DNA from: Acidimicrobiia bacterium
GTDB taxonomy: Bacteria > Actinomycetota > Acidimicrobiia > Spongiisociales > UBA5794
Reading direction: 5' to 3'
NCBI GenBank assembly: GCA_036396535.1
Contig: DASWKR010000016.1
Location: 1 to 43,464 of the forward strand
DNA length: 43,464 nt
The translations under genes were made by a program, and so were the position numbers. Numbering within the stretch: position 1 is the first letter of the stretch; each line of letters begins with the position of its first letter. This document shows, one piece after another, positions 1-43,464 of this stretch. The notes beneath the pieces were generated by a model. It saw only the letters and a program-made list of their open reading frames with translations. It was not told the origin of the DNA and did not search any database.

Positions 1-504
1 ACGGTGACCGAGCCGATCGTGTCGGCGACGACCTCGAGCGAGACGGCTTCGAGGTTGAGCGGACGTGACCGGCCGCCGCTCAAGACGCGCCACACCACCA
101 GATTCACGACCAGACCCACCAATGCGATCGCCAGCATCAACCCCGTCATCACCTCCAGCGGGTTCCCGAACCTCCCGACCGCCTCGAAGACGACGTACCC
201 GGCGACGGCCAGGAGGAGGACCGCATTGGCGAGAGCGGCCAGGATCTCGAGCCGGTAGAGGCCGTACGTTCGCCTCGTGTCGGCCGAGGCGCGTTCGGCG
301 GCGACCGAGGCCGCCAGGGCCATCCCGAGCCCGAGGGCGTCGGTGGTCCATGTGGCCGGCGTCCGACATGAGGGCGAGCGATCCGCTGAGGACCGCACCG
401 ACGAACTCGACGACCATGAACCCCGCGATCAGCGCCAACGCCACAGCCAGCCGGCGGACCTGGCCCACCGGCCTCGACTGGGCTCCATCGTGGTCGTGGT
501 TCAT
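1..504 (-). pseudogene. Cation diffusion facilitator (CDF) transporter, 5' part, frameshifted
   Basis: The N-terminal half of a CDF-family metal/proton antiporter (zinc, cobalt or cadmium export is usual for the family) runs off the left edge. The ATG at 504 starts a short His/Asp-rich tail, then a hydrophobic helix and the family hallmark ALMSDAGHM. Right after GHM the frame breaks near 342-352. The continuation TDALGLGMALAASVAAE, a helix-loop-helix and a third hydrophobic stretch lie in another frame down to base 1. One extra base between GHM and TDALGLG would explain it. The product should therefore be truncated unless the base is an assembly or sequencing error. A TACCGT hexamer at 514-519, 9 nt before the ATG, is the likely -10 box. 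Family assignment is firm; substrate is unknown. Confidence 0.65.
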
Positions 505-550
505 CCTCGCGCCACGGTAGCGATGGCGGCACGCCGGCCGGCAGCGGGGA

Positions 551-1345
551 TCAGATCTCGAGGTACCTGGTCTCGTCGTGCGTCACGGCACCGCCGATCT
601 CCGTTGCGTCACCGCGCCACCGCAGCTCGATGAGCGACGGGTGGCCCATCTCCTCGCCCTGCCGGATCTTGACGCTTCCCTCCTCCTCTCCGGCCGATCG
701 CATGGCGGCCGCCAAGGCGACGGCGGCGCTCCCTGTCGCCGGATCCTCGGGGACACCGGCGGCCGGGGCGAAGAAGCGAACTCGAGCGGCGCTTCCTCGG
801 CGATGGGCGATGAGCACGCCGAAATGGTCGGCGAGCACTCCGAGATCGGGTGCCACGGAGGCGACTGCCTCTTCCGAATCGACCACGAAGATGAGGTATT
901 CGAGCGGCATCATGACCCGGTAGGCGGCGATCGGCGCCGGTACTCCGGCGGCCCCGGCAAGAGCCACAAGATCGTCACCGGCCGCCACTTCGCCGAGCGG
1001 CCCGGTCTGCACCCACGTCACATCGCCTTCGAACCGCAGGCCCACCTCTCCGATCCCGCAGCGAAGCCGGTCGACGCCCCCCGGCCCCATCCGGCCCATC
1101 ACGTGCCCGGTCCCGACGAGCGGATGCCCGGCGAACGGCAGCTCCATTCCCGGCGTGAAGATCCGCACCACCGGAGGCGCGCCCGGCTGCCAGTCGACGA
1201 ACGCCGTCTCCGAAAACCCGAGGTCGGCTGCGATCTGCTGCATCATCTCGTCGTCGAGCCCGATGCAGTCGTTGACGACGCCGAGGTGGTTGCCGCCCTC
1301 GCCCCCTCGAGTGAACACCCGCAGGACGTGAACCGACCGGGCCAT
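551..1345 (-). CDS. PhzF family isomerase/epimerase
   Basis: PhzF-like proteins are cytoplasmic, cofactor-free isomerases with a diaminopimelate-epimerase fold. The founding member works in phenazine synthesis, but most members have no known substrate and no phenazine genes are seen here. The 264-residue protein has the family's marks: SETAF with the presumed catalytic Glu near residue 46, FAGHPLVGTGHV, and EDPATGSAAVAL near the C-terminus. The frame stays open upstream to 1447, but the ATG at 1345 is preceded by GGGGAGGAG at good spacing and starts the family's usual HVLRVF strand. It is transcribed away from the small membrane-protein gene at 1512. Confidence 0.85.
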   Translation of the reverse strand: MARSVHVLRVFTRGGEGGNHLGVVNDCIGLDDEMMQQIAADLGFSETAFVDWQPGAPPVVRIFTPGMELPFAGHPLVGTGHVMGRMGPGGVDRLRCGIGEVGLRFEGDVTWVQTGPLGEVAAGDDLVALAGAAGVPAPIAAYRVMMPLEYLIFVVDSEEAVASVAPDLGVLADHFGVLIAHRRGSAARVRFFAPAAGVPEDPATGSAAVALAAAMRSAGEEEGSVKIRQGEEMGHPSLIELRWRGDATEIGGAVTHDETRYLEI

Positions 1346-1498
1346 GCGCTCCTCCCCGAGTAGATGACCCGCAAACGCTAGACGCCGATCCGAGCGTGCT
1401 CGGAGGCGGCGACCCGAGGTTGTCGCGGCCGGCGCGTCGCAGCGCAACCGGTGGCGCCCGGGTCCGCTCCCGGAGCGGGGTGGCGGACCGCCCCCAGC

Positions 1499-1504
1499 TA
1501 CATT
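1499..1504 (+). promoter_or_regulatory. Candidate -10 box (TACATT), leaderless start at 1512
   Basis: TACATT lies 7 nt before the GTG at 1512 with no Shine-Dalgarno between them. A transcript starting about 7 nt after the box would begin at the start codon. No clear -35 is visible. Confidence 0.45.
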
Positions 1505-1511
1505 CGGGCGC

Positions 1512-1742
1512 GTGATCGCTCAGGACTTCGTCGACATCCTCGGCCTCGACTCGCTGCTCGCCCAGCTGGTGCTCGGCCTGGGAGCCGCCATGGTGCTCGG
1601 CAACGGCTACGCCATCTACCAGCACCGCAGGGGGCGAGCGCCCCATGGTGCCGCCGGCGGGTTCCGAGCCGCACGCGCTTGGTGGCTGCTCGGGGTCGGA
1701 ATCGTGATCCTGGCTTGGGGAACTGCGAGCCTGGCGGTCTGA
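1512..1742 (+). CDS. Small membrane protein, unknown function
   Basis: A 76-residue protein with two hydrophobic segments (about residues 14-34 and 58-75) joined by a basic, Gly/Arg-rich loop, so probably a two-helix membrane protein. I do not recognise the family. The GTG start fits the TACATT box 7 nt upstream. Its TGA overlaps the ATG of the next gene (TGATG), which implies translational coupling with the MBL-fold gene. Base composition and the stop-start overlap argue that it is real. Confidence 0.6.
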   Translation: MIAQDFVDILGLDSLLAQLVLGLGAAMVLGNGYAIYQHRRGRAPHGAAGGFRAARAWWLLGVGIVILAWGTASLAV

Positions 1743-2566
1743 TGTCCTCGGAGCTCTCCTTCATCTGCAGGACGTGTGGCCACCAACATGCTGCGTCGCT
1801 CTCGCCGCCACCGCGCTGCGCCATATGCGACGATGAGCGTCAGTACGTCGGGTGGGAGGGCCAGCAGTGGACGACCCTCGCCGAGTTGGCGGAGGAGGGT
1901 CACCGCACGGAGCTGCGCGACGTCGAACCGGGCCTCTGGGGGGTCGGGGTGACCCCGGCCCTCGGGATCGACCAGCGGGGGCTCGTGGTGACGACGCCGC
2001 AGGGGAACGTCCTGTGGGACGTGCCGGGGTTCGTGGACCACGAGGCCATCGAGCGGGTTGCCGGGCTCGGGGGCCTGGCAGCCATCTCGGCGTCGCACCC
2101 GCACTTCTACGGCGTCATGGTCGAGTGGGCCCGGGCCTTCGGTGCGACGATCTTCTTGCCGGTCGCCGACCGGGAGTGGATCATGCGTCCGGACGCGAGC
2201 ATCGAGCTGTACGAGGAGGCGGTGTCCCCGGTGGCCGGTGTCCGCCTCGTTCGAACAGGCGGTCACTTCGCCGGTAGCGCCGTCCTCGAGTGGCGAGCAG
2301 GCGCAGAGGGAAGGGGAGCGCTCCTCACGGGAGACACCGTCGCGGTGGTGCAAGACCGCCGGTGGATATCGATCATGCGGAGCTACCCGAACCTCATCCC
2401 ACTCGACGAGGCGACGCTCCGAGCCATCGACTCGGTGCTCGACGGGCTGCATTTCGACCGGATCTACGGAGGCTGGTGGGGCCGGGTGATCCCGACCGGT
2501 GCCAGGGCGAAGGTGAAGGCGTCGATCGAGCGGTACATCGAGAGGATCGGAGGAGCCGACACATGA
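1742..2566 (+). CDS. Rubredoxin-like zinc ribbon plus MBL-fold protein
   Basis: A 274-residue protein in two parts. Residues 9-29 carry C-x2-C and C-x2-C (C9, C12, C26, C29), a small zinc or iron knuckle, followed by DERQYVGWEGQQWTT. The rest looks like a metallo-beta-lactamase fold: a strand ending in SHPHFYG at the usual HxHxDH position, then GGHFAGS and LLTGDTV. The Asp and third His of HxHxDH are replaced (HPHFYG), so the standard dinuclear metal site appears incomplete. Catalytic activity should not be assumed. It overlaps the preceding gene by 1 nt and the following SRPBCC gene by 4 nt (ATGA), so the three are probably co-translated. Substrate unknown. Confidence 0.75.
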   Translation: MSSELSFICRTCGHQHAASLSPPPRCAICDDERQYVGWEGQQWTTLAELAEEGHRTELRDVEPGLWGVGVTPALGIDQRGLVVTTPQGNVLWDVPGFVDHEAIERVAGLGGLAAISASHPHFYGVMVEWARAFGATIFLPVADREWIMRPDASIELYEEAVSPVAGVRLVRTGGHFAGSAVLEWRAGAEGRGALLTGDTVAVVQDRRWISIMRSYPNLIPLDEATLRAIDSVLDGLHFDRIYGGWWGRVIPTGARAKVKASIERYIERIGGADT

Positions 2567-3018
2567 CTGGCCGCACGATGAAGCCCATCACCGTCGAGGC
2601 GCGCCTACCGGCTCCCCCGGACGAGGTGTTCGCCTTCATCGCCGACACCCGAAACGATCCGCAGTGGTGCTCCAACGTCGAAACGGTCGAAGTGATCGCC
2701 GGCGGCGCCATCACTCCAGGCACGGCCTTCCGATTCCACCAGCATTTCGACAGGCCCGGGGGGAGACGCATGCAGTTCGACGTCGACGTCACCATCGAGT
2801 CCACGGAGGGCCGGTCGATCACCTGGGTCGCCGACGATCGATTCCAGCTGCGCCGAATCACGATCGCCGTCGAGCCGGCCGGCGAGGATTCGAAGGTGAC
2901 TCAGACCACCGTGGCCACGTTCAAGAGCCCACCCGGGCCGGCGAGGTGGATGTACCCGCTCCTGGCCAAGCGCACCTTCAAGCGCCAGTTCGCGGCCCTC
3001 GCCGCCCGCTATCGCTGA
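2563..3018 (+). CDS. SRPBCC family protein (polyketide cyclase/START-like)
   Basis: A 151-residue SRPBCC-fold protein that probably binds a small hydrophobic ligand. Visible marks are the opening ARLPAPPDEVFAFIADTRNDPQW, the central GTAFRFHQHF strand, and a C-terminal amphipathic helix MYPLLAKRTFKRQFAAL. No function can be assigned from the fold alone. The ATG at 2563 overlaps the stop of the MBL-fold gene; a second in-frame ATG at 2578 is closer to the domain and is possible. Last gene of the three-gene unit. Confidence 0.75.
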   Translation: MTGRTMKPITVEARLPAPPDEVFAFIADTRNDPQWCSNVETVEVIAGGAITPGTAFRFHQHFDRPGGRRMQFDVDVTIESTEGRSITWVADDRFQLRRITIAVEPAGEDSKVTQTTVATFKSPPGPARWMYPLLAKRTFKRQFAALAARYR

Positions 3019-3158
3019 CCGGCCGGTTCACCGCCGGTCGCGGTGGACGACGCCTTCGATGGGACGGCGATCGGTGTTCTCGATCGGGCGGAGAGGCCGA
3101 TCTGCCGGCTGCACAGAGGCGCTCTCGGGTGGGTTCAGGTGCCGGCGCCCGGACCATG

Positions 3159-3172
3159 CCGAGATGTCTCGG
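3159..3172 (+). promoter_or_regulatory. Palindrome CCGAGA-TG-TCTCGG beside the tRNA promoter
   Basis: A perfect 6-bp inverted repeat with a 2-nt centre sits one base upstream of the TACACT box. It lies between the expected -35 and -10 positions, so a bound protein would block or bend the promoter. The role is inferred only. Confidence 0.35.
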
Positions 3173-3173
3173 G

Positions 3174-3179
3174 TACACT
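3174..3179 (+). promoter_or_regulatory. Candidate -10 box (TACACT) of tRNA-Gly
   Basis: TACACT ends 12 nt before the tRNA 5' end, leaving about 5 nt of 5' leader for RNase P. The same GTACACT context is seen before dnaB and the rpsF operon. Confidence 0.5.
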
Positions 3180-3191
3180 GGTCCCTCTGAC

Positions 3192-3262
3192 GCGGATGTA
3201 GTTCAATGGCAGAACACGAGCTTCCCAAGCTCGGAGTGGGGGTTCGATTCCCCTCATCCGCT
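3192..3262 (+). tRNA. tRNA-Gly (anticodon CCC)
   Basis: A 71-nt cloverleaf. Acceptor GCGGATG pairs with CATCCGC. The D arm contains AGTTCAATGGCAGAAC. The anticodon stem CGAGC/GCTCG encloses loop TTCCCAA, giving anticodon CCC, which reads GGG. The T arm is GGGGG-TTCGATT-CCCCT with one G.U pair. Discriminator base is T; CCA is not encoded. The dcd start codon lies only 2 nt after the discriminator base. Confidence 0.95.
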
Positions 3263-3264
3263 CG

Positions 3265-3831
3265 ATGATCCTGTCCGACCGCGACATCAACGAGGCGATC
3301 TCGTCCGGCCGGATCATCATCGACCCGTTCGATCCGTCGATGGTCCAGCCGTCGTCCGTCGACCTGCGTTGCGACAGGTTCTTCCGTGTGTTCGAGAACC
3401 ACCGCTACTCGATCATCGATCCCAAGGCACCCCAGCTCGATCTGACGAAGCAGGTGGAGGCGGGCGAGGACGACCCGTTCATCCTCCACCCGGGTGAGTT
3501 CGTGCTCGGGTCGACCATGGAGATCGTCGGACTGGCAGACGACATCGTCGCCCGCCTCGAGGGCAAGTCGAGTCTCGGCAGGCTCGGCCTGCTCATACAC
3601 TCGACGGCGGGCTTCGTCGACGCCGGCTTCAAGGGCCAGGTGACCCTCGAGCTGTCGAACGTCGCCAACCTCCCGATCGCCATCTATCCGGGCATGGCCA
3701 TCGGGCAGGTGTCGTTCTACGAGCTCAAGTCGCCCGCCGAAGCGCCGTACGGCTCGCAAGGCCTCGGCTCGAAGTACATGAACCAGGCGGGTCCCACGGC
3801 GAGCAGGATGCACGAGAGCTTCGAGGGATGA
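3265..3831 (+). CDS. dcd: dCTP deaminase (actinobacterial, probably dUMP-forming)
   Basis: Converts dCTP to dUTP, or straight to dUMP in the bifunctional type, supplying thymidylate synthesis in the cytoplasm. The 188-residue length and the sequence match the dCTP deaminase family: [29 protein letters not shown] with the catalytic Glu region, GQVTLELSN, and a C-terminal [11 protein letters not shown]. The mycobacterial enzyme, which it resembles closely, is of the bifunctional DCD-DUT type. The start MILSDRDI matches the family N-terminus, so the ATG at 3265, 2 nt after the tRNA, is well supported. There is no room for a ribosome binding site outside the tRNA, so the mRNA may arise by tRNA 3' processing and be read as leaderless. 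Confidence 0.95.
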
Positions 3832-3846
3832 TCGGCCCAGGGCCGA
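3832..3846 (+). terminator. Inverted repeat after dcd
   Basis: TCGGCCC-A-GGGCCGA follows the dcd stop directly and sits between convergent genes. The practical hairpin is TCGGC-CCAGG-GCCGA. There is no T tract, so termination is only likely. Confidence 0.35.
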
Positions 3847-3864
3847 GGGACGGTGCCACCTCCC

Positions 3865-4575
3865 TCACGGCGTGAACGTCGTTCCTTCGGTGAGCCACAT
3901 GCTGAGCTCGCCCCTGTCGGGCTCGTGGAGGGCACCGTCTCGCACGAAGTACGCCCTGTCGGCCAGCTCGAGGGCCGCCGGATCGTGAGTGGCGATCAGC
4001 ACGGCCGTCCCGTTTCGAGAGATCCCCTCGAGCAGGTCGAGAACGGCTGCCCCCGTGCCCGTGTCCAGCTCCCCGGTCGGCTCGTCGGCGAGGATGTACC
4101 CCGGTCCGTGGACCAGAGCCCTGGCGATGGCGACCCGCTGCTGCTCGCCGCCCGACAACTCGTCGGGCCTGTGCCCCAACCTCCCCTCCATCCCGACCGC
4201 GGCGAGCGCCGCGCCGACCTTCTCCCGCCCCTCACGGCCCCCGACCCCGATCAGCCGCAGCGAGACGTCGACGTTCTCCTCTGCCGACAGCAGCGCCAGC
4301 AGGCCGGCCGTCTGGAACACGAAGCCGAGCTTCGTTCTCCTCAGTACCGCGGCGGCATCCTCCTCGAGCGTGTCGACGCGCTCGCCGTCGAGGAAGACTT
4401 CTCCCTCGTCCGGCGGCTGTAGGACGCCGGCGATGTGCAGAAGGGATGTCTTGCCGGAACCCGAGGGCCCGAAGAAGGCGACCAGCTGGCCCGGGTCGAT
4501 CGTGACACTGACGCCGGCTGCCCCGACCGCGCCGCCCGGGTAGCGCTTCGTCACGTTGCGCAGCTCGAGGCTCAC
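3865..4575 (-). CDS. ABC transporter ATP-binding protein (LolD/MacB type)
   Basis: A 236-residue ATPase that should drive the FtsX-type permease encoded upstream. Visible motifs are Walker A GPSGSGKTS (36-44), Q-loop FVFQ near 85-88, signature LSGGEQQR (140-147), Walker B ILADEPTGELD (161-171) and the switch His near 197. ADEPTGELD is typical of the LolD/MacB/FtsE group that pairs with FtsX permeases. The ATG at 4575 overlaps the TGA of the preceding ATPase gene by 4 nt. This operon has two non-identical ATPases for one large permease, which suggests a heterodimeric motor. Cargo is unknown; these systems act on lipids, lipoproteins or peptides at the outer face of the membrane. Confidence 0.9.
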   Translation of the reverse strand: MSLELRNVTKRYPGGAVGAAGVSVTIDPGQLVAFFGPSGSGKTSLLHIAGVLQPPDEGEVFLDGERVDTLEEDAAAVLRRTKLGFVFQTAGLLALLSAEENVDVSLRLIGVGGREGREKVGAALAAVGMEGRLGHRPDELSGGEQQRVAIARALVHGPGYILADEPTGELDTGTGAAVLDLLEGISRNGTAVLIATHDPAALELADRAYFVRDGALHEPDRGELSMWLTEGTTFTP

Positions 4576-5420
4576 GATCCCACCTCGCCCGCCGCCTCCT
4601 CGGGCGAGAGGAGGATCCCGTCCTCGGTCGTCTGCGCCCTGACGTGGCGCCCGATCCCCGCTTGGAGGAGTAGGTCGCGCGGCAGGCGCACCCCTCCTCG
4701 CTCGTCGACGGTCAGCACCTCCGATGCTCCTTTGCGCCGTTCGGTTGCGGTCCTGCCGTCTTCGAGCCGCACCACCCTGTCGGAGCGCACCGCAAGGGCG
4801 ACGTCGTGGGTCACGACCAGGACGGACAAGCCGCCTTCGTGTGACATGCGGCGCAGCAGTTCGTACACCTCGAGGCCCGTCTCGGTGTCGAGCTCACCCG
4901 TCGGCTCGTCTGCCAGCAACAAGCGGGGGCCGAGGGCGAGCGCAACGCACAAGGCGAGCCGCTGCTGCTCGCCGCCCGACATCGTCGCCACCCTTGCGTA
5001 CGCCTTGCTGCGGAGGCCGGTGGCCTCGAGCAACCCCTCCGTGCGCTGTCTGCGCACCTTGCGTGAGACGCCGGCCATCAGCATCGGCAGCTCGACGTTC
5101 TGGGCGGCCTTCAGGTAAGGAAGGAGGTTGCGGGTGAAGTCCTGCCAGAGGAACCCGACATTGCGCCTGTAGTGCTTCACGAGGCCCGACTGCGTCACGT
5201 CCTCCAGGTCGGTCCCGGCGACGTGCGCCTTGCCTGCGGACGGAGACTCGAGACCGGCGAGGATCTGCAGAAGCGTGGACTTGCCGGCTCCCGACCTGCC
5301 TACCACAGCGACGAACTCTCCCTCCTCCATCACGAAGTCGAGGCCTTGGAGCGCCACCACCTCGAGGTTTCCCTGCTTGTGGATCTTGATGAGGTTGCGG
5401 CAGTCGATGATCAGCGCCAT
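4572..5420 (-). CDS. ABC transporter ATP-binding protein with C-terminal AbrB-like domain
   Basis: A 282-residue ATPase, partner of the ATPase and permease beside it. Walker A GRSGAGKST (41-49), Q-loop LWQD near 91-94, signature MSGGEQQR (147-154), Walker B LLLADEPTGELD (167-178), switch His near 205. After the usual ATPase end (about 228) comes an extra 45 residues with SEVLTVDERGGVRLPRDLL followed by GIGRHVRAQTTEDGILLSP, which reads like a SpoVT-AbrB (MazE-like) strand-helix-strand unit. In other proteins that unit dimerises and may bind DNA; here it could dimerise the motor or sense state. The ATG at 5420 overlaps the permease TGA by 1 nt. Confidence 0.85.
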   Translation of the reverse strand: MALIIDCRNLIKIHKQGNLEVVALQGLDFVMEEGEFVAVVGRSGAGKSTLLQILAGLESPSAGKAHVAGTDLEDVTQSGLVKHYRRNVGFLWQDFTRNLLPYLKAAQNVELPMLMAGVSRKVRRQRTEGLLEATGLRSKAYARVATMSGGEQQRLALCVALALGPRLLLADEPTGELDTETGLEVYELLRRMSHEGGLSVLVVTHDVALAVRSDRVVRLEDGRTATERRKGASEVLTVDERGGVRLPRDLLLQAGIGRHVRAQTTEDGILLSPEEAAGEVGS

Positions 5421-8400
5421 CAGCGCTCCACCTCCCGGAGGACCTCGCTCATCCTCCGCACGGACACCCGCCGCGTCGCCCACACGACGGACACGATGAG
5501 AAGCGCTCCGACGAAGGCGACGTAGCCGAGGAGCACGATCCAGTCGATGCTCAGGATGATCGGCGGGACGATGTCCTCGGCGGTCTCGCCGAGCTGCAGG
5601 AAGGGCAGCATCGCCTTCATGAGGGCGATTCCCCCGGCGATGCCGATGACGGCGCCCAGCCCGAGGACGACGAGCTGCTCGACAGCGAACGTGGCAGCAA
5701 CGCTCGACCGCCCCAGCCCGAGGGCGCGCAGCACCCCCATCTCCCTGGCGCGCCTGGCGACGGCGAGCAGCACGTACCCGGTGACCCCGAACAAGGCGAG
5801 TGCGATCGACGTGGCAGCACCGACGAAGAGGATCGCAACCAGACCGACTTGGACGGGCCTGCTCGAGAACTGCGCCTCGGCGCCGGCGATCGTGATGACC
5901 TCGTCGGGGCTCTCGCTCGGGGGGAGCTGACCGGAGACGCGGCGGGCGGCGGCATCGGCGTCGTCCGTCCTCACCCAGAGCTCCTGGGGTGCGGTCACCC
6001 GTCGGGGCGTCGTGTTGTAGCTCCACGTCGCTTCGCCGTTCAACAGCATGTTCATGGCGTCGATGTCGAAGACCATCGTCCCTTGGAAGCGGCGATCCGT
6101 GACCGTCGGAACCGGTCCCACGAGCCCGGCGAGCTCGGCGTCGAACACGGTGCCCTCGACCGAGAACGCCGCCGACTCGCCGACCTCGAGGCCGGCGTTG
6201 GCTGCCGCCTCCGCGTCGAGGAGGACCCGCACCGGGACTGGGGGCATCCGGAGCTGGGGAACGGTGGCGCCGATGCGGCCTCGCACCGGGAACACCCAGA
6301 CATCTGCTTGGCCCTCCCTCGCCAATGGCGACGCTGCGAGCTCTTCGGCTGTCGGGGGTTCCTGGCCTTCGGGGAGCTCGCGAAAACGGGCGTCGCGCGC
6401 AGTCATGGCGGTCTGGTCCTCGCGGATCGACATGCCTTCTGATGGCTGGAGCTCACCGTACAGGTCGGCCCGCAGGTCGGCCCGGCCTGCCGGCGTGACA
6501 ACTTCGATGGAGGAGACGACCACCTGCTCACCGTTCGTGACGTTCCCGTCTGTCGGGTTGACGCGCTCGACCCAGATGGCATGGATCGTGAGCGGAGGCA
6601 CCGGCGGGCTGGGGTAAGCCGGGCGGCCCTCACCGAGATCGATGGCCACGGTCCGCCACTCGGTCGTGACGAGGTCCTCGTCGGCCTGCATCGTCCATAC
6701 CTTGCCGTCGGCATCGAAGACCTTCGCCATCCAACGGACGGTCCTGTCCTGCAGGGCGGTGCTCAGCTCCACTTCGGCGAGGACCGTGGAAGGAACCACG
6801 ATGCCGTCGAGGCGGATGGCCGTGGCGTCCGCGGCCAGGGTGACGCCCTGGTCCGGCGGGTCACCGTCCGGGCGAAGCGGCGAGAACACCGACGAGGGGT
6901 CGACGCCGAAGTCCGACCGCCAGACGACCACTTCCGAGAACTCGTCCGGGCGAATGGCGATGCCCTCGGCGGGGCGCGACTGGGCGCGGCGCGGACCGCC
7001 GGACGTCCTGAGCACCCCCGTCCCCGCGTCGCCGTCCGGCACCGCGAGGAAACCGGCACCTGGTGCGACGATGCGCAGGTCCGCTCCGGCTGCGAAGGCC
7101 GCCCTGTCGGTGAACGACCCCTCCAACGTGTTGGCGTACGTGAGCGCGAACGCCCCGAAGCCCGTCGTGAGCCACACGAGCAGAGCGAGCCGGCCGTAGG
7201 GGATCGGGTTTCGACCCAGATGCCAGCCCGGCAGCGCAAGGGGCATGGCGCGCCTCTTCGTCATCAGCCACCCGACGAGGCGCAACACCCACGGGAGCAC
7301 CCGCAGGAGCACGAGAGCGCCTGTGAACAGCAGCAACACCGGGAAGACGACGGCGACCGGGTCGAGGGCCACCTCGTCGCCCGACGTGTTGATGAAACCG
7401 CGCTGCGCGAGTTGGACGAGGATCACGAGTGACAGTGCGATAGCGAAGAGGTCGAGGTTGTAGCGCTGCCACACGGAGGTGCCGGTGGGGCGGGCGGCGA
7501 GTGAGCGCAGCTCCAGCACGCGCCGCCTGGCGAAAGGGATGATGGCCAGCCCCATCGCCACGAACGTCGTGACGGCCCCGCCGAGGACCCACGGGACGAC
7601 GGATTGGAGCTGGGCGACCCGAAGCGGCTCGCCACCCGTGAGCTCGGAGAGCGGGGGGATGCGCCCCGTCAGGCCCACCATGAGCCGAGCGACGTATGGG
7701 GCCGCCGCGCCGGCGACCCCTGCGATGAGTAGCGATTGGGCGAGGTGGATCCCGACCGTCTGCCACGTGCTCGCTCCCCTCGTCCTCAGCAAGGCCATCT
7801 CAGGCCCCTCGCGCTCGAGGGTGAGGGCCGCCGTGTAGACCAGAAAGTACAGCGCACCGCCGACCACGAGAGCGAGGATCGCCAGGATCGGGGCTCCGAC
7901 GACGACCGACCGCACGCCGAAGGCGTCGAGTAGCGAGGTGAGCCCTGAACTGGTTGCCATGGCGCCCCCGGTCGCCTGAGCCGTCTCGGCCCTGAACGAG
8001 TTGACGGCGCCTCGGATCGCTGCCAACTCCTCGAGGTCGAGCTCGTCGGGCGCCAGCTCGAGGACGAATCGCTGCGTGGCGCTCGTCTGGACGAGCCCTC
8101 GGAACGGCCGCAGCCAGGGATCCTCGGTCGGCGTGATCGGGATCTGGGTGGTCCACGCGTCGAACGTCGCCTGGTCGACGTAGATCATCCGCGACGGGTC
8201 GTCGATCCCCCAGATCTTCGCTCCTGGGTCCACAGGTTCAACGATCCCGGCAATCTCGACGACCTCGAAGGTCTCCCGCTGGCCGAGAAAGGGCTTGAGG
8301 ACGAAGCGGTCTCCTACGTCGAGAGCTCCGAGTCTCGAGACGTCGGAACCGATGGCGATCCGCAATGGATCCCCACCGCTTGCGGGGCTGCTGCTCGTCG

Positions 8401-8938
8401 GCGGGAACTCACCCGAGACGACGGTCACCGCCTCCTCCATGAACGGGCTGGTGAGGAGACGAACCTGCAGAGGCTCCTGAGGCGGCGTCGGATACGGGGC
8501 CTGCGGAAACTCTTCCGGCGGCGTTCCATCGGCCTCGAGCCGGGCGATCTCGCCGCGCCACTCCTCGGCCGACCCGAGCCAGTCCTCGGAGCCTCCGATC
8601 GGGATGACGACGAGCTCACGCGACTGCGTGCGCTCGATGATGGAGGGGTACCACTCCGCCAGTGAGCGAGCCTGGGTGTCGGCGACGAGATCCCTGTTCG
8701 ATGCGGCCGTGGCGGCGGAGTAGGAGGACGTGGTCTCGAGCGCCACCAGGTCGACCTGGCTCGCAGGTGCCCCCCGTACCGTGAACACGAGGTCGACTGC
8801 CTGCACCGAAGCTTCGTAGAGCGGCACGATGACCAGCAGCGCGATCACCAGGGTCGCTCCGAGCAGCGACCCGACGAGGATGCCTCGTTTCGCCCACACG
8901 CGGCGGACCACGAGATCGATATAGGGCACGAGCCTCAC
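5420..8938 (-). CDS. FtsX-like permease of an ABC transporter (large)
   Basis: An integral membrane subunit of about 1172 residues with two FtsX modules. One helix near the N-terminus (WAKRGILVGSLLGATLVIALL) precedes a large external domain. Next come about six helices, including the FtsX-type stretch EREGPEMALLRTRGAS, then a second external domain. The last FtsX block contains RAREMGVLRALGLGRSS and three helices. The frame is open to 9112 with an ATG at 8998, but I prefer the GTG at 8938: GGAGG lies 11 nt before it and a TACGGT box at 8964-8969 would place the transcript start just upstream. Overlapping stop-start junctions tie it to both ATPase genes. Substrate unknown. Confidence 0.85.
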   Translation of the reverse strand: MRLVPYIDLVVRRVWAKRGILVGSLLGATLVIALLVIVPLYEASVQAVDLVFTVRGAPASQVDLVALETTSSYSAATAASNRDLVADTQARSLAEWYPSIIERTQSRELVVIPIGGSEDWLGSAEEWRGEIARLEADGTPPEEFPQAPYPTPPQEPLQVRLLTSPFMEEAVTVVSGEFPPTSSSPASGGDPLRIAIGSDVSRLGALDVGDRFVLKPFLGQRETFEVVEIAGIVEPVDPGAKIWGIDDPSRMIYVDQATFDAWTTQIPITPTEDPWLRPFRGLVQTSATQRFVLELAPDELDLEELAAIRGAVNSFRAETAQATGGAMATSSGLTSLLDAFGVRSVVVGAPILAILALVVGGALYFLVYTAALTLEREGPEMALLRTRGASTWQTVGIHLAQSLLIAGVAGAAAPYVARLMVGLTGRIPPLSELTGGEPLRVAQLQSVVPWVLGGAVTTFVAMGLAIIPFARRRVLELRSLAARPTGTSVWQRYNLDLFAIALSLVILVQLAQRGFINTSGDEVALDPVAVVFPVLLLFTGALVLLRVLPWVLRLVGWLMTKRRAMPLALPGWHLGRNPIPYGRLALLVWLTTGFGAFALTYANTLEGSFTDRAAFAAGADLRIVAPGAGFLAVPDGDAGTGVLRTSGGPRRAQSRPAEGIAIRPDEFSEVVVWRSDFGVDPSSVFSPLRPDGDPPDQGVTLAADATAIRLDGIVVPSTVLAEVELSTALQDRTVRWMAKVFDADGKVWTMQADEDLVTTEWRTVAIDLGEGRPAYPSPPVPPLTIHAIWVERVNPTDGNVTNGEQVVVSSIEVVTPAGRADLRADLYGELQPSEGMSIREDQTAMTARDARFRELPEGQEPPTAEELAASPLAREGQADVWVFPVRGRIGATVPQLRMPPVPVRVLLDAEAAANAGLEVGESAAFSVEGTVFDAELAGLVGPVPTVTDRRFQGTMVFDIDAMNMLLNGEATWSYNTTPRRVTAPQELWVRTDDADAAARRVSGQLPPSESPDEVITIAGAEAQFSSRPVQVGLVAILFVGAATSIALALFGVTGYVLLAVARRAREMGVLRALGLGRSSVAATFAVEQLVVLGLGAVIGIAGGIALMKAMLPFLQLGETAEDIVPPIILSIDWIVLLGYVAFVGALLIVSVVWATRRVSVRRMSEVLREVER

Positions 8939-8963
8939 GTGAGTTGTTGCCTCCGACCCGAAT

Positions 8964-8969
8964 ACCGTA
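8964..8969 (-). promoter_or_regulatory. Candidate -10 box (TACGGT) of the FtsX exporter operon
   Basis: TACGGT on the minus strand would start a transcript near 8957, about 19 nt before the preferred GTG at 8938, with GGAGG in between. It supports the shorter start of the permease. Confidence 0.35.
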
Positions 8970-9059
8970 ATCCGGATGCTGCGATGGGTGCTCCCCATGC
9001 AAGAGAGGCGTGCTCCGGGCCCGGCGACGCCGGGGCGGAGGGCTGTGCGTGCTGCGGCG

Positions 9060-10184
9060 CTATCCCCGCACCCCTCGCAGCGAGATGAGGTGCTTGTTGA
9101 CGCACGCCGCACGGCCGGCCCCGGTGGCGTCGAGGTCGGGGACGCCCGCCAGGCATTCCGTCGTGACGTGGTTGCAGCGCGGAGCGAAACCGCACCGATC
9201 GGCAGGGGCGTCCGTGATGCGCGGCGGGGAGCCTCTGATCGGTCGTAGCCGTTCGGAGCCTGCCCAGGGTATCGACCCGAGCAGCCCCTCGGTGTAGGGA
9301 TGGCGCGGCGAGGCGAAGATCTGCTCGACGGGGCCTTCCTCGACGATGCGGCCGAGGTACATCACGATCACCCTGGTTGCGAGTGAGGCCACGGTCGCCA
9401 GGTCGTGGGTGACGAGGATCATCGCCATGGCGCGCCGGTCACGCATGTCGCGGATCAACGAGAGCACCGATGCGGCGACAGAGGCATCGAGCCCCGAGAG
9501 CGGCTCATCCGCCACGAGGAGGGCCGGGGCCTTGACGAGGGCCGCCGCCAGCATCGCTCGCTGCGCCTGTCCCTGGCTGAGCTCGTGACGAAAGGACGAG
9601 AACGCCCGGGCTCGCGGGAGCTGCACCTCGCCGAGGGCGTCGAGCACGCGTTCGTTGATCATCTCCGTGGTGAGTCCGGTGTGCTCGTCGAGGGGCTCAC
9701 CTGCCTGGATCCCGATGAGCTCGGCCGGTGCCCAGCTTCTCACCGCATCCTGGAACATCACCCCGATCTCGGTGCCGAGCACCTCGCGGTAGTCGTCGTC
9801 GAGCAGCTCTTCCATGAAGCGCTCCCCGCGCCTCGGCCTTCTCTTGGGGAGGAAGCGGCGCGGCGCTCTGCTGCGCTCGAGCTGCCTCGTGGGACGGAGC
9901 TGCAGGTCGCGGAAGCGGATGGTGCCGGCGACGACCTTTGCGGTGGGGCCGAGCAGGCCGAGAGCGCCCATCGTGGTCAGCGTCTTGCCCGACCCGGACT
10001 CGCCGACGATGGCCAGGACCTCACCCGGCGCGACGGAGAAGTCGATCCCGTGGACCACCTGGGTCCACTCGCCCCCGAGGCGCGGTCCGAAGGGCTCGAC
10101 GAAGATTCGCTCGTCTCCCCGACCGGTCGGATCCATGACGGCGACGCGCAGCCCCGTCACCTCGAACAGCTGCTGTGCGCACAC
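9060..10184 (-). CDS. Oligopeptide/dipeptide-type ABC transporter ATP-binding protein (OppD/DppD-like), orphan
   Basis: A 374-residue ATPase of the peptide-importer class. Walker A GESGSGKT, Q-loop VMFQDAVRSWAP (usually FQDP..SLNP), Walker B LLVADEPLSGLD, switch His in LVTHDLATV, and the class's C-terminal block PYTEGLLGSIP followed by the Cys cluster CGFAPRCNHVTTEC. Two oddities: the signature reads LSQGQAQR in place of LSGGxxQR, and about 40 extra basic and acidic residues (RSRAPRRFLPKRRPRR onward) sit between Walker A and the Q-loop. No peptide permease or binding protein is in the window. GTG start with GGAGG upstream. It lies just upstream of the FtsX operon on the same strand. Confidence 0.8.
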   Translation of the reverse strand: MCAQQLFEVTGLRVAVMDPTGRGDERIFVEPFGPRLGGEWTQVVHGIDFSVAPGEVLAIVGESGSGKTLTTMGALGLLGPTAKVVAGTIRFRDLQLRPTRQLERSRAPRRFLPKRRPRRGERFMEELLDDDYREVLGTEIGVMFQDAVRSWAPAELIGIQAGEPLDEHTGLTTEMINERVLDALGEVQLPRARAFSSFRHELSQGQAQRAMLAAALVKAPALLVADEPLSGLDASVAASVLSLIRDMRDRRAMAMILVTHDLATVASLATRVIVMYLGRIVEEGPVEQIFASPRHPYTEGLLGSIPWAGSERLRPIRGSPPRITDAPADRCGFAPRCNHVTTECLAGVPDLDATGAGRAACVNKHLISLRGVRG

Positions 10185-10229
10185 CGGGGCCTCCTGCGCC
10201 GCCCTCGACCGTCAGCCTATCGCCGCGAG

Positions 10230-10235
10230 TAGCGT
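10230..10235 (+). promoter_or_regulatory. Candidate -10 box (TAGCGT), leaderless start at 10244
   Basis: TAGCGT ends 8 nt before the VOC gene's ATG, with no ribosome binding site between. Confidence 0.4.
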
Positions 10236-10243
10236 GAACCGCC

Positions 10244-10609
10244 ATGAAGGTCAGCAACATCATCCTGCGGGTCGCGTCGATGGAGCGGTCACTGGAGTTC
10301 TATCGCGACGCCCTTGGGCTGGGGGTGCTCTCCGAGTCGCCCGAGTTCTCGTTCCTCGACGCCGGCAACATCCGGGTCGCCCTCAACGCCGATGCGACCC
10401 AGCAGCCGGACGCGACCAACAGCGAGGTGGTGCTCGAGGTCGGGGACGTGCGCTCGGCGTACGAGGAGATGAAGGCACGCGGCGTGCCATTCGAGATCGA
10501 GCCCAGGATGGTGATGGCGCACGACGGCCGCGAGTTGCACGCCGCCCACTTCCGCGACCCTGATGGGCACGTGTGGTCGATCACCGGCTGGCTCCCTCCC
10601 AGTGACTAG
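10244..10609 (+). CDS. VOC (glyoxalase/bleomycin resistance) family protein
   Basis: A 121-residue single VOC domain of two beta-alpha-beta-beta-beta modules: ILRVASMERSLEFYRDALGL at the start and HAAHFRDPDGHVWSITGW at the end. The family includes metal-dependent lyases, dioxygenases and resistance proteins; DPDGH carries the usual C-terminal acidic/His pattern, but the substrate cannot be told. It starts 59 nt from the divergent OppD-like gene and appears leaderless. A perfect 8-bp hairpin follows its stop. Confidence 0.8.
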   Translation: MKVSNIILRVASMERSLEFYRDALGLGVLSESPEFSFLDAGNIRVALNADATQQPDATNSEVVLEVGDVRSAYEEMKARGVPFEIEPRMVMAHDGRELHAAHFRDPDGHVWSITGWLPPSD

Positions 10610-10628
10610 TCATCGCGCGCCGCGATGA
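10610..10628 (+). terminator. Hairpin directly after the VOC gene
   Basis: TCATCGCG-CGC-CGCGATGA, a perfect 8-bp stem starting one base after the TAG stop. No T run follows, so it may be a weak terminator or a 3'-end stabiliser. Confidence 0.4.
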
Positions 10629-10677
10629 ATGACCCAGGTCGGGGGCGCAAAGAGATCAAGGAACAGGGGCGTTCCTG

Positions 10678-10697
10678 CCGATGACATCGGGTACAAG
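10678..10697 (+). promoter_or_regulatory. Palindrome plus GTACAAG, possible promoter of a small RNA
   Basis: The perfect palindrome CCGATG-A-CATCGG (10678-10690) is followed at once by GTACAAG. The layout resembles the tRNA-Gly promoter, where CCGAGA-TG-TCTCGG is followed by GTACACT. The -10 match is imperfect. Confidence 0.3.
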
Positions 10698-10699
10698 AG

Positions 10700-10820
10700 A
10701 GAATTCGGGCGGTGTTCCTGCACTCCACCGGAACACAACGGAGGTCCCCTTCCCTCCGACTCCTCCTCAGAGCGACCGTCCGGATGAACGAGCAGCCCCT
10801 TCGGGGGCTGCTCTCTCTTT
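10700..10820 (+). ncRNA. Candidate small RNA with C-rich loops and strong terminator
   Basis: The gap between the VOC gene and psuG holds three successive hairpins: GTGTTCC/GGAACAC around 10712-10736, CGGAGG/CCTCCG at 10739-10758, and a 10-bp terminator stem at 10790-10813. A largely unpaired tract around 10753-10772 contains CTCCTCC, complementary to a Shine-Dalgarno GGAGGAG. The first loop also has CTCCACC. No reading frame of note fits. No known RNA family (tmRNA, RNase P, 6S, SRP) is matched by eye. A psuG leader is the alternative, but psuG has its own likely start signal after the terminator. Confidence 0.4.
10790..10820 (+). terminator. Rho-independent terminator
   Basis: GAGCAGCCCC-TTCG-GGGGCTGCTC, a perfect 10-bp stem with a UUCG tetraloop, then TCTCTTT. 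It is one of the clearest intrinsic terminators in the window. It lies 180 nt after the VOC stop and 63 nt before psuG. Confidence 0.85.
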
Positions 10821-10882
10821 GTGACCCGTCGTCGCGGTGACCCATCGGCGCCGGCCTGAGGCGGCGTGCCACAATCCGACCG

Positions 10883-11779
10883 ATGATCCGGGTCGCACCC
10901 CGCGTCGCTGCGGCGCTCGCCTCTTCCTCCCCCGTCGTGGCGCTCGAGTCGACGGTGATCGCCCACGGCCTCCCGCGGCCGACCAACCTCGAGATGGCGA
11001 CGCTCCTCGAGGCACGCCTCGACGACATGGGCGTGGTCCCGGCGACGGTCGGCGTCGTCGACGGCGAGGTCGTGGTCGGGATGGCGCCGGACGAGATCGC
11101 CCGCATCGCCGCAGGGGGCGACGTCTCCAAGGTGAGCATGCGCGACCTGGCGGCTGTGTCGGTGGCGGGCGCCCTGGGCGCCACGACGGTCGCCACGACG
11201 ATGTGGGCCGCGGCGCGGACAGGGGTGCGCGTCATGGCGACCGGAGGCATCGGAGGGGTCCACCGCGGCGCCGGCTCCACTTTCGACGTCTCCGCCGACA
11301 TGGGAGCGCTGGCAACGAACCGCGTTGCCGTCGTCTGCTCGGGCGCCAAGTCGGTGCTCGACATCCCGAAGACGCTCGAAGTCCTGGAGAGCCTCGGCGT
11401 CCCCGTCGTCGGCTACCGGACCCACGAGTTTCCCGCCTTCTACTCGCGCTCGAGCCGGCTGCCCCTCGATCACGTCGTGACATCCGCGCGCCACGCGGCG
11501 GAGGTGATCCGTGCCCACGCCGAGCTCGGGCTCAGTTCGGGCATCGTGTTCGCCAACCCTGTTCCCGAGGCGGAGGCTCTGCCGGCCGAGGACGCCGAGG
11601 CGCTCGTGTCGGCAGCCGTGGCCGCAGCTTCCGACCAAGGTGTCGAAGGCAAGGACCTCACGCCCTTCCTGCTCGCCTTCATCGCCGATGGAAGCGCCGG
11701 TCGTTCGCTGCAGGCGAACCTGGCTCTCCTCGAGTCGAACACGATCGTGGCGGGCGAGATCGCAGCAGCGCTCGCCTGA
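10883..11779 (+). CDS. psuG: Pseudouridine-5'-phosphate glycosidase
   Basis: Reversibly cleaves pseudouridine 5'-phosphate into uracil and ribose 5-phosphate, the second step in pseudouridine breakdown in the cytoplasm. The 298-residue protein matches the PsuG/IndA family over its length: VALESTVIAHGLPRP near the start, the metal and substrate region TGGIGGVHRGA, and CSGAKSVLDIPKTLE with a conserved Lys. The kinase PsuK that makes the substrate is not adjacent. The ATG at 10883 lies 7 nt after CACAAT, a possible -10 box, again without a ribosome binding site. Confidence 0.92.
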   Translation: MIRVAPRVAAALASSSPVVALESTVIAHGLPRPTNLEMATLLEARLDDMGVVPATVGVVDGEVVVGMAPDEIARIAAGGDVSKVSMRDLAAVSVAGALGATTVATTMWAAARTGVRVMATGGIGGVHRGAGSTFDVSADMGALATNRVAVVCSGAKSVLDIPKTLEVLESLGVPVVGYRTHEFPAFYSRSSRLPLDHVVTSARHAAEVIRAHAELGLSSGIVFANPVPEAEALPAEDAEALVSAAVAAASDQGVEGKDLTPFLLAFIADGSAGRSLQANLALLESNTIVAGEIAAALA

Positions 11780-11786
11780 CCGTTCC

Positions 11787-11792
11787 TACGAT
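11787..11792 (+). promoter_or_regulatory. Candidate -10 box (TACGAT), leaderless start at 11799
   Basis: TACGAT ends 6 nt before the ltrA-like ATG. It lies in the 19-nt gap after psuG, so read-through from psuG is also possible. Confidence 0.35.
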
Positions 11793-11798
11793 CCGCCG

Positions 11799-12929
11799 AT
11801 GACCGACGCTCCTGCCTCGTCGATGGGTCTCGATCGGGCCGCTTCGACGCTCGAGCTCTTCTTCGACCTCGTGTTCGTCCTCGCCGTCACCCAGGTCGTG
11901 GCGATCTTCGAGGAGACCCACTCCGCAGCGGGCACGTTGCGCGGCGCCATGCTCCTGATGATGTTCTGGTGGACCTGGGGCCTGTTCACCTGGACGACGA
12001 ACTGGACGGGCACCGACACGCTCCTGATCAGACTCACCCTGCTGGCCGCCATGGCAGGCCTGCTCCTGCTTGCGGGGGCGGTGCCGGAGGCGTACACGAC
12101 CGCGGGAGCGTGGCTCGGTGGAGCGTACCTGGCGGTGCGGTACACGGCGGCGCTGGTCTACTTCCTGGGCGTCCGGGAGAGCCCACAGCAGCGAGCCGCT
12201 CTGCTCACCTTCTTGCCGTTCGCAATGGTGCCGCCACTCGTCGTCCTGGCAGGAGGCCTCGTCGACGACCCGGCGAGGACTGTCCTGTGGCTGGCGTCGA
12301 TCGCGGTCGACCTCGTCGCCGCGGCGCTGGCGGGCCGGGGCGAGTGGCACGTCGCAGCCCGGCACTTCGCCGAACGACACGGCCTGTTCGTCATCATCGC
12401 CCTCGGCGAGTCGATCATCGCCATCGGGGTGAGCGCCGTCGGGACACCGAGAACACTCGTCCAGGCGGCGGCGCTCGTCGTGTCGTTCGTGATCGCCGCC
12501 GCCTTGTTCTGGTCCTACTTCCACGGCGCCGCCCCGGCGGCCGAACGCAAGCTGGACGCCCTCGTCGGCAAGCAGCGCGGGCGGTTCGCGAGGGACTTCT
12601 ACACGATCCTCCACTTCCCCATCGTCCTCGGCATCGTCCTCTTCGCCGTCGCCTCCGAGGAGATCGTGGCGCACCCATCCGATCCGTTGAGCGGATACGG
12701 CCGCTTCGCCATCGTCGTGGGCACGTCGCTCGTCCTCGTTTCCCTCGCAGTCGGCCTCCATCACGCCACGACTCGCCTGCCCCTCGACCGCCTGGTGGCG
12801 GTGCTCGTGATCGCCGCGGCGGCCCTCGCCACCCAGGCTGCTCCAGGGCTCGTCACCGCCATCGTCGTCGCCGTGGTCGTCATCGCGGCACTCGTCGGCG
12901 AGGAACGGCGCCGAATCGTCGTGGATTGA
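11799..12929 (+). CDS. Low temperature requirement protein A (LtrA) family membrane protein
   Basis: A 376-residue polytopic membrane protein with about ten to twelve hydrophobic helices. Family marks are the N-terminal STLELFFDLVFVLAVTQV, the central HFAERHGLFVIIALGESIIAIG, and WSYFHG. LtrA was named for a cold-sensitive Listeria mutant; its biochemical role is unknown. The ATG at 11799 begins a short polar tail right before the conserved LFFDLVFV helix. It follows psuG by 19 nt on the same strand. Confidence 0.88.
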   Translation: MTDAPASSMGLDRAASTLELFFDLVFVLAVTQVVAIFEETHSAAGTLRGAMLLMMFWWTWGLFTWTTNWTGTDTLLIRLTLLAAMAGLLLLAGAVPEAYTTAGAWLGGAYLAVRYTAALVYFLGVRESPQQRAALLTFLPFAMVPPLVVLAGGLVDDPARTVLWLASIAVDLVAAALAGRGEWHVAARHFAERHGLFVIIALGESIIAIGVSAVGTPRTLVQAAALVVSFVIAAALFWSYFHGAAPAAERKLDALVGKQRGRFARDFYTILHFPIVLGIVLFAVASEEIVAHPSDPLSGYGRFAIVVGTSLVLVSLAVGLHHATTRLPLDRLVAVLVIAAAALATQAAPGLVTAIVVAVVVIAALVGEERRRIVVD

Positions 12930-12984
12930 CCCGAGCGCGAAAACTCTTCTGCTCCTTGGTTTTCCCGACCCGGGGAGTGGCCCG

Positions 12985-12990
12985 TACACT
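12985..12990 (+). promoter_or_regulatory. Candidate -10 box (TACACT) of dnaB
   Basis: TACACT is directly preceded by the inverted repeat CGGG-N6-CCCG. It implies a leader of about 95 nt before dnaB. The leader holds TGTCAC (13041) and GTGACA (13064) as a spaced inverted repeat. Confidence 0.4.
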
Positions 12991-13092
12991 CGCCGCGCTT
13001 CCCTATGTACGACGCCGCGGGCTGGCGCGCCATCGAAATCTGTCACAAGCAACCGGTAGGACAGTGACACAATCAGAGCAGTGGAGGACAGA

Positions 13093-14448
13093 GTGACATC
13101 ACTCGTCGACCGGCCAGGGACCCTGCACACCCCACCACACAGCGCCGAGGCCGAGGAGTCGGTGCTCGGCGCCGTCCTCCTTTCCTCCGACGCTGCCAAC
13201 GTGGCGCTCGAGAAGCTGCGCCCCGAGGACTTCTACCGGCCGGTCCACCAGGCGATCTTCGAGGCGGTCTCCTCGCTGTTCGACGCCAACGAGCCCATCG
13301 ATGCGGTCACCGTTTCCGAGGCCTTGCGGCGCACCGAGATGCTCGAGCGCATCGGCGGCCTCGGCTATCTCACCCATCTGATCGACGCAGTCCCGGCGAC
13401 GTCGAACATCGACCACTATGTCTCGATCGTCGAGGAGCACGCCCTGCGACGCAGGCTGATGCGCGTCGGCGGCGAGGTCTCGACGTTCGCGACGACGATG
13501 GACGAGCCCATCACCGAGGTGCTCGACAGATCGGAGCAGGCCGTGTTCGCGGTGTCGGAGCGCCGGGTGGGCGACGGCCTGGCCCCCATCGATCCGCTTC
13601 TCGGGCCTGCCATCGAGCTCGCCGAGGAGCTGAACCGAAAGGGAAACGAGGTCACGGGCTTGTCAACGGGTTTTCGCGACCTCGATCGCAAGCTGGCCGG
13701 CCTGCACCCGACGAACCTGGTGATCGTGGCGGCCAGGCCCGGCATGGGGAAGTCGACGATCGCCCTCAACATCGCACAGAACGTGGCCATCACGGACGAG
13801 CCGGTCGCCATCTTCACGCTGGAGATGAGCCGCGAGGAAGTGGTGACGCGCATGCTCTGCTCCCTCGGCAGGATCGATTCGCAGAAGCTGCGGACGGGGC
13901 GGCTCAACGAGTCGGATTTCACGAAGATGTCGAACGCTGCGAGCGTCCTCTACAAGAAGCCGATCTACGTCGATGACTCGCCGTCGCTCACGGTCACCGA
14001 GATCAGGGCGAAATGCCGGCGGATGCGACGCAGGCCGGGCCTGTCGCTCGTCGTCGTCGACTATCTCCAGCTCATGCAGGCGTCGGGAGGCGAGAACCGC
14101 CAACAGGAGATCGCAACCATCAGCCGCGGGCTCAAGCACCTCGCCAGGGAGCTGAACGTACCGATCATCGCCGCCTCCCAGCTCAACCGGGCCTTGGAGG
14201 CGAGGGAGGACAAGCGGCCTCGGCTCGGCGACTTGCGAGAGAGCGGGTCGATCGAGCAGGACGCCGACGTCGTCATGTTCATCTACCGCCACGAGTACTA
14301 CTACCCCGAGGCGCAGGAGACGAAGGGGATCGCCGAGGTGAACATCGCCAAGCATCGCCAGGGCGCAGTGGGTCGAGTCGAGATGACCTTCCTCCCCGAG
14401 TTCACCCTCTTCGCCGACATGGGACGCGACGCATCGGTCGCCGTCTAG
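13093..14448 (+). CDS. dnaB: Replicative DNA helicase DnaB
   Basis: The hexameric 5'-3' helicase of the replication fork. The 451-residue protein has the N-terminal primase-binding domain (PPHSAEAEESVLGAVL onward), a linker helix, and the RecA-like motor: GLSTGFRDLDRKLAG, Walker A ARPGMGKST (about 214-222), TLEMSREE, Walker B LSLVVVDYLQLM, and the arginine-finger region near RGLKHLARELNVP. The C-terminal part AKHRQGAVGRVEMTF is intact, and no intein is present. A GTG at 13081 is also in frame, but the GTG at 13093 has GGAGG five bases upstream and is preferred. It faces the rpsF-ssb-rpsR-rplI operon in place of following it. Confidence 0.95.
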   Translation: MTSLVDRPGTLHTPPHSAEAEESVLGAVLLSSDAANVALEKLRPEDFYRPVHQAIFEAVSSLFDANEPIDAVTVSEALRRTEMLERIGGLGYLTHLIDAVPATSNIDHYVSIVEEHALRRRLMRVGGEVSTFATTMDEPITEVLDRSEQAVFAVSERRVGDGLAPIDPLLGPAIELAEELNRKGNEVTGLSTGFRDLDRKLAGLHPTNLVIVAARPGMGKSTIALNIAQNVAITDEPVAIFTLEMSREEVVTRMLCSLGRIDSQKLRTGRLNESDFTKMSNAASVLYKKPIYVDDSPSLTVTEIRAKCRRMRRRPGLSLVVVDYLQLMQASGGENRQQEIATISRGLKHLARELNVPIIAASQLNRALEAREDKRPRLGDLRESGSIEQDADVVMFIYRHEYYYPEAQETKGIAEVNIAKHRQGAVGRVEMTFLPEFTLFADMGRDASVAV

Positions 14449-14644
14449 CAGCGCGCCGTCGGGCTCCCCTGTCGGAGAGCGCCTTTCGCACCCGGTTCCC
14501 CCGGAGTGCCGTCGCCACGCCTCGTGCGTCGATGACTGAGGCCCTCGTGGCGTCTCCCAGGCCGGCCGGCCGCTCATCCGGCCACGCCGGGGAGGCCGGC
14601 CGGTCGGGCGGCGTGCTCCACCGAGCGCCGGGCGAAGCCGACTC

Positions 14645-15475
14645 GTGAGCCTCGACGCCTTGACGCTGGTGCTCGCCTCGGCCGTGCTGCACGCGTCGTG
14701 GAACCTGGTCGTGAAGGCAAGCAGCGATCGCCTCGTCGCGGCGTTCGCCCAGGTCACCATGGGTGCACTCGCCTTCGCCCCGTTCTTGCTCTTCGTCGAC
14801 GTGCCCTGGGAGGCGTGGCCCTGGTTCGTGGCGTCGTCGCTCGTCCACCTGGCGTACGGGCTCACCCTCGTCGGCGCGTACGAGCGAGCCGACCTGTCAC
14901 TCGTCTACCCGGTGGCTCGCGGTGCGGCGCCGGTCCTCGTCACGGTGCTCGCCGCTCTGGTGCTGGACGACGTGCCGAGTGCGGCCGGCCTGGTCGCCAT
15001 CGCCTTCGTGATCTCAGGTGTCCTGTTCGTCGCTCAGGGCTCCTCCCGGTCCGGAGGCATGCGATGGGCGCTCGCCACCGGGGCCCTCATCGCCACGTAC
15101 ACGCTCATCGACGCCTCGGCGGTGCGGAGGCTCGACTCGGCATTCGGTTACACGGTGTGCGTCTTCTTGGGCAACGCGGCCGTCTACGTGCCGACGATCC
15201 TCCGCCTCCGGGGTGCCCGGCTCGTGCGAAGCGCCCTGCGTCGCGAGGGCGGGCGCCACCTCGCTGCTGGAACGGCCTCGGCGTTGGCGTACGTGCTCGT
15301 GCTGGCTGCCGCCCGGCTGGCGCCGCTCGGCCTCGTCGCCGCCTTCCGAGAGACGTCTGTGGTCTTCGGGGCGCTGGGCGCCTGGCTCCTCTTGGGTGAG
15401 CACCACGCCAGACGCCGGCTCCTCGGAGCGGTGCTGATCGCCGCAGGGCTCGCCGTGCTCGTCGGTGCCGGCTGA
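14645..15475 (+). CDS. EamA/DMT-superfamily transporter
   Basis: A 276-residue membrane protein with ten predicted helices in two five-helix repeats, the layout of EamA (drug/metabolite transporter) proteins. Marks include SAVLHASWNLVVKAS at the start, the end of the first repeat at GLVAIAFVISGVLFVAQG, and the closing GLVAAFRETSVVFGALGAWLLLGE. Substrate unknown; family members export amino acids, amines or sugars. GTG start; the 196 nt before it hold no gene or clear promoter that I can see. Confidence 0.85.
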   Translation: MSLDALTLVLASAVLHASWNLVVKASSDRLVAAFAQVTMGALAFAPFLLFVDVPWEAWPWFVASSLVHLAYGLTLVGAYERADLSLVYPVARGAAPVLVTVLAALVLDDVPSAAGLVAIAFVISGVLFVAQGSSRSGGMRWALATGALIATYTLIDASAVRRLDSAFGYTVCVFLGNAAVYVPTILRLRGARLVRSALRREGGRHLAAGTASALAYVLVLAAARLAPLGLVAAFRETSVVFGALGAWLLLGEHHARRRLLGAVLIAAGLAVLVGAG

Positions 15476-15620
15476 CCGCGCCGGGAGCTCAGATCGGCCG
15501 CTTTCGGAACGGGCGAGGAACGTCACCTGAACATCTGCGGAACAATGCCGTGGAGCCGACGACAGATCGACCTCGGTCTGCTTGGTTGCGGAGTGGGCTA
15601 CTCGACCGAAAGGACCACTC

Positions 15621-16196
15621 GTGAAACCAACCACTCGCGCCGGCGCCTTGCTGGCGCTCGCACTCGTCGCGGCCGGGTGCGGAGGCGACTCCACACCGTC
15701 CACCACCGCGCCAGAAGCCACCACGGTGGCGACGACTACGTCGCCGTCCGCCACGGAGCAGATGGAGGAGATGGGCGACGTGCTCGAGGTTGCGGAGGCC
15801 GAGGGCGACCTCGGGACGTTCCTCGAAGCGCTCGGGGCGGCAGGGATCATGGAGGACTTCCACGGTGAGGGCCCGTTCACGATCTTCGCGCCGAGCGATG
15901 CCGCATTCGAGACCTACCTCGCAGATGCCGGCATGTCGATGGAAGAGGCGTTCGCCGGCGCCGAGATGCTCCAATCGGTCCTCGGCTACCACGTCGTGGC
16001 CGCAATGGACGACGCCGAGATGGTCATGGGGATGGCGGGCGATTCGTTCACGACGCTGACGGGCGCGACGCTCGACGTCACCGTCGACGGCGAGACCGTG
16101 ATGGTCGGGGACGCAACGATCGACCGCTACGACATCGAAGCCTCGAACGGGGTCATCCACGTCATCGACAAGGTGCTGAGCCCACCGGAAGCGTGA
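15621..16196 (+). CDS. Fasciclin-domain lipoprotein
   Basis: A 191-residue secreted lipoprotein. The signal peptide VKPTTRAGALLALALVAAGC ends in a Cys for lipid attachment, followed by a Thr/Ser/Pro linker and one fasciclin (FAS1) domain. The domain shows FTIFAPSDAAFETYL near its start and the conserved YHVV and ASNGVIHVIDKVL near its end. FAS1 domains mediate adhesion or bind small ligands; the role here is unknown. The frame opens upstream at a TTG, but the GTG at 15621 has GAAAGGA upstream and begins a proper signal peptide. Convergent with rplI. Confidence 0.88.
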   Translation: MKPTTRAGALLALALVAAGCGGDSTPSTTAPEATTVATTTSPSATEQMEEMGDVLEVAEAEGDLGTFLEALGAAGIMEDFHGEGPFTIFAPSDAAFETYLADAGMSMEEAFAGAEMLQSVLGYHVVAAMDDAEMVMGMAGDSFTTLTGATLDVTVDGETVMVGDATIDRYDIEASNGVIHVIDKVLSPPEA

Positions 16197-16315
16197 CCGT
16201 GAACGAGCCGGGGGGACCGCAACGTGTCCCTCCGGTTCGACACACCCCCGACCGGGAATGACGCCGTCGCGCACCGCAGCCTGTCGGCGCTTCGCGGGAT
16301 CCTTGCGGGACCCGG

Positions 16316-16331
16316 CCCGCCTCTAGGCGGG
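16316..16331 (-). terminator. Hairpin over the rplI stop codon
   Basis: CCCGCC-TAGA-GGCGGG (minus strand) has the rplI TAG in its loop. There is no T tract, so it is a terminator-like or protective hairpin at a convergent junction. Confidence 0.4.
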
Positions 16332-16769
16332 GATGACGTCGAGGGTGATCTGGAACTCGATGTCGGCATGCGGCTTCAACGTCACCTCGTGGATGCCGAT
16401 CTCCTTGATCGGCGACCGGACCGCAACGATCGCCCGATCGATCTCGACACCGGTGAACTTGCGGATCGCCTCGGCGACGTCGGCGGACCCGATCGATCCG
16501 AACAGTCGGCCTTCGTCGCTGGCGCGCGCCGCAACGACCACGCGTGAGCCGATGAGGGCCGTCGCCAGGTTCTCGGCATCCTCCTTGACCTTGCGCTCAT
16601 TCTCCTCGCGAGCGCGCCGCATCGCCTCGGCCTGGCGCACAGCCCCGTCCGTCGCCTTGACGGCGAGGCTCCTCGGTACGAGGTAGTTGCGGGCGTAGCC
16701 GTCCGAGACGTCGACGATGTCGCCCTTCAGGCCGAGGCTCGACACGTCCTTCGTGAGTATGACCCTCAT
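16323..16769 (-). CDS. rplI: 50S ribosomal protein L9
   Basis: A 148-residue L9 of normal length. The N-terminal domain MRVILTKDVSSLGLKGDIVDVSDGYARNYLVP with its Gly-rich loop binds 23S rRNA; a long charged helix (AEAMRRAREENERKVKED) follows, then the C-terminal domain. Last gene of rpsF-ssb-rpsR-rplI; the ATG at 16769 is 3 nt from the rpsR stop. Confidence 0.97.
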   Translation of the reverse strand: MRVILTKDVSSLGLKGDIVDVSDGYARNYLVPRSLAVKATDGAVRQAEAMRRAREENERKVKEDAENLATALIGSRVVVAARASDEGRLFGSIGSADVAEAIRKFTGVEIDRAIVAVRSPIKEIGIHEVTLKPHADIEFQITLDVIPA

Positions 16770-16772
16770 CGG

Positions 16773-17039
16773 CTATCCCCGATTCTGGATGTACGGCAGG
16801 AGCGCCATCTCCCTGGCGTTCTTGACCGCCTGGGCGACACGTCGCTGGTGGATCGAGCACGCCCCCGTCACCCGGCGGGAGCGGATCTTGCCCCTGTCCG
16901 ACATGTACTTGCGGAGCAGGGCGACGTCCTTGTAGTCGATCGTGATGCTCTTGTCCTCACAGAACTGGCAGGTCCGGCGCTTGCGCCGGATGTCGGGGCC
17001 GCCGGGACGGCGCCTCTTCTGCCGCTTGTCGTTCACCAT
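16773..17039 (-). CDS. rpsR: 30S ribosomal protein S18
   Basis: An 88-residue S18: basic N-terminus, then [29 protein letters not shown] and the [22 protein letters not shown] core. The C-x2-C near residue 25 marks the zinc-binding (C+) form of S18, which some bacteria replace when zinc is scarce. The ATG at 17039 has AGGAGG upstream. It lies 19 nt after ssb, and S18 pairs with S6 from the same operon in the small subunit. Confidence 0.97.
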
Positions 17040-17058
17040 GGATTTCCTCCTGGTCGGC

Positions 17059-17493
17059 TCAGAACGGGGCCTCGTCCGGGCCATAGTCTTCTCGTCCGAC
17101 CGGAGCGGCCGGCGTCGAGTAGTCACCGCCGCCGGCGCGCGGAGTCTTCGTGACGGCCGCGGTCGCCCAGCGGATGGAGGGCCCGATGTCGAAGATGTTG
17201 ACGTCGATCGTCGACCGCTTCTCACCGTCCTGGGTCTCCCAGCTACGCTGCTCGAGACGGCCGGTGACGATGACTCGCATGCCCTTCTGGAGGGATTCGG
17301 CGACGTTCTCCGCCATGTCGCGCCAGCACGTGCCGCTGAAGAAGCTCGTCTCCTCCTGCCACTGGTTGTCGCGGTCCTGGTAGCGGCGACTGACGGCGAA
17401 CCGCACCTTCGTCATGGCGACGCCCGATGGTGTGAAGCGAAGCTCCGGGTCGTCGACGAGGTTCCCGATCAGTGTCACGCTGTTGGTGCTCAT
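17059..17493 (-). CDS. ssb: Single-stranded DNA-binding protein
   Basis: A 144-residue SSB. The OB fold runs from [20 protein letters not shown] through [20 protein letters not shown] and [17 protein letters not shown] short disordered tail ends in the acidic DEAPF, the conserved tip that recruits replication and repair proteins. The ATG at 17493 lies between rpsF and rpsR, the classic place for ssb. The tail is short for an actinobacterial SSB, which often has a long Gly-rich linker. Confidence 0.96.
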
Positions 17494-17563
17494 CTCTGCT
17501 CTCTCTCTGGCTGCCCGCTCGCCACTGCTGCGAGTCTGCACGCGGGGTACGACAGGATCCGCC

Positions 17564-17851
17564 TCAGCTCCCGTCGCGTCGAATGATCTTGTGCCGCACG
17601 ATGAAGTCGGCGAGGGAAAGTGCCCTGTCGATCTTGGCGACGAGATCGACATCGCCCGAGAACTCGATCACCGAGTAGTAACCCTCGTTGATGTGGTCGA
17701 TCTCGTAGGCGAACCTGCGCTTCCCCCAGAAGTCCGTCTTGGCGACGCTGCCTTCTTCGTTGAGCGTGGACTCGACCTCGCCAATGCTGTTCCTGACGTC
17801 CGGTTCGGCCAGCTCGGGCCGGTGGATCATCATGAGTTCATAGCTGCGCAC
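17564..17851 (-). CDS. rpsF: 30S ribosomal protein S6
   Basis: A 95-residue S6: VRSYELMMIHRPEL at the start, the WGKRRFAYEIDHINEGYYSVIEF core, and a basic end. The frame opens upstream at an ATG (17872), but the GTG at 17851 has AGGAGG at 7-nt spacing and gives the family's normal N-terminus. First gene of the operon. The leader has a small TCCGT-CTC-ACGGA hairpin about 20 nt before the start; S6:S18 often autoregulates through such leaders, but I cannot confirm the motif. Confidence 0.95.
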   Translation of the reverse strand: MRSYELMMIHRPELAEPDVRNSIGEVESTLNEEGSVAKTDFWGKRRFAYEIDHINEGYYSVIEFSGDVDLVAKIDRALSLADFIVRHKIIRRDGS

Positions 17852-17928
17852 GGCAGCACCTCCTGTGGACATCCGTGAGACGGAAGGCCCCCGATCTGCC
17901 TCGGGAGCAGGGGTGGATTGGGTTCAGG

Positions 17929-17934
17929 AGTGTA
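17929..17934 (-). promoter_or_regulatory. Candidate -10 box (TACACT) of the rpsF operon
   Basis: TACACT on the minus strand is directly preceded by CCCC-N6-GGGG. A transcript starting near 17922 would have a leader of about 70 nt before the rpsF GTG. Confidence 0.45.
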
Positions 17935-17981
17935 CCCCATCGGCGGGGTCGCCCGTCCTGCGTACACCACTGCGGACGGCG

Positions 17982-18533
17982 TCATGGCACGAGGAGGACG
18001 TCGCCGTCCTCGAGCCAGGCGAGATCCCCCGCCTCCGTCTCGAGCGCGAACTGGAACTCGCCCTCCGGCGAGTAGCTCGGGCAGTTGTCACCGGCGTCAC
18101 AGGGCTCCATCTCGAGCTTGGTGACGAGGCGCCCCCCGGCGTCGAAGAAGGCGATGTCGAGGGGGATCAGGGTGTCCTTCATCCAGAACGATCCGAAGCG
18201 CTCCTCGGCGTAGACGAACAGCATGCCGTCCACGTCGAGGAGGTCTTCGACGAACATCAGACCCCGGGTTCGTTCGGTCGGACTGTCGGCGACGGCGACG
18301 AGGGGCAGGGTGCGCTCCCCGATCGTCAGGGCGACGTAGGTGAGTCGATCGATCTGCGACGGGATGTCGGCCGCGCCGGTGGTGGACGACGGCGCCTCCG
18401 TCGGCGCGGCCGTCGTCGTCGGAGCCGCTGCCGGGGTTGTTGCCGGGGACGGCGTCGATGCGACCGGCCGGGATCCGTCGTCGGACGATCCGCAGGCAGC
18501 CACGATCAGGGCGACGACCAGGAGGTGGCGCAT
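17982..18533 (-). CDS. DUF192 family lipoprotein
   Basis: A 183-residue secreted lipoprotein with signal peptide MRHLLVVALIVAAC and a linker of about 35 Thr/Ala/Pro/Ser residues. The DUF192 domain follows, with the hallmarks DSPTERTRGLMF and GSFWMKDTLIPLDIAFFDAGGRL. DUF192 proteins are small beta-barrels of unknown biochemical role, often exported. Likely leaderless: TAGCTT at 18540-18545 ends 6 nt before the ATG. It lies 41 nt beyond the panB stop on the same strand, with its own promoter. Confidence 0.9.
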   Translation of the reverse strand: MRHLLVVALIVAACGSSDDGSRPVASTPSPATTPAAAPTTTAAPTEAPSSTTGAADIPSQIDRLTYVALTIGERTLPLVAVADSPTERTRGLMFVEDLLDVDGMLFVYAEERFGSFWMKDTLIPLDIAFFDAGGRLVTKLEMEPCDAGDNCPSYSPEGEFQFALETEAGDLAWLEDGDVLLVP

Positions 18534-18539
18534 CCACCG

Positions 18540-18545
18540 AAGCTA
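18540..18545 (-). promoter_or_regulatory. Candidate -10 box (TAGCTT), leaderless start at 18533
   Basis: TAGCTT on the minus strand ends 6 nt before the DUF192 ATG, with no ribosome binding site between. Confidence 0.45.
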
Positions 18546-18574
18546 CCAACCCGGCGGCGTACCGTTAGCCGGGG

Positions 18575-19471
18575 CTACTTCTCCATCGCCTCGTCCGCCA
18601 TGAGCTCGTCGGCGGTTCCGAAGGCGCTCTCCGTGAGCTCGCGAAGGACCGCCGCCGACTCAGCCGGCATGTGATACGTCTCCGCCTCCCCGGGGAAGGC
18701 GCCGCTCTGCACGTCCTCGAACCAGCGCGCCAGCGCCTCGACGGCGGTGTCGGCCAGGCCGGCGTACTGCCGCACGAACTTCGGCAGGTAGTCGCCGCCG
18801 CCGAGGCCCACGACGTCGTGAAAGACGAGCACCTGTCCGTCGCAAGACGCCCCCGCTCCGATTCCGATCGTCGGCACGTCGACCTCACGCGTGACGATCT
18901 CAGCGAGCACGTCCGGGACGCCTTCGAGGACGATCGAGAAGACCCCTGCGTCGGCGAGCGCTTTGGCGTCGGATATCAGCTCGTATGCCGCGTCGGCCTC
19001 CCGCCCCTGCACCCGCATTCCTCCCATGGCGTGCACGGACTGGGGCGTGAGCCCGATGTGGCCCTGCACAGGGATCTCCGCATCGAGGATCGCCTTGATC
19101 ACGGCGGCGCGCTTGGCGCCGCCCTCGAGCTTCACCGCGGCGGCTCCACCCTCTCGGATCATCCTGGCGGCGTTCGTGACGGCATCTTCGGATGTCGTGT
19201 GGTAGCTGAGCCAGGGCATGTCGGCGACGACTAGGGCCTGGGGTTCGGCACGCATCACGGCCGCAGTGTGGTGAACGATCTCGTCGACGGTGACGCCGAG
19301 CGTGTCGGGCCTGCCGAGCACCACGTTGCCGACGGAGTCGCCGACGAGGATGACGTCTGCGCCTGCTCGGTCGGCGATCCGCGCCGTCGGGTAGTCGTAG
19401 GCGGTGACCATCCTGATCTTGTCGCGGCCCTTGCGGGCACGGATCATCGGAACGGTGGTCTTGTCCGGCAT
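18575..19471 (-). CDS. panB: 3-methyl-2-oxobutanoate hydroxymethyltransferase
   Basis: Makes ketopantoate from 2-oxoisovalerate and methylene-tetrahydrofolate, the first step of pantothenate and CoA synthesis. The 298-residue enzyme has AYDYPTARIADRAGADVILVGDS with the Mg-binding Asp, VKLEGG, PVQGHIGLTPQSVHAMGG, VLEGVP and TIGIGAGASCDGQVLVFHD. The ATG at 19471 has GAGAGGAAG upstream. panC and panD are not in the window. The last 30 residues are acidic, longer than in many PanB proteins. Confidence 0.95.
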   Translation of the reverse strand: MPDKTTVPMIRARKGRDKIRMVTAYDYPTARIADRAGADVILVGDSVGNVVLGRPDTLGVTVDEIVHHTAAVMRAEPQALVVADMPWLSYHTTSEDAVTNAARMIREGGAAAVKLEGGAKRAAVIKAILDAEIPVQGHIGLTPQSVHAMGGMRVQGREADAAYELISDAKALADAGVFSIVLEGVPDVLAEIVTREVDVPTIGIGAGASCDGQVLVFHDVVGLGGGDYLPKFVRQYAGLADTAVEALARWFEDVQSGAFPGEAETYHMPAESAAVLRELTESAFGTADELMADEAMEK

Positions 19472-19485
19472 GTCGCTTCCTCTCT

Positions 19486-19505
19486 CCCCACCCGCAGGGT
19501 TGGGG
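19486..19505 (-). promoter_or_regulatory. Hairpin in the panB leader
   Basis: On the minus strand CCCCA(A)CCC-TGC-GGGTGGGG forms an 8-bp stem with one bulged base, ending about 15 nt before the panB ATG and just upstream of its Shine-Dalgarno. It could influence translation; no known riboswitch is recognised. Confidence 0.25.
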
Positions 19506-19658
19506 GAACGCCGCTCTCGGATGGCTGCGGAGACCTCCCGCTGCGTCGTCGGCCGCCCCCGCTGAGGTCGCCCGCGACGGACGGCCGTCCGCGCTTTCAC
19601 AAGTATCGCATCGTTCGGGGCGGGCGGGGGCGGATGCTCCCCGGTTCTCATCGGGCGC

Positions 19659-19664
19659 TACATT
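19659..19664 (+). promoter_or_regulatory. Candidate -10 box (TACATT), leaderless start at 19672
   Basis: TACATT ends 7 nt before the ATG. The context TACATTCG is the same as at 1499-1506. Confidence 0.5.
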
Positions 19665-19671
19665 CGCGCCC

Positions 19672-20148
19672 ATGGCTCGCAAGGACATCACCATGACGGA
19701 GGAGGAGATCAGCCGCTTCCTCGATGCGGACCGCACGCTCCAGGTCGCCAGCGTCGGCAGGGACGGGTATCCGCATCTGGCCCCGATGTGGTACGTCGTC
19801 GACGACGGGAGAGTGGTGTTCCGCTCGTTCACGAAGTCGCAGAAGATCGTCAACCTCACCCGCAACCCCAAGGTCACGGTGCTCGTCGAGGAAGGCGAGG
19901 CGTACTCCGACCTGCGGGGAGTGACGATCGAAGGCGACGCCCGCCTGGTGACGGACAGGGCCTACGTGCTCGAGGTCTACGGCCGGCTGGCCGCTCGCTA
20001 CCCGATGATGGACGACCAGCCCGTCGAGCTCGACGCCGAGACGCTCGAGGCGACGTGGGGCCGGTACGCCGAGAAGAACACTGCCGTCATCGTGGAGCCG
20101 CGCAGGGTCGTCAGTTGGGACCATCGCAAGCTGGCGGGCGGCTACTGA
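19672..20148 (+). CDS. Pyridoxamine 5'-phosphate oxidase-like (split-barrel flavin/F420) protein
   Basis: A 158-residue split beta-barrel protein that probably binds FMN or F420. It reads TLQVASVGRDGYPHLAPMWYVVDDGRVVFRS, then FTKSQKIVNLTRNPKVTVLVEEG, the usual PPOX-like pattern. Many actinobacterial members are F420-dependent reductases or biliverdin reductases rather than true PNP oxidases, so I give no gene name. It is convergent with VanW (12-nt gap) and divergent from panB. Confidence 0.82.
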   Translation: MARKDITMTEEEISRFLDADRTLQVASVGRDGYPHLAPMWYVVDDGRVVFRSFTKSQKIVNLTRNPKVTVLVEEGEAYSDLRGVTIEGDARLVTDRAYVLEVYGRLAARYPMMDDQPVELDAETLEATWGRYAEKNTAVIVEPRRVVSWDHRKLAGGY

Positions 20149-20160
20149 GCCGTTGCCCCG

Positions 20161-21867
20161 TCAGCCGCCGGGCACCGGGATAGGGTTGCCGTTGCAGTCG
20201 AGGCCTTCTCCGGGACGGTAGGTGGCGAACACCGCGTCGTCGATGACGGAACCGTCGGGGGCGGTGCGCTGCCGGAACGTGTTGACCCTGGTGCAGCGAG
20301 ACACCCTGCCGGACTGCTGCCCCGTCTGCTCGACCTCGAAGTACGGCGTCGAGTAGAGCTGCACGGTGATCGAGGCGCTCGTGTAGCTGGTCCATACGAG
20401 CATCGAGTACGGCGTGTTGTTGACGACTGCGAGGTCCGGCTGGGGGAAGTTGAGCGTCGCCTCCCTCCCGTAGGGGTATCGGGAGATGTAGATCGAGTGC
20501 GACTGGTACGAGTCGAAGTCGAGACCTGCGAAGAACGAAGCGTTGAACATAGTCGTGGCGAACTGGGAGATGCCGCCCCCGACGTCCTCGGTGAAATGCC
20601 CTCGCTCGATGACGCCCGCCGAGACGAAGCCCTTCGCCCTGGTCCGCGGACCGACGAACTCGTTGACCGAGAAGCGCTCCCCCGGGTCGATCACCTGACC
20701 GCGGACGAGATCGGCGATCCTGTGGATGTTCGTCACGCGAGACTCGCAGCAGGCGTGGCGCGTCGTGAACTCGCCGATGACCTCTTCGACGCCCATGGCC
20801 TCGACTCGCCCGATGCCGCCATCCTCCTCGACGAGCCTCGTCGGCAGGTCGGCGATCCCTCCCCTCTCGGCCGTCTTTCTCACGATGTCGGTGACACCAG
20901 GCCCGCAGCACATTCGGGCAGGCTCGCCGAGCGTGTACTGCACCTCCCCGTCGACGATGTCGAAGATCGGGTCGGGTAGCGGGTCGGCCAGGTCGGCGAG
21001 GAGCGACTCGATGCCGGGCTCGACACGCTCGGAATCGAAGAGGGGGACCAGGCCGGAATCCGTCGTCGACCCGTCGATCCAGCTGCGCACGACATCGGCG
21101 CTGATGAAGGCGATGCGGTCGCCGACCTTGGCGGGGATGCGCCTCGTCAGCGCCTTGGCTTCGGCGAGAGCAGATTCGAGCTGTGCTTGCGACACCTGGG
21201 TCGGCACGACGGTCGACTCGACAGTGAGAGCGTACGGCGGCGGGCCGGCGGCGACGGCCCCCTCGAGCGCCGCCACGACGTCGCCGGCCTCGACGACTGC
21301 CCCGTCGATCGCATCTTGGACCTCGAAGCCTCCGGTGGTCCCGGTGAAGGCCGGCTCGACCGGCTCCCGCACGATCCGGCCCTCGTCCCAGTCGACCAGG
21401 GCGTCCATCGCGTTCGGGTCGACCGCATACATGAGGTCGACTTGGCGATCCTCGCGAAAGCCCGCCAACCATGAGGAGAACTGGTCGAAGACGCTGCCCG
21501 TCCGCCCGATGGACATGGCCTCCGACTTCACGGCGTCGGCGTCGATGTACACCCCGGCAGCCCGGGTCGTCGTCTCGAGCGAGTACCCGGGCGCCGCCAC
21601 GGTGAGCGGGACGACGTCGAGCCCCCCCTGGAGGGCACGCATCAGCTGGTCGAGGTCGGACTCGCCGAACCCGGACACATCGTGCCCCGCCACCGTGACG
21701 CCCGCCACGATCTCGTCGGCCGAGGCGATCCTGTACCCGACGAACACGGCGACTACCGCAAACAGGAGAGCGAAGACGATGGCGAGCACCCACACCGAGA
21801 GGCCGATCCAGCCACGCAAACCGGCGACGGTCAGGCCTCTTGTCTCCGCTGCCCCCCTGACCTCCAC
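20161..21867 (-). CDS. VanW family protein with YoaR-like domains
   Basis: A 568-residue envelope protein. One membrane helix near residues 22-46 is followed by an extracytoplasmic part with a putative peptidoglycan-binding region (about 60-340) and a VanW domain. The VanW part shows SRVTNIHRIADLVRGQVIDPGERFSVNEFVG and VGGGISQFATTMFNASFFAG. VanW was found in vancomycin resistance clusters but its role is unknown; no van genes are nearby. The GTG at 21867 is preceded by AGGGGTGG. The gene starts 10 nt after the FKBP lipoprotein stop and is probably co-transcribed with it. Confidence 0.88.
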   Translation of the reverse strand: MEVRGAAETRGLTVAGLRGWIGLSVWVLAIVFALLFAVVAVFVGYRIASADEIVAGVTVAGHDVSGFGESDLDQLMRALQGGLDVVPLTVAAPGYSLETTTRAAGVYIDADAVKSEAMSIGRTGSVFDQFSSWLAGFREDRQVDLMYAVDPNAMDALVDWDEGRIVREPVEPAFTGTTGGFEVQDAIDGAVVEAGDVVAALEGAVAAGPPPYALTVESTVVPTQVSQAQLESALAEAKALTRRIPAKVGDRIAFISADVVRSWIDGSTTDSGLVPLFDSERVEPGIESLLADLADPLPDPIFDIVDGEVQYTLGEPARMCCGPGVTDIVRKTAERGGIADLPTRLVEEDGGIGRVEAMGVEEVIGEFTTRHACCESRVTNIHRIADLVRGQVIDPGERFSVNEFVGPRTRAKGFVSAGVIERGHFTEDVGGGISQFATTMFNASFFAGLDFDSYQSHSIYISRYPYGREATLNFPQPDLAVVNNTPYSMLVWTSYTSASITVQLYSTPYFEVEQTGQQSGRVSRCTRVNTFRQRTAPDGSVIDDAVFATYRPGEGLDCNGNPIPVPGG

Positions 21868-21877
21868 TTGACCACCC

Positions 21878-22423
21878 CTAGCCGATGCTCAACAGCTCGA
21901 TCTCGAACGTCAAAGCCTGGCCGGCGAGCGGGTGGTTGGCGTCGATGAGCACGGCGTCACCGTCGATCTCCGCCACGACCACGGTCTGGCCGTCCGAGGT
22001 GGAGAGCTGGTCGCCGACTTGCGCACCTTCGGGCACCTGGTCGATGCCGACCTCGATCAGCAGCGCGTCGTCCCGTTCGCCGTATGCGTCGCCGGCCGCG
22101 ATCCGCACCGACTTCAGGTCACCCACCGCCATACCGCGCACCGCCTGGTCGAAGCCGGGGATCATCTGACCCGACCCGACGGTGAACGTCAACGGGGTGC
22201 CGCCATCACGGGACGAGTCGAACTGCTCGCCGTCGTCGAGGGTGCCCACGTAGTGAACCGACACGACGTCGCCCTCCCCGGCCACTGCGCCGGGATTGGT
22301 CGCCGCAGCCGTCGTGGTCGGCGCGTCCGTCGTCGCCGGACCGGCGGTCGTCGTGGCTACATCGCTCCCGCCGCACGCCGTCGCGATGGCGAGCAAGAGG
22401 ACGGCTGCCGGCATCGATCTCAA
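21878..22423 (-). CDS. SlyD-type FKBP peptidyl-prolyl isomerase, lipoprotein
   Basis: A 181-residue secreted lipoprotein: signal peptide RSMPAAVLLLAIATAC, a Thr/Ala linker, then an FKBP domain. GDVVSVHYVGTLDDGEQFDSS and PGFDQAVRGMAVGDLKSV are FKBP strands. The segment GDAYGERDDALLIEV, an inserted flap domain, and NHPLAGQALTFEIELLSIG match the SlyD layout, which is normally cytoplasmic. It may fold exported proteins. I place the start at TTG 22423, with GGAG 7 nt upstream and an Arg for the signal peptide; ATG 22414 is the alternative. It heads a probable operon with VanW. Confidence 0.82.
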   Translation of the reverse strand: MRSMPAAVLLLAIATACGGSDVATTTAGPATTDAPTTTAAATNPGAVAGEGDVVSVHYVGTLDDGEQFDSSRDGGTPLTFTVGSGQMIPGFDQAVRGMAVGDLKSVRIAAGDAYGERDDALLIEVGIDQVPEGAQVGDQLSTSDGQTVVVAEIDGDAVLIDANHPLAGQALTFEIELLSIG

Positions 22424-22540
22424 GGGAGTGCTCCATCCGATGGCATGTCTCTGGTGGCTTCGGCCGTCACCGCCGCCTCGGTCGATCCTCGCCCCCAACG
22501 AACCCGGCCCGGTGCTTGCCCTCAGCCCACCTCGGCATGG

Positions 22541-22546
22541 AGTGTA
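22541..22546 (-). promoter_or_regulatory. Candidate -10 box (TACACT) of the FKBP-VanW unit
   Basis: TACACT on the minus strand lies between the endonuclease IV stop and the FKBP start and implies a leader of about 110 nt. No structured element is recognised in that leader. Confidence 0.35.
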
Positions 22547-22573
22547 GGAGGGGGTCGGAGGTACACCCATCAC

Positions 22574-23332
22574 TCAGAACTGGTCGCGCAACCACTTGAT
22601 GTCGGCTGCGTGGTCTCCGGCGTCGCCTGGTGTCTCGACGACCACGGGGGCGCCGGCGTCGCGCACGAAGTCGATCAGCAGCTCGGGCGGGATCTCGCCG
22701 TGACCGAGGTTGGCGTGCCTGTCGCGGCGCGAGTTGTGTGGATCTCGGGAGTCGTTGCAGTGGATGAGGTCGACCCGGCCGGTCAACCCCCGAACGAGGC
22801 CGACTCCCGCCGCCAGGTCATCGCCGCCCGCCCAGACGTGGCACGTGTCGAGGCAGATGCCGACGTTGAGGTCGCCGATCTCGTCCCACAACGGGCCGTA
22901 GTTGGCGAGCTCTCTGACGACGGCGTTGCCTCCGCCGGCGGTGTCCTCGATGAGGATCGGAATGGGGCTTTCGATCGTCTCGAGAGCTTTTCTCCAGCGC
23001 TCGAAGCCGACGGCGACCGCCTCGTCGTCGCCGACGTGCCCTCCGTGCACGATCACGCCCGCCGCGCCGATCGTCTCGGCCGCCTCGACGGCCTGTGCGA
23101 GGTTCTTCCTGCTCGGGATCCGGATGCGATTGTTGGGCGAAGCCACGTTCATCAGGTACGGAGCATGGACGTATATCGGCAGCGGCGAGGCACGTAGCTC
23201 GTCTGCGTCCGGTCGTGGGCTCGGCTTCTTCCAGCCCTGCGGGTCGGAGAGGAAGAGCTGGATGAGGTCGGCTCCCCTCTCCTCCGCCTCGGCGAGAGGA
23301 TGGGCCCCGCCCGTGTGCGCTCCGATGAGCAT
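22574..23332 (-). CDS. nfo: Endonuclease IV-type AP endonuclease (deoxyribonuclease IV)
   Basis: Cuts DNA 5' to abasic sites in base excision repair using a trinuclear zinc site. The 252-residue TIM-barrel protein shows the ligand motifs in order: IGAHTG, YVHAPYLMN, VIVHGGHVG, ILIEDTAGGG, ICLDTCHVWAGGDD, LIHCNDSRD, RHANLGHGEIP and VVETPG. All expected His, Glu and Asp positions seem present. The ATG at 23332 has GGGGGAG upstream and directly follows the PH-like membrane protein gene, so they form a unit with pyrE. Confidence 0.9.
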   Translation of the reverse strand: MLIGAHTGGAHPLAEAEERGADLIQLFLSDPQGWKKPSPRPDADELRASPLPIYVHAPYLMNVASPNNRIRIPSRKNLAQAVEAAETIGAAGVIVHGGHVGDDEAVAVGFERWRKALETIESPIPILIEDTAGGGNAVVRELANYGPLWDEIGDLNVGICLDTCHVWAGGDDLAAGVGLVRGLTGRVDLIHCNDSRDPHNSRRDRHANLGHGEIPPELLIDFVRDAGAPVVVETPGDAGDHAADIKWLRDQF

Positions 23333-23333
23333 C

Positions 23334-23933
23334 TCAATCTCCCCCTTGCTGCTCGGGAGGATCGCCCGGCTCGCGGCGACTCCCGACGAGCCGTGCGAGG
23401 GCGAGGTTGCAGTGCACCGCGACCTCCTCGGCCGGCACATCCCAGGCGTCGGCGTCGACGTGGAGGACGCTGCCATCCCACTCTGCGGCCCACGGGTCGG
23501 GAGGGTACATGGCAGGGTCGGCGACCTCGATGAGCAGCTGCCTGCCCGGAACGCGCCCATCGTCGTCCTCGGAGCCCGACCTCACCGAGAGGACCTCGCT
23601 CCACGGGATGCGAACGCCGCGGCTCGGCCCGGCGATCCTCAGGTAGAGCGCGTCGTCGCTCAGCTCGACGACAGGTGCCCGCCTGAAGAGCCCGACGATG
23701 CCGACGAAGAGGAGCGGCACACCGACGACCACGAAGAGGCTCGACCAGAGGATGTCTTGGCGGCGCTCGACGATCCCCCGAGTCGTCAGGCCGCCGTCGT
23801 CCCCTACGGTCGGCGCCGATGAGAGGACGTGCCACCAGAGGATGTCGAGAGCCGTGACGATGAGGACCACTCCGGCGAAGCCGATGAGGAACTGGCGGAT
23901 GGGTGACCGCTCGACGGTGAGCTGAACGCTCAT
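23334..23933 (-). CDS. Two-helix membrane protein with PH-like domain, unknown function
   Basis: A 199-residue protein with hydrophobic helices near residues 14-36 and 63-82, then a cytoplasmic part reading VVELSDDALYLRI and RIPWSEVLSVRSG, which resembles bacterial PH-like domains (YdbT/YcxB type). The C-terminus is acidic and Gln-rich. No function is assigned. Its ATG overlaps the pyrE stop by 4 nt (ATGA), and its own stop abuts the endonuclease IV start. Confidence 0.65.
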   Translation of the reverse strand: MSVQLTVERSPIRQFLIGFAGVVLIVTALDILWWHVLSSAPTVGDDGGLTTRGIVERRQDILWSSLFVVVGVPLLFVGIVGLFRRAPVVELSDDALYLRIAGPSRGVRIPWSEVLSVRSGSEDDDGRVPGRQLLIEVADPAMYPPDPWAAEWDGSVLHVDADAWDVPAEEVAVHCNLALARLVGSRREPGDPPEQQGGD

Positions 23934-24475
23934 GCGACTCCGAGGTCTCCGGGGACCACGACGGCATGGAAGGGGATGCCGAGGTCGCGCATGGCGCGGC
24001 GTGCCGCCCCCCCGCTCCTGTCGACGACGACGATCGCCTGGGCGACGTCGATTCCCTCGGACGCCAGCACCTTCGCCGACTCGACGAGTGACGCGCCGGT
24101 CGTCGTCGTGTCGTCGACGATCGCCGCGACGTCGGCGTGCGTCACCGGACCGACGACCCGACCGCCGACGCCGTGGGCCTTCTCCTCCTTGCGGATCGAG
24201 AAGGACTTGAGTCCGGGCGAGACGATCGCCGTGGCGATCGCCACCGGGTCGGCACCCATCGTCAGCCCTCCGACCGCGGTGACGCGGTCGCTGAGGATCG
24301 AGGCCACGCACGAGCCGACGAGCCGGCCGCCGTCGCCGTCGTACGTGGTCTGTCTCCCGTCGAGATACCAGTCCGACCACCCTCCCGAGCTGAGCTGAAA
24401 CGGGCCGTCCGTGCGCAAGGCATGGTCGACGAGGTGGGTGACTAGTCCCTTTTTGAGTTGTTCGAAATTCTCCAA
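23930..24475 (-). CDS. pyrE: Orotate phosphoribosyltransferase
   Basis: Joins orotate to PRPP to make OMP in pyrimidine synthesis. The protein has the PRPP motif VAAIVDDTTTTGAS, the flexible-loop region SIRKEEKAHGVGGRVVG, and the substrate-binding LSSGGWSDWYLDGRQTTY. No ATG or GTG serves as start: the choices are TTG at 24487 or TTG at 24475. The second has AGGA five bases upstream and is preferred (181 residues). The N-terminal codons are AT-rich compared with the rest. A TACGCT box at 24510-24515 fits as its -10. Confidence 0.92.
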   Translation of the reverse strand: MENFEQLKKGLVTHLVDHALRTDGPFQLSSGGWSDWYLDGRQTTYDGDGGRLVGSCVASILSDRVTAVGGLTMGADPVAIATAIVSPGLKSFSIRKEEKAHGVGGRVVGPVTHADVAAIVDDTTTTGASLVESAKVLASEGIDVAQAIVVVDRSGGAARRAMRDLGIPFHAVVVPGDLGVA

Positions 24476-24509
24476 GAAAGTCCTCAAGATGTCGCGGCGG
24501 GTGCCGATA

Positions 24510-24515
24510 AGCGTA
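24510..24515 (-). promoter_or_regulatory. Candidate -10 box (TACGCT) of pyrE
   Basis: TACGCT on the minus strand would start transcription near 24503, giving a short leader of about 28 nt with AGGA before TTG 24475. Confidence 0.4.
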
Positions 24516-24552
24516 CTCAGACAGGATGCCTTCCTACCTCCCGTCTAAGCCC

Positions 24553-24593
24553 GAACCGTGAGGCCGCCATTCGGCGGCCTTCGGTTCTTTCTG
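24553..24593 (+). terminator. Strong intrinsic terminator between divergent genes
   Basis: An outer stem GAACCG/CGGTTC encloses the 8-bp stem AGGCCGCC-ATTC-GGCGGCCT, followed by TTTCT on the plus strand. It sits between pyrE (minus) and the phosphatase (plus), where neither gene needs a plus-strand terminator. It implies a short plus-strand transcript upstream of 24553. Confidence 0.7.
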
Positions 24594-24682
24594 AGCGAGT
24601 TCGCCGAGAATGCGGATCGTCAGCCGCAAAACCCCGCGGTGGCACGATCGGAGTGGAGCAACCCTGGCATGAGCGACGGCGC

Positions 24683-24688
24683 TACTCT
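24683..24688 (+). promoter_or_regulatory. Candidate -10 box (TACTCT), leaderless start at 24696
   Basis: TACTCT ends 7 nt before a GTG that begins directly at the conserved EIVFVRHGE of the phosphatase. Confidence 0.5.
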
Positions 24689-24695
24689 CCCAGGT

Positions 24696-25379
24696 GTGGA
24701 GATCGTCTTCGTGCGGCATGGCGAGCCTGCGTGGGCGATCGACGGGCTCTCCCAACCCGACCCGGCGCTCACCGAGCTCGGCTTCGAACAGGCGCATCGC
24801 GCCGCCAAACGTCTCGCTTCCGATCGCGTCCCGACGAGTGAGATCCTCGTCTCGACCGCACAACGGGCCGTTCAGACTGCGGATCCGATCGCAGGCGCCA
24901 TCGGCATCGAGCCGACCACGGTCGCCGAGCTCACCGAGATCCGCATGCCGAACTGGGACGGGCAGCTCGAGGAGACGGTGCAGCGCATCTTTCGCGAGGC
25001 CCGCGACCGCCCGGCGGCGGATTGGTGGGAGGGCCTGGATGGCGGCGAGTCGTTCCGGGACTTCCACGCCAGGGTGACGGCCAGCCTGCTCCGGCTGCTC
25101 GGTGAACGCAACGTCGTGCCCGACACCCACCGTCAGATGTGGCGCATCGAGGGTCGAGACGTCGGCCGCATCGTCATCGTCGCCCACGGGGGAACCAACG
25201 CCGTGGCCCTCGGCTGGCTCCTCGGCGTCGAGCCCACCCCGTGGGAGTGGGAGCGTTTCGTGCTCGGTCACGCATCGTTCGCCCGGCTCAAGGCGGTTCC
25301 CCTGGCAGGCGGCCATGTGTTCAGCTTGCGGACGTTCAACGACTGCGAGCACCTCGACCCCGAGATGCGGACCCGCTGA
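24696..25379 (+). CDS. Histidine phosphatase (phosphoglycerate mutase-like) family protein
   Basis: A 227-residue histidine phosphatase. The RHG motif is at residues 7-9 (EIVFVRHGEPAW), with the catalytic His at 8; STAQRAVQTAD, an acidic E in ELTEIRMPNWDG, and the second His in VIVAHGGTNAVALGWLLG complete the site. Substrate unknown; members hydrolyse sugar phosphates, alpha-ribazole phosphate or others. ATGs upstream (24669) are in frame, but the GTG at 24696 starts at the first beta strand and has a TACTCT box 7 nt before it. Convergent with the META lipoprotein. Confidence 0.85.
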   Translation: MEIVFVRHGEPAWAIDGLSQPDPALTELGFEQAHRAAKRLASDRVPTSEILVSTAQRAVQTADPIAGAIGIEPTTVAELTEIRMPNWDGQLEETVQRIFREARDRPAADWWEGLDGGESFRDFHARVTASLLRLLGERNVVPDTHRQMWRIEGRDVGRIVIVAHGGTNAVALGWLLGVEPTPWEWERFVLGHASFARLKAVPLAGGHVFSLRTFNDCEHLDPEMRTR

Positions 25380-25380
25380 C

Positions 25381-25430
25381 CGTTCCGGCGTCCCCCGGTC
25401 GCCGATATGCGATGGTGGGACGCAGGAACG
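25381..25430. terminator. Bidirectional hairpin between convergent genes
   Basis: CGTTCCGGCGTCCC pairs with GGGACGCAGGAACG (13 of 14 positions, one G.A mismatch), with an inner TCGC-CGATAT-GCGA hairpin in the loop. It starts 2 nt after the phosphatase stop and ends 15 nt before the META gene stop, so it can serve both strands. No long T tract. Confidence 0.6.
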
Positions 25431-25445
25431 ACGAGATCGACAGAG

Positions 25446-26222
25446 CTAGGCGGCGCGATAGACGAGGGCGCGGCCTCCGGCGTCGATCGTGAGCAGGTCA
25501 CCGTCGATCGAGAAGTTCGTGGCGCGGCCAAGGACGTCGTAGACGAACGCCTCCTGGTCCATGACCGCCTGGTCGCAAGCCATCTCGGTGGTGGTGATCT
25601 CATCGAACGTGATGGTCGGCGGATCGACCGTGACGCGGCCGCCGAAGCTGTTGCAGCCGGACTCCCCACCGGCCTCGCCGCCTTCGATCGTGAGCGTCGC
25701 CTCGGCGCCCGCCACCGGAGTCGAAGCGGTGTCGCCGTCGACCAGCGTGTCGAGCACCCAGCGGGTTCCCTCGAGGCCGGCGTCGGCCGGCGGTCCTTCG
25801 CCCCGGCCCAGCTCGAGCGCTCCCGTGCCGTCCGATGCCCCGACCGTCAGGATGCCTCCTTCAACGCTCCAACGGTCGGCTGCCGCCAGCACCGCCATGA
25901 TCTGCTGCTCCTGGAGGGTGAGAGGCTCCTCGCACCCGATCTCCGTCTGGCCGAGCTGGCTGAGCGAGATCGAGTCACCGTCGACGCTGAAGGTGCCGAA
26001 GAACGAATTGCACCCGGTCGTTCCGTTCATGTCCGCCCCGTTGAAGGTGATCGAAGGGTTCGAGTCGGGGACGAGCGCTCGAGTTGCTCCCGACACGACG
26101 AGGCCGACGATCGAATACGTCTCGTTCCAGAGATCCTCGGTTGGTGGAGTGGCGGTCGACGTCGTGGTTGTCGACGAGCAAGCGGTGAGGGCGATACCGA
26201 GGATGAGGAGTGCACGTTTCAT
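25446..26222 (-). CDS. Lipoprotein with two META domains
   Basis: A 258-residue secreted lipoprotein. Signal peptide MKRALLILGIALTAC, a Thr/Ser linker, then two META (HslJ-like) repeats. Repeat one includes FNGADMNGTTGCNSFFGTFSVDG and LGQTEIGCEEPLTLQEQ; repeat two has GGEAGGESGCNSFGGRV and TTTEMACDQAVMDQEAFVYDVL. Each repeat carries the paired Cys positions typical of META. The role is unknown; E. coli HslJ is a heat-inducible outer membrane protein linked to novobiocin resistance. It follows the sulfotransferase gene by 38 nt on the same strand. Confidence 0.85.
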   Translation of the reverse strand: MKRALLILGIALTACSSTTTTSTATPPTEDLWNETYSIVGLVVSGATRALVPDSNPSITFNGADMNGTTGCNSFFGTFSVDGDSISLSQLGQTEIGCEEPLTLQEQQIMAVLAAADRWSVEGGILTVGASDGTGALELGRGEGPPADAGLEGTRWVLDTLVDGDTASTPVAGAEATLTIEGGEAGGESGCNSFGGRVTVDPPTITFDEITTTEMACDQAVMDQEAFVYDVLGRATNFSIDGDLLTIDAGGRALVYRAA

Positions 26223-26260
26223 GCGCGTCAGACGCCTTGCGCTCCGCGTCCGGTTCCACC

Positions 26261-26989
26261 TCACCGCGCCACGATGCTGAAAGGCGCCAGCTCGCGGTAG
26301 TGCCGTTCGCACTCTTCGAGGAGCGCCGAGTAGCGGAGGGGCAGCTCCGCCACCTTCTCCCGGTAGGGTGCGAAGCCGGTCGACCTGTGCACGGTGGCGT
26401 ACCAGTGCTTCGCCCACACACCGTCTTCCGGCTTGGGACCGGCGGGCCACGTCAGCATGGCGGGATCCCACGGTACTCCGATGCGGCGACAGAGCTCCGA
26501 GAGCACCGAGCTCGGATCGAGGAGGATCTGCTTCGAGTCGACGACGATCGGCGACCCGCCACCCGCGACGATGCGCCTCACGAGCTCGGCTTGGTACGGG
26601 AGCCCGGTCATCTCGACGGTCGCCTCCGGCAGGTTCTCGACGAGCGACGTGAGCATCGCCCGCGGCTCCCTGGTCAGGAAGACGCTCGTCACCCGATCGA
26701 GGAACGACAGGTCGAGCCCGACGCCGAGGGTGTGGTGGCCCATCGACTTGAAGAAGGCCACCGGCGTGTCGTAGTCGCCGAGGATGATGTCGCGGATGGC
26801 GGCCTCCCCGTCGGTCGGCTCGATCGCCATGACCTCGTCACCGCCTGGGTGATCGATGCCCGTATAGGCCAGGTAGTGCCCGTACAACGGCTCGTCGTAG
26901 ACCGTCGTGTCCGAACGCTGCCGGAACGAGTACATGAGCGCTGTCGATATGTTGCGCGGCCCCGAGACGAGGTAGATCCGGATCGTCAT
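26261..26989 (-). CDS. Sulfotransferase-like P-loop protein
   Basis: A 242-residue P-loop protein of the sulfotransferase superfamily. The N-terminal YLVSGPRNISTALMYSF is the 5'-phosphosulfate-binding loop region, DEPLYGHYL follows, and VFLTREPRAMLTSLVENL corresponds to the 3'-phosphate-binding helix. Later residues PIVVDSKQIL and a C-terminal helix complete the fold. True PAPS use is not proved. The ATG at 26989 overlaps the aminotransferase stop by 4 nt, so the pair is co-translated and may act on one metabolite. Confidence 0.82.
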   Translation of the reverse strand: MTIRIYLVSGPRNISTALMYSFRQRSDTTVYDEPLYGHYLAYTGIDHPGGDEVMAIEPTDGEAAIRDIILGDYDTPVAFFKSMGHHTLGVGLDLSFLDRVTSVFLTREPRAMLTSLVENLPEATVEMTGLPYQAELVRRIVAGGGSPIVVDSKQILLDPSSVLSELCRRIGVPWDPAMLTWPAGPKPEDGVWAKHWYATVHRSTGFAPYREKVAELPLRYSALLEECERHYRELAPFSIVAR

Positions 26990-27894
26990 CCGGCGGCCGC
27001 CTCGACCGCCTCCCGATAGAGATCTGTGAGCCGCCCCGTCACCGGGCCGGCTCCCGGGGCACCGATGGCTCGGCCGTCCACCTCGCGAACCGGCGTGAGC
27101 CCGCCGAACGTCCCGGTCACGAACGCCTCGTCCGCTCCGTACACGTCGGTGAGCGAGAAGTCCTTCTCGTGGACGGGGATGCCGTGCGCCCTGCACAGTT
27201 CGATGACGAGTCCCCTAGTGATGCCGTTCAGGCAGTATTGCCCCGTCGACGTCCACACCTCCCCGCCGGTGACGATGAAGAAGTTCGTGGCGTTGCATGT
27301 CGCCACTGCGCCGTTGACGTCGAGCATGAGCGCTTCGTCTGCGCCCGCCTTCATCGCCTGGATGAGGGCGATCACCTCGTGGAGCTTGCTGTGGCAGTTC
27401 AGCTTCTGGTCGAGGACGTCGGGACCCGGCCGCCTCACCGTCGACGTGAAGAGGGCGATCCCGCCGTCACGCACGGCCGGGTCCGCCTGCTTGTGCTCGG
27501 CGATGATGACGATGTTGGGCCCTCCGACGAGGTTGCTCGGATGCTGTGACGGCGTGGACTTGTCGCCGCGAGTGACCATGAGTCTCACGTGAACACCGTC
27601 CGACATGCCGTTGCGCTCGACAGTGTCGTAGAGAGCGGCGCTCAGATCCTCCCGAGACATTCCGATCTCGAGGTCGATGGCCGCGGCGTTCCGGTACAGG
27701 CGATCGAGGTGGCGATCGAGGAAAGCAAGCGTCCCCCGGTGGAGCCGCACCCCCTCCCAAACCCCGTCTCCGACCAGGAATCCGCTGTCGAACACGGAGA
27801 TCTTCGCCTCGTCACGAGGGTGGAGGACACCGTTGACATAGACGAGAACGTGTTCATTTCGACCGTCGTGGACGGCGGCGTGGGTGGATGCCAT
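26986..27894 (-). CDS. Class IV aminotransferase (branched-chain/D-amino acid type)
   Basis: A 302-residue PLP enzyme of fold type IV, the group of IlvE, D-alanine transaminase and aminodeoxychorismate lyase. It shows KISVFDSGFLVGDGVWEGVR, the catalytic Lys region QKLNCHSKLHEV (probably Lys164), DEALMLDVNGAVATCNATNFFIV, and a closing TGTFGGLTPVREVDGR. Which reaction it runs cannot be told from sequence; the linked sulfotransferase argues against routine IlvE. Likely leaderless: TAGCTT at 27901-27906 ends 6 nt before the ATG. Confidence 0.88.
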   Translation of the reverse strand: MASTHAAVHDGRNEHVLVYVNGVLHPRDEAKISVFDSGFLVGDGVWEGVRLHRGTLAFLDRHLDRLYRNAAAIDLEIGMSREDLSAALYDTVERNGMSDGVHVRLMVTRGDKSTPSQHPSNLVGGPNIVIIAEHKQADPAVRDGGIALFTSTVRRPGPDVLDQKLNCHSKLHEVIALIQAMKAGADEALMLDVNGAVATCNATNFFIVTGGEVWTSTGQYCLNGITRGLVIELCRAHGIPVHEKDFSLTDVYGADEAFVTGTFGGLTPVREVDGRAIGAPGAGPVTGRLTDLYREAVEAAAG

Positions 27895-27900
27895 CAGCGA

Positions 27901-27906
27901 AAGCTA
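27901..27906 (-). promoter_or_regulatory. Candidate -10 box (TAGCTT), leaderless start at 27894
   Basis: TAGCTT on the minus strand ends 6 nt before the aminotransferase ATG. Its TAG doubles as the stop codon of the small frame upstream. Confidence 0.4.
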
Positions 27907-28188
27907 CTCGCAGCGAGCGACCGCGACGGCGTCCGAGTCGAGGCTGTATCGGTGATCGGCCACCCCGACCCGGTCGCGGAACTCGTGGCCGCACCAACCG
28001 ACGATCTCGGAGACGACTCCTGCCCATCCGAGGTCCACTGCCGAGGCAGCCCCGCCAGACGACGGTACGACCGGAGCGTCGCCAGCCACCAGGTCGGCGC
28101 CACGACGGACCACCGAAGCGGTCGAGAACCTGACCAAGCCGCTCAAACGAACCGGATTGGTATCCCGCCGACTCTGCAACCAGCGCAT
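27904..28188 (-). CDS. Small protein, unknown
   Basis: A possible 94-residue protein in an otherwise empty 400-nt gap. It reads like coding sequence, for example DLGWAGVVSEIVGWCGHEFRD, but matches no family I know. It lies on the same strand as its neighbours. ATG 28188 has GAGGG about 8 nt upstream. Its stop overlaps the aminotransferase -10 box. An antisense frame through the same bases is also open, so coding status is uncertain. Confidence 0.4.
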   Translation of the reverse strand: MRWLQSRRDTNPVRLSGLVRFSTASVVRRGADLVAGDAPVVPSSGGAASAVDLGWAGVVSEIVGWCGHEFRDRVGVADHRYSLDSDAVAVARCE

Positions 28189-28292
28189 CGCGGCGCCCTC
28201 TACACCTGCAAACCCGACCACGACCTACTCGCCGCCATCACGTCCCGCTGCATCCGAACCAGCCGATTCCCACCCGGGTGAGAGGAGTCGGC

Positions 28293-29078
28293 TCATCTGC
28301 CGAATCGGCGCTCCCTTCGAGTGAAGTCGCGTAGTGCCCTCAGGAAGTCGACCCGGCGAAACTGCGGCCAGAACACATCGACGAACGAGTATTCGGCGTA
28401 TGCCGACTGCCACAGCAGGAAGCCGGACAGGCGGGCTTCTCCGCTCGTGCGGATGACGAGATCCGGGTCGGGGAGGTCGGCGGTGTACATGTGCTTCGCC
28501 AGCGTGTCGGCGTCGATGTGGTCGGCGATCGCATCGGCGGCGATGCCTTCTGCAGCGAGCTTCGTGACGAGGTCTCGGGTTGCGTCGACGATCTCCTGCC
28601 TGCCGCCGTAGCCGAGCGCCAGCGTGATCCGCCTCTTGCCGCCGGAGCACTCCTCTTCGAGTCGCTTGGCAGCTGCGGCCACGTCCCTGGGCACGAGGTC
28701 GAGCGAGCCGATGAACCGCACCGAGACGTCGTGGTCGCCGATCGCCGATGGCATCCTCTCGAAGAGCTCGACGAACACCTCGAACAGGGTGTCGAGCTCG
28801 CCGGTGTCGCGGCCGAGGTTCTCCTTGGACAGCAGCCAGCAGGTGACGGCGGGCACATCAAGCTCCCGAGTCCAGTGGATGAACTCGATCAACTTGTCCG
28901 TGCCGACCCGGTAGCTCGCCCGATAGTCCGGGAGGCCCTCGACTCGGGCGTAGCGCCGGTGACCGTCGAGGATGACGCCGATGTGGCGGGGCAGTTTGCC
29001 CTTGTCGAGGTCGGCGACGAGGCGCGCCTCGTAGAGGCGGTAGAGGGGCTTGGTGAGGATGTCTCTGGTGCGGGCCAT
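28293..29078 (-). CDS. Short-chain Z-isoprenyl diphosphate synthase (UppS family, Rv1086-like)
   Basis: Adds isopentenyl diphosphate in cis to an allylic diphosphate, supplying polyprenyl lipid carriers. The 261-residue protein aligns by eye with M. tuberculosis Rv1086 (Z,E-farnesyl diphosphate synthase): KPLYRLYEARL, LPRHI, GYGGRQEIVDATRDL, LPDPDLVIRTSGEARLSGFLLWQSAYAE and VDFLRALRDFTRRERRFGR. The conserved DGNRRWA reads DGHRRYA (residues 38-44), changing the Asn and Trp. The catalytic Asp38 stays. ATG 29078 follows a TAGCAT box by 8 nt, so it may be leaderless. The chain length of the product is unknown. Confidence 0.88.
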   Translation of the reverse strand: MARTRDILTKPLYRLYEARLVADLDKGKLPRHIGVILDGHRRYARVEGLPDYRASYRVGTDKLIEFIHWTRELDVPAVTCWLLSKENLGRDTGELDTLFEVFVELFERMPSAIGDHDVSVRFIGSLDLVPRDVAAAAKRLEEECSGGKRRITLALGYGGRQEIVDATRDLVTKLAAEGIAADAIADHIDADTLAKHMYTADLPDPDLVIRTSGEARLSGFLLWQSAYAEYSFVDVFWPQFRRVDFLRALRDFTRRERRFGR

Positions 29079-29086
29079 CGAGTCCA

Positions 29087-29092
29087 ATGCTA
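29087..29092 (-). promoter_or_regulatory. Candidate -10 box (TAGCAT), leaderless start at 29078
   Basis: TAGCAT on the minus strand ends 8 nt before the Z-prenyl synthase ATG, with no ribosome binding site between. Confidence 0.4.
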
Positions 29093-29202
29093 TTGCTCGC
29101 CGCGAGATCTGCCGCCATTTGTGCGCAGCGGGAAGTCATGCGCGAGAATGTGGCGGCACCAGGTAGTCGAGCCCCAATCATGGAGAAGGAGCTGTCATCG
29201 TC

Positions 29203-29592
29203 ATGGCGATGTCCAAGGAGCACAAAGCTGCGCTCGCGCAGGGACGCAAAGAGTCGAAGGCGATCAAGCAATATTTGGAGGGAATGGCGAGTCGCAGGCC
29301 GGGTCGACCTGTCAACGCCTCCTCGTTGAAGTCGAAGCTGGCCCGTCTCGAGTCGCAGCTGGCCGCCAATGCCGATCCACTTCGTCGCGTCGGTTTGCTT
29401 CAGCAGCGGCTCAACGCGCGGAACCAACTCGACTCACTCGAGCACTCCACGGATGCTTCCGAGCTGGAGCGGGGCTTCGTCGAGAACGCCAAGGCGTACT
29501 CGCAGCGGAAGGGCATCAGCTACGCGGCTTGGCGCGAGGCGGGCGTCCCGGCGGCCGTCCTCAAGCGTGCCGGGCTCTCCCGGTCCCGCTGA
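29203..29592 (+). CDS. Conserved actinobacterial protein, unknown function
   Basis: A 129-residue basic, mostly helical protein. Its opening SKEHKAALAQGRKESKAIKQYLEGM and its end KGISYAAWREAGVPAAVLKRAGL match a protein I have seen often in Actinobacteria without a named function. The central LKSKLARLESQLAANADPLRRVGLLQQRLNAR is a predicted coiled coil. It may bind nucleic acid given its charge and shape, but that is a guess. AGGAG lies 11 nt before the ATG at 29203. Confidence 0.75.
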   Translation: MAMSKEHKAALAQGRKESKAIKQYLEGMASRRPGRPVNASSLKSKLARLESQLAANADPLRRVGLLQQRLNARNQLDSLEHSTDASELERGFVENAKAYSQRKGISYAAWREAGVPAAVLKRAGLSRSR

Positions 29593-29652
29593 TTCTCTAC
29601 AGCGCCAAGGGCGTCATGCCGATCATTGCGGCATTGCCAGCAATGGAAGGCG

Positions 29653-30627
29653 ATGACCAATCCAAAGGGTGACGTTCAATTCGACGTGGTCGACAGCGGC
29701 TACGACATCGAGCAGGTGAACCAGTACATCGAGCGGGCCGACTCCTCAGACGCCCCGAGCCGGCTGAACGCCGAGCTCCTGAAGCGGGCCACGAAGCGGA
29801 TCGAGGAGCTGGAGCACAGTCTCTCGACCGCTCCGCCCGATGCGGCCGGCGTCCGCGAGCTCGAGTCGCGCATGCGGGACCTGCACGCCGAGGTCGGGGA
29901 CCGCATCGGGACGATGTCGACGGCATACCAGCGGCTCGTCTCCGAGCTGCGCACGATGTCGGTGTCACTCCAGGAGTTGTCTGCGCTCTCCGCCGCCATG
30001 TCCGAGACGCTCCAGGACGTGAATGCCGCCGGCTCGCAGATGGCCAGGCCGGAGGTGGATTCCCCGTTCGCGCTCGACGTCCCCACGCCTGCCGTCCCCG
30101 TGCAGGCGGTGGCGGCCGACCGCGTTGAGGTCTCCGAGGAGCCGGCCGCAGCGCAACCAAGCCCGCCGGCCCCCGCAGCGCAACCAAGCCCGCCGGCCCC
30201 CGCAGCGCCGTCGGGTGAGGACTCTGCGCTCGCAGCTGTGGCCGACCGTCTGCTGGCAACGCTCGCCGGAGTGGAGGCTTCGCTCGATGCCGCCGTCGAC
30301 GGAGATGCGTGGATGAACGTCGGCATCGACGGAACGGACGACGACTCGGCGCAGGAGGACGAAGAGGTCGAAGTGCCGCCCGTGGAGGCGGAAGTGGAGA
30401 TCGCTGCCGAGGAGCCGGAGCCCCCCGCTCCGGACGTGGACGCCGCCGAGAAGCGCCGCCGGGACGTCGACGCCGCAACGAAGCGCCGGGAGGACGATGA
30501 CGCGGCCGCGTCCGGACGCACGGGCTCGTTCTACTCGCGACGCTCAGCGAAGCTTCCCCGCCTGGCCGACGCCGGACAGGATGCCCTCGCGGCGGCCAAG
30601 TCGCTGCGGGGCGTCCTCAACGACTGA
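29653..30627 (+). CDS. DivIVA-like coiled-coil protein with Pro/Ala and acidic regions
   Basis: A 324-residue cytoplasmic protein. Residues 1-30 contain FDVVDSGYDIEQVNQYIERA, close to the DivIVA N-terminal motif that targets curved membrane. A coiled coil follows to about residue 125. Then come a Pro/Ala linker with a tandem 9-residue repeat (AQPSPPAPA twice), a short helix, a long acidic stretch and a basic C-terminus. It may be a polar or septal scaffold. GGAAGG precedes the ATG at 29653; a longer frame opens at 29626. Same strand as the conserved unknown upstream. Confidence 0.65.
   Translation: MTNPKGDVQFDVVDSGYDIEQVNQYIERADSSDAPSRLNAELLKRATKRIEELEHSLSTAPPDAAGVRELESRMRDLHAEVGDRIGTMSTAYQRLVSELRTMSVSLQELSALSAAMSETLQDVNAAGSQMARPEVDSPFALDVPTPAVPVQAVAADRVEVSEEPAAAQPSPPAPAAQPSPPAPAAPSGEDSALAAVADRLLATLAGVEASLDAAVDGDAWMNVGIDGTDDDSAQEDEEVEVPPVEAEVEIAAEEPEPPAPDVDAAEKRRRDVDAATKRREDDDAAASGRTGSFYSRRSAKLPRLADAGQDALAAAKSLRGVLND
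30151..30204 (+). repeat. 27-bp tandem direct repeat (two perfect copies)
   Basis: Copies at 30151-30177 and 30178-30204 are identical and start GCGCAACCAAGCCCGCC. They encode AQPSPPAPA twice in the linker of the DivIVA-like protein. Identity at the DNA level suggests a recent duplication. Confidence 0.9.
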
Positions 30628-30742
30628 CCGCTCGGCCCGGCCGGCGACGGACTTCGATACACCTGCCGTAACCCGCTGCTGCGCGTAAGCTCTCGCAACG
30701 GCGCCACTCCAGCTCGCAGAGCGCCGGACCGAAGTAGAGGTA

Positions 30743-31402
30743 GTGGAAGAGGCAAGACTCAAGCTCGGCCGCATGGAGAACCCGGTGCGCGGGTTCCTCC
30801 ACGGCACGGCAGCGGTTGCCGCCCTCGTGGCGACGATCGCACTGATGCTGCGGGCGACCACCGTGACCGGGATGCTGGCGGGGCTGGTGTTCGGCATCGG
30901 GCTGGTCGCCGTCTACGTCACGAGCAGCCTGTATCACTCGATTCCGTGGGGGCCACGCAACAAGGTCAGGATGCAGCGGGCCGACCACGCCATGATCTTC
31001 GTGCTCATCGCAGGCACGTACACGCCGGTGGCAGCCGCCCTCGGCGGCCGCTTGGCTCTTCTCACCCTCCTCGTCGCCTGGAGCATCGCGATCACAGGCA
31101 TCCTGCAGCACCTCGCCTTCCCTCGGCATGACCAGCGTCTTTCGATCGCACTCGCCACGACGATGGGCTGGCTCGCGGTCGCCATCCTCTGGCCGATGGC
31201 GCAGGCCGGCGGTCCGGCTGCCGTGATCCTCATCGCCGTCGGAGGCGTGTTCTACACGGTCGGCATGGTGTTCATGGTGACCCGCCGCCCGCGGCTGTGG
31301 CCCCGCGTGTTCTCGGCGCACGAGCTGTTCCATGTCTTCGTGATCGTCGGGTCGACCTGCCACTTCGCCGCCAACTACCGATACTTCCTTCCCCTAGCGT
31401 GA
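30743..31402 (+). CDS. Hemolysin III (PAQR-like) family membrane protein
   Basis: A 219-residue membrane protein with seven predicted helices. The family's metal site motifs are present: YVTSSLYHSIPWG, RADHAMIFVLIAGTYTPV and the C-terminal SAHELFHVFVIVGSTCHF, giving the Ser/His/Asp/His set of the CREST superfamily. Despite the name, hydrolase or receptor-like roles are considered. A GTG at 30743 (AGAGG three bases upstream, rather close) or ATG 30773 could start it. Confidence 0.88.
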   Translation: MEEARLKLGRMENPVRGFLHGTAAVAALVATIALMLRATTVTGMLAGLVFGIGLVAVYVTSSLYHSIPWGPRNKVRMQRADHAMIFVLIAGTYTPVAAALGGRLALLTLLVAWSIAITGILQHLAFPRHDQRLSIALATTMGWLAVAILWPMAQAGGPAAVILIAVGGVFYTVGMVFMVTRRPRLWPRVFSAHELFHVFVIVGSTCHFAANYRYFLPLA

Positions 31403-31432
31403 GCGGCATCGGAATCTGTCGCACCGGGTAGG

Positions 31433-31438
31433 TACGTT
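31433..31438 (+). promoter_or_regulatory. Candidate -10 box (TACGTT), leaderless start at 31445
   Basis: TACGTT ends 6 nt before the ATG of a 66-residue frame and is the main support that this small frame is expressed. Confidence 0.35.
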
Positions 31439-31444
31439 GTCGGC

Positions 31445-31645
31445 ATGAGAACCGACATACGAAGCACCCGCCAAAGCGTGGTACCACCCAGTGGACCGGT
31501 CGGACGGCACACCATCGAGGACGGCCGAGGGGACCAAGCCGTCGCACTGCTCGCGGCACTCGGGATCGAGGCCCGGCTCGTCGACCGTTGCCCATTGCCG
31601 TCGTGCGAGGTCTGCACGTCACCCGCCGACCAGGCGGCCGCCTAG
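31445..31645 (+). CDS. Small protein, unknown
   Basis: A 66-residue protein: a polar start, then EDGRGDQAVALLAALGIEARLVDRC and a C-terminal CPLPSCEVC cluster of three Cys that could bind a metal. I do not recognise it. ATG follows a TACGTT box by 6 nt, the leaderless pattern seen repeatedly here. No neighbour on the same strand is coupled to it. From 31646 to 31837 I see no gene. Confidence 0.45.
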   Translation: MRTDIRSTRQSVVPPSGPVGRHTIEDGRGDQAVALLAALGIEARLVDRCPLPSCEVCTSPADQAAA

Positions 31646-31817
31646 TGGTGCGTCGTCCAATTGGTGACCTCGGCTCTGGACCGCCGGGTGGCCGACGCCG
31701 CAAACCGGGGACGGCCACACAAACGCTGTCTCCCGCTCGGCGGGGGACCGGCGAGCGGTCGCCCTGCGACCCGAGTCGAGGGGGCCCCACCATCCCCAAG
31801 CTGTCAGGCGAGCGCCC

Positions 31818-31839
31818 GACCGGCAGGGCGTCGCCGGTC
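31818..31839 (-). terminator. Hairpin at the end of argH
   Basis: GACCGGC-N8-GCCGGTC, a perfect 7-bp stem overlapping the argH stop codon. No T tract follows on the minus strand. It probably marks the end of the arg operon. Confidence 0.4.
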
Positions 31840-33193
31840 AGGCCGGGACCAACGCAGCAAGGGCGGTGAGCTGCCTGGCAACCGACTCGAACGAGCCGCC
31901 ACCGCTCGACACCCTCCGGCGCACCGACGTCTCGACATCGAGCAGCGTGACGTCACCCGGCTCGAAGGCCTCGTGGGTGACTGCCAGCTCGTCCGGTGTC
32001 ACGTCCGCCAGGGTGCGCTGCTGCGTCATCAGCCTGGCGACGAGCCCTCCGACGACCTGGTGGGCCGTCCGAAACGCCACGCCGCGAGACACGAGGATCT
32101 CGGCGAGATCGAGCGCCAGCACCCACGACGAGGGTGGAGGGGGACGGAACTCGGCCCCGGACAGCAGCTCGGCCATGGCGCGCAGCGCGCCACGCACGGC
32201 GTCGTCGGCGCGGAAGACCGCGGCCTTGTCTTCCTGTAGATCGCGGTTGTAGGCCAGCGGCAGCCCCTTCTGGATGGCGAGGAGTGTCACGACGTCGCCC
32301 GTCACGGCGGCGGCCTTGCCCCTCGTGAGCTCGGCGATGTCGGCGTTCTTCTTGTGCGGCAGGGCGGACGAGCCGGTCGTGTGCCTGTCGGAGAACGACA
32401 CCCACCCGAACTCGGTCGTGCTCCACAAGACGAGTTCCTCCGCCATGCGAGAAAGGTGGGCCATCGTCTGAGCGCAGCAGAATGCGTACTCGGCGGCGAA
32501 GTCACGCGACCCGACCGCGTCGAGGGAGTTGGCGAACACGACCTCGAAGCCGAGGTGGCGCGCCGCCGCGGCCGGATCGAGAGGAAGGCTGCTGCCGGCT
32601 GAAGCGCCGGCGCCGAGCGGCGAGACGGCGATTCGCTCGCGAGCCCGCCGGAACCGGTCCACGTCGCGAATCAGCATCCACCCGTACGCCAGCAGATGAT
32701 GCGCCAGCGGGATCGCTTGAGCCTGCTGGAGGTGGGTGTAGGAAGCGACCACCGTCCTGCCTGCCTTCGCCGCCTTCGTGAGGATGACACGCACCATGTC
32801 CTCGATCTCGCGGATACGCAGGTCGACTGCGTCTCTGAGGTAGAGCCGCAGGTCGAGGCACACCTGGTCGTTACGGGAGCGCCCGGTGTGCAGCTTGCCC
32901 GCCACGGGGCCGATCAGCTCGCCGAGTCTCCGCTCGACGGCGGAGTGCACGTCCTCGTCTCCGTCGAGGAAGACGAAGGCGCCGTCACTCACCTCTGCTG
33001 CGACGGCGGCCAGACCACCCTGGATGGCCTCCGTCTCGCCCGGGGTGAGGATTCCGACCTCTCCGAGCATCGCAACGTGCGCCATCGAGCCGGCGACGTC
33101 GTGCCCCAGCAGTCTGCGATCCGAGTGATCAACCGTGAAATCCCACAGCGTCGGGTCGGGGCCCTCGGAGAACCTCCCACTCCAGAGCGTCAT
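31838..33193 (-). CDS. argH: Argininosuccinate lyase
   Basis: Splits argininosuccinate into arginine and fumarate, the last step of arginine synthesis. The 451-residue length is normal. Marks: [18 protein letters not shown] at the start, [20 protein letters not shown], the TSYTHLQ-type segment [20 protein letters not shown], and the signature [12 protein letters not shown] (usually GSSxMPxKxNP). The catalytic Ser-loop is therefore present with small changes. ATG 33193 overlaps the argG stop by 4 nt. Confidence 0.96.
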
Positions 33194-34410
33194 TCGCCTC
33201 CCCCGAGGCGCTTCTCGGCGAACGTGCGCAGCCGAAGCGACTGGAGCCTGATGAACCCGGCGGCGTCCCCCTGGTGGTACACGTCGTCTGCCTCGAACGT
33301 GACGGTTCGCTCGTCGTAGAGGCTGTCCGTGTCCGAGCGCCTGCCGTCCACGATCGCGTTGCCCTTGTAGACGGTGATCCGAGCCTCACCGTTGACGCGC
33401 TTCTGGATGTCGTCCATGAATTGCTGCAACGCCTGCCTCTCCGGGGAGAACCAGAAGCCGTTGTACACCATCTCGGCGTAACGAGGCGCCAACTCGTCGC
33501 GCAGGTGAGCCACCTCTCGATCGAGCGTCAACGACTCGACTGCCTTGTGGGCGTGGTGGAGGATCGTGCCGCCCGGCGTCTCGTAGACGCCGCGGGACTT
33601 CATCCCGACAAACCGGTTCTCGACGATGTCGATCCTGCCGACGCCTGCCCGGCCGCCGACATCGTTGAGCTTCTCCAGCAGCTCGACGGGCCCGAGCCGG
33701 ACCCCGTTCACCGAGACCGGATTGCCCTCCTCGAACTCGACGGACACGGTCTCCATCACGTCGGGAGCCTCCCACGGGTCGACGGTCATCCGGAACATGC
33801 CCTTCGGAGGCGCCACCCACGGGTCCTCCAGAACGCCTCCCTCGTACGAGATGTGGAGGAGGTTGGCGTCCATGGAGTACGGCCTGTCCGGCGTGACCGG
33901 CACCGGGATGCCGTGCTCCTCGGCGTATCCGATCAAGTCGGCCCTTCCCCGCATGGCCCACTCGCGCCACGGTGCGATCACCTTGATCGTCGGGTCGAGG
34001 GCGTATGCCGCCAGCTCGAAGCGCACTTGGTCGTTGCCCTTGCCGGTCGCCCCGTGAGCGACTGCGTCGGCGCCGGTCGCCTTGACCGCCGCCATGAGCC
34101 CCTTGGCGATCACCGGCCTGGCGAGCGACGTGCCGAGGAGGTAGTAGCCCTCGTAGACCGCGGCGGCCCGCAAGGCGGGGAACACGAAGTCGCGGACGAA
34201 CTCCTCGCGCAGGTCGTCTGTGACGGCGTCGACGGCACCGGTCGCCAAGGCCTTGTCGTGCGCCTCGAGGACCTCGTCGCCCTGGCCGACATCGGCGGTG
34301 TATGCCACCACCTCGGCGCCGTACTCCTCCTTGATCCAGCGGAGGATCACGGACGTGTCGAGGCCCCCGCTGTATGCCAGCACGACCCGCTTCACGTCGC
34401 TGCGTGCCAT
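33190..34410 (-). CDS. argG: Argininosuccinate synthase
   Basis: Joins citrulline and aspartate with ATP. The 406-residue enzyme has the PP-loop [17 protein letters not shown] near residue 9, the [15 protein letters not shown] motif, and [17 protein letters not shown] 34410 overlaps the end of argR; a GTG at 34413 is in frame next to it. Part of the overlapping argC-J-B-R-G-H run. Citrulline must be supplied by an argF located elsewhere. Confidence 0.97.
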
Positions 34411-34877
34411 CACCCGGCTCCCATCTGCTCGAGGCGCTTGGCCACGGCCCCTCCACCGGCGTCCTCCGAGGCAACGATCACCAAGGTGTCGTCCCCTGCG
34501 ACGGTGCCCAAGATGCCGCGTATCGCCGCTCCGTCGATCGTGCTCGCCACGAAGTGGGCCGCGCCGGGAGGTGTGCGGAGCACGACCAGGTTCCCGGAGA
34601 CCGAGATCGACTCGACGAAGTCGACGAGTGCCCTGCCTGCCGAGCGCTCCTCGTGCGTGAGCGCGTAGCGCTCGTCGTCGATGACGTACGTGGTGTGCCC
34701 GTTCGCTTTCCTCTCCTTGACCGCTCCGAGGGCATCGAGGTCACGCGAGACCGTTGCCTGGGTCACCGGGTAGCCGGCGTCTGCGAGGAGCTGCACGAGC
34801 TGCTGCTGGCTGGCGATCTCCTCGCCGTCGATGAGCCTGCGAACCAGTCGGCGGCGGGTGGCGGCGCTCGGGGTCAC
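34410..34877 (-). CDS. argR: Arginine repressor
   Basis: The arginine-sensing repressor of the arg genes, working as a hexamer. The 155-residue protein has the winged-helix domain [42 protein letters not shown] and the C-terminal arginine-binding domain with [22 protein letters not shown] and [14 protein letters not shown]. The GTG start at 34877 overlaps the argB stop (GTGA). It sits between argB and argG, where argD and argF often lie upstream of it in Actinobacteria. It is expected to control its own operon from a site before argC. Confidence 0.95.
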
Positions 34878-35779
34878 GCCACGAGCTCCTTCGTGATCAT
34901 CGTTCCGATGCCTTCGGGCGTGAAGATCTCGAGAAGGACGGCGTGCTGCACCCTGCCGTCGAGGATGTGGACTCTGGCGACCCCGTGCTCGATGGCGTCG
35001 ATGCACGACTCCAGCTTCGGCAGCATCCCGGACGAGACGGAACCGCCGTCGAGGAGGTCGCGCAACTCGGAGACGGAGATGCGCGAGATCAGCGACCCTT
35101 CGTCGCCGAGGTCACCGTAGAGGCCCTCGACGTCTGTCAGGTAGACGAGCTTGACCGCCCCGATGGCGGTTGCCAGCGCCGCCGCGGCAGTGTCGGCGTT
35201 GAGGTTGTACGTCTGGCCGTCCTCGCCTCTCGCCAACGGAGCGACGACGGGGACGTAGCCGCGCTCCTGGAGGCTGATGACGATGCCGGGATCGACGGCG
35301 GTGACCTCGCCGACGAATCCGAGCCGCTCGTCCTTGGGCCTGGCGACGAACAGGTTGCCGTCGAGACCGTTGACACCTGCCGACACGGAGCCGTGGGAGT
35401 TGACGAGCCGCACGATGTCAGGGTTGATCTCACCGGCCAGGGTCGACTGGACGACGCGGATGGTCTCGGCGTCCGTGATGCGCAGGCCGTCGACCCATTG
35501 CGGCTCGATGCCGCGCTGGCCCATCGCCCGTGAGATCTGCGGGCCACCGCCGTGGACGATGACCGGCTTCATTCCGACATAGTGCAGCATGGCGACGTCG
35601 TCGGCGAACGACGAGCGCAGATGGTCGTCGACCATCGCCGAGCCGCCGTACTTGATGACCACCGTCGCGTTGCGGTAGGCCTTGATGAACGGGAGGGCCT
35701 CGCTGAAGATCCGAGCCTTCCCCATCGTCGATGCGATCCGCGACTTCATCGCCTGCGGGCTGCCGTGTCCTGTCGCCAT
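34874..35779 (-). CDS. argB: Acetylglutamate kinase
   Basis: Phosphorylates N-acetylglutamate. The 301-residue protein has TVVIKYGGSAM (nucleotide site), VIVHGGGPQISRAM, YNLNADTAAAALA and LVYLTDVEGLY. The N-terminal extension before AYRNATVV (about 35 residues) forms the helix that in hexameric, arginine-inhibited kinases carries feedback control, so feedback inhibition is plausible. ATG 35779 lies 1 nt beyond the argJ stop. Confidence 0.97.
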   Translation of the reverse strand: MATGHGSPQAMKSRIASTMGKARIFSEALPFIKAYRNATVVIKYGGSAMVDDHLRSSFADDVAMLHYVGMKPVIVHGGGPQISRAMGQRGIEPQWVDGLRITDAETIRVVQSTLAGEINPDIVRLVNSHGSVSAGVNGLDGNLFVARPKDERLGFVGEVTAVDPGIVISLQERGYVPVVAPLARGEDGQTYNLNADTAAAALATAIGAVKLVYLTDVEGLYGDLGDEGSLISRISVSELRDLLDGGSVSSGMLPKLESCIDAIEHGVARVHILDGRVQHAVLLEIFTPEGIGTMITKELVA

Positions 35780-35780
35780 G

Positions 35781-36944
35781 TCAGCTCCGCTCGGAGTTGA
35801 AGCGCACGTAGTCGGGCGTCAGGTCGGTGGTGAGCACCGTGGCGGCTCCGGGTCCCTGGTTCAGGTCGACGGCCACCGTGAAGTCACCCTTGGCGAGCGC
35901 CTCGACGAGAGCGTCCTCGTCGAACTCGGACGCCACGCCGTCGTACGCGACCGTCACACCTGCAAAGTCGATGCGCACGGAGTCGAGGTTCACCGGCACG
36001 GATGCCGCCCCGAGCGCCCCCACGATCCGGCCCCAGTTGGGATCGCCTCCGTGGAACGCCGACCGCACGAGGGCCGAGTCACCGATCGACCGACCGAGCG
36101 CCCTCGCCTCGCCGTCGTCCGCGGCCCCTGTCACATCGATCGTCACCACCCGCGAGGCTCCTTCGGCGTCCTCGGCGAGCTGGTGGGCCAGCTCCCGGCA
36201 CACCGACGAGAGCAGTGGTGCGAGGTCCGACGACGCCAGCCTCGTCCCGGAGGCGCCCGAGGCGAGAACGACGACGGTGTCGTTCGTCGATGGGCAGCCG
36301 TCGATGTTGAGGGCGTGGAACGAGTCGTCGACGGCCGCCCGGAGAGCGATGTCGAGGTCGCCGGGTGAGACCACAGCGTCCGTGGTGAGAGCGACGATCA
36401 TCGTCGCCATGTCGGGCCTCACCATCCCGGCACCCTTGGCGATGCCGCCCACGGAGACGCCCCCGATCGATGCAGAAGCCATCTTGGGAACCGTGTCGGT
36501 CGTCATGATCGCCCTGGCGGCGCCGGCGTCGGCCGCGTGCCCCGCCGACACGGTGCCGGCGGCCGCATCGATGCCTCGCATGACGAGGTCGACCGGGAGG
36601 TGACTTCCGATGGTCCCGGTGGAGGCTACGAGCACGTCGCTCGGGGCGCACCCGATCGCCGATGCCGTCCGGACAGCCATGGCGCGGGCAGCTACCTCGC
36701 CTCGCTCCCCCGTCGCCGCGTTGGCGCATCCGGAGTTGACGACGAATGCCCTGGCCGTCGGGCCGGCGCCCAGATGCTCCCTGCTGAGTCTCACCGGAGC
36801 GGCGGCGGCGCGATTGACGGTGAAGACGGCCGAGGCCACGGCCGGTTCGACGGCGGTGACGAGAGCGAGGTCCTCGACGCCTGAGGGCTTGATGCCACAG
36901 GCGACGCCTGCGGCGAGGAAGCCATGCGGAACAGTGACGCTCAT
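35781..36944 (-). CDS. argJ: Bifunctional ornithine acetyltransferase / N-acetylglutamate synthase
   Basis: Moves acetyl from N-acetylornithine to glutamate, recycling the acetyl group. The 387-residue precursor cuts itself before the Thr in KGAGMVRPDMATMIVAL (Thr181), which becomes the nucleophile; that motif is intact. GFLAAGVACGIKP, STGTIG (oxyanion region) and HGGDPNWGRIVGALGA are also present. Whether it also makes acetylglutamate from acetyl-CoA is not visible in sequence. ATG 36944 overlaps the argC stop by 4 nt. Confidence 0.96.
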   Translation of the reverse strand: MSVTVPHGFLAAGVACGIKPSGVEDLALVTAVEPAVASAVFTVNRAAAAPVRLSREHLGAGPTARAFVVNSGCANAATGERGEVAARAMAVRTASAIGCAPSDVLVASTGTIGSHLPVDLVMRGIDAAAGTVSAGHAADAGAARAIMTTDTVPKMASASIGGVSVGGIAKGAGMVRPDMATMIVALTTDAVVSPGDLDIALRAAVDDSFHALNIDGCPSTNDTVVVLASGASGTRLASSDLAPLLSSVCRELAHQLAEDAEGASRVVTIDVTGAADDGEARALGRSIGDSALVRSAFHGGDPNWGRIVGALGAASVPVNLDSVRIDFAGVTVAYDGVASEFDEDALVEALAKGDFTVAVDLNQGPGAATVLTTDLTPDYVRFNSERS

Positions 36945-37966
36945 GGCAGCCACCCCTCGGTTGGGAGGCCGCTGGTCTCGTCGAGGCCCAGCATGAGGTT
37001 GGCGCACTGGACTGCCTGCCCCGCAGCCCCCTTCACGAGGTTGTCGATGGCGCACATGACGATGGCGGTGCCGGTTCTGTCGAGGTGGAAGCCGAGCAAC
37101 GCCCGGTTCGTGCCGACGACCCAGCGAGTCTGAGGCGGGTCGTCGATCACGGACACGAAGGCCTCGCCTGCGTACGCCTCGTCGAGGATGCTCCGCAGGG
37201 CGGCCGCGTCCCCGCCGGGCGCCGTGGCGTGGCACGTTGCGAGCAGGCCGCGCTGCATCGGGACGAGATGCGGGGTGAAGGCGACTGCCACACCCGCCAT
37301 CCCGGAGTGGGCGGCGATCGCCTGCTCGATCTCGGGCCTGTGACGATGGACGCCCACCTTGTACGGTCGGACTCCCTCGGCGACGGCGCCGAATGACAAG
37401 GACTCGTCCGCCGATCTGCCGGCTCCGGTCGCGCCGGATACGGCGGACACGACGAAGGTCCCGGCGATGGCGCCCGCCCGGGCGAGCGGCGCCAGGGCGA
37501 GCGCAGCTGCCGTCGGGTAGCAGCCGGGGACTGCGACGCGGTCTGCGCCGCGGATCGACTCGCGGAACAGCTCGGGCAGACCGTACGGCCAGCGGCCGAG
37601 CTGGTCGGGCCTCGGGTGCTCTCCACCGTACGTCTCGGAGTAGCGAGCCGCCGAGTCGAGCCTGAAGTCGCTTCCGAGGTCGACCACGCGCACTCCGCGG
37701 TCGAGCAGCCCCATGGCCGGCACGGCAGACGCTCCGTGGGGCATCGCCAGGAACACGACGTCGAGGTCGGACATCGCATCGACGTCGACCGGCGAGAGGA
37801 CTCGATCCCCGTTCGACAGCTGCGGATGGACCTCACGCTGGTGCTTGCCTGCGCTCGTGTTGGCTGCCAGGTAGTGCAGCTCGAGATCCGGGTGCGAGTC
37901 GACGAGCCGGATGAGCTCGCCGCCGGCGTACCCCGAGGCGCCGGCGATCCCGATGCGGTAACCCAT
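36941..37966 (-). CDS. argC: N-acetyl-gamma-glutamyl-phosphate reductase
   Basis: NADPH-dependent reduction of acetylglutamyl phosphate to the semialdehyde. The 341-residue protein has the Rossmann start RIGIAGASGYAGGELIRL, the catalytic-Cys motif VAVPGCYPTAAALAL, and GVHRHRPEIEQ with the conserved His. First gene of the arg operon. The ATG at 37966 has no ribosome binding site; a TATATT box at 37976-37981 puts the transcript start within about 3 nt of it. Confidence 0.96.
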   Translation of the reverse strand: MGYRIGIAGASGYAGGELIRLVDSHPDLELHYLAANTSAGKHQREVHPQLSNGDRVLSPVDVDAMSDLDVVFLAMPHGASAVPAMGLLDRGVRVVDLGSDFRLDSAARYSETYGGEHPRPDQLGRWPYGLPELFRESIRGADRVAVPGCYPTAAALALAPLARAGAIAGTFVVSAVSGATGAGRSADESLSFGAVAEGVRPYKVGVHRHRPEIEQAIAAHSGMAGVAVAFTPHLVPMQRGLLATCHATAPGGDAAALRSILDEAYAGEAFVSVIDDPPQTRWVVGTNRALLGFHLDRTGTAIVMCAIDNLVKGAAGQAVQCANLMLGLDETSGLPTEGWLP

Positions 37967-37975
37967 GATGGCCGA

Positions 37976-38004
37976 AATATACGCATATGTGAATGATTCG
38001 GCAA
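37976..38004 (-). promoter_or_regulatory. argC promoter with possible ArgR operator
   Basis: On the minus strand TTGCCG (37999-38004), a 17-nt spacer and TATATT (37976-37981) form the best sigma-70-type promoter in the window. The spacer is an AT-rich island holding ATTCA (TGAAT on the plus strand at 37990-37994) and the near-palindrome ATATGCGTATAT, which resemble ArgR half-sites (E. coli consensus half-site TGAAT). ArgR control is inferred. Confidence 0.55.
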
Positions 38005-38040
38005 GACGGGTAGACAGAAGGGCTCGAACCGAACCGCCAC

Positions 38041-38046
38041 TACCGT
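38041..38046 (+). promoter_or_regulatory. Candidate -10 box (TACCGT), leaderless start at 38054
   Basis: TACCGT ends 7 nt before the lipoprotein ATG. Confidence 0.45.
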
Positions 38047-38053
38047 TGCCGGG

Positions 38054-38530
38054 ATGTGCCGCACCGAACGCCCCATGATGCTCGGCATCGTCGTTCTCGT
38101 CGCCGCCATCTCTGCATGCGGCACCAGCGCGACCACCACGTCCACCATTGCTGAGACGACGGCGACAACGGCCCCGACCACGGCAATCCCGACCACGTCG
38201 GCCTCGCCCACCACCACGGCGGGCGAGGAGACCACGACGACCGCCGGGGCGACGTCGACCTCTACCCCCGGACCGACGGTGATCGAGGTCTCGGTCGCGG
38301 GTGGCGAGGTCGCAGGGCCCGGGCAGGTCGAGGTCTCGCTCGGCAGCGATGTCGTGCTGCGGGTCACGAGCGACGTCGCCGACGAGGTCCACCTGCACGG
38401 CTACGACGTCTTCGCCGACGTCGAGGCGGGCGGCACCGTCGAGCTGTCGTTCACGGCGGACCGCGAGGGCATCTTCGAGGTGGAGCTCGAAGATGCCAGG
38501 CTCCCCTTGCTCGAGATCATCGTGCGATGA
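38054..38530 (+). CDS. Cupredoxin-like lipoprotein
   Basis: A 158-residue secreted lipoprotein. The signal peptide ends at VAAISAC, followed by about 50 residues of Thr/Ala/Ser/Pro linker and a single cupredoxin-like beta-barrel. The barrel shows LRVTSDVADEVHLHGYDV, then GTVELSFTADREGIFEVEL. Of the usual copper ligands only the HLH pair is evident; the C-terminal Cys/His/Met loop is absent, so copper binding is doubtful. The following membrane protein gene overlaps it by 4 nt (ATGA). Likely leaderless. Confidence 0.78.
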   Translation: MCRTERPMMLGIVVLVAAISACGTSATTTSTIAETTATTAPTTAIPTTSASPTTTAGEETTTTAGATSTSTPGPTVIEVSVAGGEVAGPGQVEVSLGSDVVLRVTSDVADEVHLHGYDVFADVEAGGTVELSFTADREGIFEVELEDARLPLLEIIVR

Positions 38531-39882
38531 TCCGACGCCTGTCGGTCCTCGGCTTCGTGGTGGCGGCGGTGACGGCGGTCGGGACGACGCCGGCGCACGC
38601 CCATGGCATCGGAGGCCGAGAGGACCTGCCCGTCCCGCTCGAGCTGTTCATCGTCGGGGCCGGTCTCGCAATCGTCGTCTCGTTCCTCGTCGTCGCCTCG
38701 AGATGGACGACGCCGCGGATGCAGGACGGTCCGTTCGACCGGTCGTCGCGCCTGACGGTCCTCGGCGCCCTGCCGCCCCTGCTGAAGCTGATCGGCCTCG
38801 TCGGCTTGGCCCTGGTGCTGCTCGGCGGAATCATCGACGGCACCGAGAGCCGCAACAACATCGGACCTGTGCTCGTCTTCGTGTTCTTCTGGCTGGTCGT
38901 GCCGTACCTGGCTGTGGTGCTCGGCGACCTGTGGCCGTACGCCAGCCCGTTCCGCAGCATCGCCAGGTGGGCCAACGGAGACAGGCAGGAGCGACCGGAC
39001 CTGCTGGCCGACTTCGGCGTGTGGCCTGCAACGGTCGCGTTCGTGGCGTTCACTTGGCTCGAGCTGGTGTCACCGGACAACGTCTTCCCGCGGACGCTCG
39101 CCATCGCGGCGATCGTCTACACGCTGTACGTGCTCGTGATCACGGCGGTGGCGGGTGTCGAGACGGGACTCAGGATCGGTGAGGCGTTCGCGACCTACAA
39201 CCGGCTGATCGGCTCGATCGCCCCGATCGCGGTCGAGCGCGGCGAGCACGGCGTCCGCGTCGTGCACCGCGGCTGGTTGAGAGCGCTCCCGGCGTTGCCC
39301 GAAGGCAAGGGCGTCGCCGCATTCACCGTCGCCATGATCGGCACCGTCACGTATGACGGGGCATCGTCTTCGACGTGGTGGGGGGAGGCCTTCGGCGACC
39401 TGACCCGCGAGACGTGGTTCGGGACCGTGGCTCTGGTGGCCGTCGTCATGCTCGTCGGACTCGCCTACCTGGCGGCGTCGTGGGCCGCGGCTCGCCTGGC
39501 GGGGACCGGTGCGACCCTGGACGTCGCCCGCAGGTTCGCGCACACCCTCGTCCCGATCGGCTTCGCCTACGCATTTGCCCACTACTTCACGCTCATGCTG
39601 TTCGAGGGACAACTCCTGTTCCGCACGGCCAGCGACCCCTTCGGGCTCGGCTGGGACCTCTTCGGAACCGCAGACTGGGTGTCGGTTCAGTTCCTGCCCT
39701 CGCTGGCGATCTGGTACATCCAGGTGGCGACAATCGTCGCCGGCCACATCGCAGGGGTGGTCCTGTCGCACGACCGGGCACTCGCAGACTTCGGGCGGGA
39801 AAGGGCGACCACCAGTCAGTACGCCATGCTGGTTCTCATGGTCCTGCTCACCAGCGTCGGCCTCCTGATACTGGCCGGCTGA
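38527..39882 (+). CDS. Polytopic membrane protein (often annotated fenitrothion hydrolase-like)
   Basis: A 451-residue membrane protein with about eleven hydrophobic helices. A signal-like first helix ends in AHAHGIGGREDLPVPLELF, a motif I associate with actinobacterial proteins annotated as fenitrothion hydrolase; that label rests on distant homology and should not be read as function. His residues in the last third (AHYFTLMLFEG, VAGHIAGVVLSHD) could bind metal or heme. It overlaps the cupredoxin-like gene upstream and a 49-residue microprotein downstream. Confidence 0.7.
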   Translation: MIRRLSVLGFVVAAVTAVGTTPAHAHGIGGREDLPVPLELFIVGAGLAIVVSFLVVASRWTTPRMQDGPFDRSSRLTVLGALPPLLKLIGLVGLALVLLGGIIDGTESRNNIGPVLVFVFFWLVVPYLAVVLGDLWPYASPFRSIARWANGDRQERPDLLADFGVWPATVAFVAFTWLELVSPDNVFPRTLAIAAIVYTLYVLVITAVAGVETGLRIGEAFATYNRLIGSIAPIAVERGEHGVRVVHRGWLRALPALPEGKGVAAFTVAMIGTVTYDGASSSTWWGEAFGDLTRETWFGTVALVAVVMLVGLAYLAASWAAARLAGTGATLDVARRFAHTLVPIGFAYAFAHYFTLMLFEGQLLFRTASDPFGLGWDLFGTADWVSVQFLPSLAIWYIQVATIVAGHIAGVVLSHDRALADFGRERATTSQYAMLVLMVLLTSVGLLILAG

Positions 39883-40031
39883 TGCCATTCGTTGTCGCGC
39901 ACCAGGGCGGATGGGACGAGGTGCTCTACATCGTCGTGCCGGTCCTGGCGGCATTGCTGGCCGTCCGCTGGGCTGAGCGGCGCCGGCGGGAGACACCGCC
40001 GGACGACCGCCACGACGTGCCGGGCGAGTAG
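39882..40031 (+). CDS. Single-helix membrane microprotein
   Basis: A 49-residue protein with one hydrophobic helix (VLYIVVPVLAALLAVRW) followed by a basic then acidic tail. Its ATG overlaps the TGA of the large membrane protein (TGATG), so it is likely co-translated and may be a subunit or assembly partner. No family recognised. Confidence 0.6.
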   Translation: MPFVVAHQGGWDEVLYIVVPVLAALLAVRWAERRRRETPPDDRHDVPGE

Positions 40032-40126
40032 CCGGCCGCCCACTCGACGCCCTGAAGCCTGCCGAAAGCCCGACCGCTACGGTGCGCCGGGGCGCACTGA
40101 ACACGAAGTGGACGATTGGGGCGGGC

Positions 40127-40600
40127 ATGAAACGATCTATGGCGACGCTGCTGCTCGGGACGGCACTTGCCGCTTGCGGAGGAGGCGACGGTGGAGGCGC
40201 CGACATCGACTCGCCGTGCGACCTCGCCGACGCCGCCATGGTTCAGGAGGCGTTCGGTGGCACCGTCGCAGCGGGCGTGGAGGGCGGAGCACGCAACTGC
40301 GAATTCGAGATCAGTGGTGGGCCTGTCGAGTCGCTGAGCGTCTTCCACTTCGGCGAGGCGTCGAGCTTCGACGGTGTCCGCAGCGGGTTCGAAGACAACC
40401 GAGGGGGCACCACGGACGTGGCAGGCATCGGAGACGAGGCCTTCTACCCGAACGACCGGGGGCCCATCGAAATCGTCGCCAGCGCCGACGGGGAGATCTT
40501 CGCAGTGTCGGTGTTCGTGTTCTTCTCCGATCCCCCGGCCGGCACGGACGGCATGGTTGCCGACCTCTCGCGTGCGATCGTCTCCCGACTCGCAGACTGA
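40127..40600 (+). CDS. Lipoprotein, possibly DUF3558-like
   Basis: A 157-residue secreted lipoprotein: signal peptide MKRSMATLLLGTALAAC, a short Gly-rich linker, then a domain starting DSPCDLADAAMVQEAFGG with a second Cys in ARNCEFEISGG. The spaced Cys pair and the layout resemble actinobacterial DUF3558-type lipoproteins, but the match is loose. A GTG at 40082 is in frame, but ATG 40127 begins a proper signal peptide. Confidence 0.65.
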   Translation: MKRSMATLLLGTALAACGGGDGGGADIDSPCDLADAAMVQEAFGGTVAAGVEGGARNCEFEISGGPVESLSVFHFGEASSFDGVRSGFEDNRGGTTDVAGIGDEAFYPNDRGPIEIVASADGEIFAVSVFVFFSDPPAGTDGMVADLSRAIVSRLAD

Positions 40601-40625
40601 CACCGGCCCTCCCGCCGGGCGGCGC

Positions 40626-40631
40626 TAGGTT
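40626..40631 (+). promoter_or_regulatory. Candidate -10 box (TAGGTT), leaderless start at 40639
   Basis: TAGGTT ends 7 nt before the acyl-CoA dehydrogenase ATG; no ribosome binding site. Confidence 0.45.
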
Positions 40632-40638
40632 GCTCGAG

Positions 40639-41823
40639 ATGACAGCCGATGACGGCACGGACCACGACGCTGCCCTGGTCGACCACCTCGTCGACGAGCT
40701 TCTCGTCGAGGCCGACCCGGGTGGTGACCGGTATGAGTTCATGGGAGCCCAATTCGACAAGGGCCTAGCCTGGGTTCACTTCCCGGAAGGCTCTGGCGGC
40801 CTCGGCCTCGCCCCTCGGCTTCAGGAGGTCGTCGACACCAAGCTGGACGCCGCGACGAGCCACCGTCCGCGCCGCGTCGACGTCATCGGGCACGGCATGG
40901 GCGCTCCGATGCTCGTGACACACGGCTCCGCCGAGCAGAGGACCCGTCTCCTCAGGCCGTTGTTCACGGGAGAGGAGATCTGGTGCCAGCTCTTCTCGGA
41001 GCCCGGCGCCGGATCGGATGTCGCCGGACTGTCGACCCGGGCATCCCGAGATGGCGACGAGTGGATCGTCAACGGCCAGAAGGTGTGGACGACCGTCGCA
41101 CAGGTCGCTACCTGGGGAATGCTCGTCGCCAGAACCGACCCGGACGCCCCGAAGCACCAAGGGCTCACCTACTTCCTGATGGACATGCGCGCCCCAGGGG
41201 TGGACGTGCGCCCGCTGCGTCAGATCACGGGAGATGTCGAGTTCAACGAGGTCTACATGACCGATGTGCGCATCCCGGACTCGATGCGCATCGACGACGT
41301 CGGCGCCGGTTGGCGAGCGGCCCTCACGACTCTCATGAACGAGCGGGTCGCCATCGGCGGGAACGTCCAAGGCCGGGGAGAGGGCGCCATCGAAGACTTG
41401 GTCACGGTCTGGAAGGAGCGAGGCGGGACGCCGCGGCAGCGGGACGACGTCATGAAGCTGTGGGTCGAGGCCGAGGTGGCGCGACTTACGAACCTGCGGG
41501 CCAGCGTCAACCGGTCGGCCGGTACACCGGGCCCCGAGGGCTCGACCGCCAAGCTCGTCTACGCAGAGCTGAACAAGAGGATCTACGAGCTGGCGACGGA
41601 GCTCATGGGACCGGAGGCCATGCTGTACGACCTGTACGACAAGGTCCACGACGAGGCGGCCGACGCCGACCTGCGACGCCGCTTCTTGAGGGTGCGGGCG
41701 AACTCGATCGAGGGCGGCACGTCCGAGATCATGAAGAACATCCTCGGCGAGCGGGTCTTGGGACTTCCCGGCGAGCCGCGCGTCGACAAGGACCTGCCAT
41801 GGAAGAGCGTCCCCCGCAGCTGA
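40639..41823 (+). CDS. Acyl-CoA dehydrogenase family protein
   Basis: A 394-residue flavoenzyme that oxidises an acyl-CoA at the alpha-beta bond. Visible parts: IWCQLFSEPGAGSDVAGLSTRA (FAD and substrate binding), WIVNGQKVWTT, the middle beta domain, then a helical end with RRRFLRVRANSIEGGTSEIMKNILGERVLGLP. The EGGTSEIMKN signature is intact; the catalytic base of this class is usually a Glu or Asp ahead of it. The N-terminal domain is a little short. Substrate unknown. It stands alone, with no CoA ligase or hydratase nearby. Confidence 0.92.
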   Translation: MTADDGTDHDAALVDHLVDELLVEADPGGDRYEFMGAQFDKGLAWVHFPEGSGGLGLAPRLQEVVDTKLDAATSHRPRRVDVIGHGMGAPMLVTHGSAEQRTRLLRPLFTGEEIWCQLFSEPGAGSDVAGLSTRASRDGDEWIVNGQKVWTTVAQVATWGMLVARTDPDAPKHQGLTYFLMDMRAPGVDVRPLRQITGDVEFNEVYMTDVRIPDSMRIDDVGAGWRAALTTLMNERVAIGGNVQGRGEGAIEDLVTVWKERGGTPRQRDDVMKLWVEAEVARLTNLRASVNRSAGTPGPEGSTAKLVYAELNKRIYELATELMGPEAMLYDLYDKVHDEAADADLRRRFLRVRANSIEGGTSEIMKNILGERVLGLPGEPRVDKDLPWKSVPRS

Positions 41824-42160
41824 GCCGGCGCCTCGCCGCCATCGGCAGCAATCCGACGGACGTTCGGCAACGACGACCTCCAACGCGCACGGGCTCAGTT
41901 AGCACACCGGACCTACTCGATGCGCCCAACCTTCTGATCCGTAGATCTCCAAGCCGTATCCGTCGCGGCCCCCGCTTGTGTCCGTGCAGCCCGACAAAAC
42001 GGTTCTACGCGTTGGAGTGGGGAGATCACACAGTCCGACGTGAAGGTATCAGTAGGGAGGCTCGATGGCGTCGAGCGGATCATTCGATTCGACGCGGCGT
42101 GGGCCTGGGCCCATGAAGTGGCCACGAATCAGGTGTTTCCGGACGTCTCCGTTGCCTCAG
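41824..42160 (+). other. 337-nt gap without a supported gene
   Basis: Between the acyl-CoA dehydrogenase and the alpha/beta hydrolase I see no tRNA, hairpin or recognisable gene. Two protein-like stretches in different frames (RFYALEWGDHTVR and VGRLDGVERIIRFDAAWAWA) may be remnants of an old gene. The bases look less GC-rich than the rest of the window. Confidence 0.5.
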
Positions 42161-42958
42161 CTAATGCGTCTCCGCACCGGTCGCGCCCCTCCGAATCGGC
42201 AACATCGTTGCCACCGGCTGGTTCTCGAGGAAATCGAGCACGATGCCGTTGAGGAGGTCGGGCTTCTCCATCAGGACCGCATGAGAAGCGCCGGGGACCA
42301 CGGCCAGCTGCGAATTCGGGATAGCCCGGAACAGCTCTACGGAATGCTCGATGGAGATCATGTCGTCGTCGCCCACGATCACGAGAGTAGGCGACGAGAT
42401 CAGGGCAAGCTCGTCGACCTGGATGTGTGGCTCGCGCTGTGTCATCTCCACGAACTTTCCGAACACGACCGGCCAGTGCTCGGGCCCGTCAGGTGAGTGC
42501 GTCTCATACAAGCCGCGAAACATCGCCATGTCAGCGGTGTCGGGGGCCATGTTCGCGAACATTTCCTCCACCTCGGGAGCGACGCCCCTCGTGTCGTAGT
42601 TCGTGCCGATCACGACCAGCTTGCGGACGAGGTCGGGGCGTGCGATTGCGACCATCAGACCCACGATCCCACCGTCGCTCCAGCCGACCAGATGCGCAGG
42701 CCCACCGACGACCCTGTCGAGGAACCCAACGGTGTCGGTGGCCATGTCGGCATATGTCAAAGGGCCCTGCGTATCGGCCGTGTGACCGTGACCACGCCGT
42801 TCCGGCGCCAGGACGCGGAAGCGCTCCGCGAACATGGGAGTCTGCGCCGACCAGGTCTCGTTGGTACAGAGCCCGCCGTGCAGCAGGACAAGGGGCTCGC
42901 CGCCTCCGTCCTCGTCGTACCACGTGTTGAGGCCGTCGATGTCTACGTACCCACCCAT
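42161..42958 (-). CDS. Alpha/beta hydrolase
   Basis: A 265-residue alpha/beta-hydrolase fold enzyme. Oxyanion region LVLLHGGLCTNETW, nucleophile elbow VGWSDGG (Ser94), acid in LVIVGDDDMISIEHS, and catalytic His in VPGASHAVLMEKP are all present. Ester, lactone or enol-ether substrates are possible. ATG 42958 has AGGAG 8 nt upstream, a clear ribosome binding site. Confidence 0.88.
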   Translation of the reverse strand: MGGYVDIDGLNTWYDEDGGGEPLVLLHGGLCTNETWSAQTPMFAERFRVLAPERRGHGHTADTQGPLTYADMATDTVGFLDRVVGGPAHLVGWSDGGIVGLMVAIARPDLVRKLVVIGTNYDTRGVAPEVEEMFANMAPDTADMAMFRGLYETHSPDGPEHWPVVFGKFVEMTQREPHIQVDELALISSPTLVIVGDDDMISIEHSVELFRAIPNSQLAVVPGASHAVLMEKPDLLNGIVLDFLENQPVATMLPIRRGATGAETH

Positions 42959-43085
42959 GTCGTTGACTCCTGCGTCTGCGTTCCCACAGCGGTGGCTGAT
43001 TCGCTACCGCCCACGTGGAGACCCACCCGACGCTCACAAGCATCCCGGCTCATGAGTTGGAGATCTGCGACCTGGACTGTCGGCG
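42959..43085 (-). other. Intergenic stretch without a gene
   Basis: Holds the ribosome binding site and presumed promoter of the alpha/beta hydrolase. I see no reading frame worth calling. Confidence 0.4.
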
Positions 43086-43303
43086 TCAGCCGCTGCGGTC
43101 GCTTGGGCTTTGGCCCATTGGTGGAGGCTCTCCCCATTCCATTTCCGGGGCGCTGCGGAGATGATCGACATTCCGGTCGCCGATGCGGGCTCGGAACTCC
43201 GCTTCGAGATGGGCGAATGTTTGCAGCGCTACCCGGACTGCCTCCCGCGGGCGGTGGGACGGACCAGTTTGGCTCTACCACTCTCAGGAGGGCGCCCTCG
43301 CCG
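43086..43303 (-). pseudogene. MarR-family regulator remnant (wing and C-terminal helices)
   Basis: On the minus strand, one frame reads RPPESGRAKLVRPTARG, close to the wing and following helix of MarR proteins (RxPxPEDGRAKLVxLTxRG). The frame then hits a stop. A second frame continues REAVRVALQTFAHLEAEFRARIGDRNVDHLRSA, the usual MarR dimerisation helices, to a TGA at 43086. The frames swap near 43241-43250. The DNA-binding helix-turn-helix is absent. This looks like a decayed gene, or a live one with assembly errors. Confidence 0.45.
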
Positions 43304-43326
43304 CCGGCCACCGCCCGACCTGACGC

Positions 43327-43464
43327 TCACCGCACACCCCTCCACCAGTCGGTTCGTCCGACCTCGCGAAACGATCGGCGGTAGAAGGCAACGGCGTCGG
43401 AGCGGTGCGCACCGGTTCCCACTCGCACGGTGTGCATACCGGCGGCGGCCATGTCTCCGGCCGC
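43327..43464 (-). CDS. Probable GNAT N-acetyltransferase, C-terminal 45 residues (runs off right edge)
   Basis: An open frame enters from the right edge and ends at TGA 43327-43329. It reads MHTVRVGTGAHRSDAVAFYRRSFREVGR then DWWRGVR, which matches the last strand-helix-strand of GNAT acetyltransferases, where a Tyr in AxxFYRR contacts acetyl-CoA. The N-terminal domain lies outside the window, so the substrate is unknown. Confidence 0.55.
   Translation of the reverse strand, partial: AAGDMAAAGMHTVRVGTGAHRSDAVAFYRRSFREVGRTDWWRGVR

Follow-up and report, generated by a model that had tools for sequence, protein, structure and literature searches.

Between a VOC gene and psuG, an Acidimicrobiia genome (assembly GCA_036396535.1) carries a stretch for which a sequence-only reading had proposed a small C-rich RNA with an anti-Shine-Dalgarno tract. 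Is this a separate RNA, which sigma factor would transcribe it, and on what would it act? We addressed these questions in the window, that is, the whole 43,464-nt stretch of contig DASWKR010000016.1 that was analysed, and in related genomes. Conservation, covariation, a promoter-like site and a terminator of its own strongly support a structured small RNA, as judged from sequence comparison. The location between the two genes is correct, and every element named in the sequence-only reading lies where it was placed (Table 1).

Table 1. Features of the RNA locus and neighbouring genes (positions in the window).
Feature	Position	Strand	Remark
ABC ATPase	9060-10184		window gene
VOC gene	10244-10609	same as RNA	
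GACTAGTC, left half of bipartite upstream element, presumed activator site	10604..10611	+	16/17 same-family copies, constant 16-17 nt gap
AATGACCC, right half of bipartite element (consensus AATGGTCC)	10628..10635	+	41 nt before -10
TCAAG, -35 of promoter-like site, flagellar/WhiG type	10656..10660	+	motif also before pilB, 14/21 loci
GCCGATGA, -10 of promoter-like site, flagellar/WhiG type, spacer 16	10677..10684	+	GCCGAT, at most 1/6 letters changed, 32/32 copies
Predicted transcript, about 130 nt	10691..10820	+	from promoter and terminator positions; 5' end from -10
Conserved RNA core, 82 nt	10704..10785	+	models R1 and R2
Outer stem P1	10704-10712 with 10776-10784	+	both-sided changes in 8/9 pairs
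Hairpin P2, ACUCC in loop	10712..10736 (strands 10712-10718/10730-10736)	+	both-sided changes, 6/6 modelled pairs
Hairpin P3, CGGAGG-UCCCCUUC-CCUCCG	10739..10758 (strands 10739-10744/10753-10758)	+	nearly invariant
Joining segment ACUCCUCCUCAGAG, including CUCCUCC (10760-10766)	10759..10772	+	partly paired in small stem
Intrinsic terminator, UUCG tetraloop	10790..10820 (stem-loop 10790-10813, then TCTCTTT)	+	
psuG	10883-11779	same as RNA	
dnaB	at 13081		window gene

Fold, covariation and distribution of the RNA

The 143-nt stretch folds with a predicted energy of -66.1 kcal/mol (z = -4.75), which none of 200 shuffled sequences equalled. Both the two hairpins in a row (P2 and P3) and the UUCG terminator with its T-rich tail are present as previously described. 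Moreover, P2 and P3 branch from a junction that an outer stem, P1, closes; this stem was absent from that description. The CTCCTCC tract is also there, but only partly open, with a mean unpaired probability of 0.55 for ACUCCUCCU. The loop of P3 has a mean unpaired probability of 1.00 in the window and at least 0.8 in 29 of the 32 copies identified below (the exceptions are L132, L136 and L149); it reads UCCCCUUC in most copies, and no other open C/U-rich element is as well conserved. For the joining segment the unpaired probability ranges from 0.28 to 0.98 (29 copies; no value for L023, L024 and L027), and in families f3, f4 and f6 this segment reads CUCUUCCC, so that CUCCUCC is not kept there. 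All copies have a C/U-rich P3 loop and a C/U-rich joining segment. The stretch had been described as lacking a reading frame; mechanical ORFs of 47 and 52 amino acids do cross 10678-10820, but core length among same-family relatives (80-85 nt) differs by single bases, which argues against coding.

The covariance search in related genomes that the sequence-only reading called for, combined with a motif search, found homologues with conserved hairpins in 32 genomes from five families of one order. Searched by plain DNA comparison, 41 genomes (our own among them) gave ten matches, namely the own copy, eight other family genomes and L010, which we rejected as a chance 26-nt DNA match. Covariance model R1 found one copy each in 17 of 50 family genomes, and matched 11 of 296 class genomes (ten of the same family and one from another). 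Across the order (138 genomes), model R2 matched 30 genomes with an E of 0.1 or less, and 29 of these, spanning families f1, f3, f4, f6 and f8, were accepted; L140 (G268, f2) was rejected, as it lies inside a coding sequence and lacks a terminator. Matches to the motif CTTCC(N)TCCKACTCYTCC occurred in 27 of 395 class genomes, in 24 of them at the RNA, and three new copies brought the total to 32; the matches in G223, G255 and G137 are not the RNA, and the 257 listed genomes of other orders gave no match to this motif. Candidates L150, L166, L167 and L168, which lie within coding sequence or lack promoter and terminator, were discarded. Weaker copies (25 to 40 bits) were accepted on the joint recurrence of promoter-like site, core and terminator, not on score alone. 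One genome, G015 (C144), holds a second weak model match (E 0.0365).

With the 32 copies aligned (30 distinct), standard pairs occupy 90.4% of cells (shuffles, 75.4%), both-sided changes occur in 14 of the 20 modelled pairs and the covariation score is 0.393 against 0.143 +/- 0.013, in an alignment that was fitted to the covariance model and is thus biased toward the structure. None of 500 shuffles reached any of the five measures taken, and sliding the strands abolished the signal. A MAFFT alignment of nine sequences gave a covariation score of 0.245 against 0.167 +/- 0.022. P1 and P2 covary freely, with 78.6% of cells paired across the modelled P2 pairs, while P3 barely changes: three of its five modelled pairs are fixed on both strands in all 30 distinct copies. 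The region 3' of the core folds stably, with z < -2 in 29 of 32 copies (it is weaker in L027, L129 and L142), and in relatives the hairpin that comes after the core is of unrelated sequence. A lack of hairpin conservation in relatives had been named as one finding that would count against a small RNA; the hairpins are conserved, and the fold, its covariation, the promoter-like site and the RNA's own terminator all speak in favour of that claim.

Promoter-like site, upstream element and sigma factor

Upstream of the RNA stands the promoter-like layout TCAAG-N14-16-GCCGAT. The GCCGAT-type -10 lies a short way upstream of P1 in every copy, and TCAAG or TAAAG precedes it by 14-16 nt in most. Tested against letter shuffles, the whole site reaches p <= 0.04 in 23 of 32 copies, and nine sites (L025, L026, L028-L032, L137 and L138) are not significant alone. 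The consensus reported for flagellar/WhiG promoters is TAAA at -35 and GCCGATAA at -10 (PMC8325347), and TCAAG-N16-GCCGATGA in the window agrees with it at the right spacing. Two f6 copies, with TAAAG-N16 ahead of GCCGATAT and GCCGATCA, come near the flagellar consensus. Taken together, a promoter-like site of the flagellar/WhiG type is conserved upstream of the RNA.

The bipartite element GACTAGTC-N16/17-AATGGTCC stands farther upstream in the same-family copies, with the exception of L034. Over all 17 copies it matches a mean of 14.0 of 16 letters, against 10.4 +/- 0.9 when shuffled. In 16 copies its end lies 19-20, 30-31 or 41 nt from the -10, in near-helical steps; where the distance is 19-20 nt the -35 departs from TCAAG, and where the element is further off the -35 is TCAAG. 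This is how class II versus class I activation would be expected to look. Genome-wide, the bipartite pattern did not exceed a reversed control in 24 genomes, and we therefore do not claim it elsewhere on statistics.

Several related arrangements were observed at other sites. By eye, the same half-sites with a GCCGATA site stand before a DivIVA-like gene (L102, G009), and TGACTAGTCA with TTTAG-N15-GCCGATA before flagellin (L113, G017). The full layout ACTAGT-N17-AATGGTCC-N19/20-GCCGATA occurs in L107 and L108 (G004 and G022), where it precedes a tRNA-Leu encoded on the opposite strand and a TadE-like pilus gene. A little upstream of the RNA in L131 and L137 (f8), an inverted repeat overlaps the -35 (TTGAGTGGCT spaced from AGCCACTCAA in L131), possibly a different operator in that family.

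A FliA_WhiG sigma factor (TIGR02479, over cut-off) is encoded in 43 of 50 family genomes, in 17/17 with the RNA and in 26/33 without it (p = 0.08), so its presence is weak evidence. The sigma factor of our genome is closest to PDB 6pfj (E 2.8e-78; best FliA E 2.5e-43), which we take to be the WhiG-RsiG complex of S. venezuelae; the PDB table names 6pfj only as a sigma factor, and 7lq4 as WhiG. Its gene is placed before rpsB, tsf, pyrH and frr, as recognised by eye. RsiG is encoded in the same genome (PF22802, 52.1 bits, over cut-off). Read by eye, its motifs are D(X)3S(X)2R(X)3H(X)3D and E(X)3S(X)2R(X)3Y(X)3E, in which residues are partly changed from the reported E(X)3S(X)2R(X)3Q(X)3D, where Q is often H in the first copy (PMC8325347); in view of the other changes, this RsiG is a putative c-di-GMP binder.

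The promoter-like site is shared with pilB. In our genome, a gene for a PilB-type ATPase that contains an MshEN domain has TCAAG-N15-GCCGATG 51 nt upstream, and TCAAG-N14/15-GCCGA lies at most 100 nt from the start of the pilB match in 14 of 21 loci. In Rubrobacter, control of type IV pili by WhiG has been reported, with the flagellar promoter consensus (PMC8325347). A search for flagellin gave no match in our genome. Among family genomes, flagellin occurs in 12/17 with the RNA and 4/33 without (p = 5e-5), and by genus in 5/9 and 2/11, respectively (p = 0.16); with our own genome flagellin-less and this genus-level value, flagella were rejected as an obligate partner. WhiG with type IV pili is the most economical context for the RNA, and in relatives with flagella the promoter may also serve a second FliA-like factor.

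A flagellar-promoter regex had no match in four loci, and flagellin regions were then read by eye. In six flagellin/sigma intergenic regions (L117, L118, L119, L120, L122 and L124), an inverted repeat TGACYAWT-N5-AATRGTCA lies upstream of flagellin; its half-sites are related to the element before the RNA, and it is probably the operator of a motility regulator. In L113-L124 and L128, reading by eye shows a conserved leader motif, GTTGACAYGGATGTTGRC, flanked by the promoter region and by the AAGGAGGT ribosome-binding site of the flagellin genes. In L085 (G000:C28, ~95786-95811), TCAA-N16-GCCGATAG precedes the gene of a PAS histidine kinase by about 50 nt, which makes this gene a candidate further member of the regulon.

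Proposed function and likeness to known RNAs

Because the RNA has a WhiG-type promoter, both WhiG and RsiG are encoded and pilB has the same promoter, we read it as a small RNA of a WhiG-transcribed pilus/motility regulon; with moderate confidence, we propose that it is an independent, trans-acting, mRNA-pairing member of a new structured family. RNA polymerase with a flagellar-clade sigma factor, most likely WhiG in this flagellin-less genome, would transcribe it, aided by an activator at GACTAGTC-N16/17-AATGGTCC, and WhiG would be held back by the c-di-GMP-dependent anti-sigma factor RsiG. The RNA would be made alongside type IV pili, and in relatives probably alongside flagella. Its open C/U-rich segments (CCCCUU of the P3 loop, ACUCCUCC of the joining segment and ACUCC of the P2 loop) would most likely pair with G-rich ribosome-binding sites, lowering translation of other genes during the motility programme.

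Open C/U-rich motifs aimed at G-rich ribosome-binding sites are known from RsaE/RoxS and the rhizobial anti-Shine-Dalgarno RNAs, from which the present RNA differs in fold, promoter and hosts; by sequence, the comparison consisted of the Rfam scans. The C-rich loops of B11 repress a target via its G-rich 5' UTR (PMC10470900), and by analogy pairing of the C/U-rich segments with GGAGG-type sites is plausible. The anti-Shine-Dalgarno role first assigned to CUCCUCC is plausible as well, but the tract is half closed, gives way to CUCUUCCC in three families and led to no target. For the target prediction proposed for it we used a crude duplex scan, free of an accessibility term, that covered 135 guessed gene starts from part of the genome; it yielded no convincing target, with pilB at rank 20 and dnaB at rank 80.

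An RNA of the same sigma28/WhiG regulon might instead act by binding a protein through the near-invariant P3 hairpin, which we consider unlikely while giving it serious weight. Both strands of the P3 stem are fixed, more than pairing by the loop alone demands, in contrast to the covarying P1 and P2; this reading also draws on the loss of the exact anti-Shine-Dalgarno tract in f3, f4 and f6 and on the empty duplex scan. However, the GGAG strand of P3 is paired, and in a typical CsrA site GGAG is not paired as it is in this stem. The open P3 loop, the C/U-rich character of loop and joining segment in every copy and the likeness to small RNAs with C-rich loops (PMC10470900) argue against protein binding as well.

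A more specific form of the mRNA-pairing reading, which we offer only tentatively, makes the RNA an arm of the WhiG-RsiG switch: low c-di-GMP would free WhiG, which would lead to pili (and flagella where present) and to a C-rich small RNA that silences a competing programme. We know of no earlier WhiG-dependent small RNA and of no earlier link from c-di-GMP to a small RNA via a sigma/anti-sigma pair; if true, this arm would be the first of each. If the mRNA-pairing reading is right, the WhiG-RsiG-c-di-GMP switch extends from proteins to RNA control, and regulation by C-rich loops exists outside the 6C family. The structured RNA family, which has no Rfam match, comes with a named candidate regulator and a phenotype (pili, motility) to look for.

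We describe the RNA as one with C-rich loops, probably under a sigma factor of the flagellar clade, and with a fold of its own. 6C RNA has two hairpin loops, each with a run of about six C; here the P3 loop is UCCCCUUC and the P2 loop holds ACUCC. RF01066 gave no match in our genome, in 10600-10900 (E up to 10) or in 19 homologous loci (E up to 0.1), and with no such match and no long C runs in the loops, 6C membership was rejected. The two are alike as small RNAs of actinobacterial type with C-rich hairpin loops, and for the two C-string loops of B11, pairing with ribosome-binding sites and repression have been reported (PMC10470900); unlike 6C/B11, the present RNA is a three-element junction closed by P1, with mixed CU loops and a WhiG-type promoter. 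At gathering score, Rfam 15 recognised only tRNA in the window, and the best sub-threshold match was sbrA (28.9 of 45 bits), over the terminator end.

Small RNAs under flagellar sigma factors include UhpU, MotR, FliX and FlgO of E. coli, which are UTR-derived RNAs of an Hfq organism (PMC10578931), and CjNC1 and CjNC4 of Campylobacter, described as sigma28-dependent non-coding RNAs (PMC4626219). Going by these descriptions, the former are set apart from a stand-alone, intergenic RNA of a flagellin-less genome, and the latter are different RNAs from a different phylum. The WhiG-RsiG switch of Streptomyces and Rubrobacter shares with our locus the promoter class, the control of type IV pili (in Rubrobacter) and the presence of both proteins; the term 'small RNA' has no occurrence in the main text of PMC8325347, so that, relative to that text, a small RNA within the regulon would be a novelty. 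In the open-access papers that we examined, we found no description of a WhiG-dependent small RNA or of an Acidimicrobiia small RNA of this kind.

Possible housekeeping transcription and neighbouring genes

The upstream region had also been likened to a tRNA-Gly promoter. Both the CCGATGACATCGG palindrome and GTACAAG are indeed present, and upstream of the tRNA-Gly at 3192 stands a similar CGAGATGTCTCG followed by GGTACACT; as a promoter, however, this layout is not supported. Relatives lack the second half of the palindrome and keep GCCGAT, the -10 of another promoter class, and we therefore regard the tRNA-like layout as a local coincidence. That the housekeeping sigma factor is the main one to transcribe the same small RNA, using a TACAAG-like -10 (10692-10697), strikes us as improbable: GGGTACAAG does resemble GGGTACACT before tRNA-Gly, and GTACAA-like letters recur in some f1, f3 and f4 relatives, but f8 copies mostly have 8-13 nt from GCCGATNN to P1 with no TANNNT there, a simple sigma-70 scan found no site, and it is GCCGAT that all copies keep.

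In relatives the RNA adjoins dnaB in six loci (L022, L033, L035, L138, L139 and L141), and its other neighbours are EamA-type permeases, DppD-type ABC ATPases and other genes on either strand (families assigned by Pfam for window genes and one EamA copy, the rest by eye). The neighbourhood is recognisably shared, with no gene constantly up- or downstream in one orientation. As neighbours change identity and strand, the RNA is neither the tail of the VOC mRNA nor a psuG leader, and synteny contradicts both. It is highly improbable that the stretch amounts to no more than the VOC mRNA's 3' end with its terminator, even though the VOC gene lies on the same strand and its end is 69 nt upstream of the -10: the upstream gene (EamA or ABC ATPase) is often divergent in relatives, and core, promoter-like site and terminator are kept there nonetheless. 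A terminator belonging only to the VOC mRNA, which had been named as evidence against the small RNA, is thus not what synteny indicates. A 5' leader of psuG (riboswitch or attenuator), suggested by psuG downstream on the same strand in the window, has almost nothing to recommend it, since in relatives the next gene is dnaB, ROK-like or another, often convergent, and no psuG was seen beside the RNA. A search with psuG gave distant relatives. In L142 (G026), the frame beside the RNA, at the place of dnaB in sister genomes, reads by eye like an intein-bearing DnaB.
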